From NCBI GenBank assembly GCA_029213195.1, contig JARGNI010000005.1, positions 62,001-126,000 of the forward strand: a stretch of DNA of 64,000 bases. Direction: 5' to 3'. Source of the stretch: Verrucomicrobiales bacterium (GTDB lineage: Bacteria; Verrucomicrobiota; Verrucomicrobiia; Verrucomicrobiales; DEV007). Below are positions 1 to 64,000 of this stretch, piece after piece. Position 1 is the first letter of the stretch; each line of letters opens with the position of its first letter. A program made the translations under genes and the position numbers. Under the pieces are notes generated by a model, which saw nothing but the letters and a program-made list of their open reading frames with translations, was not told the DNA's origin and ran no database searches.

Positions 1-66
1 AATATCGGAAGGCGCTCCGCGAAGCGAGGCGGAAGAGGTCGAGATGGGGTCGATGGCGAGGGTCAT
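1..66 (-). CDS. Possible 5' end of a leftward gene cut by the window edge
   Basis: Read leftward, an ATG at 66-64 opens 22 codons that stay open to the window edge. The peptide begins MTLAIDPISTSS and continues with Ser/Ala/Arg residues. No domain can be recognised from so short a piece. It lies 53 bases downstream of the small leftward gene at 120-287, so both could be one transcript. No clear Shine-Dalgarno sequence is seen, so the call is weak. Confidence 0.33.
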   Translation of the reverse strand, partial: MTLAIDPISTSSASLRGAPSDI

Positions 67-119
67 GATGAAGGTCCGACGATTAGCATTTCTAATGTAT
101 GGAAACTTTCGGAATCTTT

Positions 120-287
120 TTACTTATCCAGATCCGAGTGGACTTCGAATCGCCGGGGAGTGGTTTTTTCCTGCTCGGCGAGCTTGCGATATTTCCGAGC
201 CACCTCGATGCGATGAGCGATCGGGAGGCGAGCACGGAGAGCTTTTCGAACCGACTGGATTCGATAATCGAGAGGAGAGGATTTCAT
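120..287 (-). CDS. Small basic protein, 55 residues, unknown function
   Basis: A complete leftward reading frame runs from ATG (287-285) to TAA (122-120). The protein starts MKSSPLDYRIQSVRKALRAR and has a basic, probably helical middle with an acidic-basic tail ending in DLDK. No hydrophobic segment or signal peptide is visible. It is the best explanation of the otherwise empty stretch before the ABC gene, and its codon use (many CTC, CGC, GCT, GAG) resembles the neighbours. No ribosome binding site is clear. Function is unknown. The rest of 288-438 shows nothing I can name beyond the leader of the next gene. Confidence 0.42.
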   Translation of the reverse strand: MKSSPLDYRIQSVRKALRARLPIAHRIEVARKYRKLAEQEKTTPRRFEVHSDLDK

Positions 288-438
288 GATTTGTCAGGAG
301 GTTGAGGATCTGGAGGGCTCCCTCGGAAAGTCGAATCGAACTGAATAAACACTGGCTCTGATTCGTTTCTCCGAAGACGCTATGTAGAGAAGGACGCGCC
401 TCTCCTGCGGCTTATGCGAAACGAAACGACAATCCTTG

Positions 439-2244
439 ATGCCACACCCCTCTCATCCTGACATTCTTTCCACGGGGGATCCGTTTCCCGACCCCATCGA
501 GGAAGGGGCAGGCGGATTCGAAGATGGCGAGGACGAACTCGATCCCCGAGAGATGCGTCGCCATTGCTTCCGACTGATCCGGGAGGTCACTGGGAAACTC
601 GGATGGAAATACAAGGCCTGGATTCCCGCCGCGATCCTCCTCTCAGCAGTCCACCTTCTCCCGCAACGCTTCCTCCAGTTCTTTACCGAGGGGACCCAGA
701 CTCTCGAAGAGACCGGAGCCTCGGAGTTCCTGACCTTGCTCGTGATCTTCGGAATCGCCGTGGGAGTCTGCCAGTGGGTTTCTCTCGTCCTCGACAGCAT
801 CCTCAGTGAATGGCTTCGGCTCACGGTCAGCATCGGGCTGAAACGCGATGCGGTCGAAAGCCTCAGCCGGACCCGGATCGATGCCCTCGATTCCGCGGAA
901 CGCGGCGACTGGATGACGAGACTCTCAAGTGACCTCTACAACGCCGAGGAATTCCTCACCGCCTCCCTCCCCGAGCAGGTCACAAATGCGACGATGATGA
1001 TCGGCGCGGCAGCCCTGTTTTTTTATCACAGCGGCCCAATCGCTTTCATCCCGATCGGCGCGGCGCTCTTCCTGGGATGGTTCAATATCGTCGTGCAGCG
1101 ACGCATGGCTCCCACCCTGAGTGCCGCCCGACAACTGGAAGGAGGCGTCTTCCAGGCCATGATCGAAACCTTCGAGGGCTTGCGAACAATCCGGAGTTTC
1201 GGAGGAGAGAAATTCACTTTTTGGCGACTCAATCAGCAGTTGAAAGATCTCTTCTCGGCTGGAATGCGGATCACCAAGTCGATGGCGCTGCTGATGGGCG
1301 TCAATGAACTCGTCGGTCAACTTGTCATCACCGGTGTGCTGACCCTCGTCGCCTACCAGATCCGCGGCGACGAGCTCACGGCGAGCGATGCCTTGGTTTA
1401 CCCGTTCTTCATTCACCTCTTCCTTGGTGCCGCGAAAGGTCTCGTCGCCTCCGCCTACGATTGGAATCGATTCTTTATCGAGGGGGGACGCCTCGCCTCC
1501 TTGCTCTACGACGAGGAAAACAAGGAAGCGGATCGAGCCGAGACCTTTGGCACACTGGAATCTCGCATACACGATGTCCAAACCTGGGAGGCGGAGGGAG
1601 TCTCGATTCGATATGGAGACGGCCCGCTCGTCGTGGAGAACCGGGACCTTTCCCTTTCACGAGGAGAACTCGTCGCCCTCATGGGCGAATCGGGATGCGG
1701 TAAATCGACTTTCGCGGAAGTCTTCGCGGGGTTGCGGAGATCCGAGAACGGGACCTTTACCGCCCACTTCGAGGAAGAGGACCCGCTCACCTACTCCGCA
1801 GCGCCCCCTTTCCTGGTCGCCTTTGTCGAGCAGCAACCCTATCTCTTCGTGGGCTCGGTGCGGGAGAATATCCGACTGGGAAATGACGAGGTGGAGGACG
1901 ACAGGATCCTTCGAGTTCTGGACGAAGTGGGTCTCTCGGAAATGATCGAGAGTCGTGGCGGCCTCGACCAGGTTCTCACCGACCGAGGCCGAAATCTCAG
2001 TGTCGGTCAGCAGTATCGCCTCGCGCTCTGTCGAGCGCTGGTTTCCAGCCGCCCCTTTCTCCTCCTCGACGAACCATTCGCCGCGCTCGATCCCGAATCC
2101 ATCGACCTCGTGACTCGTGCGATACGGGAAGAATCCGATCGCGGAACCGGGTTGCTCCTCGTGACTCATGTCCTACCGGAGGAACTGAAGCCCGACCGCA
2201 TCGTCAAGATGAAGCGTTTGCCGTGCTCCTCCACAACGAGGTGA
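439..2244 (+). CDS. ABC transporter, fused membrane and ATPase domains
   Basis: A 601-residue half-transporter of the exporter (MsbA/CydD-like) type. An acidic N-terminal tail of about 40 residues precedes a transmembrane domain (about residues 60-350, several hydrophobic helices such as the one near AAILLSAVHLL). The nucleotide-binding domain follows. Walker A is GESGCGKST (about 416-424), the Q-loop is in VEQQPYLFVGS, the signature is LSVGQ (about 520-524, with V in place of the usual G), Walker B is LLLDEP and the H-loop is in LLVTH. A TTG codon lies directly upstream at 436, but the ATG at 439 is the more natural start. The substrate cannot be told from sequence. It stands alone and faces a convergent neighbour. 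A functional homodimer is inferred from the family. Confidence 0.9.
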   Translation: MPHPSHPDILSTGDPFPDPIEEGAGGFEDGEDELDPREMRRHCFRLIREVTGKLGWKYKAWIPAAILLSAVHLLPQRFLQFFTEGTQTLEETGASEFLTLLVIFGIAVGVCQWVSLVLDSILSEWLRLTVSIGLKRDAVESLSRTRIDALDSAERGDWMTRLSSDLYNAEEFLTASLPEQVTNATMMIGAAALFFYHSGPIAFIPIGAALFLGWFNIVVQRRMAPTLSAARQLEGGVFQAMIETFEGLRTIRSFGGEKFTFWRLNQQLKDLFSAGMRITKSMALLMGVNELVGQLVITGVLTLVAYQIRGDELTASDALVYPFFIHLFLGAAKGLVASAYDWNRFFIEGGRLASLLYDEENKEADRAETFGTLESRIHDVQTWEAEGVSIRYGDGPLVVENRDLSLSRGELVALMGESGCGKSTFAEVFAGLRRSENGTFTAHFEEEDPLTYSAAPPFLVAFVEQQPYLFVGSVRENIRLGNDEVEDDRILRVLDEVGLSEMIESRGGLDQVLTDRGRNLSVGQQYRLALCRALVSSRPFLLLDEPFAALDPESIDLVTRAIREESDRGTGLLLVTHVLPEELKPDRIVKMKRLPCSSTTR

Positions 2245-2256
2245 AGCCTGAGAGCC

Positions 2257-3495
2257 CTACTTCTCGATCGCGTAGAGAGTTTTCCCAGAACGAATCAGGA
2301 TCCCGCCTGGACGAGGTGTCAGCGTCGCCCGGAAGATCTCGCCAGCCGCATCCTGCCCCAGAGAGTTCACCGAAACGATCTCAAGGGTTTTTCCGGGACG
2401 AATGACGATGACATCTCCCCCATCCACAGTCTGCAGGTAGACCAGGCCGTTCGCGACGAGCGGCCCAGCCGCGACCTGGATTCCCTCTCCAAGGCGCTCG
2501 GAGTAGAAGGCGTCTCCCGTCGCCGTATCGTAGCAAGTGGTAATCCCGCTCATGCTGGAGATTACGAGAAAATCATCCACGACAGCAGGAGATGGCAAGT
2601 CGCGTCCTCCCTTTCTCCCAGCGTTCCAGACTCGATGGGTCGCCGTGACATTCCCCGAACCACCGGGCTTGACGCAGTAGGTGTCACCCGGTTTGCCATT
2701 CACCACGTAGAGGAACTCACCGTCGAACTCGGGGACGGGGGCTCCTCGCCCGTTGAATCCCTCGCAGAACCATAATTCCTTCCCCGTCTCGGGATCATAC
2801 CCTCGCACGCCAAATTCCCCATTGAGGACCAGTTCCTTCTTCCCATCGAACTCGATCAGGATGGGGGTGCTCCATCCGCCTCTCGGTTTCGTTTCTCGAG
2901 GAGTCTGCCAAACAGTCTCGCCGGTCTTGATGTCGACAGCGAGGAGACTTGATTCCCCCATCGAGTCACAATTCTGGATCACCTTGCCATCCAGCAGGAT
3001 CGGAGATGCTGCGATCCCCCATCCTCCGGGAAACTCACCGAGATCGCGAGACCATTTCTTCTCTCCATCGACCGTGAACCCATGAAGACCACCGGGACCA
3101 AAAAACGCGACGACCATGTTTCCGTCGGTCACGCAGGTTGGCGTGGCACGGCTGTTCATCGCATGGATCTCCTCCGGCTGGGAGCAGGGAAGCGTGGCGT
3201 CCCACATGACCTCGCCGGTCTTTGCGGAAAGGCACTGGATATATCGCTCGGTCCCGTCCTCGGAAGCTCCTGTCAGAAAGATGCGATCTCCGTGCGTGAT
3301 CGGCGAGGACTGGCCTGTTCCCTTGAGCGAGGCTTTCCAGGCGATGTCGGATTCCCCCCAGGAAGTCGGAATGTCCGTTGCTTCGACATGCCCCCGCCCT
3401 GTCGGACCACGGAACTGGTTCCAATCCGCCGCTTTCGCGAGGGAAAAACTGGTGACGAAAAGGGTGAACAAGGCGGAGCTACGAACCGGAATCAT
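2257..3495 (-). CDS. Secreted PQQ-like beta-propeller protein (BamB-like repeats)
   Basis: A 412-residue protein with an N-terminal signal peptide (hydrophobic stretch ending near SLAKAADW). It then has the WNQFRGPTGRG motif common at the start of PVC outer-membrane-protein-assembly/PQQ-binding-like propeller proteins. Repeated blades of the form 'DxKTGExxW' (for example VDIKTGETVW and PETGKELWF) show the pyrrolo-quinoline-quinone-like propeller. No catalytic residues of alcohol dehydrogenases were identified, so enzymatic activity is not claimed. It probably works in the periplasm or outer envelope. It starts one base after the stop of the upstream methyltransferase gene, so the two form one leftward transcript. 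Confidence 0.9.
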   Translation of the reverse strand: MIPVRSSALFTLFVTSFSLAKAADWNQFRGPTGRGHVEATDIPTSWGESDIAWKASLKGTGQSSPITHGDRIFLTGASEDGTERYIQCLSAKTGEVMWDATLPCSQPEEIHAMNSRATPTCVTDGNMVVAFFGPGGLHGFTVDGEKKWSRDLGEFPGGWGIAASPILLDGKVIQNCDSMGESSLLAVDIKTGETVWQTPRETKPRGGWSTPILIEFDGKKELVLNGEFGVRGYDPETGKELWFCEGFNGRGAPVPEFDGEFLYVVNGKPGDTYCVKPGGSGNVTATHRVWNAGRKGGRDLPSPAVVDDFLVISSMSGITTCYDTATGDAFYSERLGEGIQVAAGPLVANGLVYLQTVDGGDVIVIRPGKTLEIVSVNSLGQDAAGEIFRATLTPRPGGILIRSGKTLYAIEK

Positions 3496-3496
3496 G

Positions 3497-4216
3497 TCAG
3501 GGTTGCTTGGGTTTTTGGAAAATCAGGAAATGCTGGATGGGAAGGAAATCGCGAACTTCGACGAACTCGAGCCCGACCGCTTCCATCTCACGGGTCACTT
3601 GCTTGACCGTCATCTTGTGGAGAGGCTTGATGGGAACGGTAGGATCCTCACCTCGATACTCGAGGAGGACCATTCGCCCGCCCGGTTTCAAGCCCTTGAC
3701 GATGGACTGAGCCATCTCCCGCGGATGCGAGAACTCGTGATAGGCGTCGACCAGGATCGCCATGTCGACACTATTTTCGGGAAGCCTTGTGTCTTCGATC
3801 GTGCCTTTGAGCGTCTCGATCTGGGAAACCTTCTTGAGCTTTTTCTTGGCCTCGATGAAATCCAGCATCTCCTGCTGAATATCGACAGCAACGACTTTTC
3901 CTTCTGGGACGAGAGGAGCAAGGAGAAACGAAAAATACCCGGAGCCCGCACCGATGTCGGCGATGACGGCATCCTTCGGCAGGTCGAGTTGATCGAGAAT
4001 GAGCGAGGGTTTTTCTTCGCCCTCCCGATCTTTCCGCTCCAGCCACCCGATGGCATGCTGACTGACCACCTGGGAAATTTCGCGCCCCATGTAGACTTTT
4101 CCGATGCCGTCCCGAGACGGTACTTTCTCGGTGTAAACGGGGGCCTCTTCCGCGATGGAAGGCAACAAAACACCCAGGCTTAGAGCCAGGAAAAGGGAGG
4201 GAACACGTTCCAGCAT
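3497..4216 (-). CDS. Exported SAM-dependent class I methyltransferase
   Basis: A 239-residue protein that begins with a typical signal peptide (MLERVPSLFLALSLGVLLPS, then IAEEAP). It continues as a Rossmann-type methyltransferase: motif I is ADIGAGSGYF, the acidic end of strand 2 is VVAVDI, and VDAYHEFSHPREM and LKPGGRMVLLEYRGED match the later conserved strands. The mature domain is of usual length. The signal peptide is odd, because S-adenosylmethionine is not normally available outside the cytoplasm, although exported methyltransferases of this kind are encountered in PVC bacteria. It is the first gene of a two-gene leftward unit with the PQQ propeller; the intervening gap is one base. The substrate is unknown. 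Confidence 0.87.
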   Translation of the reverse strand: MLERVPSLFLALSLGVLLPSIAEEAPVYTEKVPSRDGIGKVYMGREISQVVSQHAIGWLERKDREGEEKPSLILDQLDLPKDAVIADIGAGSGYFSFLLAPLVPEGKVVAVDIQQEMLDFIEAKKKLKKVSQIETLKGTIEDTRLPENSVDMAILVDAYHEFSHPREMAQSIVKGLKPGGRMVLLEYRGEDPTVPIKPLHKMTVKQVTREMEAVGLEFVEVRDFLPIQHFLIFQKPKQP

Positions 4217-4360
4217 GGGGAGAAGGTGAACGAATTTTCGTCAAAGAAAAAGGAAGAATGCGAGCGCAATCACGAAATTTGCAAGTCACGCTGGGCCAAT
4301 TAGTGACAATAATTTCCAGAATGGCCCATAGGATTCGATCTCACTCGTCTCCCTGCTGAA

Positions 4361-4798
4361 ATGATCTCCTTCCCGATAGAAATCCTCGGAATCGTGTTCC
4401 TTGCGATCACGATCGCAGCAGCGTGGCTGATCGGGTACCTGATCATTCAAAAACGCTCGGAAAGGGCGCAACCCCCTCCTCCCCTTCCCCCGTACGGAAA
4501 GGTTCATTTCGATGATGAGATGATCACCTATTTCCGAGAGAACAACGAAAAGACCAGCCTTCCCTGGCAAGACCTCTCGAAACTCCGCATCCTGACCACC
4601 CCCGACGGTCCCTTTCTCCCGGATGTCTTCTGGATCTTCGAATCCCAAGAGGAAATTGCACTCAAGATCCCCAGTGAAGCAGAAGGAATGGCAGAACTGT
4701 CCGATCATCTCACGAGTCTTTCCGGCTTCCAGTCGGCACCGTTCACCAAGGCGATGGGGTCCACCGAATACGCCTCCTTCGATGTCTGGGAGAAGTAG
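4361..4798 (+). CDS. Single-span membrane protein, 145 residues, unknown
   Basis: An N-terminal hydrophobic helix (about residues 5-28, ILGIVFLAITIAAAWLIGYL) is followed by a Lys/Arg-rich turn and a proline run (QPPPPLPPYG). A soluble domain of about 95 residues comes next, with aromatic-rich motifs such as LPDVFWIFES. The topology suggests a cytoplasmic C-terminal domain anchored to the inner membrane. I do not recognise a family. It is divergent from the methyltransferase gene (about 145 bases between starts) and 65 bases upstream of the oxidoreductase start used here. The reading frame and codon use support a real gene. Confidence 0.75.
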   Translation: MISFPIEILGIVFLAITIAAAWLIGYLIIQKRSERAQPPPPLPPYGKVHFDDEMITYFRENNEKTSLPWQDLSKLRILTTPDGPFLPDVFWIFESQEEIALKIPSEAEGMAELSDHLTSLSGFQSAPFTKAMGSTEYASFDVWEK

Positions 4799-4863
4799 GT
4801 TTTTCTTCCCATTTTTTGAGGTTTGCTTGAATGTCGAGATCGGTTTACGGTCCGGCTCCGACT

Positions 4864-6240
4864 ATGGCAGACGAAGAACCGACGAAGAAACCGATCCTCT
4901 ACGGAAGCGCCGGAATGGCAGCCTCCGGCATGATGCCCGGCCTGCGCCGCAAGAAGAAGCCCAACGAAGAGGACGAGGTTGATTCGGAGGCGGAAGAATC
5001 CACCGCCCAAGACGAAAACGAAGCCGGCGAAAACACCCTCCCTCGAGAGAGCGAGGCATCCGAAGCTTCCGATGCCTCTCCTGAGTCGAAACCTGAGCCA
5101 GAGCCGGAACCCGAACCGGTCGAGCCAGCCTACCAGGGACTGAAGGCGGTCGTCATGGGACACACGGGAGCGGGCGATTTCGGAAGCCACCTCGACCTCG
5201 TTTTTCAGCGACTCGACGGAGTGCGGCTTTTCGCAATTTCCGATGGAGATACCGGGGCTGTCGATGAGGCCCTGATCAAGACCGGTGCCCCCAATGGCTA
5301 TTCAGACTTTCGGGAGATGCTGGAGACAGAGAAACCCGACCTTGTCAGTGTCGCGCCCCGATGGACCGACCAACACGCCGAGATGACGAGGGCAGCCTTG
5401 GAAGCGGGAGCGCATGTCCTCTGTGAGAAACCTTTCACCCGAACCCTGAAAGAGGCCGACGAGTTGATCTCGCTGGCCGAGGAGAAAAACCTGCGGATCG
5501 CGATCGCCAACCCCATGCGATGCGATCCTCATGTCCTGAAGTTCCACGAAGAGTATCGGGAATTGATCGGAGAAATTCTCGAGATGCATCTCTTCGGAAA
5601 AATGGATCAGGAAGCTGGTGGAGAGGATCTCTTGATCCAGGGATCGCAGCTTTTCGATCTTGCCAGGCTTTTCGCAGGCGATCCGAGCTATTGCAGTGCC
5701 ACGGTCACTCGAGAGGGAATTCCCGCGATCGCTGAGGATGCTCACGAATCGGAAAAGAGCCAACTCGGCCCACTCCTGGGAGATACGATCCGAGCGCAAT
5801 TCGTCATGGAATCCGGTGTCCATCTGACCTTCGTCTCCGATCCAAAGCTCCGGGGCGTCTCCGGTCCATGGGGGATCGAGTTTGTCGGCGAGAAAGGGCG
5901 GATGCGACTTTTTGCGAATCAGCCCCCGATTTTTTCGCGTCTTGCCTCCTCAAGCCCAAGGAGCCACACCCGATCCGACATCTGGCAGCTCTGGCCCCAG
6001 GTCAAAGGCCCCTATCATTCCCCCGTGGAGAAGCTCACCCAGCTCGATGCAGCCAACCGCCTCCTCGTCAACGACTGGCTCGATGCGATCCGAAACGATC
6101 GTGCTCCCCAGAGCTCGGGAGACGACGGGCGTAAAGCCCTCGAGATGGTGCATGGAGTCTGGCAGGCAGCGGTCACCATGAAACGCGCCTACTTCCCGCT
6201 CGTGAACCGCCTCCATCCCTTGAGCGAAGATCCGAGCTAA
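4864..6240 (+). CDS. Gfo/Idh/MocA-family oxidoreductase with acidic N-terminal extension
   Basis: An NAD(P)-dependent oxidoreductase family protein of 458 residues from this ATG. The core has a Rossmann nucleotide-binding start (AVVMGHTGAGDFG), the DxYSDFxEMLE region, and the family-defining EKP motif in HVLCEKPFTRTL. The C-terminal alpha/beta domain includes the LLVNDWLDAIRND segment typical of the family. Unusually, about 95 residues precede the Rossmann fold: a Lys/Arg patch, a run of Asp/Glu and Ala/Ser, and an EPEPEPEP linker. There is no signal peptide. An in-frame ATG at 4831 would add 11 residues; the later start was preferred because the MADEEP beginning is more natural and TTGCTT/TTTACG promoter-like hexamers lie between them. 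The sugar substrate is unknown. Confidence 0.85.
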   Translation: MADEEPTKKPILYGSAGMAASGMMPGLRRKKKPNEEDEVDSEAEESTAQDENEAGENTLPRESEASEASDASPESKPEPEPEPEPVEPAYQGLKAVVMGHTGAGDFGSHLDLVFQRLDGVRLFAISDGDTGAVDEALIKTGAPNGYSDFREMLETEKPDLVSVAPRWTDQHAEMTRAALEAGAHVLCEKPFTRTLKEADELISLAEEKNLRIAIANPMRCDPHVLKFHEEYRELIGEILEMHLFGKMDQEAGGEDLLIQGSQLFDLARLFAGDPSYCSATVTREGIPAIAEDAHESEKSQLGPLLGDTIRAQFVMESGVHLTFVSDPKLRGVSGPWGIEFVGEKGRMRLFANQPPIFSRLASSSPRSHTRSDIWQLWPQVKGPYHSPVEKLTQLDAANRLLVNDWLDAIRNDRAPQSSGDDGRKALEMVHGVWQAAVTMKRAYFPLVNRLHPLSEDPS

Positions 6241-6266
6241 GTAGCTTCGGGGCCCCTTTCGTCTCC

Positions 6267-6302
6267 CGCTCCTGAGATGACGAATCTCATTTTTCCGGAG
6301 CG
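6267..6302 (+). terminator. Candidate intrinsic terminator
   Basis: A 6-bp stem TGAGAT/ATCTCA (6273-6278 with 6284-6289, five-base loop) is followed by TTTTT (6290-6294). An outer CGCTCC/GGAGCG pair encloses it (6267-6272 with 6297-6302). It sits just after the oxidoreductase stop. The stem is short, so function is uncertain. Apart from this I see nothing in 6241-6495. Confidence 0.4.
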
Positions 6303-6495
6303 AGTGTTTCCTTTTTCGGCGGGGTAGTGGTAACACCTTCGCGTGCCCTCTTTGTGACCATGGCTGCTTCCATCCCCTTCCCCAAGCCCAAGCTCGATCT
6401 CTGCCACGCCTTTTCTCGATTGGTCGATCTCCCGCCCCGTCTGATCGGTCGCTCCTGAAATCTCTTTCTCCCGGTTTCCCTCCCCCCCTTGTTTC

Positions 6496-7719
6496 ATGCC
6501 CTCTCGGAAACCGGCCCTGATCTTCATTTTCATCACGCTGTTCCTCGATGTGCTCGGGATCGGGTTGATCATCCCCATCCTCCCCAAGCTGGTCGATCAG
6601 TTGGCGTCCGGAGGAATCGCCACGGCTTCCTATCTTCATGGAAGCCTGGTCGGACTCTACTCCCTGATGCAGTTCTTGTTTGCTCCGGTGATCGGCAGCC
6701 TTTCAGACCGCTTTGGCCGACGAAAGGTGATCCTCCTTTCCCTTTTCGGTTCCGGCCTCGATTATTTCCTGATGGGTTGGGCTCCCACCCTCGCCTGGTT
6801 CTTCGTGGGACGAGTCATCTCAGGAATCACCGGCGCGAACTTTTCTGCTGCCGCAGCCTACATTGCCGACATCAGCCCTCCAGAGAAACGGGCGGCGAAT
6901 TTCGGGATCATCGGGGCCGCCTTCGGACTCGGCTTCATCTGTGGTCCAGCCCTGGGAGGACTGTTGGGAGAATATGGGCTGCGCGTCCCTTTTTACGCTG
7001 CCGGGTTCCTGACTCTCATCAATTGGGCCTATGGATTTCTCATCCTGCCCGAATCGCTCAAATCGGAAAATCGTCGGAGTTTTCGCTGGTCTCGGGCCAA
7101 TCCCGTCAGTGCACTCCTCAACCTGAAGAGACACCGTCTTGTCCTGGGACTCTCGGTCAGTTACTTCATCAGCAGCATCGCCCATCAGGTCTACCCTGCC
7201 ATCTGGGTGCTCTACACCGCGTATCGCTACCAATGGGATACGCGGCAGACGGGGCTTTCCCTCGCCCTCGTTGGACTGATGGCCGCGATCGTCCAGGGAG
7301 GACTGACCCGGGTGATCATTCCCAGAATCGGAGAACGGAATGCCGCCGTGGGAGGGCTCGCGGTCATGGCGATTTCGATGATCGGCTACGGGCTCGCTAC
7401 CGAGGGCTGGACCGTTTACCTGATCATCATTTTCGGATCTCTCTCGGGAATCGCAGTTCCCGCCATCCAGGGAATGGTCTCGATCACCGTGGGAGAAGAC
7501 GAGCAAGGCGAGGTGCAGGGATCGCTGACCAGTCTCCAAAGCGTTGCGGGATTCATCGGCCCGATCACTGCTACGGCGATTTTCGGATTCTTTATCAGTG
7601 AACGAGCCCCCGCCATCGTCCCTGGAGCCTCTTTCTTCTTCAGCTCCGCCCTCGCCGTGATGGCTGCCTTCCTCGCCGCGAGGTCGTTTCGAGTCACTCG
7701 CCAGTCAAGAGTGGGATGA
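6496..7719 (+). CDS. MFS transporter, TetA/MdtG-like (DHA1) drug:H+ antiporter family
   Basis: A 407-residue inner-membrane protein with about twelve hydrophobic helices. The first helix carries [15 protein letters not shown], the typical start of TetA-like transporters. The loop between helices 2 and 3 is [14 protein letters not shown], the diagnostic MFS motif [15 protein letters not shown] matches motif C of proton antiporters. These point to export of a small molecule or drug driven by the proton gradient; the substrate is unknown. The start ATG follows a pyrimidine-rich leader. The gene seems monocistronic, about 255 bases from the oxidoreductase gene. Confidence 0.92.
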
Positions 7720-7858
7720 GGGCCTGCAGGGGTCGGTCGATTCGACTGTCAATTCCCCACCACAACCTGTCTCCGGACAGTCCGGACAAAACCATCGAAG
7801 GTTGAAATGTGCCAATACTTGGCCTTTGGAATGCTTAGCGATCGACGTCGTCCACATT

Positions 7859-10528
7859 ATGACTCACTACCCCCTTTCCTCCCAAAACGATCCTGAATCG
7901 ACACGGCTCCGGCTTGATCCCTCTCGCCGGACCAATTGGAAGCTCTGGGGGCCCTATCTTTCGGAGCGGCAATGGGGAACGGTGCGCGAAGACTACTCGG
8001 CCGATTCGGATGCATGGAGAAGTTTTCCTCGCGAGCATGCGCCGTCACGGGCCTACCGCTGGGGCGAAGACGGACTCATGGGATGGACCGATCGCTACGG
8101 CCGTCTCTGTTTTTCCCTCTCGCTCTGGAACGGACAGGACAAGATCCTCAAGGAACGCCTCTTCGGACTCACAAATCACGAGGGCAATCACGGAGAAGAC
8201 GTCAAGGAACTCTACTACTACCTGGATTCCACCCCGACCCATTCCTATGCGCGCTCTCTCTACAAGTATCCACAAGCAGCCTTCCCCTACGACGATTTGA
8301 TCCAAACCAATCAGAAGCGCTCGCGGGATGAACCGGAGTATGAACTCGAAGACACAGGGGTGCTGGACGAGAATCGATTCTTCGATGTAACTGTAATCTA
8401 TGCCAAGGAAAGCCCGGAGGACCTGCTCATCGAAATCCTGGTCACCAACCATGGCCCGGATGCCACTCCGATCAGCCTCCTCCCTACCATCTGGTTCCGC
8501 AACACATGGAGTTGGGGACGCGAAGGCGAGGACATGACGAGCAAGCCGGAGATTCGGCTGGAAGACGGGAAACTGATCACCCGGCATGATACCCTCCCTC
8601 CCTACCAGTTCTTGGCCGAGGAGGCAGACGAAATTTGGCTGACCGACAACGAGACAAATCCTGAGCTTTGGGGGAAAGCGAAGAAGAAGGTCGAAGGCTA
8701 CGGAAAAAAGGATGCCTTTGCGAAGGCTCTGCTCGAAGGGAACAAAGAAGCTCTCCTCTCAGATGGATGCGGGACCAAGGCCGCGGCGATGATCACCACA
8801 GAGATCCCGAGCGGAGAGTCCAAACGCTATCGATTTCGCCTCTCCAGGCTGGAGGAAGCGCCGCGTCCGCAGGATAGTTTTGGCGAGGCTTTCACTCGCA
8901 CTCTCGAGCTTCGGAAAGAAGAAGCCGACCAGTTCTACGATGCGAGACATCCGGTAGAGCTCTCCGAAGCCAAGACTGAAATCCTTCGCCAGTCCTACGC
9001 GGGACTCCTCTGGACCAAGCAATTCTACCATTTCATCGTCAACGACTGGCTCGACGGGGATCCCGGCAACCCCGCACCGCCTCAGCGAAAGCATGGTCGG
9101 AACAGCCACTGGAGCCATCTCTTCAACCGGGATATCATCAGTATGCCCGACAAATGGGAGTATCCTTGGTATGCCGCCTGGGATCTCGCCTTTCACGCTC
9201 TCCCTCTTGCCGAGATCGATCCCCATTTTGCGAAACGACAGCTGCGGCTTTTCCTGCGGGAGTGGTATATGCATCCCAATGGACAAATTCCTGCCTACGA
9301 GTGGAATTTCAGCGATGTGAATCCCCCCGTCCACGCCTGGGCAGTCTGGCGAGTCTACAAGATTGCCGCGGCGCGGGGAGATCGGGATCTCTCCTTCCTC
9401 GCTTCCTGTTTTCAAAAGCTCCTCATGAACTTCACCTGGTGGGTCAACCGCAAGGACCCGGAAGGAAACAGCCTCTTCTCCGGAGGATTTCTCGGCCTCG
9501 ACAATATCGGAGTCTTCGACCGATCCGAGGGCATCCCTTTCGGAGCGACTCTCGAGCAGGCCGATGGAACCGGCTGGATGGCCTTCTACTGCACGACCAT
9601 GCTCGCCATGGCGATTGAGCTTGCCGAGGAGGACAAGGCCTATGAGGACCTTGCATCGAAGTTCTTCGAGCACTTTGTCACCATCACCCTGGCGATGAAT
9701 GGACACGGGCGTCACCACGGGCTCTGGTGTGAAGAAGAGGGCTTCTACTACGACTGGCTCGTCGATTCGAAGAAGAAACGCCGCCCCCTCGCGGTGCGTT
9801 CGCTCGTCGGTCTCCTCCCCATGATCGCCGTGGAGATTCTCGATCAGGATCATCTTGAGCCGCTTTCGGGATTCCGCGAGCGAACCGACTGGTTTCTTCG
9901 CTACCGCCCCCACCTCGCGGAGTCGGTTTCCTCCCTCGATGAGAATGGGACTCGTCGCCTCCTCTCCTGCTGCTCCAAGGAACGACTGAGAAAAATTCTG
10001 ACCTTTCTCTTCGACGAGGAAGAATTCCTTTCCCCCTACGGCATTCGATCGCTTTCGAAATACCATGAGAAACATCCGTTCTCCGTTGATATCGAAGGCG
10101 GCATTCACACGGTCGAATACACTCCAGGGGAATCCGATTCTCCGATGTTCGGAGGGAACTCGAACTGGCGTGGACCGATCTGGTTCCCGATGAACTATCT
10201 TCTCATCGAAGCGCTCGAACGATACCACCATTTCTATGGCGACGAGTTTCAAGTCGAGTTCCCAACCGGTTCAGGCGATTTCATCCATCTGAAGGAAGCA
10301 GCACGAAGAATCAGCGAACGCCTTGTCAGCCTCTTCGATCACCACCCCGAAGGTTCCCGTCCCAGCCATGGAGATTCGCGACTCCACGCCAAGGGGGAAG
10401 TCGGTGAGGACTTGATCCACTTTTACGAGTATTTTCACGCCGAAACCGGAGAAGGTCTCGGAGCCAGTCACCAGACCGGCTGGACCTCGCTGGTAAGCCG
10501 TCTCATCCACAAAAATGACTTCGGCTGA
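7859..10528 (+). CDS. GH63-like (MGH1-type) glycoside hydrolase, cytoplasmic
   Basis: A protein of 889 residues with no signal peptide. The C-terminal two-thirds is an (alpha/alpha)6-barrel of the glucosidase I/mannosylglycerate hydrolase type. Key signatures are NRDIISMPDKWEYPWYAAWD with LAFH following, YEWNFSDVNPPVHAWA, and the late SNWRGPIWFPMNYLL segment typical of GH63. The N-terminal third (RTNWKLWGPYLSERQWGTVRED) is the beta-rich domain seen in large bacterial members. The likely role is hydrolysis of glucosyl or mannosyl-glycerate type compounds; the substrate is inferred only. The start chosen (MTHYPLSSQ) fits the family better than an in-frame upstream start at 7802. The 7720-7858 leader holds a CTGTC/GACAG small repeat and no other gene. 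Confidence 0.87.
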   Translation: MTHYPLSSQNDPESTRLRLDPSRRTNWKLWGPYLSERQWGTVREDYSADSDAWRSFPREHAPSRAYRWGEDGLMGWTDRYGRLCFSLSLWNGQDKILKERLFGLTNHEGNHGEDVKELYYYLDSTPTHSYARSLYKYPQAAFPYDDLIQTNQKRSRDEPEYELEDTGVLDENRFFDVTVIYAKESPEDLLIEILVTNHGPDATPISLLPTIWFRNTWSWGREGEDMTSKPEIRLEDGKLITRHDTLPPYQFLAEEADEIWLTDNETNPELWGKAKKKVEGYGKKDAFAKALLEGNKEALLSDGCGTKAAAMITTEIPSGESKRYRFRLSRLEEAPRPQDSFGEAFTRTLELRKEEADQFYDARHPVELSEAKTEILRQSYAGLLWTKQFYHFIVNDWLDGDPGNPAPPQRKHGRNSHWSHLFNRDIISMPDKWEYPWYAAWDLAFHALPLAEIDPHFAKRQLRLFLREWYMHPNGQIPAYEWNFSDVNPPVHAWAVWRVYKIAAARGDRDLSFLASCFQKLLMNFTWWVNRKDPEGNSLFSGGFLGLDNIGVFDRSEGIPFGATLEQADGTGWMAFYCTTMLAMAIELAEEDKAYEDLASKFFEHFVTITLAMNGHGRHHGLWCEEEGFYYDWLVDSKKKRRPLAVRSLVGLLPMIAVEILDQDHLEPLSGFRERTDWFLRYRPHLAESVSSLDENGTRRLLSCCSKERLRKILTFLFDEEEFLSPYGIRSLSKYHEKHPFSVDIEGGIHTVEYTPGESDSPMFGGNSNWRGPIWFPMNYLLIEALERYHHFYGDEFQVEFPTGSGDFIHLKEAARRISERLVSLFDHHPEGSRPSHGDSRLHAKGEVGEDLIHFYEYFHAETGEGLGASHQTGWTSLVSRLIHKNDFG

Positions 10529-10637
10529 AAGTTGCTCCAACCGCACAAGATATCTGTTTTCAGTTTTTTTAGATCCACCACATTTTAAACTACATCCATA
10601 TTTTCTGGAGAATTCTCCGCGTGTGGAAAAGCCTTGT

Positions 10638-10686
10638 GCCCCATATGTTGTGGTGTTTTTGCCATTGACACCCCAACATCTAGTTG
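10638..10686 (+). promoter_or_regulatory. Two candidate NrdR boxes around a TTGACA -35 element
   Basis: Box 1 (10638-10653, GCCCCATATGTTGTGG) and box 2 (10671-10686, CCCCAACATCTAGTTG) both resemble the NrdR-box pattern CxAtATxTxGtg. Their starts are 33 bases apart, about three helical turns, as known for NrdR tandem boxes. A perfect -35 hexamer TTGACA lies at 10665-10670 between them, so box 2 would fall in the promoter spacer. No convincing -10 was found. Autorepression of nrdR is inferred. Confidence 0.48.
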
Positions 10687-10703
10687 CAACTCTTATTCGC
10701 GAG

Positions 10704-10717
10704 TCGCAAATTTGCGA
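10704..10717. repeat. Perfect 14-bp palindrome upstream of nrdR
   Basis: TCGCAAATTTGCGA is its own reverse complement and lies 11 bases before the nrdR start codon, within the probable leader. It could be an operator for a dimeric regulator or part of the promoter -10 region. Its AT-rich centre is consistent with protein binding; no regulator can be named. Confidence 0.45.
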
Positions 10718-10728
10718 TTCATAGGAGG

Positions 10729-11232
10729 ATGCGCTGCGTAAAATGTCATAGCCTTGAGGACAAGGTGATCGATTCGAGATTGGCCAAAGATGGCTTCTCG
10801 ATCCGTCGTCGTCGCGAATGCCTGGATTGTGGACATCGATTCACAACGTATGAACAGGTCGAGAGACGAGATGTGCTCGTCATCAAGCGAGATGGCACCC
10901 GAGAGCCTTTCAAGCGAGAGAAGCTCCTCAGCGGACTCATCAAGGCCTGCGAAAAGCGTCCCGTTTCCCTTGAAACACTGGAAACGGCCGTCGACGAGAT
11001 CGTCAACGAGCTGACCTCGGAGAATTTGAAAGAAATCCCCAGCCGCATGATCGGGCCCAAGGTCATGTCACGGCTGCAGGGAATCGATCCCGTAGCCTTT
11101 GTTCGCTACGCTTCGGTCTATCGTCAATTCCAGGATGTCGGCGAATTCAGCGAGGTCATTCAGTCGCTGGAGAATGCTCCCATCGACAGCCTACTGCAGC
11201 CCGATCTGTTCGAGTCCGGGCAGAAGAACTGA
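10729..11232 (+). CDS. nrdR: Transcriptional regulator NrdR
   Basis: A 167-residue repressor of ribonucleotide reductase genes in the cytoplasm. The N-terminal zinc ribbon has Cys3, Cys6, Cys31 and Cys34 (CVKC and CLDC) and the invariant DSRLAKDG, IRRRRECLDCGHRFTTYE region. The ATP-cone domain follows (VIKRDGTREPFKREKL through DPVAFVRYASVYRQF). NrdR senses ATP/dATP and binds NrdR boxes. The ATG at 10729 gives the family's canonical N-terminus; AGGAGG immediately abuts it, so the spacing is unusually short. Ribonucleotide reductase genes are not in this window. The gene probably leads an operon with the following two genes. Confidence 0.96.
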   Translation: MRCVKCHSLEDKVIDSRLAKDGFSIRRRRECLDCGHRFTTYEQVERRDVLVIKRDGTREPFKREKLLSGLIKACEKRPVSLETLETAVDEIVNELTSENLKEIPSRMIGPKVMSRLQGIDPVAFVRYASVYRQFQDVGEFSEVIQSLENAPIDSLLQPDLFESGQKN

Positions 11233-11299
11233 CGCGCTGCCTCCCTGCTTTCCACACAAAACACAGACAAACACAACCCGAACCGTTCCCACCACACTC

Positions 11300-11863
11300 A
11301 TGATTGCCCTTCCGCAAGCCATGCCCTTCATCCGTATCGGCGCGACCTCTCTGGCGCTCTGCCGAACCGATTGGCTCACTCAAACTCTCACCAATGCCAC
11401 AGAAGGAACCGATGTTCCCGAATGGATGGCACAGGATATCTCTCGCGGAGTCGAGAGCTTCCTGACCAAGCACTATAAAGGTACGGTCATCGACTCGGCT
11501 GATCTTTTTGCCCGAATCGAGAAGACCCTCGCCAGCCTGGGACTCAACGATGTGGCGGCCAATATCGACAAGACTCCTCCCCCCGTTCGAGTCTCACTGA
11601 GCGAATTGGCTCGCCGTGCCGGCACTGGTTACGAACTCGCCTTTTTCCAGCTTCTCGAAGATCAACTCCGGTCAGCCACCGCGGGTGGCGCTCAGCAAGT
11701 CGAGTGCCATGGAATGAAGAACTGCGTGCGACGCCTTTCCGCCTCCAAGAAATGGACCCGTCGCTGTGACCGACTCCAGGACGAGATCATCTCTTTCGTC
11801 GACCACACCCGGCAAAAGGTGACCTCGAATCGCCCCGAGGTGAAACTTCTGATCGCTTCCTGA
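11300..11863 (+). CDS. Unknown 187-residue protein between nrdR and the HIT gene
   Basis: The protein starts MIALPQAMPFIRIG and has no signal peptide or membrane helix. The segment WMAQDISRGVESFLTKHY followed by DLFARIEKTLASLGLNDVA resembles by eye the second half of ribonucleotide-reductase ATP-cone domains (two helices ending in LxxxGxxxVA). A C-terminal half of basic and cysteine-containing residues follows (VECHGMKNCVRRL). This resemblance is weak and unproven. It starts 67 bases after nrdR and ends nine bases before the HIT gene, which suggests one operon. The ATG at 11300 is used because the upstream extension overlaps nrdR. Confidence 0.8.
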   Translation: MIALPQAMPFIRIGATSLALCRTDWLTQTLTNATEGTDVPEWMAQDISRGVESFLTKHYKGTVIDSADLFARIEKTLASLGLNDVAANIDKTPPPVRVSLSELARRAGTGYELAFFQLLEDQLRSATAGGAQQVECHGMKNCVRRLSASKKWTRRCDRLQDEIISFVDHTRQKVTSNRPEVKLLIAS

Positions 11864-12217
<354 letters not shown>

Positions 12218-12247
12218 CAATTATCCCAGGATTTTCAAGATAACCGC

Positions 12248-12277
12248 TTGGAGGTTTGCCTTTTGCCGAGCTATGCT
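12248..12277 (+). promoter_or_regulatory. Candidate promoter for the RimB-like/rimK unit
   Basis: TTGGAG (12248-12253) and TATGCT (12272-12277) are separated by 18 bases. They lie just before the GTG start at 12283, so the leader would be very short or absent. The match is by eye. Confidence 0.42.
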
Positions 12278-12282
12278 GCGGG

Positions 12283-12735
12283 GTGCAAAAGGATTCCGAG
12301 TTACTTCCCGTTATTGGCTGGCGAGAGTGGCTCTCCATTCCCGCTCTGAATATCCCCCATATCAAGGCGAAGGTCGATACCGGGGCTCGCACCTCGGCGA
12401 TCCACGCCTTTTCGCTGGAGCGATACCACGACGACGATACGGAGCGCGTCCGATTTTCCGTGCATCCCAATCAGAACGACAACGACACGGTCATCGAGTG
12501 CGACGCGGCCATTGTCGGGGATCGCTCCGTGCGCGATTCCGGGGGGCATGAAGAGATTCGCCCTTTCATTCGAATCCCCGTCACCCTGGGTGAATTCACC
12601 TGGGAAATCGATTTCAGTCTGACGAGCCGGGACAACATGAAATTCCGAATGCTTCTTGGCCGGACCGCGATGGAAGGAAAGTTCCTCGTTCACCCCGGCC
12701 TCTCTTACTGCCAGAGCGAGGCGCCCTCTCGCTGA
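12283..12735 (+). CDS. Retropepsin-like aspartic protease, RimB/PF05618 type
   Basis: A 150-residue protein of the family once called ATP-dependent zinc protease and now related to RimB. The single-copy retropepsin motif is [14 protein letters not shown], with catalytic Asp32 in DTGA. The second hallmark near the C-terminus is [18 protein letters not shown]. The N-terminal [14 protein letters not shown] is also typical. RimB-type proteases are reported to act on the glutamate tail that RimK adds to ribosomal protein S6. A GTG start at 12283 is preferred: an upstream TTG would add nine residues overlapping the promoter-like sequence. It is 31 bases upstream of rimK and most likely co-transcribed. 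Confidence 0.9.
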
Positions 12736-12766
12736 ACCTCTCTTCCCTTTTCCGCCCTCAAACCTT

Positions 12767-13681
12767 ATGAAAATCGCCATTCTCTCTCGAAACAAACGAC
12801 TCTATTCCACCAACTCCCTCTTCGAGGCAGCCAAGGCACGGGGTCACGATGTGCGCGTCATCGACTATCTCAAATGCCACATGGAAATCACTTCGATGCG
12901 CCCGAGCATTTATCTCGGCGAGGAGAAACTGACCGGTTTCGACGCCATCATCCCCCGAATCGGAGCCTCTCGAACCTTTTTCGGATGCGCCGTGGTGCGT
13001 CAGTTCGAGATGATGAACGTCTACAGCCTGAATGAGTCGGTAGCGATCAGCAGATCACGAGACAAGCTGCGCAGCCTCCAACTGCTCGCCCGCCGAGGCA
13101 TTGGGCTCCCTGTGACCACCTTTGCCCACGATCCCCGCGCAACCGGTCATCTCGTAAAGCAAGTCGGTGGAGCTCCAGTCGTAATCAAGTTGCTTGAAGG
13201 CACCCAGGGAGTCGGAGTCGTTCTCGCAGAAACAGCCAAGGCCGCCGAGTCCGTAATTGAAGCCTTCCGCGGTCTCGACGCCAACATTCTTGCCCAGGAG
13301 TTCATCAAAGAAGCAGGCGGCGCAGACCTTCGTTGCTTCGTGGTCGGAGGCAAAGTCGTCGCTGCGATCAAGCGCCAGGGCAAGGAAGGCGAGTTCCGTT
13401 CCAATCTCCACCGAGGCGGATCCGCATCCGTCGTCAAGATCACCCCGGAAGAACGCTCCACTGCGACCCGAGCCGCAAAGATCATGGGGCTCAATGTCGC
13501 GGGCGTGGATCTCCTGCGATCGAACCACGGCCCTGTCGTCATGGAGGTGAACTCTTCCCCGGGGCTCGAAGGAATCGAGACCGCCACGGGAAAAGATGTC
13601 GCCGGATTGATTATCGATTTGATCGAGAAAGCCATTACCAAACCCGCAGCCACTCGCAATCGCACCAAGGGAAAAGGCTGA
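12767..13681 (+). CDS. rimK: RimK-family alpha-L-glutamate ligase
   Basis: A 304-residue ATP-grasp ligase, about the length of E. coli RimK. The start [20 protein letters not shown] and the pre-ATP-grasp segment [17 protein letters not shown] are typical. The ATP-grasp fold shows the [18 protein letters not shown] loop, [19 protein letters not shown], and the metal-binding end [20 protein letters not shown]. RimK adds glutamate residues to the C-terminus of ribosomal protein S6 in E. coli; related enzymes act on other acceptors, so the substrate here is inferred. The gene follows the RimB-like protease gene and is 25 bases before the AstE-like gene. Confidence 0.92.
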
Positions 13682-13706
13682 TCCACGGCTCCATTTCTCC
13701 TGCCTC

Positions 13707-14738
13707 ATGCACGAAGACCCCATTCAAATTGGAGATCAGAAATTCCTCCCCGGCGACCGCGGTCAGGTTGATCTCCCCATTGGCTCACTGATCGATTATC
13801 AGTCGGTCACGATGAATGTGCATGTGCACCGGGGAAAGAAGCCGGGTCCCGTACTTCTTCTCACCGCGGGGATCCATGGTGACGAAATCATCGGTGTGGA
13901 AATCCTTCGCCGATTGTTGAAATCAAAGCGCTTACGCTCTCTTCGCGGATCGCTGATCATCGTTCCCGTCGTCTGCATGCCTGCCTTCCTCGCACGAACT
14001 CGCTACCTGCCGGATCGTCGTGACCTGAATCGTCTCTTTCCCGGATCTCCGGACGGTTCGCTGGGCGGACGTCTGGCCGCCACCTTTGCCAATGAAGTGG
14101 TGACCCGCTCCGATTTTGCAATCGATTTTCACACGGGCGCTTCGGGTCGTCCGAACCTCCCCCAGATTCGCATTTCGCCCAACGAGCCGAAAAGCATGGA
14201 GTTGGCGAAGGCCTTCAAGCCGCCAGTCATCCTGGAGACAGGCCTTCGGGATGGATCCCTGCGTTCGACCTTCTCTAGAAATGGGATTCCTTCTCTCCTC
14301 TTCGAAGGAGGAGAAGCCTTTCGCCTCGATCCCGCAGCGGTTCGCTTCGGATTGCGGGGTGTCTACTCGGTCATGCAACACCTCGAGATGCTGCCCCCAT
14401 CTCGACGGAAAACGGAACCGAAAACCCGGACCGTCACCGCCTCGGGAACGAGTTGGGTCAGAGCCCCCCAGGGCGGCCTCTTCACTTCCCTCGTCGAACT
14501 AGGGAATGCGGTCACTCCCGGGGCCAAGCTTGGCCTCGTCGGCGATCCCTTTGGTCGACATGAGACCCCCGTAACCAGTGATCTCGAAGGAGTCATCATC
14601 GGGATGAATCGCGAAGCGACCGCTGACGAGGGCGACGCCCTTTTTCACATCGCAACTTTTTCCAATCCAGAACGCGCCGAGGCACACATTCAGCGCAGCG
14701 AGGAGATTTTGGAAGAGCACACTGCGCCTCTTCAGTAG
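13707..14738 (+). CDS. AstE/aspartoacylase-like zinc carboxypeptidase (M14-related)
   Basis: A 343-residue member of the succinylglutamate desuccinylase/aspartoacylase family. The zinc ligands are seen as His57 and Glu60 in TAGIHGDEIIG and His142 in FAIDFHTGASGR. RYLPDRRDLNRLFPG carries the substrate-binding arginines and asparagine. A C-terminal all-beta domain follows from about residue 240. Members cleave N-acyl amino acids or C-terminal residues. Because the gene closes a unit with a RimB-like protease and RimK, a role in processing glutamate-containing peptides is a fair inference but unproven. Confidence 0.9.
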   Translation: MHEDPIQIGDQKFLPGDRGQVDLPIGSLIDYQSVTMNVHVHRGKKPGPVLLLTAGIHGDEIIGVEILRRLLKSKRLRSLRGSLIIVPVVCMPAFLARTRYLPDRRDLNRLFPGSPDGSLGGRLAATFANEVVTRSDFAIDFHTGASGRPNLPQIRISPNEPKSMELAKAFKPPVILETGLRDGSLRSTFSRNGIPSLLFEGGEAFRLDPAAVRFGLRGVYSVMQHLEMLPPSRRKTEPKTRTVTASGTSWVRAPQGGLFTSLVELGNAVTPGAKLGLVGDPFGRHETPVTSDLEGVIIGMNREATADEGDALFHIATFSNPERAEAHIQRSEEILEEHTAPLQ

Positions 14739-14799
14739 GACATCAGTGGCCGCATCTGCGTGCTTGTGTCCCGAGCCCTGGAATGGTGAGATCAGCGGA

Positions 14800-16245
14800 A
14801 TGACGAACCGCCTTTTGATCCCCTGTCTGCTCTTATACAGCTTCTCTTCCTTCTCTCTCTGCGCGCAGGAAAAGGAAAATGCAAAACCCGATCCCCTCCG
14901 AACCGCCGGAGCCGCGACCCTGGAACGGATCGAGAATGCCGCGGAGTGGAGCTCCCTCTTCAACGGAAAAGATTTGTCTGGCTGGCAGGGAGACACGGAA
15001 AAATATGTCGTCGAAGATGGCGTTCTCGTCTGTCAAAAGGGAGGCAAGGTGCTCGAAACCGAGAAGCAGTACTCCGACTTTGTCTTTCGGTTTCAATTCA
15101 AGCTGACTGAGAGCGGGAACAATGGTTTAGGGATCCGGGTGCCTTCGGGCGGCCATGCCTCCCGGGATGGGATGGAACTGCAGATCCTCGATCATCGAGG
15201 GGATCGCTATCACCACGAAACCAAGGATGGGAAACGGATCTCCTGGCTCAAGCCATGGCAGGTCCATGGTTCCATCTACGGGGTTTATCCGGCCAGGACG
15301 GGGTATCTGAAACCTCTCGAGGAATGGAATGAGCAGGTCGTGCTCTGTATCGAGAGCCATCTCATGATCATCCTCAATGGAGCCGTCATCGTCGACACCG
15401 ACCTGAGCCAGCTCACCGCTCAAGATGGAAAGCGCCGCCCGGGACTCGACCGGAGGAGCGGACATATCCAGTTCGCGGGGCACAATGACCGCATCGAATT
15501 TCGCGGTATGGAGATCGCCGAGTTCGCCCCCTCTCCAACCTCTCCGAAAACAGATGCAGACAATACTCCGCCTGAAGGATTCGAGGCCCTCTTCAACGGC
15601 AAAGATCTCCAGGGATGGAAAGGACTCGCGCACAAGGACGCGAACAAGCGGCGGGAGTTGAAAGGAAAAGATCTAGCGGAAGCCCAGGCAGCGGCCGATG
15701 ACAGGATGAGAGAACATTGGAGTGTCGTCGAAGGCATCCTGACCTATGACGGAAATGGCGACAGCCTCTGCACGGATCGTGACTACGGTGACTTCGAGAT
15801 GTATGTCGATTGGAAGATCCCTCCCGGAGCCGACAGCGGCATCTATCTTCGGGGTACTCCCCAGATCCAGATTTGGGACCCCTGGGACCCGCGCACCAAG
15901 GACGGTCTCCCGGAAACGGCCGAGGGCTGGGTCGAAGCGTATCGGAATGGTCGCAATCTCGGATCCGGCGGGCTTTGGAACAACAAGCGAGCGAGCAACC
16001 GCCCCCTGAAACTGGCAGACAAAAAGCCGGGCGAGTGGAACACCTTCCTGATCCGCATGGTGGGCAATCAGGTCTCCATCTGGCTGAACGACACCCTCGT
16101 CGTCGATCGCACCGAACTCGAAAACTACTGGGATCGCGAAGGGGACCGCGATCTACCGCTCCCCCGAGCGGACCAGATCGAGCTGCAGCATCACGGCAGC
16201 GAACTGTTCTTCAAAAACCTCTACCTTCGCGAGCTGCCCTACTAA
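14800..16245 (+). CDS. Secreted protein with two DUF1080 domains
   Basis: A 481-residue protein with an N-terminal signal peptide (MTNRLLIPCLLLYSFSSFSL, then CAQEKEN). Two DUF1080 (3-keto-disaccharide hydrolase) domains follow. Each opens with the family hallmark, WSSLFNGKDLSGWQG (about residue 51) and FEALFNGKDLQGWKG (about 260). Conserved strands are FVFRFQFKLTESGNNGLGIR and its counterpart DFEMYVDWKIPPGADSGIYL. The fold is a jelly-roll lectin-like domain that in PVC bacteria is often paired with sugar metabolism. The start at 14800 was chosen because the upstream residues precede the signal peptide. A second, single-domain relative is at 33820-34413. Confidence 0.9.
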   Translation: MTNRLLIPCLLLYSFSSFSLCAQEKENAKPDPLRTAGAATLERIENAAEWSSLFNGKDLSGWQGDTEKYVVEDGVLVCQKGGKVLETEKQYSDFVFRFQFKLTESGNNGLGIRVPSGGHASRDGMELQILDHRGDRYHHETKDGKRISWLKPWQVHGSIYGVYPARTGYLKPLEEWNEQVVLCIESHLMIILNGAVIVDTDLSQLTAQDGKRRPGLDRRSGHIQFAGHNDRIEFRGMEIAEFAPSPTSPKTDADNTPPEGFEALFNGKDLQGWKGLAHKDANKRRELKGKDLAEAQAAADDRMREHWSVVEGILTYDGNGDSLCTDRDYGDFEMYVDWKIPPGADSGIYLRGTPQIQIWDPWDPRTKDGLPETAEGWVEAYRNGRNLGSGGLWNNKRASNRPLKLADKKPGEWNTFLIRMVGNQVSIWLNDTLVVDRTELENYWDREGDRDLPLPRADQIELQHHGSELFFKNLYLRELPY

Positions 16246-16264
16246 GCCCTAAACTCGTTCTCGC

Positions 16265-16849
16265 TCACCCGCTCTCTCCGCGTTCTTTTCCGTAAATGAA
16301 CCAGAGATTCCGAATGTAGATGAACCAACCCGTGCTCTGGCCGAGAAAGCCAATGATCTCCCAGCGCCAGATGAAGTAGACCATCAGCATGGAGGAACCG
16401 AGGAGGCTGAGCCACCAGAAGATGGGCGGAACGACAGAGGACCGCGCCTTCTCGCTGGCATACCACTGCGCCACCATCCTCCCCATGAAAACCGCCTGGC
16501 CAAGAAACCCGAAAACGACCCAGGCGACTCCCGTGAAGGAGGTCACGTCAAGCAGTCGGAAATACCACGGCAAGTCTCTCTGGCGACGCAGCAATTCCTC
16601 ATAGAACTCGTCTGCGGTCAGCTCGGGGTCCCCTTCTTCCCATCCGAAAAATCGCGCTCGTGGGATTCCGTCTTCTCCCGGGATCACGGAGATGGTGGAA
16701 ATCCGGTCGGAAAGGTTGAACGGGGGCCGCACCGGATCCCCGGGAGAGCCGACCCAGCCCAACTGCAGAAGGACGAACCAACCCAGAGCAGGCAGGAGGA
16801 GGAGAATCCCCGCTGCAGCGAGAACTTGTTTGCGACTGAATTTCTTCAT
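16265..16849 (-). CDS. Lipid A biosynthesis N-terminal-domain-like membrane protein
   Basis: A 194-residue membrane protein. The C-terminal 95 residues match the LAB_N domain: FLGQAVFMGRMVAQWYASEK, FWWLSLLGSSMLMVYFIWR, then WFIYIRNLWFIY. An additional N-terminal helix (about residues 10-32) precedes a soluble loop containing IPRARFFGWEEGDPELT. LAB_N domains occur fused to lipid-A-disaccharide synthase or alone; here it is alone, and its biochemical role is unknown. Its start codon overlaps the stop of the upstream gene (ATGA), so they are translationally coupled. Confidence 0.82.
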   Translation of the reverse strand: MKKFSRKQVLAAAGILLLLPALGWFVLLQLGWVGSPGDPVRPPFNLSDRISTISVIPGEDGIPRARFFGWEEGDPELTADEFYEELLRRQRDLPWYFRLLDVTSFTGVAWVVFGFLGQAVFMGRMVAQWYASEKARSSVVPPIFWWLSLLGSSMLMVYFIWRWEIIGFLGQSTGWFIYIRNLWFIYGKERGESG

Positions 16850-17346
16850 CGGGCCTTGCGCTTCAAAAACGCCATCGTGATCAGGGTGGTGACGGCTCCG
16901 AAAAAGAGAGCCCCCAGGGCAGCCTGCAGGAGATTACTGCGAGGCCCGTAGGTCGTTCTTGCTCCTTCCCGATAGTCCTCGAGGTCATCCCCCGTGACGC
17001 CCTGTGCTTCGTAGTAAGCGGCGATCTCGGTCGCCATCAACTCAGGCCACTCGGGATGAATGAGCAAGAGGTATCCGAGTTGAGCGATCACCGAAAAAAT
17101 CGCAACGATCCCAGCAATCCGCATCCCCGAGGCCCCACCTTCGAGAAAGGTCATCTCCGGATAGGCCCGATGAACGACGCGGAGCGCGAGAACAAAACCG
17201 ACGATCTGAATGAGAAATCCGACCATGGCCATGACCTGCACGAGGGCAAGACCATTGGTATGCATTCCCAGATAGTAGGAGAGATACAGCCAAGCCAACC
17301 CAGCCAGGCCGATCAGGACTCCCCATCGAAATTCAAGCGCTCCCAT
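16846..17346 (-). CDS. DUF4199-like membrane protein
   Basis: A 166-residue integral membrane protein with about four hydrophobic helices (for example GVLIGLAGLAWLYLSYYLG and MVGFLIQIVGFVLALRVVH). The layout, with an extracytoplasmic loop including IHPEWPELMATEIAAYYEAQG before the last helix, resembles the DUF4199 family. The function is unknown. The start chosen is MGALEFRW at 17346; an in-frame ATG 33 bases further up is possible. The stop overlaps the start of the next gene by four bases (ATGA). Confidence 0.78.
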   Translation of the reverse strand: MGALEFRWGVLIGLAGLAWLYLSYYLGMHTNGLALVQVMAMVGFLIQIVGFVLALRVVHRAYPEMTFLEGGASGMRIAGIVAIFSVIAQLGYLLLIHPEWPELMATEIAAYYEAQGVTGDDLEDYREGARTTYGPRSNLLQAALGALFFGAVTTLITMAFLKRKAR

Positions 17347-17482
17347 TACTAGCTGTTTATCGCTCTCTCGATACCGCAACGTCTCCGGCTATGCAAGCGC
17401 CCCGCGCGGTCACCTTGTGAACCTGCTTCGAAAACAGGATTCCGTTGCGAGGCGGGAAAGTCGAGGCACACTTTTCGAAGTC

Positions 17483-18253
17483 ATGCCTCAGAAGTCCACC
17501 GTTTCCCAGTTCTTTGCCGGTCTCTCCAGCTATCTTCGAGTTCCCGGCTTTCTCTTCAAGCATGGCCTGTGGCCGTATCAGCTGCTCCCCGCGGTCATCA
17601 GCCTGATCCTGACGATCGCCCTTCTCTTCGTCTTCTACATTTCCACTGCCGGTTTCGCAAGCTGGGTCGATGCTCTCATCGTCATCCCGATGGCCTGGCT
17701 CGATGTCACCGTAACCTGGACATTGACGGCCTTGGTCTTTCTCCTCCTCGTTGGTGGATTCATCTTCATCCACAAACACCTCATCCTGATTCTCCTCGCG
17801 CCGTTTCTCGGAAAGATTGCGGAAGAAACGCTCCGAGCCGTGCAGGGAAAAGATTTTACCGATTCGGGGCTCACGATCAGGGAATCCCTGACTCGGAGCA
17901 CGTTCATCAACCTCCGCTATCTCGGGCGGGAAATCCTGACCAATCTCCTCTTCCTTGCCTGCGGACTCATCCCCGTGATCGGCTCGCTGCTCTCGGCGTC
18001 AGGCATGTTTCTCACCCAATCCCGCTTCCTGGGATATGGTCTGATGGACTTTCCTCTCGAGAACAAAGGATTCTCGGCGGAACAGAGCGACAAGTTCGCT
18101 CACCAGCGAAACGGACTCTCGATGGGAATCGGGGCCGGCTACATCCTCCTCATGGGCATCCCCTTCGTCGGATGGATGTTCGCCCCCACCTTCGGAACCG
18201 TAGCTGGGACGCTTCGCATGATGGAGGAAGTCGACGCCCGGGAGGAAATGTAG
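17483..18253 (+). CDS. EI24/CysZ-like integral membrane protein
   Basis: A 256-residue protein of the EI24 superfamily, related to CysZ sulfate transporters. The N-terminal soluble segment SQFFAGLSSYLRVPGFLFKHGLWPY leads into hydrophobic helices. LAPFLGKIAEETLRAVQGKDF and the later GYGLMDFPLENKGFSAEQ are typical. CysZ proteins import sulfate, but no sulfate-assimilation genes are nearby, so transport of sulfate is not claimed. The ATG at 17483 (MPQKSTVSQFF) begins the conserved part; upstream in-frame codons are not conserved-looking. A TTGCGA hexamer lies about 45 bases upstream. Confidence 0.85.
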   Translation: MPQKSTVSQFFAGLSSYLRVPGFLFKHGLWPYQLLPAVISLILTIALLFVFYISTAGFASWVDALIVIPMAWLDVTVTWTLTALVFLLLVGGFIFIHKHLILILLAPFLGKIAEETLRAVQGKDFTDSGLTIRESLTRSTFINLRYLGREILTNLLFLACGLIPVIGSLLSASGMFLTQSRFLGYGLMDFPLENKGFSAEQSDKFAHQRNGLSMGIGAGYILLMGIPFVGWMFAPTFGTVAGTLRMMEEVDAREEM

Positions 18254-18294
18254 ACTTGGGAGCCGGTATTTTCGCTAAGATCGATGGCACCTGC

Positions 18295-18477
18295 TTAATC
18301 CTTTCGTTCCAAGACGGCTTTTCGAACAGGTGAACGGTTCTCCAACCAGAAAGCGATCCCCTTCTTTGAGCTCCTTGAACCGGCAATCAACACGGGAATT
18401 TTTCCATCGAGACCTTTCGTAAACCGAGCGAATCTCGCCGAGTCCTCACGAATTCCTTCTGGGCAGCCTTCCTCCAC
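18295..18477 (-). CDS. Possible small protein in the 18254-18494 gap
   Basis: A leftward 60-residue frame starts with GTG at 18477 and includes GKIPVLIAGSRSSKKGIAFW. Nothing overlaps it on the other strand. It is plausible but there is no ribosome binding site or family recognition, and it may simply be a chance open frame. Confidence 0.25.
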   Translation of the reverse strand: MEEGCPEGIREDSARFARFTKGLDGKIPVLIAGSRSSKKGIAFWLENRSPVRKAVLERKD

Positions 18478-18494
18478 ACTGCTAGGCTCCAGCT

Positions 18495-18842
18495 ATGCAG
18501 GAATCCACTTTTATCCCCCAGGCCATCCAACAACTGCTGCACCAACTACCCGTGCTACTTGCGACGATTGTCGGATTTGTTCTTCTCATTCGTCACCAGA
18601 ATTCGCTGGGGACGGCAAAAACACCGGCACTGATCGGACTCTCGGCAATCATCGCCCTCACCCTCGTGGGACCGTTGTATCAGGCCTGGATCCACAAACT
18701 GGTGCTCACGCAGGGCGCCGGAGCAAACACCTCCCTCATCGTGGTGTCCTCTATCATTCTGAACATTCTCTGGGGCATCTCCGTCCTTCTCCTCATTCTT
18801 TCGATCTTCATGGGACGTAAGCCATCCCCTTCCGAAGGGTAG
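18495..18842 (+). CDS. Small hydrophobic membrane protein, 115 residues
   Basis: Three or four transmembrane helices are visible: LPVLLATIVGFVLLI, TPALIGLSAIIALTLVGPLY, and SIILNILWGISVLLLILSIF. The N-terminal eighteen residues are polar. The C-terminus is short and charged (GRKPSPSEG). I do not recognise a family, so the role is unknown. A TAGGCT -10-like element lies close to the start codon, similar to other promoters in this window. Confidence 0.75.
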   Translation: MQESTFIPQAIQQLLHQLPVLLATIVGFVLLIRHQNSLGTAKTPALIGLSAIIALTLVGPLYQAWIHKLVLTQGAGANTSLIVVSSIILNILWGISVLLLILSIFMGRKPSPSEG

Positions 18843-18899
18843 TCCCAGTGCAAAATATTCTGAAATTTGTAATTCGTTTCGAAGCGGATTTCCCCCATT

Positions 18900-19367
18900 A
18901 TGTCATCCATGGATAATAAGGAACCGTCACCCGACTCGCCCCAAGATCCCCCTCCATCAGCGGAATCATCACCAGCGGAGACTCCTCCTCCTATGGATGA
19001 AACGCTCCCGCAACAGCCGACCTCCAAATCCTTTGGCTCGAGCGAAAATGACTGGGCCATGCTGACTCACCTTTCCGGGCTCATCTGCGTGGTTGGGATT
19101 CCCTCCTTCGTCGGCCCGTTGGTTTTCTGGCTCATCAAGAAGAACGAGATGCCCGTTGTCGATCGAGCAGGCAAAGAAGCGCTAAACTTCCATCTCACGA
19201 TGCTGATCGCGCTGATCGTATCCGCCGTGCTCACTGTCGTGGTCGTGGGCTTCATCACCTTGATCGGAGCCTCGTTGATGATCCTCATTTTCTCCATCAT
19301 CGCCGGTGTCGAAGCCAATAAAGGGAACGACTACACCTACCCCCTGACGATTCGCTTTATCAAATAA
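18900..19367 (+). CDS. DUF4870 membrane protein with proline/serine-rich N-terminus
   Basis: A 155-residue protein. The first 45 residues are Ser/Pro/Glu-rich and probably disordered. The DUF4870 domain follows: ENDWAMLTHLSGL, FVGPLVFWLIKKNE, VDRAGKEALNFHLTM, then two or more helices to the end at YTYPLTIRFIK. The family is a small inner-membrane protein of unknown role found in many phyla. It starts 58 bases after the previous small membrane protein gene, with which it may be co-transcribed. Confidence 0.88.
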   Translation: MSSMDNKEPSPDSPQDPPPSAESSPAETPPPMDETLPQQPTSKSFGSSENDWAMLTHLSGLICVVGIPSFVGPLVFWLIKKNEMPVVDRAGKEALNFHLTMLIALIVSAVLTVVVVGFITLIGASLMILIFSIIAGVEANKGNDYTYPLTIRFIK

Positions 19368-19429
19368 CGCTGTTTCGGGTAGCAGAATCCTCTGGGATAC
19401 GTATTACAAACCGAAACGTCTTTACTGAA

Positions 19430-19891
19430 ATGACCCCAGAACCAAACAAGGAAATCATCGAGAACCTCAAGATCGCATACGCGATGGAACTTGAGACCGT
19501 ACAGAACTACATCGCCGCATCCATCAATCTGGATGGGGTTCGGTCGGAAGTGATCAAGAACTCTCTCGAGGCCGATATTGCGGAAGAGTTGGGCCACGCC
19601 CAAACCCTCGCCAACCGCATCAAAACAATCGGAGGCACGGTTCCCGGAAGTTTCGACCTGAAGAGAGCACAGGATTCCCTCCAACCACTCGAGGACACGA
19701 CCGATGTAGTCGGAGTCATCAAGGGAGTGATCGAGGCCGAAAACGGTGCGATCGCCCAATACAACAAGATCATCCAGGTCAGCGACGGGATCGACTATGT
19801 GACCCAGGACATGGCGATCACTCTCCTTTCCGGTGAAGAAGAGCATCGACGCGAGTTCATTGGATTCCTGAAAGAGTATGAAAATGATTAA
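19430..19891 (+). CDS. Ferritin-like di-iron protein
   Basis: A 153-residue four-helix-bundle protein of the ferritin/rubrerythrin-like group. The metal-binding pattern is seen as AMELETVQNYI in helix 1, EELGHAQTLANRI in helix 2, VIEAENGAIAQYN in helix 3, and SGEEEHRREFI in helix 4. Each helix carries a conserved Glu, with His in EELGH and EEEH. It could store iron or handle oxidants; there is no heme-ligand evidence for true bacterioferritin. A strong terminator follows 30 bases after the stop, so this gene ends its transcript. Confidence 0.88.
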   Translation: MTPEPNKEIIENLKIAYAMELETVQNYIAASINLDGVRSEVIKNSLEADIAEELGHAQTLANRIKTIGGTVPGSFDLKRAQDSLQPLEDTTDVVGVIKGVIEAENGAIAQYNKIIQVSDGIDYVTQDMAITLLSGEEEHRREFIGFLKEYEND

Positions 19892-19921
19892 ACTCGACCT
19901 GCTTTAACGCCTTTTAGCGGG

Positions 19922-19952
19922 AAAACCCGAGCCTCACCGGCTCGGGTTTTTT
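19922..19952 (+). terminator. Strong intrinsic terminator after the ferritin-like gene
   Basis: A perfect 12-bp stem AAAACCCGAGCC/GGCTCGGGTTTT (19922-19933 with 19939-19950) has a five-base loop and runs into a T tract, TTTTTTGTTG. The structure also has A residues at its base and could terminate in both directions. The following 19953-20102 shows no gene. Confidence 0.92.
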
Positions 19953-20102
19953 GTTGTCTTTTCCCTCGAAACCCCAACTGCGGTTCGCTAAGAAACTGGA
20001 GTGGAAAGCCCCCGACTCTCTCGACCTGTCTACTGCTTCGTTTCACGCATTTGAGGCAAGGTCCAGTCTCGCATTTCGCCCCCACTCCATTCATCCTACC
20101 GC

Positions 20103-21122
20103 ATGAGATTTCTGTTTCTTTTTTCCATCGGCCTCTTCACCGGGTTGGTGTCCTCCCCTATCCAGGCAGAATCCCGGCCTCCCATTCTGCGACCCAATGA
20201 TCGGGTCGTCTTGCTGGGAAACACCCTGATCGAACGAGCACGGCTCTACGGGCAATTGGAAGCGGCCCTTTCTCTTGCCGCTGGCGAGTCCGTGACAGGT
20301 TTGACTTTTCGCAATCTGGGATGGAGCGCCGACTCGGTCTTCGGCGATTCCCGCTCCTATTTCGGGACTCCCCAGGAAGGAAGAGAGAGGCTCTCGAAGA
20401 ATCTTTCCGAATTGAAACCCACCGTGGCGATGCTGTCCTACGGGACGGGAGAAGCGATGTCGGTGGACCAGGGCTGGACCAATGAAAAGGGCGCCGCCGC
20501 AGCCTCTGCCGCCGGCCTGGAACAGAGCCTTGCACTCTTCGAGGCATCGTATCAAAAGCTGATTGATCGGGTTCGCGAGTCCTCGGGTGACTCCCTGCGC
20601 GAAGTTGTTCTGATCACCCCTCCCCCCCTGGAAAATCTCGGTGCCCCCCTTCCCGACCAAACCGAGAACAATCGCCGCATCGCGCGGTTTCGAGATACCA
20701 TCCGAACCCTGGCGGAGAAAAACGGACTTCATTGTGCCGACCTTTTCGGTGCTCTCGGAGGCGATGCCTTCACCGGAGAGGTTACCAAAACCCCGCTGAC
20801 CGACAACGGTGTCCATTTCACCAGCGAAGGCTACTCCGTCCTCGCTCGCGCCCTTGCCAAGGAGCTGGGAATGAACGAGACCATTCTCGCGACCGCGGAT
20901 CCCGCTGCAAAAGCGAAGCTACGAGAAGCCATCGTGGAAAAAAACCGGCTTTTCTTCCATCGCTGGCGCCCTGCCAATGAGACCTACCTGTTTCTCTTCC
21001 GAAAGCATGAGCAGGGTCAGAATGCGAAAGAAATCCCGATGTTCGATCCCCTCATCGCCGAACAGGAAAAAGTCATCGCCGAGGCTCGTGCCCGAGTCCT
21101 TTCCGGAACCACCAAGAACTGA
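20103..21122 (+). CDS. Secreted SGNH-fold protein lacking the usual nucleophile
   Basis: A 339-residue protein with a signal peptide (MRFLFLFSIGLFTGLVSSP, then IQAES). The SGNH/GDSL hydrolase fold is recognised by block order. Block I is VVLLGNTLIER, where the catalytic serine of GDS is replaced by asparagine/threonine (GNT, residues 39-41). Block III has YGTGEA in place of GxND. Block V keeps Asp234 and His238 in LTDNGVHFT. The esterase serine is thus missing, so a binding or altered role is possible; this GNT form is seen in related PVC proteins. It begins a run of three exported proteins in the same direction, 20 bases before the large cytochrome gene. Confidence 0.85.
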   Translation: MRFLFLFSIGLFTGLVSSPIQAESRPPILRPNDRVVLLGNTLIERARLYGQLEAALSLAAGESVTGLTFRNLGWSADSVFGDSRSYFGTPQEGRERLSKNLSELKPTVAMLSYGTGEAMSVDQGWTNEKGAAAASAAGLEQSLALFEASYQKLIDRVRESSGDSLREVVLITPPPLENLGAPLPDQTENNRRIARFRDTIRTLAEKNGLHCADLFGALGGDAFTGEVTKTPLTDNGVHFTSEGYSVLARALAKELGMNETILATADPAAKAKLREAIVEKNRLFFHRWRPANETYLFLFRKHEQGQNAKEIPMFDPLIAEQEKVIAEARARVLSGTTKN

Positions 21123-21142
21123 TTCCTTTTTTCTTCCTACCC

Positions 21143-24100
21143 ATGAAACACTTCTCCGTTTCCTCGTTTTTTCTCGTCCTACTCGCGACCTCCCCTCCGG
21201 GACTCCATGCGCAGAACGGTCTTCGCGATATCCCGGACACTTCCTTCGAAGCGCAACTCGAAGCATTTGCGCTACCCTCGGGCGCCGAGATCAACCTCTT
21301 CGCCCACGAGCCCGCAGTGAAGAATCCCGTCCACATGAACTGGGATCAGAAAGGGAGACTCTGGGTCGTAAGCAGTCCGCTCTACCCTCACATTCAACCG
21401 GGGGAGGAAGACAACGATCGCATCATCATTCTCGAAGATACCGACAGCGACGGCGTCGCCGACAAGCACACGGTCTTTGCCGATGACCTTCACATTCCCA
21501 CCGCCATCCTGCCGGGTGACGGCGGATGCTATGTCGCCAATTCCATCGAAGTGCTTTTCCTCAAGGACACCGATGGGGACGACATCGCCGATGAACGCTC
21601 CGTCGTTCTTTCTGGATTCGGTACCGAAGACACCCACCACCTCGTCCACACCTTCCGCTGGGGCCCCGAGGGAATGCTCTGGATGAATCAGTCCATCTAC
21701 ATCCACACCCATCTCGAAACGCCCTACGGAATCCGACGCCTTCTCGGGGGTGGCATGTGGCACTACCGCCCGGAGACAAGAAGAGCCGAGGTCTTCATGA
21801 AAGGGCTCATTAACCCCTGGGGTCACGCCTTCGATCAGTGGGGACAGAGTTTCATGACGGATGGTGCCGGAGGAGAAGGGATCAACTTTGTCTTTCCCCG
21901 GGCTGTATTTCGGACTTCACCGGGAGCTTCCCGGGTGCTGAGCGGTCTCAATCCCGGTCAACCCAAGCACTGCGGTCTCGAGGTGCTCTCCGGAGGACAT
22001 ATCCCAGACGAATGGTCTGGAGTCCTCGCCGCTCCTGATTTTCGTGGAAATCGCATCAATCTGTTTCGTCTGACCGACAATGCGAGCGCCTACACGTCGT
22101 CGCAGATCGAAGACCTCGTCTCCTCAAAGCATCGCGCCTTTCGTCCGATTGATATCAAGATGGGCCCCGACGGAGCCATCTATATCGCCGACTGGTACAA
22201 CCCCATCATCCAACATGGAGAAGTCGATTTCCGCGATCCTCGACGCGACAAGGAGCACGGCAGGATCTGGCGAATCACTTTCCCCGACCGCCCTCTCGAT
22301 GTCGCTCCCGAAATCGACGTGGCCTCCGACGAGGAACTCGTCGATCTCTTGCTGAATTCGGAGCAGGGCTGGAACCGTGAGCTCGCCACGGTAGAACTGC
22401 GAGAAAGAGATCCCGCGGCCATGCTCCCTCTCCTTGCCTCGGCGAAAGCAAAGGAGATCGATCCCGAGCTGTTTGCGCTTCGCCAGGTCTGGGGTTCCCA
22501 GGCGCTCAATTCTCCCGATCTGGAAAGAGCCGCGAAGCTCGTCTCGGCAGAGAACCACAAGGTCCGCGCCGGAGCGCTGCGGGCCCTCTACTATTCCGCA
22601 GAATCGAACGACGCAGCTTTGGGCCTGGCGCAATCTGCGATCGCCGATCCCAATCCCCAGGTTCGGCTCTGGGCTGTCAGCGTGCTCGCCCAGCGCCCCG
22701 AGAAGAACACCGTCGACATTGCCCTCCAGGCGCTTGAGGGTATCGAGGTCGACAACTTCCTGGATTTCGCGATCTGGTCCATCTGCCGCGAACACGCCGA
22801 CCGTTGGGTTTCCCGGACCGAAGGCGGCAACCCCTTCCAGAATCTCCGCCAACTCCTTTTCGCGGTTCGCGCTCTGAACCAACCCGTCGCGGTCCCTCTC
22901 ATCACGGAAGCGCTTCGCTCCGGGGAGTTCACTTCGCCAGACGAGATTGCGAATGTCTCCGATTGGATCGCCAAAGTTGGCTCACCGCAAGCGCTTGGCA
23001 CCGTTTTCGACTCGGCTCTCCAGGAGGACACCGGTGTCAAGGCCCAGGCCATCCTTCTCGATGCGCTTGCCAGTGCGGGACGACTTCGCAAGATTCAGCC
23101 GCAGGGAGACACGACCCGACTCTCCCAGTTTCTCCAGAGCGACGATCCCACCGTTTTTGCATCGGCGGCGGCTCTCGCCGGACAGTGGAAACTTGATTCG
23201 GCCCGAGGAGGCCTCGAGAGAGCCTTCCTCGCTGCTCCTGAGAATCCGAATCGCGCTCGTTCCGCGCTCGATGGCCTCGTGGTGCTCGGCGGCCCGAAGA
23301 CGGCAGAACTTCTCGGGAAGGTGGCACGGGACGAGAAGGCGGACTTCCTGACCCGTTCTCTAGCTGTGATCGGGCGCACGAGGATGAACCCCAATGAAGG
23401 GGCCAAGCTTGCTGTCGCCGTTCTTTCGGCGGCTCCCTACGGGAAGGATCCTTATGGGATTTTCGATGCCTTTCTTGCCAACAAGAAAGGCCCAGGCGCC
23501 CTCACCGCAGCGCTGTCGGAAGGATCTCTTCCCAAGGAGATTGCTCTGACGGGAATGAACAAGGCCAGCAGCGCCGCGACCCGCCCCGAGGCATTGGTCA
23601 AGGCTTTGCAGAAAGCCGGCAATCTCAAGCCGATGAAGATGGCACTCACCCCCGAAGAGATGGAGTCGATGATGGCGAAAGTCGCCGAGGAAGGCGATCC
23701 TCACCGGGGCGAAGAGATCTATCGCCGTGCCTCTCTCCAGTGTGTCGTCTGTCACGCCATCGGCGGAGCCGGCGGGGTGATCGGTCCCGACATGGTTTCC
23801 ATCGGAGCCAGTGCACCCGTCGACTACCTCATCGATTCCCTTCTCCAGCCCAGCGTGAAGATCAAGGAGGGCTATCACACGACGCTGGTGACCCTCAAGA
23901 ACGGAGACTCTTTCGCCGGGGCCATTGCTCGCGAGGATGCGAATGAGATCGTGATCCGAGATGCCGCAGGAACAGAGAACCGGATCCCCAAGAGCGAAGT
24001 GGTCAGCAACAACATCAGCCCGGTTTCCCTGATGCCACCCGGATTGACAGCATCTCTTCGCGAGGACGAATTTGTCGATCTCGTACGTTTCCTCTCCGAA

Positions 24101-24598
24101 CTCGGAAAAGACGGAGATTTCAAGACCCCGCCGAATCGTTTCGTGCGTCAGTGGCAGACCCTCATGCCGCACGAGCGCACTCGCGATGCGATCGGTCACC
24201 AGGGTCCCGTCATTTTCACCGAAGCGATCGACAGCTATGTGTGGATGCCGATCTACTCGGAAGTTGGCGGCGGCGTCCCCACCGGTGAAACTCCGGATGT
24301 CGTCGGTCGAGGCAGCAATCGCTATGCAGTGCTTCGCACCTTTGTTGACGCTCCCGACAAAGGCCCCCTCCGCATGAAGTTGACCGGAAAACTCAAGGAC
24401 CTCACTCTCTTTCATGGCGAAAACAAGGTCGCCCTGCCAGAGACCGGAGACGAGATCGAGATTTTGATTCCAATCGACACCCCCGGACGCCAGAAGCTCA
24501 CCCTTGTCGGGCTCAAGAAATGGGGGCTCGACCGAGTCTCACTCGAGCTTCTCGACGATGCCGGCAAATCACAGCTGGTCGAACTGAAAGATTTCTGA
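21143..24598 (+). CDS. PVC-type secreted propeller/HEAT/cytochrome c protein
   Basis: A 1151-residue exported protein. After the signal peptide (ending near LHAQNG) comes an N-terminal six-bladed propeller (sorbosone-dehydrogenase-like; VVSSPLYPHIQPGEEDNDRI, MKMGP-like IKMGPDGAIYIADWYNP). A long alpha-helical repeat (HEAT-like) region spans about residues 390-800. A c-type haem motif CVVCH lies at residues 867-871 (Cys867, Cys870, His871) in a monohaem domain with later strands ('LKNGDSFAG'). This architecture is the 'membrane-bound dehydrogenase / PVC haem-binding' type found almost only in Planctomycetes and Verrucomicrobia. It probably oxidises a sugar-like compound, but the substrate is unknown. 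A C-terminal beta domain of about 140 residues follows. Confidence 0.93.
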   Translation: MKHFSVSSFFLVLLATSPPGLHAQNGLRDIPDTSFEAQLEAFALPSGAEINLFAHEPAVKNPVHMNWDQKGRLWVVSSPLYPHIQPGEEDNDRIIILEDTDSDGVADKHTVFADDLHIPTAILPGDGGCYVANSIEVLFLKDTDGDDIADERSVVLSGFGTEDTHHLVHTFRWGPEGMLWMNQSIYIHTHLETPYGIRRLLGGGMWHYRPETRRAEVFMKGLINPWGHAFDQWGQSFMTDGAGGEGINFVFPRAVFRTSPGASRVLSGLNPGQPKHCGLEVLSGGHIPDEWSGVLAAPDFRGNRINLFRLTDNASAYTSSQIEDLVSSKHRAFRPIDIKMGPDGAIYIADWYNPIIQHGEVDFRDPRRDKEHGRIWRITFPDRPLDVAPEIDVASDEELVDLLLNSEQGWNRELATVELRERDPAAMLPLLASAKAKEIDPELFALRQVWGSQALNSPDLERAAKLVSAENHKVRAGALRALYYSAESNDAALGLAQSAIADPNPQVRLWAVSVLAQRPEKNTVDIALQALEGIEVDNFLDFAIWSICREHADRWVSRTEGGNPFQNLRQLLFAVRALNQPVAVPLITEALRSGEFTSPDEIANVSDWIAKVGSPQALGTVFDSALQEDTGVKAQAILLDALASAGRLRKIQPQGDTTRLSQFLQSDDPTVFASAAALAGQWKLDSARGGLERAFLAAPENPNRARSALDGLVVLGGPKTAELLGKVARDEKADFLTRSLAVIGRTRMNPNEGAKLAVAVLSAAPYGKDPYGIFDAFLANKKGPGALTAALSEGSLPKEIALTGMNKASSAATRPEALVKALQKAGNLKPMKMALTPEEMESMMAKVAEEGDPHRGEEIYRRASLQCVVCHAIGGAGGVIGPDMVSIGASAPVDYLIDSLLQPSVKIKEGYHTTLVTLKNGDSFAGAIAREDANEIVIRDAAGTENRIPKSEVVSNNISPVSLMPPGLTASLREDEFVDLVRFLSELGKDGDFKTPPNRFVRQWQTLMPHERTRDAIGHQGPVIFTEAIDSYVWMPIYSEVGGGVPTGETPDVVGRGSNRYAVLRTFVDAPDKGPLRMKLTGKLKDLTLFHGENKVALPETGDEIEILIPIDTPGRQKLTLVGLKKWGLDRVSLELLDDAGKSQLVELKDF

Positions 24599-24633
24599 TT
24601 CATTTTCCGCAACTCTGCTCCCCCATTCCTCTT

Positions 24634-25848
24634 ATGAAAAAACTCCCCCTGGTCCTCACTCTTCTCGCCTCGTTGACGGCGGTCTCACTGGTCGCTCAGC
24701 AAAAAGCGAAAAAGAAGGCTCCCCCCAGTCTCAAGTTTCGAGTCCAACAACTCCACAAGGACAACAACGAAGGCTGCTCAGTCGGTGACATCAACGGAGA
24801 CGGCAAGCTCGATGTCGTCGCAGGCGAGTTTTGGTATCCGGCTCCCGATTTCAAGCCTTTGCCTGTCCGGAAACTCATGCCTTTCGGAGCCGACTACGTG
24901 CAGAACAATTCCGAACACCTTCTCGATATCGACAAGGACGGTGATCTCGACGTCGTCGGAGGAGCGTTCACCCTCCCCATCGTCAACTGGTTTGAGAATC
25001 CAGGAGCAGGGAATTACCCGACCGAAGGGGGCTGGAAAGTGCACCAACTCGTCGATACGGGAACTGGGCACAACGAGGCGACCTTCATGCACGACATCGA
25101 CGGAGATGGAACACCGGAGTGGATCGAGAATTCGTGGCGGCCGGAAAACCCTATGCAGATCTTTCGCATCGTCTACGACGACGAGGGTAAGCCCAAAGCG
25201 GAAAAACATGTCGTTTCGGAAAGCGGTAACGGACACGGAATGGGATTCGGAGACCTCAACGGAGACGGTTTGGAAGACATCATTTTCCGAGATGGCTGGT
25301 ATGAGAGACCTGCCGACGGCCCCTTCTCCGGTCCATGGGAATATCACCAGGACTTTCAGCTCCCCCACGCCAGTTGCCCCATCCTCGTCGTGGATTTGAA
25401 CTCCGACGGACGGAATGATGTCATCTGGGCCGATGGGCACAACTACGGACTCTACTGGGAAGAGCAGATGGAACCTCAGGCCGATGGAACGATTGTTTTT
25501 CGACAGCACCTCATCGACAAGAAATTCTCCCAGGCGCACTGCCTCGCCTGGGAAGACATCGACAATGATGATCAGCCCGAGTTGATTACCGGGAAACGCT
25601 ACTATGCCCACTCCGGCAAGGATCCGGGTGCCGAAGACCCGATCACGGTGCAGTACTACGACTGGAACCCGGAGGGCCAGAGCTGGAAACGCAACAAGAT
25701 CTCCCAGGCTCCGGCAGGGGAAGGGCCGGGAATCGGCCTGCAGATCCGCGTAATCGATCTCGATGGGAATGGCTGGAAAGATGTAGTCGTCCCCGGCAAA
25801 AGCGGGACCCACATTATTTGGAATGAAGGCTGGACGAACCCGTCCTGA
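24634..25848 (+). CDS. Secreted VCBS/FG-GAP-repeat protein
   Basis: A 404-residue protein with a signal peptide (MKKLPLVLTLLASLTAVSLV, then AQQ). Repeats of the form 'DxNxDGxxDxV' appear (for example VGDINGDGKLDVVAGE, LDIDKDGDLDVVGG, GDLNGDGLEDIIF, and VIDLDGNGWKDVVVPGK). These are FG-GAP/VCBS calcium-binding beta-propeller repeats. It likely acts outside the cell or in the periplasm. It starts 35 bases after the PVC cytochrome gene and is probably in one unit with it. The start at 24634 was chosen because it begins the signal peptide. Confidence 0.9.
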   Translation: MKKLPLVLTLLASLTAVSLVAQQKAKKKAPPSLKFRVQQLHKDNNEGCSVGDINGDGKLDVVAGEFWYPAPDFKPLPVRKLMPFGADYVQNNSEHLLDIDKDGDLDVVGGAFTLPIVNWFENPGAGNYPTEGGWKVHQLVDTGTGHNEATFMHDIDGDGTPEWIENSWRPENPMQIFRIVYDDEGKPKAEKHVVSESGNGHGMGFGDLNGDGLEDIIFRDGWYERPADGPFSGPWEYHQDFQLPHASCPILVVDLNSDGRNDVIWADGHNYGLYWEEQMEPQADGTIVFRQHLIDKKFSQAHCLAWEDIDNDDQPELITGKRYYAHSGKDPGAEDPITVQYYDWNPEGQSWKRNKISQAPAGEGPGIGLQIRVIDLDGNGWKDVVVPGKSGTHIIWNEGWTNPS

Positions 25849-25872
25849 TTTCCGATACTGCAGGCAAATCGT

Positions 25873-26412
25873 ATGAGCGAATCACCTCCTGATTCTGAAC
25901 CTCCCGAGAAGGAGCCTATTCCGTCCGTTCTTCACTCCTTTTACGAAGATCGCCCTTTCGTTTCCTGCACCCGTTGCGGCGAATCCCTCAAGGATTTCGA
26001 GGATGGCTTCCGCATCTCGAAGAACTTCAAGAAAGACGAAGTCATCATCGAATACGCTCTCTGCATGCCTTGTCTCAACTCCATGCTCGACGAGGCGTCC
26101 GAGGAATCCAAGCAGCGACTCGCCGAATTCCAGGCAGAACACTATCGCGAAGTCTCCGGCTTCAACGACTGCGCTCTCTGTCCGAAGGAGTTCGACCAGG
26201 TCAAGGATGCCGAGTATGGCCTTGTTGGCGTCTGCCACGGGGATTTCATGGTCGACAGCGCCATGATCTGTCACGGTTGCATGGAGGCCATGTCCGAGAT
26301 CATGTCCGAAGAAACTCGCCGAACCTGGGATCGATTTCGCGAGGAAAACTTTCCAGGGGTGCCTTCCGACTTCGAGCCCTTCCCGGCCCGCCCGGCACCT
26401 TCGGTGATCTGA
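25873..26412 (+). CDS. Two-unit CxxC zinc-ribbon-like protein, unknown
   Basis: A 179-residue acidic protein without signal peptide. Two related units are seen. The first has CTRCGESLKDFEDGF and CMPCLNSM. The second has CALCPKEFDQVKDAEYG and CHGCMEAMSEIMS. Each is CxxC...CxxC and is followed by a helical ER-rich stretch (ESKQRLAEFQAEHYREV, TRRTWDRFREENF). This looks like a duplicated metal-binding module. The function is unknown. It starts 24 bases after the VCBS gene. Confidence 0.78.
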   Translation: MSESPPDSEPPEKEPIPSVLHSFYEDRPFVSCTRCGESLKDFEDGFRISKNFKKDEVIIEYALCMPCLNSMLDEASEESKQRLAEFQAEHYREVSGFNDCALCPKEFDQVKDAEYGLVGVCHGDFMVDSAMICHGCMEAMSEIMSEETRRTWDRFREENFPGVPSDFEPFPARPAPSVI

Positions 26413-26451
26413 GGGATTCTCTCAGCGCCTAACCGGCCTCTCACCGCCCGC

Positions 26452-26670
26452 TCAAGGGAGATCCGGTGACCAATGGCGAGTCATGAGCTCGTAAACGCGA
26501 GCCTTCAGCTCTTCCGGAAGCGGAAAGTCTTCCGGGGAAGAACGCACGAGCCGTTTCGCCTCTTCGCGGTCGCCTGTTTCGATCGCATGCTCGATCAACC
26601 GAAGACGGATGGACCAGTCTTCCGGAACTTTCTCCAGTTCTTCATAGAGCTGCTTTACTGATCCCCGCAT
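26452..26670 (-). CDS. Small helical protein, TPR-like, 72 residues
   Basis: From the ATG at 26670 the protein reads MRGSVKQLYEELEKVPEDWS followed by IRLRLIEHAIETGDREEAKR. The pattern of paired amphipathic helices is like a single tetratricopeptide-type repeat. No signal peptide. A longer start at 26709 adds thirteen residues and is less likely. It faces the VCBS/zinc unit convergently. The function is unknown. Confidence 0.65.
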   Translation of the reverse strand: MRGSVKQLYEELEKVPEDWSIRLRLIEHAIETGDREEAKRLVRSSPEDFPLPEELKARVYELMTRHWSPDLP

Positions 26671-26723
26671 TATTCTCCGATTCTCAAATCGACTCGTCGC
26701 TGACCTCACGAAGGAAGTCGATC

Positions 26724-26897
26724 CTACCCCGAATGGATGCCGCCGATCGGCGCCCGCCCTTTCGGATCGTTCTTGATTCCCCCTTCGCCCCAGACCCGAT
26801 TGAAGTTTTCAGGATCCAGCAACAGGAGAGTTCTCTCATCCCACGAATGTGAACCTTGAATCCTCCTCTTGTCCACTATCGATTGAGGCGGCGTCAT
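26724..26897 (-). CDS. Small unknown protein, 57 residues
   Basis: From the ATG at 26897 (with GGGGCAGGG just upstream, a possible ribosome binding site) the protein reads MTPPQSIVDKRRIQGSHSWD and ends KGRAPIGGIHSG. No family is recognised. It lies between two other leftward small genes and is plausible but not certain. Confidence 0.42.
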   Translation of the reverse strand: MTPPQSIVDKRRIQGSHSWDERTLLLLDPENFNRVWGEGGIKNDPKGRAPIGGIHSG

Positions 26898-26931
26898 CCC
26901 TGCCCCACTTTTCCGTTTCAATGAACCTTCT

Positions 26932-27525
26932 TCACGGAGGAGGCAAGGCCAGGGATTCGACGACTTTGCCGATCACCCGATACCGTGACCGAGCCAACTC
27001 CGGCGCGTCCTCTGGCGTTTCGACGACGACTCCCCGCCCCGCTCCGGAATGCACGAATAGGATTTCACCCGACACTTTCACACGAAGGAACCCGGTATGC
27101 CGATCGAGACCAACCACGTAATATCCATCCCCCTGCTCTTTGACGCTCTCCAGAAAAGGAGCCAGGGCGACATCGCGGTAGCGACGAATCGTTTCTTCCG
27201 GACAGATGGCCCGGATCATGGTTTCCGAGGCGGCTTGCGCCAGCCGGATTCGTTCGAGTTCGAATCCGGCCTGTTGCAAGGTAGTCGTCACAAAATATCC
27301 GCAGGCGATTGAGCCTTCCCGAGGGACCTGACTGGTTCCTGAAAAATCCCAGGGAGTCCCCATCCACTCCTGGTGGATTTCGGCAAGTCTGTCTTCGAAA
27401 GCCAGCTGCCCGGAATTTTGTATCGAGCCGCCCCAATCCGCCTTCTCCTCACGAAGAGAAACCTTCTCAACTTTTCTGCACCCGATCAACAACAGGGAAA
27501 AACTGACGATCACAAACAACCTCAT
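26932..27525 (-). CDS. Lipoprotein with NlpC/P60-like cysteine-histidine features
   Basis: A 197-residue lipoprotein. The signal ends in the lipobox LLLIGC (about residues 11-16), so it is probably anchored to a membrane. The mature region has MGTPWDFSGTSQVPREGSIA then CGYFVTTTLQQAGFEL, which resembles the substrate-entry and catalytic cysteine region of NlpC/P60 peptidases. A later GLDRHTGFLRV places a histidine at the expected position. Activity on cell-wall peptides is inferred, not shown. An in-frame ATG three codons upstream is possible (27534). Confidence 0.75.
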   Translation of the reverse strand: MRLFVIVSFSLLLIGCRKVEKVSLREEKADWGGSIQNSGQLAFEDRLAEIHQEWMGTPWDFSGTSQVPREGSIACGYFVTTTLQQAGFELERIRLAQAASETMIRAICPEETIRRYRDVALAPFLESVKEQGDGYYVVGLDRHTGFLRVKVSGEILFVHSGAGRGVVVETPEDAPELARSRYRVIGKVVESLALPPP

Positions 27526-27581
27526 CGATGGCATTTCTCCCCGAAGAAGAGAAAGCCCATCATGACCTTTCCATCTAAATT

Positions 27582-28157
27582 TCAGGGATGAGGAGTCTTC
27601 GTCAGAAAGCGGGAGATTCTTTCAACGATCTCATCAAGCCGCTCTACTTTCTCAATTTCGAGGAAAGAAGACGCTTTCTCGACTACGAAGGCTCGATCCG
27701 TCTGCCGATTCCTGCCGTCTCCGGTCCGGTTGCCATATTCCGCAGCCCAATGCAGAAACAACTCGTGCTCCTCGGCCAAGTCGCCACCGGGATCGATTCG
27801 GTCTCCGAACTGCATCCGTTGGCGTCGGTGCAACCGGGGCATTCGGACATCGGAAGGGAGATCCAGAAATACCCCGTGCGTCAGTTGAACATCTTCGAGT
27901 CCCCAATTCGAAATCGAGCCGCAGAGAATCCAACTCGATTCTCTCGAAATCGCCGCAGTCAACAGCTCCCGTCGCTCTTCGACGGAATACTGCTCCTGGA
28001 ACGGAGGGTCTGTCGGCTTGTGGAAGAAGTCGTCGGAGTCAAAAACCGGAATCCCGAACCGTTTTGACAGCGCGGTGCCCGTAGTCGTCGACCCAGCACC
28101 TGGCCCGCCTGAGATGAGGAGACGGATCGCTCCCGATGAATTCTCTCGCGACCTCAT
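27582..28157 (-). CDS. P-loop kinase-like ATPase with non-canonical Walker A
   Basis: A 191-residue AAA/adenylate-kinase-like P-loop protein. The Walker A position reads GGPGAGST (about residues 17-24): the lysine expected before the Ser/Thr is replaced by Ser23. Related bacterial kinases use GSGTTT in the same place. A downstream acidic region VFDSDDFFHKPTDPPF fits a substrate-binding loop. Its ATG overlaps the stop of fbpC by four bases (28154-28157), so it is translationally coupled to the iron transporter operon. The substrate is unknown. Confidence 0.78.
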   Translation of the reverse strand: MRSRENSSGAIRLLISGGPGAGSTTTGTALSKRFGIPVFDSDDFFHKPTDPPFQEQYSVEERRELLTAAISRESSWILCGSISNWGLEDVQLTHGVFLDLPSDVRMPRLHRRQRMQFGDRIDPGGDLAEEHELFLHWAAEYGNRTGDGRNRQTDRAFVVEKASSFLEIEKVERLDEIVERISRFLTKTPHP

Positions 28158-29164
28158 TCTCGGTCGCACCAGCGGACCACTCCACGTTCTTCCATCGCGG
28201 GCGCCTCCGCAAGCGAGAGCAGCCAGTCGGAAGCGGCTCCTTCACGACGAACGCGGACCTCGAACTCCCGTCCCATCGGGCGAACCGAAACGACGTGGCA
28301 CACCGTACCCTCCATCGTGTCCGAACCGCCCTCGGGGACAGCTTGCCAGGTTGCGTCTTCCGGCCGCCTCCAGCACGTGGCTCCACTTCCAGGCTTCGGG
28401 ACTTCGTTGATCGGCCCGAATCGCTCTCCACAATAGCGATCCACCGGGTTGCGATACACCTCCGAGGGCACTCCAACCTGACGTATCTTCCCTTGGACCA
28501 GGATTGCTACTTGCGATGCCATCGCCAGCGCATCCTCGGGATCGTGGGTAACGAGGAGGACCGTCTGCTCGACTCGCTCGAGAATATGATTGAGCTCCTC
28601 CCGGAGCTTCCGGCGGAGGGCGGGATCAAGATGGCTGAAGGGTTCATCAAGCAAGAGGAGTTGCGGCTCCGGGGCAAGAGCACGCGCCAACGAAAGCCGC
28701 TGCCCTTCCCCGCCCGAGAGTTCATGGGGAAAGCGTTTCTCGAAACCGGCAAGCTCGACCAGTTCGAGGCATTCCTTGACTCGCCGCTCCCGATCTTCTC
28801 TCGACCACGACGACAAACCAAACGCCACATTCTTCTCTGCGTTGAGATGGGGAAACAGCGCACCATCCTGGAAAACCAAGCCGATTCTCCGCTTCTCGGG
28901 AGGCAGGTCCTTTCCCTCCCGGGCATCTCCTGCGACACAGGTTCCATCGAGCCAGACACTTCCGGCATCGGGAGTCTCCAACCCGGCAGCGAGCCGCAAC
29001 AGGGTCGTCTTTCCGCTGCCGCTTTCTCCGAGGAGGGCAAAGACTTCCCCATCGGGAACATCCAGGCTTACCCCGTCGACCGCGGGAAGCTCGCGACTCT
29101 GAAACTTCCGCGATACCTGCCGGAAGGCGAGACGGGATGGGATTTCGGGAAAAGGTTCAGTCAT
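28154..29164 (-). CDS. fbpC: Iron(III) ABC transporter ATPase
   Basis: A 336-residue ABC ATPase. Walker A is GESGSGKTT (residues 46-54), the signature is LSGGEGQR, Walker B is LLLDEPFSHLD, and the H-loop is in LLVTHDPEDA. Residues from about 240 to the end form an extra C-terminal domain. The order binding protein-permease-ATPase, and the FbpA-type binding protein, support an iron(III)/Fbp system; a polyamine- or thiamine-type substrate is less likely. The start overlaps the permease stop by eight bases. The likely role is to power import from the periplasm. Confidence 0.9.
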   Translation of the reverse strand: MTEPFPEIPSRLAFRQVSRKFQSRELPAVDGVSLDVPDGEVFALLGESGSGKTTLLRLAAGLETPDAGSVWLDGTCVAGDAREGKDLPPEKRRIGLVFQDGALFPHLNAEKNVAFGLSSWSREDRERRVKECLELVELAGFEKRFPHELSGGEGQRLSLARALAPEPQLLLLDEPFSHLDPALRRKLREELNHILERVEQTVLLVTHDPEDALAMASQVAILVQGKIRQVGVPSEVYRNPVDRYCGERFGPINEVPKPGSGATCWRRPEDATWQAVPEGGSDTMEGTVCHVVSVRPMGREFEVRVRREGAASDWLLSLAEAPAMEERGVVRWCDRE

Positions 29165-30842
29165 GAGATGAGTCAGAAGACATCCAACGGTTCATGATCA
29201 TCAATCCGATCCCGCCAGCAATCACGATGAGAAGAGAAGGCACGGCACAGGCCTGCAATCTCGCCTCTTTGGCGAGACTATAGGCCGAGGTGGCCAGAGT
29301 TTCAAAATTCGCAGGACGAAGGATCAAGGTCAGGGGAAGTTCTTTCAAGATATCGACAAAGAGGAGCATCCCGGCAGCGATGAGCGGACCTCGAAGCAAA
29401 GGCAAATGGATCCTGCCAAAGGTCGCCGCCGGTCCCTTTCCGGAAAGACGGGCCGCTTCCTCGATAGGTCTTCCGATCCGGGAGAGTCCGGAGCGGGAAA
29501 ATTGGAGCGGAATCGCAAAAAATCGGACGAAATAGGCAAAGCCAATCGCAAACAAAGTTCCACTGAGCAAGGGAAGAAAGCTGTCCCCGGCCCACCGATC
29601 CCACGCGCCCAGAACCGCCAACACCCCGAGAGCGATGACCGCACCTGGGGTTGCGTATCCAAGGCCCGCGAGGCGTGCTCCACCCAGACGCCATCCATTG
29701 CCACGAAGCCTGACGGCATAGAAGAACACCGCAGCGACAAGGGAAGCGCCTACGGAAACCCCAAGAGCGAGAACCAGCCCGCGAATCAAGCCCGCCGACG
29801 CAGCAAGGACGGCCGGTCGATCCGACATCAGGTCGAGAGCCGCCCACTGAGAAAGCCTTGCCACCGGATAGATGAAACCGATCACCAGAGGAACCAGGCA
29901 GATGAGGATGGCGAGAGCCCCCTTGCCTCGCGACAGCGGAATGAGCCGGCAAAGTCCCGAGCTCGTCGTCGAAGCTTCGAAACGCGCTTTTCCCCGCAGC
30001 TGCCGCTCGAGGATGAGTAGGAGCGCGATGGCGACCATGACCATTCCCGCAAGTCTCAACGCCGAAACGCGATCGCCCATTCCAAACCAGGTCCGAAAGA
30101 TCCCCTCGGTCAGTGTCGGAACCCCAAAAAAATGAACGGCTCCGTAGTCATTGATCACCTCCATGACAATGAGGGCAAGACCGCCGACCATGGCAGGGCG
30201 AGCCAAGGGCAGCGCGATCCGAAAAAAGATTCCTCTCGAGTTCATCCCCAGACAACGCGCAGCCTCGATCGCGGATCGAGTCTGTTGCTGAAAAGTCGCT
30301 CGACAGGCAACGAACAAATAGGGCGAAAGAACTGCGCCCATCATCAGGATGAGCAATCCATAACGGATCACCTTCTCCCACGCGAGAAATGCATCGACTC
30401 CGAACTCACTTCGGATCCAGATCAGGAAAGGAATTGCGGCTTCGGGCCCCTCAAAGAAAACAAAAGCGGCCACATAGGTTGGGAGAGCCAAGGGAAGAAT
30501 CAGAGCCCACTGAAAAAGCCGACGCCCGGGGAACTCGTAGTAGGAGACCAGGTAGGCCGGCAGCACCGAAAAGAGAATCGCCACGAGCGAGACCCCTGTC
30601 ACGAGAATCAGAGTGTTGCTGACATAGGTTGGCAGGACGGTCTCGACGAGATGACTCCACTCGGGGCCTTCCTGGGTCAGGTAGACGAGAATGGCCAGGA
30701 GCGGAAGCGAAATCAGCAAGGCCACCCCGCCAACCAGGACGCCCCAGCGATCGGGGTGAGGGCGATTGAGGCGGTAGATACGCTTTCCCGTCGAGGCCGA
30801 GTCTTCAACAGATCCGAGAGACGACGGCGCCACTGTGTTCAT
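29157..30842 (-). CDS. fbpB: Iron(III) ABC transporter permease (FbpB-like, double domain)
   Basis: A 561-residue inner-membrane protein containing two homologous permease halves. Each half has about six helices and an EAA loop: AIEAARCLGMNSRGIFFRIA in the first half and EEAARLSGKGPAATFGRIH in the second. This fused architecture is typical of FbpB/SfuB iron(III) permeases. It would form the channel paired with FbpC. It begins 30 bases after the binding protein stop. Confidence 0.9.
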   Translation of the reverse strand: MNTVAPSSLGSVEDSASTGKRIYRLNRPHPDRWGVLVGGVALLISLPLLAILVYLTQEGPEWSHLVETVLPTYVSNTLILVTGVSLVAILFSVLPAYLVSYYEFPGRRLFQWALILPLALPTYVAAFVFFEGPEAAIPFLIWIRSEFGVDAFLAWEKVIRYGLLILMMGAVLSPYLFVACRATFQQQTRSAIEAARCLGMNSRGIFFRIALPLARPAMVGGLALIVMEVINDYGAVHFFGVPTLTEGIFRTWFGMGDRVSALRLAGMVMVAIALLLILERQLRGKARFEASTTSSGLCRLIPLSRGKGALAILICLVPLVIGFIYPVARLSQWAALDLMSDRPAVLAASAGLIRGLVLALGVSVGASLVAAVFFYAVRLRGNGWRLGGARLAGLGYATPGAVIALGVLAVLGAWDRWAGDSFLPLLSGTLFAIGFAYFVRFFAIPLQFSRSGLSRIGRPIEEAARLSGKGPAATFGRIHLPLLRGPLIAAGMLLFVDILKELPLTLILRPANFETLATSAYSLAKEARLQACAVPSLLIVIAGGIGLMIMNRWMSSDSSHD

Positions 30843-30872
30843 CGCTACCGTCGCTGCGCCCGAAGTCGGGAA

Positions 30873-31901
30873 TTACTCCCAACCTGCCTTGTTGAAAAGA
30901 CGAACCGCCTCGGCATTCCGCTCCCCCAGAACCTTGAGCGGCACCTCGTCCGCCTTGAATTTACCCCAGCGCTCCTGGATTTCGGACCAGGCGACTCCAT
31001 CGACGACGGGATATTCGTAGGTTGCGTTGGGATACTGGGCCTGGGTTTCCGGAGAAAGGAGAAACTCGATCAGCTTCGCCGCGGCCTCACGATTCTTCGA
31101 TGACTTCAGGAGGCCGACTCCGCTGATGTTCACATGCGCTCCCCTTCCATCCTGGTTGGGGAAGAAGATCGAAACCGCAGAGGCGGCGTCCCGATCCTTC
31201 TTCTCCGACGAATTCTCCAGCAGCCCCACGTAGTAGGTATTGACCAGGGCGACATCGGCGAGGCCCGCAGCAACCGCGCGGATTTGATCGCGATCACTTC
31301 CCTGCGGGGGACGAGCCATGTTGCCGCGAACCGCCTTGGCCCAGGCCTCTGCCGTTTCAGCGTCGTTGGCTTCGATGATGGTCGTCATGAGCGACTGATT
31401 GTAGATGTTGGAAGACGAACGAATCGATAGCCGCCCCTTCCATTTTGCATCGGCGAGATCCTCGTAAGTGGAGAGATCGGAAGCCTTGACCCGGTCCTTG
31501 GAATAGGCGAGGACTCGAGCTCGCTGGGTAATCGCCGTCCAGAGACTCTCGGGGTCATGCAATCGATCCGGCACCGATTCGAGCAGGCTCGCAGGCATCG
31601 CCGCGAGAAGCCCCGCCTTCGAGGCACGATCGAGTCCGCCAGCATCTGCCGTCATAAAGAGATCCGCCGGGGAGTTTTCTCCCTCCTGCTCGAGTCGGGC
31701 GATCAGCTCGTCCGCAGTGGCCTTGACAACCTCGACCTTGATCCCCGTTTTCTCCGTGAATTCCTCGTGCAGTTTCTCATCGAACTCGTAGTGACGCTGG
31801 GTATAGAGGGTCACCGTGTTTTCGGCCTGAACCGAATCAGAGAGGAAAAGGGCGAATAGACTGGCAAAGCCGAGTAAGGAAAAGATGCGTGGGACTTTCA
31901 T
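30873..31901 (-). CDS. fbpA: Iron(III) periplasmic substrate-binding protein
   Basis: A 342-residue extracellular solute-binding protein. It has a signal peptide (MKVPRIFSLLGFASLFALFL, then SDSVQAEN). The mature part starts VTLYTQRHYEFDEKL, and key family segments are VEVVKATADELIARLEQEGENSPADLFMT, SIRSSSNIYNQSL and the C-terminal QYPNATYEYPVV. The NTYYV stretch gives two tyrosines as in FbpA metal sites. The ATG at 31901 (M-K-V) is preferred to longer frames because it begins the signal peptide. It leads the leftward operon. No Fur box was recognised in 31902-32081. Confidence 0.9.
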   Translation of the reverse strand: MKVPRIFSLLGFASLFALFLSDSVQAENTVTLYTQRHYEFDEKLHEEFTEKTGIKVEVVKATADELIARLEQEGENSPADLFMTADAGGLDRASKAGLLAAMPASLLESVPDRLHDPESLWTAITQRARVLAYSKDRVKASDLSTYEDLADAKWKGRLSIRSSSNIYNQSLMTTIIEANDAETAEAWAKAVRGNMARPPQGSDRDQIRAVAAGLADVALVNTYYVGLLENSSEKKDRDAASAVSIFFPNQDGRGAHVNISGVGLLKSSKNREAAAKLIEFLLSPETQAQYPNATYEYPVVDGVAWSEIQERWGKFKADEVPLKVLGERNAEAVRLFNKAGWE

Positions 31902-32081
31902 GAAGGAGAACGTTGTTGAAACTGCGTCTCGATAGCAGAAGCTGGTTTTTTTTCCTTCAGAATCAACTGGAAATCTGGCCATAAATGCGGGCATCCAAAA
32001 TACCTTTCCCACCCAGGGATACCACGCGGACGGTGATTGCGTCGCGCGGAAAACCGATTACTTTCCCGCTTTACGATTTCT

Positions 32082-33758
32082 ATGAGCACCGCTGCCTCCC
32101 CCTCGAAGGATTTTATCCGCGAGATCATCGACCAAGACCTCACCACGGGTAAACACGACGGAACCGTAACCCGGTTCCCTCCAGAGCCCAATGGGTATCT
32201 CCACATCGGTCATGCCAAGTCGATCTGTCTCAACTTCGGGATTGCCCAGGAGTATGGGGGGCGCTGCCACCTTCGTTTTGACGATACCAACCCGACCAAG
32301 GAAGATGTCGAATACGTCGACTCCATCAAGGAAGACATCCATTGGCTGGGCTTTGACTGGGGAGACCACCTGTATTTTGCCTCTGACTACTTCGACAAAC
32401 TCTACGAGTGGGCGCTGCACCTGATCAAGGAGGGCAAAGCCTATGTCGATGACCAGAGTTCTGAGGAGATGCGAGCAGGCCGTGGGGATCTCCAGACCCC
32501 GGGCACCGACAGCCCATTCCGCGATCGCCCCGTCGAAGAGAATCTAGATCTCTTCCAGCGGATGAAAGAGGGAGAGTTCGAGGACGGTAGCCGAGTCCTC
32601 CGGGCTCGCATCGATATGGCGCATCCCAACCTGAACATGCGGGACCCCGTCCTCTATCGCATCGTCGATGCCGTGCATCACCGTACGGGGGACGCCTGGA
32701 AGATCTATCCGATGTATGACTTCACTCATGGTCAGAGCGATGCCCTCGAATACGTCACCCACTCGCTCTGTACTTTGGAGTTTGAGAATCACCGTCCGCT
32801 TTATGACTGGTTTCTCGACAATCTCCCCGTACCATCTCGTCCTCGTCAGATCGAATTTTCCCGACTGAATCTCAACTACACCGTGATGAGCAAGCGAAAG
32901 CTGCTGCAACTGGTCACGGACGGATACGTCAGCGGATGGGACGATCCGAGAATGCCGACCATCTCGGGAATTCGCCGGCGTGGTTACCCGGCAGAGGCAA
33001 TTCGGAGTTTCTGCAAGACCATCGGAATCACCAAATTCAAGAGCACCAATGACATTGCCCTGCTCGAGAGTTCGGTCCGCGAGGTCTTGAACCGGGACGC
33101 GAAACGCTACATGGCGGTGCTTGATCCCATCAAGGTCGTCATCACGAACTACCCGGTTGACCAGGTCGAGGAGTTCGATGCCGTGATCAACCCGGAAGAT
33201 CCCGAACTCGGCACTCGGAAAGTGCCCTTCTCCAGAGAGCTCTACATCGAGAGGGCCGACTTCATGGAAGATCCTCCGAAGAAATTCTTTCGCCTCGCAC
33301 CCGGCAAGGAAGTCCGGTTTCGCTGTGCGTATTTCATCCGCTGTGACGAGGTCATCAAGGATGATGACGGGGAAATCCTCGAGCTCCGCTGCACCTTCGA
33401 TCCCGAGACCCGAGGTGGCGAGAATCCGCCCGACGGACGGAAGGTCAAGGCGACGATCCATTGGGTAAGCGCTCCTCATGCGCTCGATGCCGAAGTCCGT
33501 CTCTATGATCGTCTTTTTGCGACGGAGGACCCGGATGGAGGCGACGGAGACTTTCTCGATCATCTGAACCCGGATTCTCTCGAGATCATTTCCAACGCTA
33601 AGCTCGAACCAAACCTCGCCTCCGCCGAAACTGGAGAAACCGTGCAGTTCGAGCGACTCGGCTACTTCGCCGTGGACCCGGACAGCAAAGAGGACGGCAT
33701 CGTCTTCAACCGCACCGTTGGCCTCCGGGATTCCTGGGCGAAGGCGAAGGGAAAGTGA
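32082..33758 (+). CDS. glnS: Glutaminyl-tRNA synthetase
   Basis: A 558-residue class I aminoacyl-tRNA synthetase charging tRNA-Gln. The HIGH motif is HIGHAKS (His41-His44) and the second catalytic motif is VMSKRKL (about residues 268-274). GlnRS-specific segments include [21 protein letters not shown] and [20 protein letters not shown]. The C-terminal anticodon-binding beta-barrels run to [12 protein letters not shown]. GlnRS in bacteria is typical of gamma-proteobacteria, Bacteroidetes and some PVC groups, and implies no need for the GatCAB route for glutamine. The gene is divergent from fbpA. The start at 32082 begins the conserved region. Confidence 0.96.
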
Positions 33759-33782
33759 TCGCGATTCCGTGCCCCTTAGTTC

Positions 33783-33812
33783 TTGCGGCAAACCTCGACG
33801 AGACTCTAGGTT
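33783..33812 (+). promoter_or_regulatory. Candidate promoter for the small DUF1080 gene
   Basis: TTGCGG (33783-33788) and TAGGTT (33807-33812) are separated by 18 bases. The start codon follows eight bases later at 33820. The same TTGC-N18-TAGGTT arrangement precedes plsX. The match is by eye. Confidence 0.42.
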
Positions 33813-33819
33813 TCCGGAA

Positions 33820-34413
33820 ATGAGAATCCCATTCCTTTTCATCGCTGTTCTTTCGCTCTCCCTTCCCCTGCTCGCTGAGGGAGAAGAGAAATTCGAACCT
33901 CTCTTCAACGGAAAAGATCTGGAGGGTTGGAAGGTCCCCAAAGACAACATCTGGTGGCTCGTCGACGACGGGATTCTTCAGGTTCGCAGCGGGGAGAAGC
34001 AGAAAGGCTCGATTCTCTGGACTGAAAAGGAATACGAGAACTTCGTGGTCGAGCTGGAATTCAAATTCGGCGAAGGCACCATCGACTCGGGAGTCCATCT
34101 TCGAAATTCCGATCAGATCCAGATTGGCATTTCCGGATCCTTGAAACGCGACATGACCGCGTCTCCCTACATCCCAGGAAAGGGATATCCCGTCGAAGCC
34201 GAGGGAGTAAAGGATCTCCTGAAAATGGATGACTGGAACCAGATGCGGATCGAGGTCCGCGGAATGGACTACGTGGTTCACCTCAATGGGAAGAAGGTCA
34301 TGTCCTACACAACCGACACGGGAAAAGAAAAGGGACCCATTGGAATTCAGCTCCACGCCAAGCGGAACATGTCCATGGACTATCGCGACATCAAAATCGC
34401 AATATTGGACTAG
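33820..34413 (+). CDS. Secreted single-domain DUF1080 protein
   Basis: A 197-residue protein with a signal peptide (MRIPFLFIAVLSLSLPLLAE) followed by one DUF1080 domain opening at FEPLFNGKDLEGWKV. Later strands include VELEFKFGEGTIDSGVHLR and IGIQLHAKRNMSMDYRDIKI. It is a relative of the two-domain protein at 14800-16245. Function in sugar metabolism outside the cytoplasm is inferred from the family. It is 61 bases downstream of glnS but has its own candidate promoter. Confidence 0.9.
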   Translation: MRIPFLFIAVLSLSLPLLAEGEEKFEPLFNGKDLEGWKVPKDNIWWLVDDGILQVRSGEKQKGSILWTEKEYENFVVELEFKFGEGTIDSGVHLRNSDQIQIGISGSLKRDMTASPYIPGKGYPVEAEGVKDLLKMDDWNQMRIEVRGMDYVVHLNGKKVMSYTTDTGKEKGPIGIQLHAKRNMSMDYRDIKIAILD

Positions 34414-34460
34414 TTTCTGCTCTCACATCAACGAGTCTGACCCTACAGATTCCCAGTTCT

Positions 34461-34847
34461 ATGAGCCTTCCTGAAACAACTCTTTACGAACGCATCGGAG
34501 GTGCGGAAACCATCGCTACTCTTGTCGACAGCTTCTATGCGAAGGTGACCGCTGATCCCGAGCTCAAGCACTACTTTGCCAAGGCCCCCATGGACAAGCT
34601 CCTTCGCATGCAGAAGGAATTCTTTTCCTCAGCCACAGGTGGCCCCATCACCTACAGCGGGCGCCCCCTGAGCCAGGTGCACCGGGGAATGGATATCAGC
34701 AAACGAGAGTTTGGACGCTTTACCGAGCACCTCATCGAAACACTCAAGGAAGTTGGGGTCGCGGAAAGCGACGCCTACGATATCATCTGCAAAGTGAATC
34801 TCTACGCAGATGAGATCACCAATGATGTCGATAGCGGAGGTGACTGA
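34461..34847 (+). CDS. Group I truncated haemoglobin
   Basis: A 128-residue globin. The family signature TLYERIGGAETIATLVDSFYA is at the N-terminus. The likely proximal haem ligand is His74 in QVHRGMDISKREF, and Phe24/Tyr25 lie in the helix that faces the haem. Truncated haemoglobins bind oxygen or nitric oxide, or detoxify nitric oxide, in the cytoplasm. It is 48 bases after the DUF1080 gene, so they could be one transcript. Assignment is by eye. Confidence 0.9.
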   Translation: MSLPETTLYERIGGAETIATLVDSFYAKVTADPELKHYFAKAPMDKLLRMQKEFFSSATGGPITYSGRPLSQVHRGMDISKREFGRFTEHLIETLKEVGVAESDAYDIICKVNLYADEITNDVDSGGD

Positions 34848-34862
34848 GTCGGTTTCGTTCAG

Positions 34863-35030
34863 CTACCATTCGGATCGACTTCGCTTAATCTCACGAGGAG
34901 ACCTTCCGCTGAAGGTCTTGTATTCCTTGTTCACCGGCCCTTTGTAGGTTTTCGGAGACTTGGGCTTGCACCCCATCTGCCCGAAAGACGCGAAGAGAAC
35001 CAAGGCAAGAAGAATCGAAAGCGGTTTCAT
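34863..35030 (-). CDS. Small lipoprotein, 55 residues
   Basis: From the ATG at 35030 the protein reads MKPLSILLALVLFASFGQMG with Cys at the end of the hydrophobic stretch, an imperfect lipobox. A basic mature tail follows (KPKSPKTYKGPVNKEYKTF). Upstream is another small lipoprotein of similar design. The function is unknown. It is convergent with the haemoglobin gene. Confidence 0.65.
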   Translation of the reverse strand: MKPLSILLALVLFASFGQMGCKPKSPKTYKGPVNKEYKTFSGRSPREIKRSRSEW

Positions 35031-35081
35031 CAGGAAAGGAGCCGTTTCGCAATCGAAAGAATCAGGCAAAACGATTTTGCC

Positions 35082-35258
35082 TCAACGTCCGGAAATGTAC
35101 TTCTTCCTCGCGTGGCTCATGCGACCGGAATCAAAAGGTCCATGGAGCGGAGCCGAGTGAGCCCTGTGCCCTTCGTAGGAAGGCCCCGAAGAAGTACAAC
35201 TCGTGAAGGAAACTGGAGCGAGAAGCGCAAGACTGAACAAGATCGCGATCGTTTTCAT
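35082..35258 (-). CDS. Small lipoprotein, 58 residues, next to a similar one
   Basis: A complete leftward frame starts with ATG at 35258, MKTIAILFSLALLAPVSFTS, then Cys (a lipobox-like FTSC). The mature tail has GHRAHSAPLHGPF and ends SHARKKYISGR. TGA is at 35084-35082. It was found by reading the gap, being shorter than sixty residues. With the gene at 34863-35030, 51 bases downstream, it makes a tandem of tiny basic lipoproteins. The function is unknown. The remaining 35259-35480 holds nothing I recognise. Confidence 0.65.
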   Translation of the reverse strand: MKTIAILFSLALLAPVSFTSCTSSGPSYEGHRAHSAPLHGPFDSGRMSHARKKYISGR

Positions 35259-35480
35259 AGGAGTCGTTGTATCCGATTCTACCTTCGTTGACCATCAAAA
35301 TCCTTGCGCAATCTTCGCTGGCTTCAAGCCGCTGGGATTCCGGGACTCCAGCAGATCGCGCTGCGCCTCTGTCCAAACACCGGAGGCAAGCGCAAGCTCG
35401 CTCCTGACCTCGGGTGAATCTCCCGTTTCCCCCAAGCACTTCTTGACCCTCCCCCCGCTTTCAGGGACTGTGCGCGCATC

Positions 35481-36320
35481 ATGGAAAGCCTGGAGTTGGA
35501 ATTGAGCCCGCGCCGTATCACGATGCTGTTGTGCTTCGCTGTCGCCACGGTTCTCCTCATCCCGGCGAGCCAGTTCCTCATCGGAGGCATCGTGCTCGCG
35601 GTTTGCATCTACCTCGTCGCGACCGATCCCGAACCCAAGCTCCGGCGCCGAATCGGGATCCTCCTGGGATGCGTGATTATCCTTTCGGCGTGTGATATTA
35701 ACACCTCCCTCTCCAACGAAAACTTTCTCCAGGTCGGGATCCCCTTCACGCTCGTCATCGTCGTCCCCGCTGTTTTATCACACTTTGGCGACAAGGGCAT
35801 CATTCGCTACCGCTTCCTCCCGGAGCACTGGCGAAAGCAGGATGTGATCTACACCATCCTTTCCATCCCTCTCGCGTGGGTCGTCCTGAAATCTTACGAG
35901 TGGGGAAATCGCACCTTTTTCGATGACGAGTTGTTCCGTCACTGGGCAATGCCTGCGGAGCCCGACGCGGGCGAGATCCGTCGGCTCTTTATCGGGATCA
36001 ATCTCGTGGGGATCTGGGATGAACTCTTTTTCGTGAATACCTGCTTTGCCCTGCTCCGAAGTCTCTTCCAGTTTCGTGCCGCCAATGCCATCCAAGCCGT
36101 CATCTATACCGCAGTGCTCTATGACATGGCCTTCACCGGATGCGGGATCTTCATCGTCTTCGCCTTTGCCTGGACCCAGGGGGCCATGTTCGAGAAATCG
36201 GAGGGCCTGCTCTGGGTCCTCATCGTGCATCTCATCGTCGACTACTTTCTCGTCGCTTTCATCGTGCAGTCGTACTATCCCGACTACGGCCTCGACTTCC
36301 TCTGGAGAAAGGGATTCTGA
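35481..36320 (+). CDS. CPBP-like membrane protein with altered active-site motif
   Basis: A 279-residue polytopic protein with about eight helices. The C-terminal helices resemble the CPBP (CAAX/bacteriocin-processing) intramembrane protease family: the first motif position reads GIWDELFFVNTC where active members have EExxxR, and the late IVHLIVDYFLV matches the HxxxD-type motif. The glutamate pair and arginine seem not intact, so the protein may not be a protease. A TTGACC element is 33 bases before the start codon. It has no clear operon partner. Confidence 0.72.
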   Translation: MESLELELSPRRITMLLCFAVATVLLIPASQFLIGGIVLAVCIYLVATDPEPKLRRRIGILLGCVIILSACDINTSLSNENFLQVGIPFTLVIVVPAVLSHFGDKGIIRYRFLPEHWRKQDVIYTILSIPLAWVVLKSYEWGNRTFFDDELFRHWAMPAEPDAGEIRRLFIGINLVGIWDELFFVNTCFALLRSLFQFRAANAIQAVIYTAVLYDMAFTGCGIFIVFAFAWTQGAMFEKSEGLLWVLIVHLIVDYFLVAFIVQSYYPDYGLDFLWRKGF

Positions 36321-36390
36321 ATTGAACTCGGCTCCCGATGGCTCGATTCCGCGCTTGCGCAGTGCCTCCCTTCCGATGTTTGGTATCGCC

Positions 36391-37635
36391 ATGAAATTCG
36401 CTGCTGCTGCCGCCTTCCTTGCCCTCACTTGCACTTGCTCGCTCGATGCAGCTCCTGACTGGCCAGACTTTCGAGGGCCCGAGGGCACGGGGCATGCCCC
36501 GGAAGCCGATGTCCCCCTGAAATGGTCGATCAGCCAGAACGTGCGTTGGAAAATCGACGTCCCCGGGAAAGGCTGGTCTACTCCGGTCGCTCGCGGTAAT
36601 CATTTCTGGATCACGACTGCTATCGAAAACGGAGGAAAGACCGATTTCGTGGCCAAGTGTTTCCAACTCCGCGACGGCCGGGAAATCTGGAGCCAGAAAA
36701 TTTTCAGTGCGGAGACTCCCAAAAAACACAAGAAAAACAGCTACGCCTCGCCCAGTCCGCTCCTCGTCGGTGACCAGTTGATCGCTCACTTTGGCCCCTA
36801 CGGAACCGCTGCGCTCGACATCAAGACGGGAAAGGTAAACTGGGAGCAATCCTCGCTCGTTTTCAAGCCAGTCCACGGAAATGGGGGCTCCCCCGTCGCC
36901 GCCGAGGATCGCATCTTCTTCTCCTGCGACGGCGCAGCGAATCCTTTCGTCGTCTCCCTTTCTCTCGCCGATGGCTCCGTCCTCTGGAAAACGCCACGGA
37001 ATGTGGAAGTCTCCCGAACCTTCTCGTTCTCCACCCCGCTTCGACTCCCCCAGCGCACCGGAGAACCCGCTCTCGTCGCCATTCCGGGATCCGGAGCGGT
37101 CATCGCCTACGAGGAAGCTACCGGAAAAGAGGTCTGGCGGTTCGACTACGATGAAGGCTACTCCGTCGTTCCCCGCCCCGTGATTTACGAAGACATGCTC
37201 TACGTCTGTTCCGGGTTCAACCGGGCGGTGCTCTTCGCCATTCGCCTCGGAGGTAAAGGAGACATCACCGAATCTCATCTCGCCTGGAAGAATGAGAAAG
37301 CGATTCCGAAAGAGAGCTCTCCCATCATCGTTGACGACCTTCTCTATCTCAATGATGACAAGGGGGTTTTGAGCTGTTTTGACGCGAAAACCGGAGAAGA
37401 AATCTACCGCGAAAGGCTTTCCGGAACCGGCAACTATTCCGCATCTCCAGTCTACGCTTCGGGTCATCTCTTCTTCCACAGCGAGAATGGACAGACCACC
37501 GTCGTGAAACCCGGCAAGACCTTTTCCGTCGCTGCGGAGAATGACATCGATGGTTACGGGCTCTGCTCCTTTGGCGTCCTCGACGACGGATTTCTCATTC
37601 GGACAGAAGACTCGATCTTCCGGATCGGGAAGTAA
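36391..37635 (+). CDS. Secreted PQQ-like beta-propeller protein
   Basis: A 414-residue protein with a signal peptide (MKFAAAAAFLALTCTCSLDA). It opens with the PVC motif DWPDFRGPEGTGHAPEADVP, like the propeller at 2257-3495, and has repeated blades (for example FQLRDGREIWSQ, LDIKTGKVNWE, EATGKEVWRFD, and FDAKTGEEIYRE). An alternative start at 36376 (MFGIAMKF) is possible. Its function may be binding or sugar/alcohol oxidation. It converges on the 658-residue unknown gene with three bases between stops. Confidence 0.9.
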   Translation: MKFAAAAAFLALTCTCSLDAAPDWPDFRGPEGTGHAPEADVPLKWSISQNVRWKIDVPGKGWSTPVARGNHFWITTAIENGGKTDFVAKCFQLRDGREIWSQKIFSAETPKKHKKNSYASPSPLLVGDQLIAHFGPYGTAALDIKTGKVNWEQSSLVFKPVHGNGGSPVAAEDRIFFSCDGAANPFVVSLSLADGSVLWKTPRNVEVSRTFSFSTPLRLPQRTGEPALVAIPGSGAVIAYEEATGKEVWRFDYDEGYSVVPRPVIYEDMLYVCSGFNRAVLFAIRLGGKGDITESHLAWKNEKAIPKESSPIIVDDLLYLNDDKGVLSCFDAKTGEEIYRERLSGTGNYSASPVYASGHLFFHSENGQTTVVKPGKTFSVAAENDIDGYGLCSFGVLDDGFLIRTEDSIFRIGK

Positions 37636-37638
37636 AGA

Positions 37639-39615
37639 TCAGCGAAGACGCTGAAGCAGGCGCCACGCCCATTTGGATCCGGGCTCCTTGCTTTTTCCCC
37701 ATTCTTCCAAGGCTTCCGGGTCCTCCCTCTCCTCGAGCATTCGGAGCGCAACCTCTACCGTTTCCCGAAACTCGACGGTCACGGTCCCGGCGAGTACGGA
37801 GCGAAGCCGGCACAACTCGTGATCGAGTTGCTGAAGCTCCAGTTGCTCCTCCTTATCGTCTCCAGTTGCGAAGTGAAACCACATCCAACCCTTTTCTCTC
37901 TCCACTTTCTGGATCTCTTGGAGCCCTTTCCAGTAAATCTGTGCTTCGGGACTTTCGCTTTCCGCGATGGATCGCAGACGTGTCAGTCCTTCCCGATGCT
38001 CCTCCCATCCATTCCATCCCGCCGCGAGAATGGCATGCCGAATGACCGGAGCCGGCAAATGACTCCGAAGATCCGCATCATCGATCCACTCGGGGAGAGC
38101 TTCGCGCAGCGAGATCCTCTCGATTTCCCCTGAAGGTTCCCACGACCACGGAGCCGCGTGAATTGCGGCGATGAGCCCAGCCACTTCTCGATCATAGGGT
38201 CCTCGAATCTCATACCAGAGGGTGGGAACGGCATGAAACTCTCGAGATCTCGGATCCTTTCCAAGGGAAACCAAGTCCAACTTGATCCGGGTATGGTCAT
38301 CTCCACCGGCCGTCGAGTGGGAGGGGTGCGAGGCCATGAGGAAGCGAGGACGGCTGCGGACCGAATCCAGAGCGGCCAACCAATCCATCCACCATGCCAG
38401 TGGCTCGCGATCGATCTCCATCCTGCGAACACTCCCGCTCCCCAGCCCTGATAGATCCCAAGTCGAGGCAAGTCCCGCTTCAGGAAGCCACCAAACCGTC
38501 CGAACCGAGTCCGACCACCCCGGTTCGACAAGTGTTTCGACCCAGCCTTTCTGGATCGGATCGGGTTTCTCGGCCAACCGCAACTCATACAACTCGCGAT
38601 GAAGGTCTCCTCGGTATTCCTCCACCGCAGCAAGAGACGCCTCGGCAGGGCTCAGCCCCTCCAGCGACTTGGCCAAGTGCGGCCACTCCCCGAGGGAATC
38701 GTCAGATCTCTTCTTCGGGTGTGAGAGTTCCCAAACCCTTGCCGAGCTCCTTCCGATCCTTGGCTGCGGGATCCCCAGGATTTCCTTGGCGAACCGATCC
38801 AGTTCAATCTTGTCGCCCGGTCCCGGAGTGAGGAAAAAAATTCCCGGCTGGATTTCTGTTCCGAAGTCAGGTTTTGCCCCCTCCTCGGCAGCACTCAGCA
38901 CCCCCGTTTCACCTCCACTCGCATCCGAGAAAGCCAACTCGAATTGTTTCCCGGCCCCCATCCGCATCGACAATCTCCGTTCGGCTGCTTGAATACGACT
39001 CTTTCGAGGGTGGCAAAGAAACGCGGCTTTCCAGGGGTATCGAGGGATCACCGAGCGAACCGTGACACGCTCGGCCATCCACTTTTCGCCGACCTCAGGA
39101 TCTTTCGACTCGATGGATATCTTGGTGATCTCGATCAGATCGATAAATCCATCTCCATCCCAATCGGCAAACACACCGGCCGGGAGAAACTCCCAACTGT
39201 CTGGAATCACTTTCTCATCGGTCAAGAGAAGCAGAGCGCACCCGTCCAGCCACGGTCGCCCCGGCTCCCAAATGAGCGCAGCCTCTGCCAATTCACCTAC
39301 TTCCGTCAGTTCCTCATACTTTTCGGTCTCATACAGCTCATAGTCACTGCTCCAGAGCACCACTTTCAAAGACGGGAATCCCGGCTGCGGGAGATCGAAG
39401 ATCGAGACGAACCCGACGTCGGCGGAAAACTCCTCCAGCGTCTGCTCCCGATAGAAAGGCTCGTCGATTTCGAGAACCTTCTTCAATGCCGCCATGCGGG
39501 TTTCCGGAGCGAGAAGTTTTCGGACCATCTCGTCGCCCTTTCCTGCCAAAGGGAGTAGAAATAGCAGAGCGAAAAGAAAATGGGCCCATTCGCCGAAATG
39601 TCGATCTCGCCTCAT
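37639..39615 (-). CDS. Large secreted protein of unknown function
   Basis: A 658-residue protein with an N-terminal hydrophobic signal (MRRDRHFGEWAHFLFALLFLL, then PLAGKGDE). The N-terminal third contains FADWDGDGFIDLIEITKIS, an EF-hand/dockerin-like calcium loop (DxDxDG). The middle and C-terminal parts are rich in Trp, Glu and Arg, with a long helical end (LQQLDHELCRLRSVL). I do not recognise a family. It lies 56 bases downstream of an ECF sigma gene in the same direction, so it is probably in the same unit. It may be a substrate or partner regulated by that sigma. Confidence 0.8.
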   Translation of the reverse strand: MRRDRHFGEWAHFLFALLFLLPLAGKGDEMVRKLLAPETRMAALKKVLEIDEPFYREQTLEEFSADVGFVSIFDLPQPGFPSLKVVLWSSDYELYETEKYEELTEVGELAEAALIWEPGRPWLDGCALLLLTDEKVIPDSWEFLPAGVFADWDGDGFIDLIEITKISIESKDPEVGEKWMAERVTVRSVIPRYPWKAAFLCHPRKSRIQAAERRLSMRMGAGKQFELAFSDASGGETGVLSAAEEGAKPDFGTEIQPGIFFLTPGPGDKIELDRFAKEILGIPQPRIGRSSARVWELSHPKKRSDDSLGEWPHLAKSLEGLSPAEASLAAVEEYRGDLHRELYELRLAEKPDPIQKGWVETLVEPGWSDSVRTVWWLPEAGLASTWDLSGLGSGSVRRMEIDREPLAWWMDWLAALDSVRSRPRFLMASHPSHSTAGGDDHTRIKLDLVSLGKDPRSREFHAVPTLWYEIRGPYDREVAGLIAAIHAAPWSWEPSGEIERISLREALPEWIDDADLRSHLPAPVIRHAILAAGWNGWEEHREGLTRLRSIAESESPEAQIYWKGLQEIQKVEREKGWMWFHFATGDDKEEQLELQQLDHELCRLRSVLAGTVTVEFRETVEVALRMLEEREDPEALEEWGKSKEPGSKWAWRLLQRLR

Positions 39616-39671
39616 TTCTCAAGTCTAGAAAGACACATCCAAGGCACAAGCAAAACCCGGGAAAGAACCTC

Positions 39672-40292
39672 CTACTGCTCGAGGTATTTCTGCAGCGACT
39701 CCTTCAACTGTGTCCTCGCTCGAAACAGCAGGCTCTTCACTGCGGGGACGGACATGGAAAGCACCTTGGCGATTTCATCGTAAGGCAACTCCTCGTAGCG
39801 GCGTAAAACCACGGCCATACGCTGCTTCTCGGGCAATTCCTGAATCGCCGTATCGATCGTCTTCTCCAACTCCGACTGGATCAAATCATCGCTCGGTGAA
39901 GGAGCTTCCCGATCCGAAACAGTAAGGTGATACTCCTCTTCCCGCTCCTCGACCGACACCGTGGGCTTCCGCTTTCTCCGGCGGGACTCGTTGAATACGA
40001 GATTTCTCGTGATCGTGAACAGCCAGGTCGTGAACTTGGCCTGAGGCTTGTATCGTCCCGCAGATTTCCAAACTCGGATGAATACCTGCTGGGCGATATC
40101 TTCGGCCTCGCTGGCTCCTCCGAGCATCTTTGCCACCGTCCCGATCACAGCAGACTGGTGAATCTCGACCAGATTCTCGAACGCCGCCATATCGCCTTCC
40201 TTGACTCGGAGCATCAAGGCGACATCTTTCTCATTCGCTTCCTGCTTCTCCCTCTCTTCATCCAAAGGTGACGTCGAGAGATCAGGAGGCAT
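39672..40292 (-). CDS. RNA polymerase ECF sigma factor (RpoE-like)
   Basis: A 206-residue sigma factor. Region 2 is AFENLVEIHQSAVIGTVAKM with the core motif EAEDIAQQVFIRVWKSAGRY and TTWLFTITRNLVFNESRRR. Region 4 is PEKQRMAVVLRRYEELPYDE and IAKVLSMSVPAVKSLLFRAR. It directs RNA polymerase to a target regulon. No anti-sigma gene is adjacent; the downstream gene is a secreted unknown. The ATG at 40292 (MPPDLSTSP) was chosen over an upstream TTG. Confidence 0.92.
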   Translation of the reverse strand: MPPDLSTSPLDEEREKQEANEKDVALMLRVKEGDMAAFENLVEIHQSAVIGTVAKMLGGASEAEDIAQQVFIRVWKSAGRYKPQAKFTTWLFTITRNLVFNESRRRKRKPTVSVEEREEEYHLTVSDREAPSPSDDLIQSELEKTIDTAIQELPEKQRMAVVLRRYEELPYDEIAKVLSMSVPAVKSLLFRARTQLKESLQKYLEQ

Positions 40293-40431
40293 AACAGGCG
40301 TAGAAAGTCGTGAGAAAACCAAAGCGGATTTCTGCAATACCAGTTACCTTGAACCCCATCAAGCCGAGAATGTTTCACGATTCTTTGTTCGCATTCCCCC
40401 TCGCCCTCTCGTAGAGGCTCGCAACCTGTCT

Positions 40432-41079
40432 ATGAAGCCGCTCGCAAAAGCCTTTCGAAATCGACGCCGCTGGCGTCCGATGCGCCGTCTTGCGCTGTCG
40501 CTGATGGAGTCGGGGGTATCTCGAGAGACCGTCACGATCTTTGGAATGGCTTTCGGACTCCTCGCCGGTGCCTCATTCATGGGAACGGCCGAGCCCTACA
40601 ACCCCGTCCTCTTCTGGACCCTCGGCCTCGTCTTCTGCATCCTGCGAATCTTCTCGACTCGAGTGGATGCCATCCTCGATTTTCAAACCGCGCGCCAGAC
40701 CGAGGAAGAAGTCTTCTTTATCGAACTCCCCGAGCGTGTCTCCGATGCCGTCACCTTGATCGGATTCGGATTTGCGATGGAAAGCAGCCCGTGGCTGGGA
40801 TTGGCGACCGCTCTGGCAGCGATTTTCTCTGCCTACACCCGATCTGTGGCGGTCATGCGCGGCGCCAAACCCAAAGAGGCCGCCACCGGTCCCATGACGC
40901 GGATCCATCGCCTCATCCTGGTTTCCACCGCCTCCGTCCTGATGCTCATCGACCCGATCCGGGAACGATTCGACACTCCCGTTCCTCAGATTGCACTCTG
41001 GGTGATTCTCATTGGATGTCTCCTCACCATCGCAATGCGATGGCTCAACATCCAGGAAAGCAGCCGCAAAACTAGTTAA
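40432..41079 (+). CDS. CDP-alcohol phosphatidyltransferase-like membrane protein
   Basis: A 215-residue protein with about six helices. The CDP-alcohol phosphatidyltransferase region reads TRVDAILDFQTARQTEEEVF followed by ELPERVSDAVTLIG. The family consensus DGxxARxxxxxxxxGxxxDxxxD is only partly kept: DF stands for DG, AR and the last D (RVSD) are present, but the glycine and third aspartate are replaced by glutamate. Activity in phospholipid synthesis is therefore uncertain. The N-terminus is short and basic (MKPLAKAFRNRRRWRPMRR). It is divergent from the ECF sigma gene. Confidence 0.78.
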   Translation: MKPLAKAFRNRRRWRPMRRLALSLMESGVSRETVTIFGMAFGLLAGASFMGTAEPYNPVLFWTLGLVFCILRIFSTRVDAILDFQTARQTEEEVFFIELPERVSDAVTLIGFGFAMESSPWLGLATALAAIFSAYTRSVAVMRGAKPKEAATGPMTRIHRLILVSTASVLMLIDPIRERFDTPVPQIALWVILIGCLLTIAMRWLNIQESSRKTS

Positions 41080-41097
41080 GTTTTCTTAAACACTTAC

Positions 41098-41126
41098 TCG
41101 ACAGCCTTGGGGATGATGGATAGGAT
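41098..41126 (+). promoter_or_regulatory. Candidate promoter of the amidase gene
   Basis: TCGACA (41098-41103) and TAGGAT (41121-41126) have a 17-base spacer. The amidase ATG at 41135 lies eight bases after the -10, so the leader would be very short. Confidence 0.48.
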
Positions 41127-41134
41127 GTCGGGCG

Positions 41135-41743
41135 ATGCCCGTGACCACCACCAGGTATTTTCTGTTCGCCCTTTTTCTCGCCTGCCTGCCTCTCCAGGGC
41201 GCGGAGGATTTCGATCGCGTCGTGATCGATCCAGGTCACGGGGGAAAGGACCCCGGTTCTCATGCCTACGGACTTGTGGAGAAAAACCTGACCCTGGACC
41301 TGGCCAAGCGTCTTGAGAAGATCCTCAAGGCGAAGGGACTGACGACCGAGCTGACTCGACGCAGTGATGTCTTCGTCGAGCTCGAAGATCGCGCGGCGAA
41401 GGCCAACCAGAAGAAACGAACCATCTTCATCAGCCTTCATTTCAACGGACACACCGACCGTAGCATTGGCGGTACCGAGACTCTCTACTGGCCCGGGAGC
41501 GATTCCGGACGGGTCCTCGCCAGCTATATCCAGAGCGAACTGGGCCGTCGCCTCGTCACCCGCAACCGTGGCTTCAAGCCGGAACGACTCAAGGTGCTCG
41601 AGGCGACCCATGGCACCGCCGTGCTCGTGGAATGTGGATTTATTACGAACCGTTGGGAAAGCCAGCGGAGCGGAGCCGAGTGGTTCCGACAGATCCTCGC
41701 AGAAGAAATCGCCCAAGGCATACTCCGCTACCGTAAGAACTGA
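41135..41743 (+). CDS. N-acetylmuramoyl-L-alanine amidase (Amidase_3)
   Basis: A 202-residue secreted zinc amidase. After the signal peptide (ending near LQGAED) the conserved zinc-binding residues are His35 in DPGHGGKDPG, Glu49 in VEKNLTLDLAKRL and His102 in ISLHFNGHTD. The catalytic Glu166 is in VLVECGFITN. It cuts the amide bond between muramic acid and the peptide stem of peptidoglycan. The length is that of the stand-alone catalytic domain, without a cell-wall-binding module. It is 55 bases downstream of the CDP-alcohol protein and has its own candidate promoter. Confidence 0.95.
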   Translation: MPVTTTRYFLFALFLACLPLQGAEDFDRVVIDPGHGGKDPGSHAYGLVEKNLTLDLAKRLEKILKAKGLTTELTRRSDVFVELEDRAAKANQKKRTIFISLHFNGHTDRSIGGTETLYWPGSDSGRVLASYIQSELGRRLVTRNRGFKPERLKVLEATHGTAVLVECGFITNRWESQRSGAEWFRQILAEEIAQGILRYRKN

Positions 41744-41794
41744 ATCTCCTCCTTTTCAAAACCCTGTTTAGTATAATTTCCGTATCTTCTCAGA

Positions 41795-41822
41795 TTGCCA
41801 TCATCATCGCTTGTGATACAAT
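41795..41822 (+). promoter_or_regulatory. Candidate promoter before the ankyrin gene
   Basis: TTGCCA (41795-41800) and TACAAT (41817-41822) have a 16-base spacer. The start codon is 75 bases further on, so a leader of about 65-70 bases is expected. The leader contains the near-repeat TTTGATCG/TTTGATCG. Confidence 0.52.
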
Positions 41823-41897
41823 CTTCATCATCTTTGATCGTTTTTGATCGATCCATTTGACCTCTCATCCACTGCAACCGCCCCCTCCGTTCCGCTC

Positions 41898-42506
41898 ATG
41901 AGTGATCCCATTACCAACCGCACCCTCGAACTTGCCTGCACCGTCGGATCGATCGACAATGCGCTCGAAGCGCTCGAAGACGGAGCCGATGTAAACTTCC
42001 AGGGCGGTGCCCCCCTCTTTCTCGCGATCATTGATCGGAATCGCTCCCTGATCCGCATCCTGCTGGAGCACGGGGCCGATGGAGAAGCTCTCCTTCCCAA
42101 GAAAAAGCTCGCTCTCATCAAGACCCAGGAAGATCTCATCGAGGAGTTGATCGCCTGTGCCCCCCACAATCCCCGGGATGTGAAACCGGAACAAATTGCT
42201 GAGATCGACGGCGCGATTCGCGACACCGGCGTCGAAGTCCTCCTCTCTGACCTCGACTGGGACAAGGCGACTCGATTCCGCGATTCTCTTGATGCGATCG
42301 GAGCCGGCAGCAGTCACCGCTGTGTCGCTGAGTTTCTCCAATGGGCGCGCAGCGAGAACGGCACCAATCGCGAGACGGTGGACGAATTTCTCGGAACGCA
42401 CACTCCTGCAATCCAGGAATACCGTGAGCGCTATCTCGAAACAGGAGAAGATCTCGTTGCACTCGCCAACGACTACGTCGCCGAAGATTCCGAGAAGGAA
42501 TCGTAA
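41898..42506 (+). CDS. Ankyrin-repeat protein
   Basis: A 202-residue cytoplasmic protein. Ankyrin-type units are seen near the N-terminus: TLELACTVGSIDNALEALED followed by GADVNFQGGAPLFLAIIDRN, and RSLIRILLEHGADGEALL. The rest is helical (RFRDSLDAIGAGSSHRCVAE and a Glu/Tyr-rich C-terminal part). Ankyrin repeats mediate protein-protein binding; the partner is unknown. The start at 41898 follows a TTG/ATG-poor leader and is preferred to an in-frame start at 41844. Confidence 0.8.
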   Translation: MSDPITNRTLELACTVGSIDNALEALEDGADVNFQGGAPLFLAIIDRNRSLIRILLEHGADGEALLPKKKLALIKTQEDLIEELIACAPHNPRDVKPEQIAEIDGAIRDTGVEVLLSDLDWDKATRFRDSLDAIGAGSSHRCVAEFLQWARSENGTNRETVDEFLGTHTPAIQEYRERYLETGEDLVALANDYVAEDSEKES

Positions 42507-42526
42507 CCCCACTCCGGGTTCGCGCC

Positions 42527-43927
42527 CTACACGAGGATGTCTTTCACGACGTGGCCATACACGTCGGTGAGGCGAAAGTCGCGCCCTGCGTAGCGGTAGG
42601 TCAACTTCTCGTGATCCATCCCCATGAGGTGGAGCATAGTCGCATGCAGGTCATGCATGTGGACTTTGTCCTTCACCGCAAAGTAGCCGAAATCGTCCGT
42701 TTCGCCGTAGGCGAGACCGCCTTTGACGCCGCCCCCGGCAGCCCACATCGTGAACCCTTGGGGATTGTGATCTCGACCGTTCGATCCCTGCACGATGGGC
42801 GTGCGTCCAAACTCTCCACCCCACACCACCAGGGTATCCTCAAGGAGACCCCGTTGCTTGAGGTCTCCGAGGAGACCCGCGATCGGCCGATCGACAGCGA
42901 GAGCATTCTTCTCGTGTCCTTTCTTCAAATTTCCATGCTGATCCCAGACATTCGGGGTCGAAACCTGAATGTAACGTACCCCGGCTTCGGCAAACTTCCG
43001 AGCGAGTAGGCACTGGCGCCCGAAAGTATCGGTCTTCTCGTTTCCGATACCGTAGAGGTCACGGATGTGCTCGGGTTCTTCCGAGGTATCGATCACCTCG
43101 GGAGCCGAGGTCTGCATCCGGTAGGCCATCTCCATCGAACGGATCATCCCCTCGACGGGAGCGTACTCGGTGCGGGCGAGATGATCTCGATTCATCTGCT
43201 GGAGAAGCTCCATTTTCCGACGCTGCTTGGCCGATTCAGAACGTGGCGTCAGGAAATCGAAATTCGCCGAGGCGTCGAGTTTCCCGTTGCGACCGATTGT
43301 CGTCGCCTGGTGCGCCGCCGGGAGAAAGGCAGCTCCGTAGTTTCGCGGTCCCCCATGAGTCGCGGAAGGACTGATGCTGACAAAGCCGGGAAGGTCCTCG
43401 TTCTCCGTACCGAGCCCATAGCTGATCCAGGATCCCACCGATGGCCGGACGAAGTTGTCCGTTCCCGTATGCAGCATGCAGACGGCTTGACCATGCGACT
43501 GCCCTTTGCTCTGCATCGAGCGAATCACGCAAAGATCGTCCGCGTGTCGAGCGACTTCCGGAAACAGCTCGCTGACCCACAGTCCTGATTCTCCATGCTG
43601 CTGGAAGGACCAGGGAGAGCCGAGCAGTTTGGCCTGACTCGTCGCGCTCGGATCGAGATTCTTGGCGGGAGAAAAAGGCAACTTCTGCCCATCGCGATTC
43701 TGCAGCTCCGGCTTGTAGTCGAAAGTATCGACCTGCGAGGGCCCCCCATGCATGAAGAGAAAAATGACACGACGTGCGCGAGGCGGATGATGAAACTGCG
43801 CTCCTCCTCCGGCGGCCTGGGCCAGTCCGGTAAGGGCGAGGGAGCCAAATCCACAGGCCGCAGATTGCAGCATCCCTCGTCGCGAGAAGGATTGGTCGAG
43901 AAGGCTGGGATCAAAAGAAGTGTTCAT
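42527..43927 (-). CDS. DUF1501 protein with Tat-type leader
   Basis: A 466-residue protein of the DUF1501 family. The N-terminus has a twin-arginine motif ([20 protein letters not shown]), so it is probably exported folded. Family landmarks are [20 protein letters not shown] and [11 protein letters not shown] followed by GRDHNP; the fold is of the sulfatase/alkaline-phosphatase superfamily. PVC bacteria often pair such proteins with DUF1549/DUF1553 cytochromes. Its ATG overlaps the stop of the upstream PSD1-type gene by one base (TGATG), so it is translationally coupled. Substrate unknown. Confidence 0.93.
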
Positions 43928-46788
43928 CAGTCGAGATACAAAAATTCGGTCGAGGCCATGATGACATGAGCGAGATCGCCTGCTGCTGTCGCAAGTTTTT
44001 CGGGATCCTCGGCACCACCGCTGAGATCGGCAATGAGCCCCTGCCCTCGCTGCGACTCAACAGGGTTGGGTGAACGACCCAACAGGGTTTGATAGAGCCA
44101 ATCCACCTCCTCACCGGGCTTCCCGGTCGTGGTCGCGTATTCCACGGCTTTCTTCCCAAGAATTGCAGCCTGGGTATGAATGAATTCACTATTGAGCAGA
44201 TAAAGCGCCTGGGTCGGAACCGTGGTCTGGGGACGGTTCCCGGAAACAAGATCGGGATTGGCAGCATCGAAAACGGCCAGTTCGGTGGCGGGATTGTTTC
44301 TCGCCACGGGCATATACACGGTCCGCTTTTTCGATTTGGAGAAGTTGAACGGTTTGTCGAGATCGACACCGTAGGGGGTTGCGGTTGCCTCGGCAGGTTC
44401 CCGATCCAACTCTCCCGAAAAGAAGAGGGCGCTGTCCCGAATCTCCTCGGCAGTGAGCCTCCGGTGGTTTTGACGGGCAAACCACTGATTCGACGGATCC
44501 TGTTCCTGGAGTTCCGGATCGTCGGTGTCGAGTTGGTAGGCTCGGCTCAGGACGAGCTCCCGTATCAGGCCCTTGAAAGATCCCCCACTCTCACGAAAGG
44601 AATGAGCCAGGAAATCGAGGAGTTCCGGGTGGCTCGGTCCCGATCCCAGTCTCCCAAAGTTGTCCACCGTAGCGACGATGCCTCGACCGAAGAGGTGATG
44701 CCAGATGCGATTCACGATGACTCGATCGAGCAAGGCATTCTCTTCCTGGACCAACCACTCCGCCATCTGGAGACGTCCACTCTCCCCCTCCGCAATCTCC
44801 GGCGGTGGTCCGTCGTGTAGAACGTGAAGGAAATTCCGGGGAATCTGTGGACCAAGCTGTCCGACTTCGCCCCGCACTCGGAGATGGACATCGCCACTCG
44901 CCTCGGCATCCCTCGGGGCCATCACGACCGGGTCGTCCTTGAGGTCCTGGATCAGGTTTCCGAGCGTTTTCTTGAGCTCGCCTTCGCTCATCGTCAAGAG
45001 CGGGTCGAGCCCTCCCGGATCCATCGCCTCGATCGCTTCGGCTTCCCTGGGGATGTCCTTCACGGCGATAAACTGAACCGCATCGACGATAACGAATTTC
45101 TCATCGGTCCCCTCGGTATCGATGATGACTCGGCACTCGCCTCCTTTTTCGAATTCAAATTGCCCCAAGGGCTCGAACAACCCTGCGATCCGCGGGGTTC
45201 GCGTCTGATCGAGGATCACCTTCTCGCGCCCTTTTCCGAGAACCGTCACGGGCACCTGGGTGGAACGACGTTCGTCCGCGCTGTAGGCGATCCGGACCTC
45301 GTAGATTCCCGACTCGGGAAGGCTTCCCCGGAAGACGACCCGTTTTTCGCCCTTCCCCTTCTTGTCATCGTGCACATAGCTCGGTCCGATCCGCAGAGGA
45401 AAAAGTGTCGAGGTCTTCCACTCGCCGATGAGCTCGGCATCCGAATCATCATAGACGACCCCGGCGAGCGGGAGGTTCATGGCCGTCATCTTGTTTCCCG
45501 CTTTCTTCTTGAAACTCTTTTCTACGGTCAGCCGCATCGCCAGTTCGAGGCGCTCCACCTTCTCGGTGACCTCTTTCTCCACTTTGCCGCCCACGGGCAA
45601 GGGGCGCTCGATCCAACTGGCGACATTGACGCAACCATTGCGGGTCCCGGTGACCACCTCGGTCGATCGGAAGATGCCCGCCATCGCATAGTAATCCTCC
45701 TGCGAAACAGGATCGAACTTGTGGTCGTGGCATCGGGCGCAGCCCAGGGTCAGCCCGAGAAAGGCGCGCCCAACGGTGTCGAGTTGCTCATCGACCGTAT
45801 CCATCCACAGCTTTTCCTTGTCCCGCTCCGTCAGCATCTTGGGCCCGAGGGCAAGGAAGGTCGACCCGATCAACCCCTGCGCCCGCTCTTCCGGAGTGTC
45901 CGAAGCGAGCAAATCTCCGGCGATCTGAGCCCGCACGAAATCGTAGTACGATCGATCCTGATTCAAGGAATCGATGACCCAATTCCGATATCGCCAGGCC
46001 TGGTAGAAGGTGAAATTCCGATCCCCCCCATTGGAATCCGCGTAGCGGGCCACATCGAGCCAGTGACGCCCCCATTTCTCTCCAAATCCGGGTCGCGCGA
46101 GAAGATCATCGACAATGGTAGCAAAGCGTTCGCGGCTCGGATCATCGACAAAGGCGATGACCTCCTCGCGAGAAGGAGGCAATCCGGTGAGGTCGTAGTA
46201 AACCCGCCGTATCAGTTCTGCTGGATCCGCATCGGGCGCTGGGGAAAGACCCGCTTCTCGAAATCCACGCTCGACGTAGCGATCCGACGGGCTCCACGAC
46301 CAGTCTTCGAGATTCTCTTCGGCAACCGGCTTCACCTGCAGCGGTCGCACCGCCCATTCCTGCCGAGCTTTCTCGTAGTCGATCGCTTCTTTCCGGACGG
46401 CGCCTGCCATGGCAGCGTCGCGAGGATCCGGAGCGCCCATCTGCACCCATTTTTCGAGGGTAGCGATCGCCTCGCTCGGCAACTTGGTCTTGGGCGGCAT
46501 CTGCAGACTGGGGTCCTGATAGCGAATCGTATGGATGAGGAGACTCTCTTCCGGCTTGCCTGGCACCAGGCTCGGGCCCGCATCACCTCCGATTTCCCAA
46601 CCCTCACGGCGATCCAACCATAGACCGCCTTTCCGCTTTCCGGCCTCTTCCGAGTGACAGCTGTAGCAGTGCTCTTTCAGCAAGGGGCGCACCTCGGCCT
46701 CGAAGAAGGCCAGGTCTGGAGTCGCCTCGAGCCTGGCCGCTCCGGCAAAACAGACACCCACGGCAGCGGTCAAAATGAAAATACGCAT
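43927..46788 (-). CDS. PSD1/DUF1549-DUF1553-type cytochrome c protein
   Basis: A 953-residue exported protein. After the signal peptide ([17 protein letters not shown]) comes a planctomycete-type cytochrome C domain with CYSCH (Cys41, Cys44, His45). A DUF1549 region ([20 protein letters not shown] and [18 protein letters not shown]), a carbohydrate-binding-like middle part, and a DUF1553 region ([20 protein letters not shown] and [10 protein letters not shown]) follow. In PVC bacteria this architecture is paired with DUF1501 and ECF sigma genes. The haem is presumably used in electron transfer during oxidation of an unknown compound. A long antisense open frame is treated as a shadow. Confidence 0.93.
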
Positions 46789-46794
46789 CCTAAA

Positions 46795-46830
46795 AGAACA
46801 AGTGCAGCCTCTCTCATTTTGGACACTTTC
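46795..46830 (-). promoter_or_regulatory. Candidate ECF-type promoter of the PSD1-DUF1501 operon
   Basis: Read leftward: GAAAGTGTCCAAA (46830-46818), then 15 bases, then CTTGTTCT (46802-46795). The start codon of the cytochrome gene is six bases further on. The same two elements, with the same 15-base spacing, precede the sigma gene in the opposite direction. Confidence 0.6.
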
Positions 46831-46879
46831 GGCACTACGCAATGGAGCCATCTGCAACTAGGAAGATGGATTTCTGCAA

Positions 46880-46915
46880 GAATGTGTCCAAAGCTCGTCA
46901 TTCCGACCTTATTCT
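46880..46915 (+). promoter_or_regulatory. Candidate ECF-type promoter of the sigma-fecR operon
   Basis: GAATGTGTCCAAA (46880-46892), then 15 bases, then CTTATTCT (46908-46915). The sigma start codon at 46942 is 26 bases further on. It matches the leftward promoter copy at 12 of 13 positions in the upstream element and 7 of 8 in the downstream element. Confidence 0.6.
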
Positions 46916-46941
46916 AGTGAACCCCTGAAGCCCTTTCCCCC

Positions 46942-47484
46942 ATGTCACCTTCCGATGATTCTCCAGAACGGACCGAAGCGTTCCTGCGCCTGCTCAATCA
47001 GCACGAGCGCCGACTCGGTCTCTATGTGACGGGTCTGATCCATTGCCCTCAGGATGCCCAGGACGTTCTCCAGGAAGGAAAAATCGTGATGTGGCGACAA
47101 TTCGACCAATTCGAACTGGGAACCAATTTCGCGGCCTGGGCGCGGAAGATCCTCTTTTACCAAATCCTCGCCTACCGTCGTCGCTCGAAGCGCCACCGTG
47201 GAGAGACTCTCAGTGATCGGATGCTGGAGATGCTTTCCGAGGAATCGGAAACCGCGATCCGTGAAAAACGCTGGGAGAATCGGGAAAAAGCTCTCGACGA
47301 ATGCGTCACAAAGCTCAGCGACGAACACCGCGAGATCCTGCTGCTACGCTATCGCGACGAGTCGTCCATCGAGGGGATCTCTCATCGAACCGAACGAACC
47401 GAGGGCGCGGTCTACCGGCTTCTCAGCCGACTGCGCAAGAACCTCTTTCAATGCGTTCAGAAACAACTCCAGGAGCCCGCCTGA
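46942..47484 (+). CDS. ECF sigma factor (Rhodopirellula/Verrucomicrobium type)
   Basis: A 180-residue ECF sigma factor. Region 2 includes PQDAQDVLQEGKIVMWRQF and FAAWARKILFYQILAYRRR. Region 4 includes LSDEHREILLLRYRDESSIE and GAVYRLLSRLRKNLFQCVQK. The type is that typically linked with FecR-like proteins and DUF1501/DUF1549 genes in PVC bacteria. It is 15 bases upstream of the FecR gene. It likely recognises the bipartite element seen in both divergent promoters here; this is an inference. Confidence 0.93.
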   Translation: MSPSDDSPERTEAFLRLLNQHERRLGLYVTGLIHCPQDAQDVLQEGKIVMWRQFDQFELGTNFAAWARKILFYQILAYRRRSKRHRGETLSDRMLEMLSEESETAIREKRWENREKALDECVTKLSDEHREILLLRYRDESSIEGISHRTERTEGAVYRLLSRLRKNLFQCVQKQLQEPA

Positions 47485-47499
47485 CTTTTCCTTTTTTCC

Positions 47500-48924
47500 A
47501 TGAACGAAACGAAACAAGACGAATTGCTCGAGCTGGCCCACGGCTACATCGAGAAGAGGCTCAGTCCGGACGAGTTGGAACGGCTCGAGAATTGGCTCGA
47601 ATCCGACGAAGAAGCTCGGCGGATCTTTGTCGATTTCTCTCACGATCATGCTCTTCTCCACTGGGAGAACATCCCCGAGTCCGGCGACGCTACTTCGGAA
47701 GAACTCGATGACCTGGCCGACTTCCGCCCCCGACGTCTGCCCACCCTCTGGCAGACCTTTGCCGCCGCCGCCATCATCTCTCTACTCGCCCTCGTCCTGA
47801 TTCGCCCTCCGAGCGATGCCAGGACTTTCGCGACGATGCAATCGACCGAGTCAGCTCGGTGGGAAAGCGCGACGCTTCCGACCTCGGAGGGAGCGCGTCT
47901 CGGGGCCGGAACTCTGCATCTCGTTCGCGGCTTGGCCACGATCGCCTTTGATTCCGGCGCGGAAGTCACGATGGAGGCTCCCGCAGTGCTTGAGATGACA
48001 GACGAGATGAACTGCACTCTGAGCAAGGGAACCGCCGTCGCGGAGGTCAGCGAAGGCGCGGAGGGCTTCACCATCCACACCCCCACGGTCCACGTTGTCG
48101 ACTTCGGAACTCGTTTCGCGGTGAACGTCGATCCGAACAGTGGAGCCACTCGCACTGAAGTCTTTGACGGTCTTGTCGAGGTCCGACTCCCCCAGGAAAA
48201 GAAAGGCGTTCGTCTCGAGACCGGTCAGAGGACTCTCGTCGGTGGCGACGGTATCGGCCAGGTCACCGAAGGGCCCGAGGAGGGAACCTGGTCGTCGATC
48301 GGTTCGGCGCGTCTGCGAGACCCCCGCTGGCAGCAAGTCTCGACCGCGGACGGCAATGGAAAGGACAGCTATGTCTGGGGAGGGAAACCAAACGACCACG
48401 TCTCCGAGGAGCTCCTGCTCCTCAAGAACAGCCTCGATCTCTCCGGTCCTCACCGGAAGGCGTATCTCGGTTTCGACCTTTCTTCGATCGAGCCCGGGAC
48501 CATCCAACAGGCGGAACTGGTCCTGCGATTCACCCCCACTGGCTGGGGACTCGCCTCGCATTTGGATTCGTCGGAATTCCAGGTCTGGGGAATCACGAAA
48601 GACGCCCTCGATTCCTGGAAGCATGGCGAACTCGACTGGGACAACGCACCCGCAAACGATCGCTCCAACGGCAGCCTCCTCGTGGAGGCAGAGACTCAAC
48701 TGCTCGGTGAGTTTCGGATCCCTCGCGGCATCCAGAGCGGAACCTTTGGAATTCGGGGAGAACAGCTCGCCAATTTTCTCAATCAGGATCAAAATCGGCT
48801 CGCCAGCCTCGTCGTGACTCGCAAGACCCAGGAAAACCGGGCCGGCGGTCTCGTCCATGCCTTCGCCAGCCAACGACACCCCTTCCTTCCAGGTCCGACT
48901 TTGCGAGTGAAGACCCGGCCGTAA
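47500..48924 (+). CDS. FecR-like protein with C-terminal DNRLRE-like domain
   Basis: A 474-residue protein. The N-terminal cytoplasmic part (MNETKQDELLELAHGYIEKR) with LARLENWLESDEEARRIF-type helices is the sigma-binding anti-sigma-like region. A membrane span follows (about residues 88-103, FAAAAIISLLALVLIR). The FecR domain is seen as ARLGAGTLHLVRGLATIAFD and VVDFGTRFAVNVD. The C-terminal third (about 280-470) is a beta-sandwich of DNRLRE type, with KAYLGFDLSSIEPGTIQQAE and later DSWKHGELDWDNAP. No TonB-dependent receptor is nearby, so the signal differs from classical FecR systems. Confidence 0.88.
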   Translation: MNETKQDELLELAHGYIEKRLSPDELERLENWLESDEEARRIFVDFSHDHALLHWENIPESGDATSEELDDLADFRPRRLPTLWQTFAAAAIISLLALVLIRPPSDARTFATMQSTESARWESATLPTSEGARLGAGTLHLVRGLATIAFDSGAEVTMEAPAVLEMTDEMNCTLSKGTAVAEVSEGAEGFTIHTPTVHVVDFGTRFAVNVDPNSGATRTEVFDGLVEVRLPQEKKGVRLETGQRTLVGGDGIGQVTEGPEEGTWSSIGSARLRDPRWQQVSTADGNGKDSYVWGGKPNDHVSEELLLLKNSLDLSGPHRKAYLGFDLSSIEPGTIQQAELVLRFTPTGWGLASHLDSSEFQVWGITKDALDSWKHGELDWDNAPANDRSNGSLLVEAETQLLGEFRIPRGIQSGTFGIRGEQLANFLNQDQNRLASLVVTRKTQENRAGGLVHAFASQRHPFLPGPTLRVKTRP

Positions 48925-48946
48925 TCTCAGAGACGGGAATTCTAAC

Positions 48947-49438
48947 GTGCGTAAGAAGAACCTGAAATCCTGGTGGAAGAAGTACCGCCTGCTCATCGGG
49001 ATCTACCTGCTCTTCCTGCTTGCGACCGGAAAATGGAGTTATGAGAAATGGCTGTATCGAGATGTTCTCGAATGGCCATCGGTTCCCGCGAAACTCCTCG
49101 CCCATGGAGGTGGCAAATTTGCACCGTCGACAGTCTCTCGATTTGGTCGCTCCTCCCCATCGATCGATACCCGCTACTTCCTCTACGAATACGAAGTCGA
49201 TGGTAAGACCTTTCGTGGCAGCCGCATCGGCCCCAACTCCGATCGAACGATCGCCTGGTCCCGGAACGGAGTACTCCTGGCTTACCACCACCCTTCGAAA
49301 CCCGACGTTGCCGTCCTCAGCCCATCGCTCTACGAGGGATTCGGGTGGGGCATGACCGCATTCCTGTCGGGAATCGTCGTCCTTGCCCATTGGATTTTCG
49401 AAGTCGCGCCCTTCCTCCTGGGACGAAGAAAAGAGTAG
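48947..49438 (+). CDS. DUF3592-like membrane protein
   Basis: A 163-residue protein beginning with GTG, with a basic N-terminus and hydrophobic helix (about residues 15-30, RLLIGIYLLFLLATG) and a second helix near the C-terminus (FLSGIVVLAHWIFEVAPFLL). The loop between them has WPSVPAKLLAHGGGKF, the YEYEVDGKTFRGSRIG strand and AYHHPSKPDVAVLSP, as in DUF3592 proteins. It starts 22 bases after fecR and may be co-transcribed. The function is unknown. Confidence 0.82.
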   Translation: MRKKNLKSWWKKYRLLIGIYLLFLLATGKWSYEKWLYRDVLEWPSVPAKLLAHGGGKFAPSTVSRFGRSSPSIDTRYFLYEYEVDGKTFRGSRIGPNSDRTIAWSRNGVLLAYHHPSKPDVAVLSPSLYEGFGWGMTAFLSGIVVLAHWIFEVAPFLLGRRKE

Positions 49439-49470
49439 GCGAGACCTCGATCGCTTGATGGTGTCTCGCC
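49438..49470. repeat. Inverted repeat after the DUF3592 gene
   Basis: GGCGAGAC (49438-49445) and GTCTCGCC (49463-49470) form a perfect 8-bp inverted repeat with a 17-base loop. No T tract follows, so it is not a classical terminator. It may be a hairpin that protects or ends the upstream message. Confidence 0.45.
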
Positions 49471-49580
49471 GAGATTTCAAGCGAAGCGTGGGTCGCTTGC
49501 CTTTGTTCTTTTCTCGTCACCGATTCTCCCTAAGATCGACAGGAAGAAATCCCCGGAATGAAATCCTGTCCCCTGTTCGA

Positions 49581-50102
49581 ATGAGAGTCCTGTTGCTTTT
49601 CCTCCTCGGTTTCACTTCACTCCCTCTTGCCGCACAGGATCAATTGACGCTCCGTGATCCCCGAGGACAATTCGATTTCTATGAGTGGATCACCGATGGG
49701 AAGGAGAATAAGAAGCTTCGCCCGATCAACAACTCCCTCCTTATCCTTTGTCGAACTCCCGGACCCGACGGGACGGCCGAAACCTTCGAGATCAATGGCG
49801 TCCCGGGACAGCACAACCTGGAACACACGAGTCGGCTGCTGCAGGAATTCTACCAAATGGACTTCAACGAAGAGGTGACCAAGTATGGCCTGCCCCTGAA
49901 CATCGTCCTGGTGGGGAACAATTGGGGTGCTGGCCTCACCCTCAAACCGGCCCTGATTTCGCTCAGTGAAAAGCATTCCTTCTCGGTCTTCTACCGGAGC
50001 CATTTCTTTCACAAGACCGAACTCCTGAAGGAGCCTGAGGCACGTCGCAAACTGCTCTTGAAAGCCCATGAACGGGCTGGTGACGCAGGCGAAAAGAATT
50101 AG
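49581..50102 (+). CDS. Secreted protein of unknown function, 173 residues
   Basis: The signal peptide is MRVLLLFLLGFTSLPLAAQD. The mature part has RDPRGQFDFYEWITDGKENK and TFEINGVPGQHNLEHTSRLL, then a conserved-looking IVLVGNNWGAGLTLKP strand. I do not recognise a family. The start at 49581 begins the signal peptide. The neighbouring gene 21 bases downstream encodes a similar-sized exported protein, suggesting a joint unit. Location is probably periplasmic. Confidence 0.75.
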   Translation: MRVLLLFLLGFTSLPLAAQDQLTLRDPRGQFDFYEWITDGKENKKLRPINNSLLILCRTPGPDGTAETFEINGVPGQHNLEHTSRLLQEFYQMDFNEEVTKYGLPLNIVLVGNNWGAGLTLKPALISLSEKHSFSVFYRSHFFHKTELLKEPEARRKLLLKAHERAGDAGEKN

Positions 50103-50122
50103 AGTTCCGAAGCCGCCATCGC

Positions 50123-50566
50123 ATGAATCCCCGCATCATTCTACTCGCCCTCGTCGGTATGCTCTCCCTTTCATCGCTGAAAGCGCAGGAGATGTATTTC
50201 TTTGAGATTGTCGAGGGATCCTCGCGAGCGACCATCGACGGGGAAAAGCTGGTGCGCTGGCACGATATCCGCATCGTGAAACCTCCGAAGTCGGGTCCCG
50301 TCAGGTTCACGAGCGACGATCGTGGTCCCAAGGTTGTCTTCACCCTGATCGAAACGCCTCCCAAAGATTGGAAACCCAAGTGCGCCATCGGCATGGACAT
50401 CCTCACGACCCAGTTCTCCGTGATTCATCCCGATGAGGGATCCGATTCTCCCACCCTCCTCGTGCTGCGCCACCGCGATGGACAGAAAGTGGCCTACTGG
50501 GGAAATCATCTTGCGGATTTTCTCCGTCATCGTTCCGATCAGCTCCGGTATACGCCAAAGAAATAG
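50123..50566 (+). CDS. Secreted protein of unknown function, 147 residues
   Basis: The signal peptide ends near SLKAQEM (MNPRIILLALVGMLSLSSLK). The mature protein is rich in beta-type segments: MYFFEIVEGSSRATIDGEKL, GPVRFTSDDRGPKVVFTLIE and the basic C-terminus RYTPKK. No family is recognised. It follows the previous unknown gene by 20 bases and precedes a lipoprotein gene by 15 bases. Confidence 0.75.
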   Translation: MNPRIILLALVGMLSLSSLKAQEMYFFEIVEGSSRATIDGEKLVRWHDIRIVKPPKSGPVRFTSDDRGPKVVFTLIETPPKDWKPKCAIGMDILTTQFSVIHPDEGSDSPTLLVLRHRDGQKVAYWGNHLADFLRHRSDQLRYTPKK

Positions 50567-50581
50567 AAGCCTCATTCACCG

Positions 50582-51058
50582 ATGTCCCGAGTTCTCCTCG
50601 TTCCCTTCGTTCTACTGTCCACCCTTTTCACGGGCTGCTTCGACAACAAGCCCGAGGAAACCCTCTTTGAACTGGTAGGTTCGAAAGAGGAGCGAATCGA
50701 GGCGTTGAATAAGATCCTGCTACGAGAAAACGAATCCCTGCCCTCCCCGCTCCGCAATGCCTACCTGCTGGAGGTCAAGATTGGCGATGGGCGGATGGGC
50801 CCGTCGGATTATCAGACCTACTGCTCTTTCGAGGTCGCACCTTCCGAGATCGAGCGTTGGATCGAAGACCTTGGCGCCCCCATTGAAAAAACCCTCCCCG
50901 TCGAGATGCCCGAGCTGGATCGTTTCTGGTGGCCGGATCGGGAAACCCTCAAGCAACTTGCCTTCCACCCGGGAAAATCCCTGAGTGGTCGAGTCAACAG
51001 CTGGGCCGCCATCGATCCCAAGGCAGGCAGAATCCATGTCTACAGCTTCACCCTATAG
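50582..51058 (+). CDS. Lipoprotein of unknown function, 158 residues
   Basis: The signal ends in the lipobox LFTGC (MSRVLLVPFVLLSTLFTGC, Cys19), so the protein is probably lipid-anchored. The mature part has a charged helix (EERIEALNKILLRENESLPS), a beta-rich core with KIGDGRMGPSDYQTYCSFEV, and a C-terminal RIHVYSFTL. I do not recognise a family. It lies in a run of small exported unknowns. Confidence 0.75.
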   Translation: MSRVLLVPFVLLSTLFTGCFDNKPEETLFELVGSKEERIEALNKILLRENESLPSPLRNAYLLEVKIGDGRMGPSDYQTYCSFEVAPSEIERWIEDLGAPIEKTLPVEMPELDRFWWPDRETLKQLAFHPGKSLSGRVNSWAAIDPKAGRIHVYSFTL

Positions 51059-51172
51059 GCGCTTTCCCGTGTCCGATCTTGGCTGGGGAAATTTCACCAC
51101 GGGTCTTCACGGAACGAGGCAATGCGGCTTGCCGCACCCGGATGCCGAAGCCCCGTCCCAGAGGCCTTCTCC

Positions 51173-51574
51173 ATGAAACGGATCTACCACGTTACCAAGC
51201 CTTCTCGTTGGATCTGGATCACCTGGGCCATCAATCTTGTTTTTCAGATCCTGATCCTCTGGAACCAGATTCGTGAATACTCCAGGGGTGCCGATTTCCC
51301 CTATACCCATCTCTGCTTCGTGGCGGCGTTTGTCCTCCTCGGGATTCCGATCTGTCTTCGGGATATTCGACGAAGAGAAAAGGTTGTCGCCGAGAATGGG
51401 ACCCTCTGGATTTTTCATGGGAAAGGCAAAAACGAAAAAGGCGAGGAGGTCGTCACCGTCACCGAGGATCAATTGGCTTACTTCCTCTATGGAAAGAAGC
51501 ATGAGACCACCGTCGCGAAATCGAAGGTCTCGGACGAGCTTGCGGAAATTCTCACCGCTCGCGTGGAGGAATAG
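51173..51574 (+). CDS. Two-span membrane protein, 133 residues
   Basis: From MKRIYHVTKPSRWIW two helices are seen (WITWAINLVFQILILWNQ and THLCFVAAFVLLGIPICL) with a short cytoplasmic tail after RDIRRREKVV. A following beta-rich domain includes ENGTLWIFHGKGKNEKGEEV. No family is recognised. The start at 51173 is preferred to a longer frame from 51122. The leader 51059-51172 includes a TGCGGC/GCCGCA short hairpin. Confidence 0.72.
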   Translation: MKRIYHVTKPSRWIWITWAINLVFQILILWNQIREYSRGADFPYTHLCFVAAFVLLGIPICLRDIRRREKVVAENGTLWIFHGKGKNEKGEEVVTVTEDQLAYFLYGKKHETTVAKSKVSDELAEILTARVEE

Positions 51575-51633
51575 TCCGATGCGCCCATTCTCTCTATGAA
51601 TCTGGGTAGTGCTCCCGTTCAGGAAGGGAACTC

Positions 51634-51876
51634 ATGAAATCCTTGGCCCACCAAATCGTCTCCATCCTTCCGCGATCGCTCGCTGAAAGCATGGAGCGAG
51701 AGTCGCGAGAGTGGATTCTTTCCTGCCCTTGCGGCTACTCGGTGTCGATCTGGGAAATGGGAGGGATTCGCTGGAAGGCTTCCGGCAATCCTCGTCGTCT
51801 CCACAGATGCCCGGAGTGCCACGAAACCCACTGGATGACACTCACCCGACAGAACCCCTCTCCCTCCTCCGCATGA
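51634..51876 (+). CDS. Small zinc-ribbon-like protein, 80 residues
   Basis: The protein reads MKSLAHQIVSILPRSLAESM and then has CPCGYSVSIWEMGG and CPECHETHWM, two CxxC pairs that probably bind zinc. The arrangement is a rubredoxin/zinc-ribbon-like fold. Its TGA stop overlaps the ATG of the next gene (51873-51876), so the two are coupled. The function is unknown. Confidence 0.65.
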   Translation: MKSLAHQIVSILPRSLAESMERESREWILSCPCGYSVSIWEMGGIRWKASGNPRRLHRCPECHETHWMTLTRQNPSPSSA

Positions 51877-52604
51877 AACGCCTTCTCCTTTTCTGCCTGT
51901 CGTTGACTCTCTGCTCCCTACCAGCCCGCGGAGAGGACGAACCCGCCAGCGATCGAACCATCCTCGTCTTCGTCGCGCTCTGCGACAACGAATCCCAAGG
52001 CATTGTCAAAGTCGGAGCTGCGATCGGCGATGGAGACAAACCCGACGCCAACCTCTATTGGGGTTGCGACGATGGTTTTGGCAAGGTGTTTCCCCGCAGC
52101 TCCAACTGGGATGTCGTCGAAAAGAAGAGTGATCTCAATGAGACCGTTCTCCGCCAGCTGGAACTGAAACATCGGAAAGAGGGTCTCCGCATCATCGCCA
52201 AGGCCTATCGAGGATCCGAGATCGCCCTCTGCTACAACGATTTCGAAACCGCCCTCAGCAAGGGAGAAGCCGATCTCGTCGCATTCATCGGTCACAATGT
52301 GCTCATGGACACTCGTATTCCCGAACCCATGGTCTCCACGGACGCCGAACCGGCTGCCATCGTCCTCGCCTGTGTCAGCGAGCGCTACTGTCGCCCGCGA
52401 TTGGAGAAAATGGGGGCCGTCCCCGTCCTGCTGACCCGACAACTGATGTATCCGGGAGCCTTTCTCCTTCACGACGCGATCGAGTCGTGGCGAAAAGGAG
52501 AATCGCCCGGCGAGATTCGAGCGGCAGCGGGTCGCGCCTACGCTCGCAATCAGAGCATCTCGGTCCGTGCCGGCACCGGAATCTTCGCCGATCTCAAGGA
52601 GTAG
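51873..52604 (+). CDS. Exported protein with possible clan CD (caspase/CHAT-like) features
   Basis: A 243-residue protein with signal peptide (MKRLLLFCLSLTLCSLPARG). The mature domain has ILVFVALCDNESQGIVKVGA at the start, VAFIGHNVLMDTRIPEP in the middle, and IVLACVSERYCRPRLEKM later. The strand-His and strand-Cys pairs are arranged as in clan CD peptidases (His in a 'hGH' strand, Cys after a hydrophobic strand ending 'xACxS'). This is a resemblance by eye and unproven. The protein may be exported to the periplasm. Its start overlaps the stop of the zinc-ribbon gene. Confidence 0.72.
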   Translation: MKRLLLFCLSLTLCSLPARGEDEPASDRTILVFVALCDNESQGIVKVGAAIGDGDKPDANLYWGCDDGFGKVFPRSSNWDVVEKKSDLNETVLRQLELKHRKEGLRIIAKAYRGSEIALCYNDFETALSKGEADLVAFIGHNVLMDTRIPEPMVSTDAEPAAIVLACVSERYCRPRLEKMGAVPVLLTRQLMYPGAFLLHDAIESWRKGESPGEIRAAAGRAYARNQSISVRAGTGIFADLKE

Positions 52605-52738
52605 TCGGAGCGCTGTGTGGCGGCCATTGGGAACAATGCCGAAGCGTAGGACGCGCAGGAAGGTGCTGGACTTCTCGATCCTACTTTTGGTCTTTCTATC
52701 GTTCTGAATCCAGATCTCCCATCGACCCGACCTGTGCC

Positions 52739-52773
52739 GGATCAAGATCAGGAGTAGGAGTAAGATCAAGACG
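52739..52773. repeat. Short purine-rich repeat (AAGATCA/GGAGTAG units)
   Basis: The stretch between two genes contains GATCAAGATCAGGAGTAGGA followed by GTAAGATCAAGAC, an irregular repeat of AAGATCA and GAGTAG words. Such purine-rich repeats occur between genes in some Verrucomicrobia. The rest of 52605-52790 holds no gene I can support. Confidence 0.4.
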
Positions 52774-52790
52774 GATTCTCGCGATTCCCA

Positions 52791-54194
52791 TCAGTCCTCG
52801 TGCCAATCCGCTCCATCGGCCATGATGGAGGCATTGATCTCAAGCAACTGCTTTTTCATCCGATTCAGAAGCTCTGGCTTCTCCTCGGCAAGATTCGTGG
52901 TCTGATTGGGATCCTTTTCAAGATCGAAAAGCTGGTAGTTGGTGTAGCCCCCCGTCTTGATCGCCGGAATCCACGCTTCGTTGAACATGTTGTCCTTGGA
53001 AAGCTCGTAGTCGGGATCGGCCACCAGCGAGTAGCGACCATCCCGCATCGCCACGATGGGACGGGCTTTCTGGAGATGCCAGAAGAGGGGTTGATGTCGC
53101 TTCACTTTCTTGGAATCCCCGAGGAGATGCGCCGCGAGACTGCTTCCATCGAGATGAGCCCCCTCCGGCTTGTCCAAACCGAGCAAATCACAAACTGTCG
53201 GCAAAACATCAACCAATCCGGCAGCTTCCTGAGAAACGACTCCCGGCATGATCTTACTCGGCCAGGCGAAAATTCCGGGAACGCGAATGCCTCCGTCCCA
53301 GTTCGTCCCCTTGGTGCCACGGAGATCACCACAGCGATCCGCGAGGTAGCTGCCATTGTCCGAGGCGTAGATGATCAGCGTGTTTTCCATCTGCCCCGAT
53401 TTCACAAGGTGATCGAAGAGCCGCCCGATCGCTCGGTCCGTGTTGTCGATCGTGCCGGAATAGACCGCCGACCTCGAGGATTTTTTTCCTTTCTTCGCCG
53501 AATCCCCTCCTTTCTCGTACTGGGAAACAATCTCTTCCGGGGCAGCAATCGGGGCATGAGGCTCGTGGAACCAGACATTGAGAAAAAACGGAGCTTCCGA
53601 GTCGTTCCGAGTCCCGAGCCAGGATACCGCCTCATCCACCACGATCTGGCAGGAGTAGCCCTCAATTTCCCCGACGGCTTCGCCGTTCCGAACAAAATTC
53701 TTGGGATTGCGATGGCTCGGACCGGCATTGTTCGCCGTCGCAAACCAGTGATCAAAACCATGATCCTCCGGGGTGGGCTTGTCCCGTTTCTCCGTCGGCA
53801 CTCCGAGATGCCACTTCCCGACATGAGCCGTGTCATAGCCTGCACCCTTCAGGATTTCGGCCAAAGTCGTCTCGCCGGTCCGAAGATGCGATTTCTGCGT
53901 CGCGTCGAAGATCCAGCTGTAGACACCGGTTCGGATATGGTGTCGCCCGGTCAAGAGGACGGCTCGCGAGGGTGAGCAGACCGCGCATCCGGAGTAAAAT
54001 TGCTGAAATCGAGTTCCCCGTGCTGCGAGGGCATCGAGGTGCGGCGTTTTGACCGGACCATCGTAGACACCGATATCCCGATAGCCGAGATCGTCTGCCA
54101 GGAGAATGACGACATTCGGCCGCTCTTCCGCGAGGGCAAAAGCCGAGAAAAAGAAGCAGGCCGCAAGACAGAGGGAGAGAAATTTTCTTGGCAT
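52791..54194 (-). CDS. Secreted sulfatase (alkaline phosphatase superfamily)
   Basis: A 467-residue sulfatase with signal peptide (MPRKFLSLCLAACFFFSAFA). The active-site motif is CSPSRAVLLTG (Cys73, converted to formylglycine in active enzymes; the CxPSR consensus is intact). Metal-binding residues begin with ERPNVVILLADDLGYRD. The late segment IYASDNGSYLADR is also conserved. It would remove sulfate esters from a polysaccharide or sulfated sugar outside the cytoplasm. No formylglycine-generating enzyme gene was seen in this window. It is divergent from the DUF5069 gene. Confidence 0.95.
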   Translation of the reverse strand: MPRKFLSLCLAACFFFSAFALAEERPNVVILLADDLGYRDIGVYDGPVKTPHLDALAARGTRFQQFYSGCAVCSPSRAVLLTGRHHIRTGVYSWIFDATQKSHLRTGETTLAEILKGAGYDTAHVGKWHLGVPTEKRDKPTPEDHGFDHWFATANNAGPSHRNPKNFVRNGEAVGEIEGYSCQIVVDEAVSWLGTRNDSEAPFFLNVWFHEPHAPIAAPEEIVSQYEKGGDSAKKGKKSSRSAVYSGTIDNTDRAIGRLFDHLVKSGQMENTLIIYASDNGSYLADRCGDLRGTKGTNWDGGIRVPGIFAWPSKIMPGVVSQEAAGLVDVLPTVCDLLGLDKPEGAHLDGSSLAAHLLGDSKKVKRHQPLFWHLQKARPIVAMRDGRYSLVADPDYELSKDNMFNEAWIPAIKTGGYTNYQLFDLEKDPNQTTNLAEEKPELLNRMKKQLLEINASIMADGADWHED

Positions 54195-54296
54195 GAAAGC
54201 TCTGTAGCATGCCCTCCGCTGGCCTGTCCATCCTCAGATCACTCGCAAATGCGCTGCTTTTGTAAGGCGATCCGATCCCGGACGTCTCTGGCTCCA

Positions 54297-54746
54297 ATGA
54301 ACAATGACTCGACCCTCCTCGCTCCGGATCTATCCTCCTGCTACCCACGAAGCCCCCGGGAAACCATCGGCGGTTTCGTAGTTGCGGCGCGTACCCTCGA
54401 CAAATGCCGAGCTGCCATTGCCGATACCCTGGGCGAATACCACTTCGACTGCCCCCTCGACAACCTGCTTTTTGATTTCACCGGGATCTCGGCAGAGGAG
54501 TTCCGCACCAAGGTCGAATCCGGTGTCGGGGACGTGGAGTTTGGAGACTGGCTCAAGGAACGTTCCTCCCACCTCAGCACGAGCGAGATCGTCCAGTGGA
54601 ACAACGATCTACGCTACAAGCGAATCAGCGAAATGCCGATCGAGCTCCAGGAATTTCTCGAAGGATACATCCCCGAGAACCTCCCCAGTGGAAGCATTGT
54701 TTATTACTGGTTTGACGTTTATGACATCGAAGAAGAGAGAATTTAG
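54297..54746 (+). CDS. DUF5069 protein
   Basis: A 149-residue cytoplasmic protein of the DUF5069 family. Typical segments are LLAPDLSSCYPRSPRETIGG, DNLLFDFTGISAEEFR and EVIQ-type VQWNNDLRYKRISEMPIELQ. The function is unknown. It lies 77 bases upstream of rpmF, which has its own promoter. No signal peptide. Confidence 0.85.
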   Translation: MNNDSTLLAPDLSSCYPRSPRETIGGFVVAARTLDKCRAAIADTLGEYHFDCPLDNLLFDFTGISAEEFRTKVESGVGDVEFGDWLKERSSHLSTSEIVQWNNDLRYKRISEMPIELQEFLEGYIPENLPSGSIVYYWFDVYDIEEERI

Positions 54747-54767
54747 GAAATCGGAAAGATTCCTTCG

Positions 54768-54796
54768 TTGACTTTTCTCGATTTTCCGGTTAAGTG
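54768..54796 (+). promoter_or_regulatory. Candidate promoter of rpmF
   Basis: TTGACT (54768-54773) and TAAGTG (54791-54796) have an ideal 17-base spacer. The rpmF start codon is 28 bases downstream at 54824. The -35 differs from consensus at one base. Confidence 0.55.
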
Positions 54797-54823
54797 CGCG
54801 CTCCAACTTTACTACAGTTTGCT

Positions 54824-55006
54824 ATGGCAGTTCCAAAACGTCGCACCTCCAAAATGAAAAAGCGTCTCCGTCGTACCGGTCAGCGCTGGCGTGCCCGCAA
54901 GCTCAACGTCTGCTCCGAGTGCGGAAGCGCTGCTCCTTCGCACATCGCTTGTCCCAGTTGTGGATACTACAAGGGTCGTCAGGTCATCACGGTCGACGAA
55001 CTCTAG
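54824..55006 (+). CDS. rpmF: 50S ribosomal protein L32
   Basis: A 60-residue ribosomal protein. It begins MAVPKRRTSKMKKRLRRTGQ and ends QVITVDEL. The zinc-ribbon cysteines are CSEC and CPSC, so this is the cysteine-containing (zinc-binding) form. It is part of the large ribosomal subunit. It heads the conserved rpmF-plsX-fabH cluster. An in-frame ATG-like start at 54794 is rejected because the family begins with MAVPKRR. Confidence 0.97.
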   Translation: MAVPKRRTSKMKKRLRRTGQRWRARKLNVCSECGSAAPSHIACPSCGYYKGRQVITVDEL

Positions 55007-55036
55007 GAGAATTCTCAATTCGATTGGAATGTTTGG

Positions 55037-55058
55037 AGTCACCTCGAGAGAGGTGACT
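55037..55058 (+). terminator. Hairpin between rpmF and plsX (terminator or attenuator)
   Basis: A perfect 9-bp stem AGTCACCTC/GAGGTGACT (55037-55045 with 55050-55058) has a GAGA loop and is followed by TTGTCGTTTT. The T-rich tail is interrupted, so partial termination is likely. It would allow high rpmF expression with a lower plsX message, or separate the transcripts. Confidence 0.6.
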
Positions 55059-55073
55059 TTGTCGTTTTCAGAG

Positions 55074-55103
55074 TTGCATCCCAGAGCCCCCTGCTCCTAG
55101 GTT
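55074..55103 (+). promoter_or_regulatory. Candidate promoter of plsX
   Basis: TTGCAT (55074-55079) and TAGGTT (55098-55103) with an 18-base spacer, 19 bases before the plsX start codon. The arrangement matches the promoter before 33820. Confidence 0.5.
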
Positions 55104-55122
55104 GCGGCTCACTACTTTCCCC

Positions 55123-56136
55123 ATGAAAATTGCTCTGGATGTCATGGGGGGCGATCACGCTCCCGTTGCGACGATGGAAGGTGCCATGCAGGCACTGGAA
55201 GACTTCGGCGACGATCTGGAGAAGCTCTATCTCGTGGGAGACGAGGGAGCAATCAAGGAACAGCTCTCCCACCTCTCCTATGCCCACGGCAAAATCGAGG
55301 TCGTGCCTTCCACCGAGGTTGTCGGGATGGAGGAATCCGCGGTGAAGTCCGTGCGCGGGAAAAAGAACTCCTCGATCAGTGTCGCCGTCGATCTCGTGAA
55401 GCGCGGCGATGCCGAGGCCGTCGTCAGCGCGGGAAATACCGGGGCTGCCGTGGCGGCCTCCACCATCAAGCTTCGGACCATCAAGGGGGTCGAGCGAGCT
55501 GGAATCGCCTCTCCCCTGCCCAATGAACACGGTCCCTGCAATATCGTCGACGCGGGTGCCAACGTAGACGCCAAGGCATCTCACCTCCTCGGCTATGCGA
55601 TCATGGGCTCGGTTTATGCTCGTCACGTCCAGGGAAAGAAAAACCCGGTCGTGGGACTGATGTCCGTCGGGGAAGAGGATTCCAAGGGAACCGACTTCAC
55701 CCGCGAAGTCTTCGGTTTGTTGAAGGAATCCGGTCTGAATTTTGCCGGAAATGTCGAAGGCCACGATCTCTTCGAATCCGCGATCGATGTCGTCGTCTGC
55801 GATGGATTTGTAGGCAATGTCATCCTGAAATCCTGCGAAGCGACCGCGAAAGTCATGTTCAAGTGGCTGAAACAGGACATCAAGGCCACTCCGATACGGC
55901 AGATGGGCGCGCTCATCGCCAAGGATGCCTTCAAGGCCACCAAGGAACGCGGTTCCTACGAAACCTATGGCGGCAGCCCTCTATTGGGAGTGAACGGGAT
56001 CTGCATCATCGGTCACGGCTCCAGTTCTCCCCGTGCGGTAAAGAATGCGATCCGAGTTGCGTCCGAAGCGGTCAAGCACCATGTAAATCCTCATATTGAG
56101 GAAGAAATGGCTCGATCCTCCGATCTCCTTGGCTAA
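55123..56136 (+). CDS. plsX: Phosphate acyltransferase PlsX
   Basis: A 337-residue enzyme that converts acyl-ACP to acyl-phosphate for phospholipid synthesis. Family landmarks are MKIALDVMGGDHAP, VSAGNTGAAVAASTIKLRTI, PNEHGPCNIVDAGANVDAKA and VNGICIIGHGSSSPRAVKNA. It is peripheral to the inner membrane. The ATG at 55123 begins the conserved region. fabH is 48 bases downstream. Length and all seen motifs are normal. Confidence 0.96.
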   Translation: MKIALDVMGGDHAPVATMEGAMQALEDFGDDLEKLYLVGDEGAIKEQLSHLSYAHGKIEVVPSTEVVGMEESAVKSVRGKKNSSISVAVDLVKRGDAEAVVSAGNTGAAVAASTIKLRTIKGVERAGIASPLPNEHGPCNIVDAGANVDAKASHLLGYAIMGSVYARHVQGKKNPVVGLMSVGEEDSKGTDFTREVFGLLKESGLNFAGNVEGHDLFESAIDVVVCDGFVGNVILKSCEATAKVMFKWLKQDIKATPIRQMGALIAKDAFKATKERGSYETYGGSPLLGVNGICIIGHGSSSPRAVKNAIRVASEAVKHHVNPHIEEEMARSSDLLG

Positions 56137-56184
56137 GTATTCCTCTTTTCCCTCCGCCGCTCTCTCCCTCCTGCTTGTTTGCCC

Positions 56185-57198
56185 ATGACAGATTCCGCTT
56201 CAACTGCCCAGACGATGACGCCTGTTCGGATTGCCGGAACGGGGAGTTATCTCCCGGAGCGGATCATGACGAACAAGGACCTCGAGAAGTCGGTCGACAC
56301 CTCGGATGAATGGATCACGACGAGAACGGGCATCCGGGCTCGCCGTATCGCCGCCGAGGATGAGCACACGAGCCATCTCGCGGCCAAGGCCGGTGCCAAG
56401 GCGCTCGAGCAGGCCGGGATCGACGCGGCTGATATCGAGCTCATCATTGTCGCAACCATCACTCCCGACACCCTGACCCCTGCCACCGCCTGCTATGTCC
56501 AGCAGCATCTTGGCTGTCTCAAGGCAGTGGCTTTCGATATTTCCGCCGCCTGTTCGGGGTTTCTCTACGCCCTGGAAATGGCGAGAACCAGCGTCGGTGG
56601 AGGGGCGTTCAAGAATGCCCTCATCATCGGAGCGGAAAAACTCAGCGCCTTTGTCGACTGGACCGATCGAAATACCTGTGTGCTCTTCGGTGATGGCGCG
56701 GGAGCCGCGGTGATCGTTCCTTCCACGAATGGAGACGGACGCGTTCTCTCCTCGCAGTTGGGAACCGACGGCGCTCAGGCCGGACTTCTCAATATTCCTG
56801 GTGGAGGTTCAGCCTGCCCGATGACGACTGAAAATGCCCCGGAAAGTCTCGCCTATCTGGCCATGCAGGGCCGCGAAGTGTTCAAACACGCGGTCAATGC
56901 GATGAAAAAAGCGAGTATCGATGGGATCACGGCAGCCGGCCTGACTCCGAAAGACATCAAGCTTCTGATTCCCCACCAGGCCAATCTGCGCATCATCGAT
57001 GCGATCGTCGAACGACTCGAGATCAATCGAGAAGATGTTTTCATCAATCTCGACAAGTATGGCAACACTTCCGCGGCTGCAGTGGCTATTGCCCTCGACG
57101 AAGCCCATCGCGAGGGACGAATCCAGCGAGGCGACAAAATTCTTCTTGTTGCCTTTGGGGCCGGACTCACCTGGGCGAGCGCGGTGATCGAATGGTGA
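56185..57198 (+). CDS. fabH: Beta-ketoacyl-ACP synthase III
   Basis: A 337-residue condensing enzyme that starts fatty acid synthesis by joining acetyl-CoA with malonyl-ACP. The catalytic triad is present: Cys123 in DISAACSGFLYAL, His264 in IPHQANLRIID and Asn294 in KYGNTSAAAV. N-terminal GTGSYLPERIMTN and TSDEWITTRTGIR are typical. It completes the rpmF-plsX-fabH cluster. The ATG at 56185 was used; a TTG two codons upstream is also in frame. Confidence 0.96.
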   Translation: MTDSASTAQTMTPVRIAGTGSYLPERIMTNKDLEKSVDTSDEWITTRTGIRARRIAAEDEHTSHLAAKAGAKALEQAGIDAADIELIIVATITPDTLTPATACYVQQHLGCLKAVAFDISAACSGFLYALEMARTSVGGGAFKNALIIGAEKLSAFVDWTDRNTCVLFGDGAGAAVIVPSTNGDGRVLSSQLGTDGAQAGLLNIPGGGSACPMTTENAPESLAYLAMQGREVFKHAVNAMKKASIDGITAAGLTPKDIKLLIPHQANLRIIDAIVERLEINREDVFINLDKYGNTSAAAVAIALDEAHREGRIQRGDKILLVAFGAGLTWASAVIEW

Positions 57199-57247
57199 AT
57201 TTTCCCGAGCAGTCTTCCGCTTGCGGTGTCTATTGTACCGTAACTCG

Positions 57248-58258
57248 ATGATCCTGTTCGCCGAAACCACGTTCCAGCTGGCCTACCCCTGGGTGTTGGC
57301 CCTGCTCCTGTTGCTGCCACTCCTGGCGCTGCTGCGGAGCCGTTCCGGAAACCAGGGGGCGGTTGTTTTCTCGTCTCTTCATATCCTTCGCAGGCTGGGA
57401 CCAATCGCCAAGGGGCGAACCGGAGGCTTCCGACTCGCGGCCTTGTTCCTTTCCCTCTCCTGCCTCATTCTCGCCCTGACGCGCCCACAGTGGATCAACA
57501 AGACCGAGCAGATCTCCGAGAGCGGGGTCGAGTTGATCATTGCGATCGATGTCTCGCGGTCCATGCAGGTCGAGGATTTCCGGATCGAAGGCAGCCGTGT
57601 GAATCGACTGCAAGCCGCCAAGAAAGTAACCCGGGAGTTCATCCAGGGCCGTGACAATGACCGAATCGGCCTCCTCGCCTTTGCCGGACGCCCCTATCTT
57701 GCCAGTCCTCTTACCCTCTCCAAGAGTTGGCTCGAAGGGGATCAAGGTCTTGGGCGGGTCCGAATCGGACTCGTTGAGGATGGGACCGCGATCGGATCCG
57801 CTCTTGCCGCAGCCGCGAAGCGTCTCGATAAGCGTCCTTCGAAAAGCAAGATCGTCGTTCTCTTGACCGATGGCGTGAACAACGCCGGAAAGCTCTCCCC
57901 CATCGAAGCTGCCAAACTGGCCAAGACCCTCGGAGTGCGGGTTTACACCATCGCCGTCGGCACCTATGGCGACTACGTGGTTCAAACCCCGGTCGGTCCT
58001 CAGCGACTTCGACAGGAATTCGACGAGAAAACCCTGCAGGAGATTGCTCAAATCGCGAATGGCGAATATTTTCGAGCTCAGGACACCAGCGGTCTTGAAC
58101 GAATTTTCTCCCTGATTGATGAAATGGAGAAAACCGAGATCACGAGACGGACCCTGGTCGAGTCCCAGGAACTTTTTCACTGGTTTGCGGTCGCGGGAAT
58201 TGTTTTTGGTTTGCTAACGATGACAGGTGACGAAACGTTCTGGAGGCGATACCCATGA
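57248..58258 (+). CDS. batA: VWA-domain membrane protein BatA
   Basis: A 336-residue protein of the Bat (Bacteroides aerotolerance) operon type. It has an N-terminal helix (AYPWVLALLLLLPLLALL), a second span near LAALFLSLSCLILALT, and a von Willebrand A domain. The MIDAS metal site is IAIDVSRSMQ (Asp101, Ser103, Ser105), and later VVLLTDGVNNAG. A C-terminal helix (FAVAGIVFGLLTM) anchors it. The stop overlaps the next gene's start (58255-58258). It is 50 bases after fabH, so it may share the transcript. Role: periplasmic or membrane complex with BatB-BatE. Confidence 0.93.
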   Translation: MILFAETTFQLAYPWVLALLLLLPLLALLRSRSGNQGAVVFSSLHILRRLGPIAKGRTGGFRLAALFLSLSCLILALTRPQWINKTEQISESGVELIIAIDVSRSMQVEDFRIEGSRVNRLQAAKKVTREFIQGRDNDRIGLLAFAGRPYLASPLTLSKSWLEGDQGLGRVRIGLVEDGTAIGSALAAAAKRLDKRPSKSKIVVLLTDGVNNAGKLSPIEAAKLAKTLGVRVYTIAVGTYGDYVVQTPVGPQRLRQEFDEKTLQEIAQIANGEYFRAQDTSGLERIFSLIDEMEKTEITRRTLVESQELFHWFAVAGIVFGLLTMTGDETFWRRYP

Positions 58259-60417
58259 CTGATCTTGTCTTTGCTCAACCCAAATGGTTCTGGGGACTTC
58301 TAGTCCTCGTGCCCTTGCTTGGGCTTCGCATCTGGTCTCATGTGCGGGGACGAGGAGACTTGGTCGGCTTGGTCTCCCCCCGACTGATGAAGCAACTGGT
58401 CAGTGGTCGGGGACAATCCCAGAGGTGGACAGTATTCCTGCTCCAGTCCGCAGTGCTCGCACTTACTTTCGCGGCCCTGGCCCGCCCTCAACTTGGATTT
58501 GATGAGATCGATACCCAGACCGAGGCGCGAAACCTCATCGTCGCGATCGATACCTCTCGAAGCATGCTCGCCAGCGATCTCCGCCCGAATCGGCTGGAAC
58601 GCGCGAAGCTCGCCGCCACCGATATCATCCGCTCGCTCCCTGAGGACCGGGTCGGCCTGATTGCTTTTGCGGGTCGCCCCTTTCTCCAGGCCCCCCTCAC
58701 TGTGGATCACGAGGCGATCCTCGAAGCGATCGATCAAATGGACACGGAGATCATTCCTCGCGGAGGCACGAACATTGCCTCAGCAGCAGAACTCGCCCTC
58801 GAGACCTTTGAAGAAGCCAAGCTGGAGCAGAGTGCACTCGTTCTCTTTTCAGATGGAGAAGCCCTCGAAGGAACCGAGCAGGTCGAACGAATCCGGGAGC
58901 GTGCCAGGAAGTCGGGAATGTCGATCATCGCCGTCGGTGTGGGCACCCTTTCCGGCTCAATCATTCCGGAGCTTGACAACCGCGGAGAACCGATCCCGGG
59001 GCAATTCATCATGGACGATGAGGGACAGGTCGTCCGCAGCCGGCTCGACCCCAAGGCGCTGCAAACCCTTGCCTCCGGAGGAGGCGTCTATGTGCACCTC
59101 GGCGGCCAATCCTCTCTGAACCGGGTCGTCGAGCAGATCCAGAGGGAAATTGCAACCTCCCGAGCTGAGAGCGAATCCCGTCGCCGTCCCAAGGAGCGTT
59201 TCATGTGGCCCCTTTCCGCAGCGATCGGATTCCTTCTCCTGGCCCACGTCGTCCCCCTTCTCTGGATGAGACCGGCAAAGCGGGACCAGAAAGGGCTCGC
59301 GACCTTGTCGAGTTCGGCGGCTACCGGTCTCGCTTTCCTGATCCTGCTTCCTTCTCTTTTTCCGCAGATGCTTTCCGCGAACGAGGATCCACTTTTTCTC
59401 GGTCATGAAGCCTTCCGCGAGGGGAACTACGAAAAAGCGATCGAGACCTACGAGAGCGCGCTTTCAGAGAAGGTGTCGCCGAGAGATGAGTCGCTGCTCC
59501 AACTGGCACTCGGAGCCGCTGCCTTCCGCCAAGGCGATTACGAACGCGCCAGCGAGGCCTACGGGCAGGCTCTGGTCGGATCACAGGAGAGTTTCCAGGA
59601 GCACGCCCACTACAACCTGGGGAATACCCTCTTTCGCAAGGGAGAATCCGCTCTCCAGTCGACCCAGCAGACCGATCCGGATCAACCTGCGCCCTCTCTT
59701 CCGCCCGGTGAGATTATTGACGCCACCCTGCAACAATGGGAGAGCGCGCTCGAGCACTACGAGTCCGCACTCGCCCTGAACGAAGAGAATCAGAAAGCCG
59801 CCCACAATATCGAAGTGGTGAAGAAGAAGATCGAAGACCTCAAGAAGCAGCAGGAAGAACAGCAAGAGCAGGAGGAACAGGAGAAAGAAGAAGAGGAAAA
59901 ACAGGAAGAAGAAGAGAAGGAGGACGAAGAAGAAAACCAGGATGACTCGGGAGACTCCGAAGAGAACGAAGAATCGGAAAGCGATCCCCAGGGCTCTTCG
60001 GATGATCAGGAAGGCGATGGAGACTCGGAAAACTCTCCGGAAGATTCGGAGGAGAACGAAGAACCGCAGGATCCCGAATCGGAAGAGAATCAGAACCCCG
60101 AAGACTCGGACGAGAACCAGGACCCCGAGGACTCCGAAGAAAAAGACCCCGGCAAGGAAGAGGAAGATTCGGAACGCCCCGAAGACGGCGAGGATCCAAA
60201 CGAACCCGAACCCCGTGAAGGCCAGCTCGAGGCCAATCCCAATCAGCAGCAACCACCACAACAGGCCAATGTCGCCGATCCCGCTCAGCGGGAAGTGAAT
60301 CCGGAAACCGGTTACTCCCCCAGCGAAGCCCGACAGTTGCTCGAAGCCCTGGCCGACGAGACCGAAGTCCGGCCCATCCTTGCTCCCTCTCGCGGAGAGA
60401 TATACAAGAACTGGTGA
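58255..60417 (+). CDS. BatB-BatC fusion: VWA domain, TPR repeats, acidic tail
   Basis: A 720-residue protein. The N-terminal half is a second VWA domain with a MIDAS site (VAIDTSRSMLAS: Asp99, Ser101, Ser103) flanked by membrane helices. From about residue 380 TPR units follow (GHEAFREGNYEKAIETYESA and FRQGDYERASEAYGQAL). A very long acidic low-complexity tract then spans roughly residues 525-660, with repeats of EEQ, EENQ, DSEE and PEDSEEN type, before a conserved end (ARQLLEALADETEVRPILAP). Separate BatB and BatC genes are common elsewhere; here they are fused. The tail is probably disordered and extracytoplasmic. Confidence 0.92.
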   Translation: MTDLVFAQPKWFWGLLVLVPLLGLRIWSHVRGRGDLVGLVSPRLMKQLVSGRGQSQRWTVFLLQSAVLALTFAALARPQLGFDEIDTQTEARNLIVAIDTSRSMLASDLRPNRLERAKLAATDIIRSLPEDRVGLIAFAGRPFLQAPLTVDHEAILEAIDQMDTEIIPRGGTNIASAAELALETFEEAKLEQSALVLFSDGEALEGTEQVERIRERARKSGMSIIAVGVGTLSGSIIPELDNRGEPIPGQFIMDDEGQVVRSRLDPKALQTLASGGGVYVHLGGQSSLNRVVEQIQREIATSRAESESRRRPKERFMWPLSAAIGFLLLAHVVPLLWMRPAKRDQKGLATLSSSAATGLAFLILLPSLFPQMLSANEDPLFLGHEAFREGNYEKAIETYESALSEKVSPRDESLLQLALGAAAFRQGDYERASEAYGQALVGSQESFQEHAHYNLGNTLFRKGESALQSTQQTDPDQPAPSLPPGEIIDATLQQWESALEHYESALALNEENQKAAHNIEVVKKKIEDLKKQQEEQQEQEEQEKEEEEKQEEEEKEDEEENQDDSGDSEENEESESDPQGSSDDQEGDGDSENSPEDSEENEEPQDPESEENQNPEDSDENQDPEDSEEKDPGKEEEDSERPEDGEDPNEPEPREGQLEANPNQQQPPQQANVADPAQREVNPETGYSPSEARQLLEALADETEVRPILAPSRGEIYKNW

Positions 60418-62159
60418 TGCGTATTCAACCTACAGCTTCTTTTCGGCTCCTGGTTTTAACGACTCTGGTGCTGCTGGTGTCCGTACTGCCAGAAATTGCT
60501 GCTCAAGCGGACGGAGAGGTCAAAGTGACGGCCAACGTCCTCAGCAATCGAGTCGCCATCGGCGAGTTCGGAACCCTCATCGTGGAAGTGACTGGAGCAG
60601 AGGCAAGACTCCCGCAGCGTATTGACTCCGAGAAACTCGAAATCTCGCATTCCGGAGAGCAGTCCAGCATTGAAATCGTAAACCGGCTCCGAACGATCAA
60701 GTTCACACATTTCTATCGTTTTCGAGGAAGTGAGCCCGGCACCTTCACGATTCCTCCGATCGAGGTTACCTTGCCGAACGAAACCCGCATGACTCCGGCC
60801 ATCGAGGTCACCGTCTACGAACGAGACGGTTCCGAAGCAATCGATGCGACTCGCCCTTACTCCGCCAAGCTGGAGCTCAACCGCACTGAATTCTACGTCA
60901 ATGAAGTCGTTCCCTTCACCGTGATCGCATATGTCCGGGGTCGCAATGCGATCAGCGATGTGGTCCAGCCTCGTTTTCAGCATGAAAGCTTTGTCATCAA
61001 GAATTTCCGCGATGTCCGCACCGATGGCGGAGAACTGGGTTCCACATATTACTCGTCTGCGGTCCTCCCCTCCTCCCTCTTCGCATTGAAGGCGGGAGAG
61101 CACCGCCTCGGCCCGGCCGACCTCGGAGTGAGAGTCCTCGATGCCAGCTCGGGATTCGGGTTTTCCAGTTTCTTCAGCCGGACCGTGGTCCGTGAGATGG
61201 CCACCAATACGGTCAACGTGAAGGTCAAGCCTCTCCCAGACGGTGCCCCACTCGGCTTCAGCGGAGCCGTCGGATCCTTTCAGCTATCGGTCGAGCCCTC
61301 CACCACCCAGGTCAGTGTCGGTGATCCGATCTCGATGAAGTTTCGAGTTTCCGGAACCGGAAATCGTCAAACGATGTCCGCTCCCGTCTTCCAAACCCCG
61401 CAAACCGGACTCTGGAAGAGCTACGAGCCTTCGAAACAGATCGAGGAAGGAGAAGGGAACGACGGTTTCGCCTCGGGCTCCGTCGCCTTTTCCCAGGTCA
61501 TCCTTCCCGAGGCCAAGGTAAAGGAAATCCCTCCTTTCATTTTCAGTTACTTCGACCCGGTCGCGGAGGAGTATGTATCCCGAATCACTGAACCCATACC
61601 GATCGAAGTCAGTTCGGATCCGAATCGGAACGTCGCCCCCGCCATTTCGTTCCCTCGAGATTCGTCAGGAGCCGCAGCTACCCCCGCCGCAGCTCAACCG
61701 GAACCGAGCTACGAAGACATGCTCTTCATTCGTGCAACAAAGCCTCGATGGATCTCGGCGACAGCATTGAACCAGAAATCCTGGATCCACTACGCCGTTC
61801 ACGGATTTTTCTCGATCTGCTTTTTCACCCTTCTCGGTTTTGGCATCCTGCGCTCGGTACAGCAAAGAAAGCTGGCCGGGAATATCGAGGGCCCACCCGA
61901 ATCCTTCGCCGACGCGCTCCACCAGATTCCCGGACAAGGGGCTTCTCGGCGAGACTACTATCGAGCCGTCGCCACCGCCCTCGCCTGCTGGAAGTCCGAA
62001 CATGAGGACGCTCCCGAGCCCGTTCTCGAGGTGATTCAGCGAGTCTCGGAAAAATGCGATCAGTTCCTTTACAGCGGGCAGAGTGAGGGAGAGACTCCGA
62101 TCTCCCCAGGGGAAGCGAACGAATTTCAATCCATTCTCCAGAAGCTGCCTCGCAAGTGA
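60417..62159 (+). CDS. batD: BatD-like membrane protein
   Basis: A 580-residue protein. An N-terminal signal (MRIQPTASFRLLVLTTLVLLV) is followed by beta-rich domains (VTANVLSNRVAIGEFGTLIV, HFYRFRGSEPGTFTIPPIEV, GSFQLSVEPSTTQVSVGDPI) typical of BatD/BatD-like proteins, and a helix about residues 457-480 (YAVHGFFSICFFTLLGFGIL) before a cytoplasmic C-terminal domain. The start ATG overlaps the batB/C stop by one base (TGATG). It belongs to the Bat complex, presumably binding the VWA proteins at the membrane. Confidence 0.9.
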   Translation: MRIQPTASFRLLVLTTLVLLVSVLPEIAAQADGEVKVTANVLSNRVAIGEFGTLIVEVTGAEARLPQRIDSEKLEISHSGEQSSIEIVNRLRTIKFTHFYRFRGSEPGTFTIPPIEVTLPNETRMTPAIEVTVYERDGSEAIDATRPYSAKLELNRTEFYVNEVVPFTVIAYVRGRNAISDVVQPRFQHESFVIKNFRDVRTDGGELGSTYYSSAVLPSSLFALKAGEHRLGPADLGVRVLDASSGFGFSSFFSRTVVREMATNTVNVKVKPLPDGAPLGFSGAVGSFQLSVEPSTTQVSVGDPISMKFRVSGTGNRQTMSAPVFQTPQTGLWKSYEPSKQIEEGEGNDGFASGSVAFSQVILPEAKVKEIPPFIFSYFDPVAEEYVSRITEPIPIEVSSDPNRNVAPAISFPRDSSGAAATPAAAQPEPSYEDMLFIRATKPRWISATALNQKSWIHYAVHGFFSICFFTLLGFGILRSVQQRKLAGNIEGPPESFADALHQIPGQGASRRDYYRAVATALACWKSEHEDAPEPVLEVIQRVSEKCDQFLYSGQSEGETPISPGEANEFQSILQKLPRK

Positions 62160-62163
62160 GCCC

Positions 62164-62937
62164 ATGCGTTCTTTCCTACTTTTCATGCCGCTTCTGGCCC
62201 TCTCGCTCGTTGCCATTTCTCCGGCGGCAGCCCAGGAAGTCGAAAGTGTCTTCGATTCGGCGAACCAGGACTTTGCCGATGGGAATTACGAGCAGGCGGC
62301 CTTGAAATACGAGTCCCTGGTCGAAAAAGGGCTCCTCTCGCCGGACCTATTCTACAATCTCGGGACGACCTACTTCCGTCTCGAGGAACCAGGAAAATCC
62401 ATGCTTGCTCTCCGGCGAGCACAGATTCTCGATCCAATGCTCCCCGAAGCGAGGCAGAACATCGAAGTGCTCCGCAATCAGCTCGGATTTCTCGAGTTTT
62501 CGGACAGTACTCTCGATCGTTTTCTCCGGCTTCTCCCCAGAAATATCGGCGGCACCCTGGGCGCGGCCCTGGTCTGGGGAGCTCTCATCGCGATCACCGC
62601 TGGCTTCGTCCTCCCGCGAGCCGTCCCCTACCGATCCGGGCTCATCACCCTCGCGATCGTTCTCTTTCTCTGTTTCGTGGTGGTGTGGAGAGCGGATGCC
62701 TACAAGCGCTCCTCCCTCGCGCCCGAATCTTTTTCCATCGTGGTCGCCGACAACGTCAAGGCCCTGACCTCGCCCACACCCGGGGCGCGTTCCGTAATCG
62801 ATCTGCCTGCAGGTTCCGAGGTCCGTCTTGTTCAAATCTCGGGGCCCTGGCGCTATATCGATATCCCCGGGGCTCTCCGGGGATGGGTTCGCGCCGAGCA
62901 GGTCGAGCCGGTCTGGCCGGTTCCCGATACCCGCTAG
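62164..62937 (+). CDS. batE: BatE-like TPR and SH3-type protein
   Basis: A 257-residue protein. A signal peptide (MRSFLLFMPLLALSLVAISP) precedes a TPR-type unit (QDFADGNYEQAALKYESLVE, LFYNLGTTYFRLEEPGKSML). Two membrane helices follow (ALVWGALIAITAGFVLPRAV, LITLAIVLFLCFVVVW), and a C-terminal SH3-like domain (VKALTSPTPGARSVIDLPAG and later WVRAEQVEPVW). This is the usual BatE layout. It starts four bases after batD and closes the Bat operon. Confidence 0.9.
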   Translation: MRSFLLFMPLLALSLVAISPAAAQEVESVFDSANQDFADGNYEQAALKYESLVEKGLLSPDLFYNLGTTYFRLEEPGKSMLALRRAQILDPMLPEARQNIEVLRNQLGFLEFSDSTLDRFLRLLPRNIGGTLGAALVWGALIAITAGFVLPRAVPYRSGLITLAIVLFLCFVVVWRADAYKRSSLAPESFSIVVADNVKALTSPTPGARSVIDLPAGSEVRLVQISGPWRYIDIPGALRGWVRAEQVEPVWPVPDTR

Positions 62938-62955
62938 CCCTCTTTCTCCCCCATC

Positions 62956-64000
62956 ATGTCCGCTCGCCGCTGTGCTCTCGAAGCTCTCGAAACCTGGGAG
63001 GATACCTCCCGCTATGCCGAGGACATCCTCGCCGACCTTTCCACCCGATACCAGCTCTCGCCGGCAGATCGGGGACTTGCCGTTGATATCCTTTACGGAA
63101 CAATTCGAAACCTCTTCCTTGTCGACGAGATCATCGATCGACTTCGAAGAGGGCGGATCAAGGCGGAAACCCAGAACCTCCTCCGGATCGGGCTCTACCA
63201 GCTGTTTTGCTCGGAGATTGCCGAGCATGCCGCGGTGAACGAGACGGTGAACCTCGCGCGGAAACACGAGCGCGGTCTCGTGAATGCCATTCTCCGAAAT
63301 GCCCAGCGACAGAAGGCGGAGCTGCAAAATGAGATCGCCACCTGGCCACTGGAGGACCAGTATTCCCAGCCCTCATTCCTCATCGATCGATGGGAGGCCG
63401 AACACGGCAAGGAGGCCGCCCTCGCTTTCTGCCAGTGGAACAACAAAATCCCGCAGAGCTACGCACGTATCAACCGCCTGCATCCCAACACCGAGGCCGT
63501 CAACAGGGTCGAGTCCGAGACCCAACCCTGTCAGGTCGGCCCGGAATTCCCCGATTTCTTCACCTTCGAGAAAGCTCCGAGAATGGACTGGATCGAAGAA
63601 GGCCTCATCTACGTCCAGGACCCCAGCACCTCACTGGCCTGCCGATTGCTCGATCCTCAAGCTGAAGAAACCATTCTCGACGCCTGCGCCGCTCCGGGTG
63701 GAAAAACAGCGCTTTTGTCATTGATGCTGAATGGAAAAGGACGGATTTCCGCCTGTGATTCTGCCGCACCACGGATCGAGCGCATGCAGGAGAACTTCAG
63801 CCGACTCCATGTCGAGAACGTCGAGAGTTCGCAGGTGGACTGGACCAAGCCCGAGGAGATTCCTTTCGAGCCGGAGACCTTTGATGGGATCCTGCTGGAT
63901 GTCCCCTGCTCGAACTCCGGCGTCATTCGTCGACGGGTCGACGTCCGATGGCGAATCCAGCCGGGGGACTTCGAGCGCCAGGCCGAATTGCAGACCCTGC
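62956..64000 (+). CDS. rsmB: 16S rRNA m5C967 methyltransferase RsmB, cut by the window end
   Basis: The first 348 residues are visible. The N-terminal NusB-like domain is seen as RRCALEALETWEDTSRYAED and AVNETVNLARKHERGLVNAI. The methyltransferase domain has motif I DACAAPGGKTALLS, and the catalytic cysteine in LLDVPCSNSGVIRRR (Cys318). The enzyme methylates C967 of 16S rRNA in E. coli. It starts 18 bases after batE, probably co-transcribed. The 3' end lies outside this window, so the C-terminus was not checked. Confidence 0.92.
   Translation, partial: MSARRCALEALETWEDTSRYAEDILADLSTRYQLSPADRGLAVDILYGTIRNLFLVDEIIDRLRRGRIKAETQNLLRIGLYQLFCSEIAEHAAVNETVNLARKHERGLVNAILRNAQRQKAELQNEIATWPLEDQYSQPSFLIDRWEAEHGKEAALAFCQWNNKIPQSYARINRLHPNTEAVNRVESETQPCQVGPEFPDFFTFEKAPRMDWIEEGLIYVQDPSTSLACRLLDPQAEETILDACAAPGGKTALLSLMLNGKGRISACDSAAPRIERMQENFSRLHVENVESSQVDWTKPEEIPFEPETFDGILLDVPCSNSGVIRRRVDVRWRIQPGDFERQAELQTL

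Follow-up and report, generated by a model that had tools for sequence, protein, structure and literature searches.

NrdR controls 'often, its own' gene (PMC9110341), and box pairs occur at nrdRJ in Streptomyces and Propionibacterium (PMC9110341, PMC3848588). In Streptomyces coelicolor and Propionibacterium acnes, the nrdRJ operon starts with nrdR and has tandem boxes over its promoter, which places it under autoregulation. More generally, the reductase genes of nrd operons are preceded by two boxes with a spacing of about three helix turns (PMC12051234). In Proteobacteria, an NrdR orthologue likewise controls the nrd genes, but no case of nrdR autoregulation was found in a survey of 196 genomes (PMC5343134), unlike the situation proposed below.

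The stretch of DNA analysed here (the window, 64,000 nucleotides of a Verrucomicrobiales genome) resembles the nrdRJ operon in that tandem boxes lie over the promoter and nrdR comes first (Table 1). On the sequence, it is highly probable that the nrdR promoter is autoregulated, NrdR with dATP and ATP binding both boxes and repressing its own gene. The locus differs from nrdRJ in that nrdR is followed not by nrdJ but by a companion gene and a HIT-domain gene, and in that the reductase is encoded on another contig instead of next to nrdR. Compared with nrd operons in general, the spacing of about three helix turns is shared, and is here 33 (or 32) bp at nrdR and 31 (30-32) bp at nrdB. Self-control of nrdR is already published for other bacteria, to which the present locus adds a probable further case. 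Among the literature matches listed, we found no paper on nrdR self-control in Verrucomicrobiota, and those joining NrdR with Verrucomicrobia, as far as their available text goes, included none on nrdR promoters of that group. This case comes from Verrucomicrobiota, is conserved across a genus and does not involve an nrdRJ operon.

Table 1. Features of the nrdR region, numbered from the first base of the window
Feature	Position	Strand	Basis or remark
NrdR box 1 (core CCATATGTTG, 10641-10650)	10638..10653		Sequence; genus conservation of the pair
-35 hexamer TTGACA, perfect	10665..10670	+	Sequence; between both boxes
NrdR box 2 (core CAACATCTAG, 10674-10683)	10671..10686		Sequence; in the 17-bp -35/-10 spacer
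Left arm of dyad TTGCAACTC-N8-GAGTCGCAA	10684..10692		Dyad searches, pair counts
-10-like hexamer AACTCT, weak, 17 bp past -35	10688..10693	+	Sequence; column counts
Right arm of dyad, GAGTCGCAA, at predicted start (~10700)	10701..10709		Dyad searches, column counts
Palindrome TCGCAAATTTGCGA	10704..10717		Sequence; 11 bases before ATG; may form 8-pair RNA hairpin (10701-10720)
nrdR, 167 aa, Zn-ribbon and ATP-cone	10729..11232	+	TIGR00244, Pfam
Companion gene, 187 aa	11300..11863	+	Conserved; ATP-cone-like fold, model residues 5-92
HIT-domain gene, after companion	11873..12217	+	Sequence annotation

Tandem boxes at nrdR and nrdB

The gene behind the boxes is nrdR. Its product matched TIGR00244 at 192 bits against a cut-off of 124.65, Pfam placed both a Zn-ribbon and an ATP-cone in it, and it was the sole TIGR00244 match in the 5.9 Mb genome (115 contigs). 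Residues D15, R17 and RRRR at 26-29, which matter for DNA binding by published NrdR (PMC9110341), were invariant in 19 aligned proteins, its own included. The start codon is the ATG at 10729. An AGGAGG abuts this codon (10723-10731), a very short distance if it serves as a ribosome-binding site; of 50 loci, this nrdR alone has an AGGAGG no more than 20 bases from its start.

The initial annotation had described two NrdR-box-like sites 33 bases apart around a perfect TTGACA, and direct reading of the sequence confirmed this. The 33 bp between the box centres correspond to about three helix turns and leave a 17-bp gap between the 16-mers. The pair has the further properties of an operator: the boxes are palindromic, the terminal C and G of each core are conserved, and the promoter, judged from its sequence alone, is overlapped, box 2 lying directly past the perfect -35 hexamer. 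Retention of the core-end C and G in both boxes bears on function, as inverting them cut binding 50-fold in Streptomyces (PMC9110341).

The box pair at nrdR is far beyond chance. Allowing up to one mismatch, the pair pattern matched once in the window, compared with a mean of 0.03 in 100 shuffles. On a simple eight-point scale per box, the nrdR pair totalled 15, and when its own upstream region was Markov-resampled 20000 times, five copies reached this value. Resampling 51 nrdR upstream regions gave 18 totals of at least 14 among 10200 copies; 304 other real 250-base windows from the same loci gave none.

nrdR was found in 29 of the 33 genus genomes searched. The comparison of nrdR upstream regions that had been suggested as a check gave a pair scoring at least 14 in 28 of these 29 members, with 24 at 33 bp and four at 32 bp; the remaining member (G029) has nrdR without a pair reaching that score and was excluded from the column and dyad counts, hence n = 28 below. 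Each base of TTGACA was conserved in 25-28 of the 28 aligned members, and the C, A, AT and G of the box 2 core were invariant in all of them. The -10-like hexamer had A at its second place in 24/28 and T at its sixth in 26/28. A sigma-70 scan called no promoter in the nrdR upstream region, this hexamer included. Because the -10 is weak, we only infer the transcription start, predicted near 10700. Beyond the genus, a pair scoring at least 14 at 31-33 bp was present in nine of the 22 further regions upstream of nrdR that came from the family and order. A sample of 288 genomes from the phylum, in which the present genome was the sole genus member, yielded the strict pattern followed by an NrdR-like start in six (three plus three, the present one included), the other five being known by the NrdR-like start alone and the pattern missing degenerate boxes. 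In one genome that is Akkermansia-like by grouping (G035, locus L165), the box-like sites on either side of TTGACA are too degenerate to reach the score.

The reductase genes provide the second place where NrdR boxes would be expected. The genome gave one match each to the large-chain and small-chain reductase families and none to the anaerobic NRDD family; nrdB-nrdA, adjacent genes on contig C115, is the only class I reductase found in it. Absence of the boxes from the genome's nrd promoters had been named in advance as an outcome that would speak against self-control, and the search for them found instead a tandem pair upstream of nrdB, CTACATCTTG and CCAGATATGG, 31 bp apart. Together with conservation of the nrdR pair in the genus, this pair lends good support to the self-control proposed in the initial annotation. 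Two exact cores 31-33 bp apart occurred at three places in the genome among the matches listed, namely nrdR, nrdB and one site on contig C105; the last lies inside a 644-aa open frame and was taken as chance. A further box-like sequence, CACTATCTAG, follows the second box of the nrdB pair at a distance of 47 bp (locus L052, 1239-1248).

The nrdB pair was present at 25 of the 26 genus loci examined, with 19 at 31 bp, three at 30 bp and three at 32 bp, and one genome (G004) had no credible pair upstream of nrdB. In these spacings, score ties in G005 and G026 (33 bp) and in G018 (32 bp) had a weak upstream element and were settled for the pair common to relatives. Within the genus, the nrdR pair is thus kept at 32-33 bp and the nrdB pair at 30-32 bp, so that the two targets keep different spacings. 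According to PMC12051234, gaps of 15-17 bp were in general best for the four NrdRs tested, and a 17-bp gap lay within the best-bound range for three of the four (its Table 5); for one of the four, binding was about eight times worse at 17 bp than at 16 bp, and S. pneumoniae NrdR is given as weaker at 17 bp. One genus with two box spacings at two NrdR targets offers a natural test of this published link between spacing and affinity.

Palindrome and interrupted dyad near the predicted start

The perfect palindrome that the initial annotation had placed near the nrdR start is there as described. The suggested binding of a second regulator to it is unproven: a search of the 5.9 Mb genome with up to one mismatch gave no further site, which led us to reject the palindrome as a regulon-wide operator, and at least five of its six pairs were in register in seven of 28 genus members. 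With two mismatches allowed it was the sole match in the window, but a match also turned up in 31 of 100 shuffles; an inverted repeat as good within the short leader arose in 0.8% of 500 base shuffles. We likewise rejected the idea that the palindrome is a third NrdR box. It is centred 32 bp downstream of the centre of box 2, but has G and C in place of the core C and G, an inversion that weakened binding in Streptomyces (PMC9110341). Among the matches listed, one relative (G021) has a box-pattern match 33 bp past box 2.

A longer, interrupted dyad that partly overlaps the palindrome, TTGCAACTC-N8-GAGTCGCAA (right arm also given as GAGTCGCA), spans the -10 and the predicted start and, by the counts in aligned relatives, is conserved somewhat better than the palindrome. 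Its arms pair at 149 of 252 cells, compared with at most 77 when slid by 1-5 bases, and column shuffles, which ignore relatedness, reached this value in 2 of 2000. At nrdR it was found within one mismatch in 12 of 32 genus genomes, and GAGTYGCA occurred in 17 of 28 members. These figures are consistent with dyad and palindrome together (10684-10717) forming an operator for a second dimeric regulator of nrdR, a tentative reading to which we give rather less than even weight. Conservation of the left arm may be due to its overlap with box 2 and the -10; at least six of the nine pairs are held by 15 of 28 members; and a wider regulon was not seen, as far as the gene examined at one such site in the present genome shows: away from nrdR, six genomes carry a total of seven single dyads with at most one mismatch, including an exact one in G023.

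Alternatively, the palindrome may form an RNA hairpin at the start of the nrdR transcript and affect stability or translation, which we regard as doubtful. In the predicted fold of the leader (10700-10760), the 5' end forms an 8-pair stem, but this fold is no better than that of shuffled sequences (z -0.29). Pairing in the palindrome register (four-base gap) held at 80 of 168 cells over the 28 members. Shifts of up to five bases gave no more than 67, and none of 2000 column shuffles, again with relatedness ignored, reached the observed count. In two relatives (G005 and G026), GTCAC/GTGAC replaces GTCGC/GCGAC, so that both sides of the stem have changed, which speaks for a hairpin; besides the seven with the palindrome in register, there are other members with dyads in a nearby register.

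The gene following nrdR

The companion gene begins after a gap of 67 bases, in which no terminator was called on that strand. Of 37 loci tested, 31 have the companion after nrdR (25 of the 29 whose 3' sequence was long enough, 24 of these 25 having built the profile, plus six of eight further ones), in five of the six families of the order and in 18/18 cases within the genus. The six loci without it are all f4 genomes (G037, G040, G044, G047, G050 and G053), which are also without a box pair scoring 14.

No Pfam or NCBIfam family matched the companion above its cut-off. The best Pfam match was the ATP-cone, PF03477, at 14.6 bits, below the gathering cut-off of 25.8; this family matched 10 of 24 companion members at E <= 1, the best at 0.0042. 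Profile comparison of the companion with NrdR found no relation, and we claim no residue correspondence between them because a MAFFT alignment of the two families was not sensible. The companion sequence had no match to solved structures below E 0.059. For its structure model (pLDDT 89.5), Foldseek returned NrdR in the top five rows at E 0.018-0.028, with none below 0.001 and the first row superposing poorly. VIA-align gave Z 8.4-9.8 over 84-87 residues against NrdR, where Z of 7-8 is common background and p97 rows reached about 6, and Z up to 10.1 against class III reductases over another range. Residues 5-92 of the model resemble the ATP-cones of NrdR and reductases, and the companion may be described as ATP-cone-like, without a Zn-ribbon and not as a proven member of the ATP-cone family.

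It is conceivable, though we consider it unlikely, that nrdR heads a self-controlled unit in which the companion is a dedicated partner that may join or tune NrdR or the reductase, and that another factor, which might be the companion itself, recognises the dyad over the -10. Were the companion such a partner, the feedback loop would control both repressor and partner. An ATP-cone-like neighbour of nrdR is a concrete candidate partner in nucleotide sensing.

Direction of control at the nrdR promoter

Considering the promoter layout, we propose the following scenario for negative autoregulation of nrdR. NrdR loaded with dATP and ATP would assemble as a tetramer on both nrdR boxes. Across the 28 genus members aligned, box 2 takes up the spacer between -35 and -10, and bound NrdR should therefore exclude RNA polymerase. 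NrdR would in this way lower its own synthesis in step with repression of nrdB-nrdA. For binding, repression and nucleotide dependence at nrdR, we infer by analogy with published NrdR work.

That the boxes are real NrdR sites but activating, or with little effect on nrdR, is very improbable: a Pseudomonas mutant in nrdR showed lower nrdJa expression under one condition (PMC4409342), and NrdR has been proposed as a presumed activator at topA, a role called questionable in PMC12051234, but box 2 within the spacer is the layout of a repressor site, and the upstream gene, on the same strand, ends at 10528, 110 bases before box 1. This upstream gene is overlapped by a 91-aa minus-strand frame (10271-10546). 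In three relatives (G013, G031 and G010; loci L012, L023 and L021), an extra box-like site stands about 40 bp upstream of box 1, roughly four helix turns from it.
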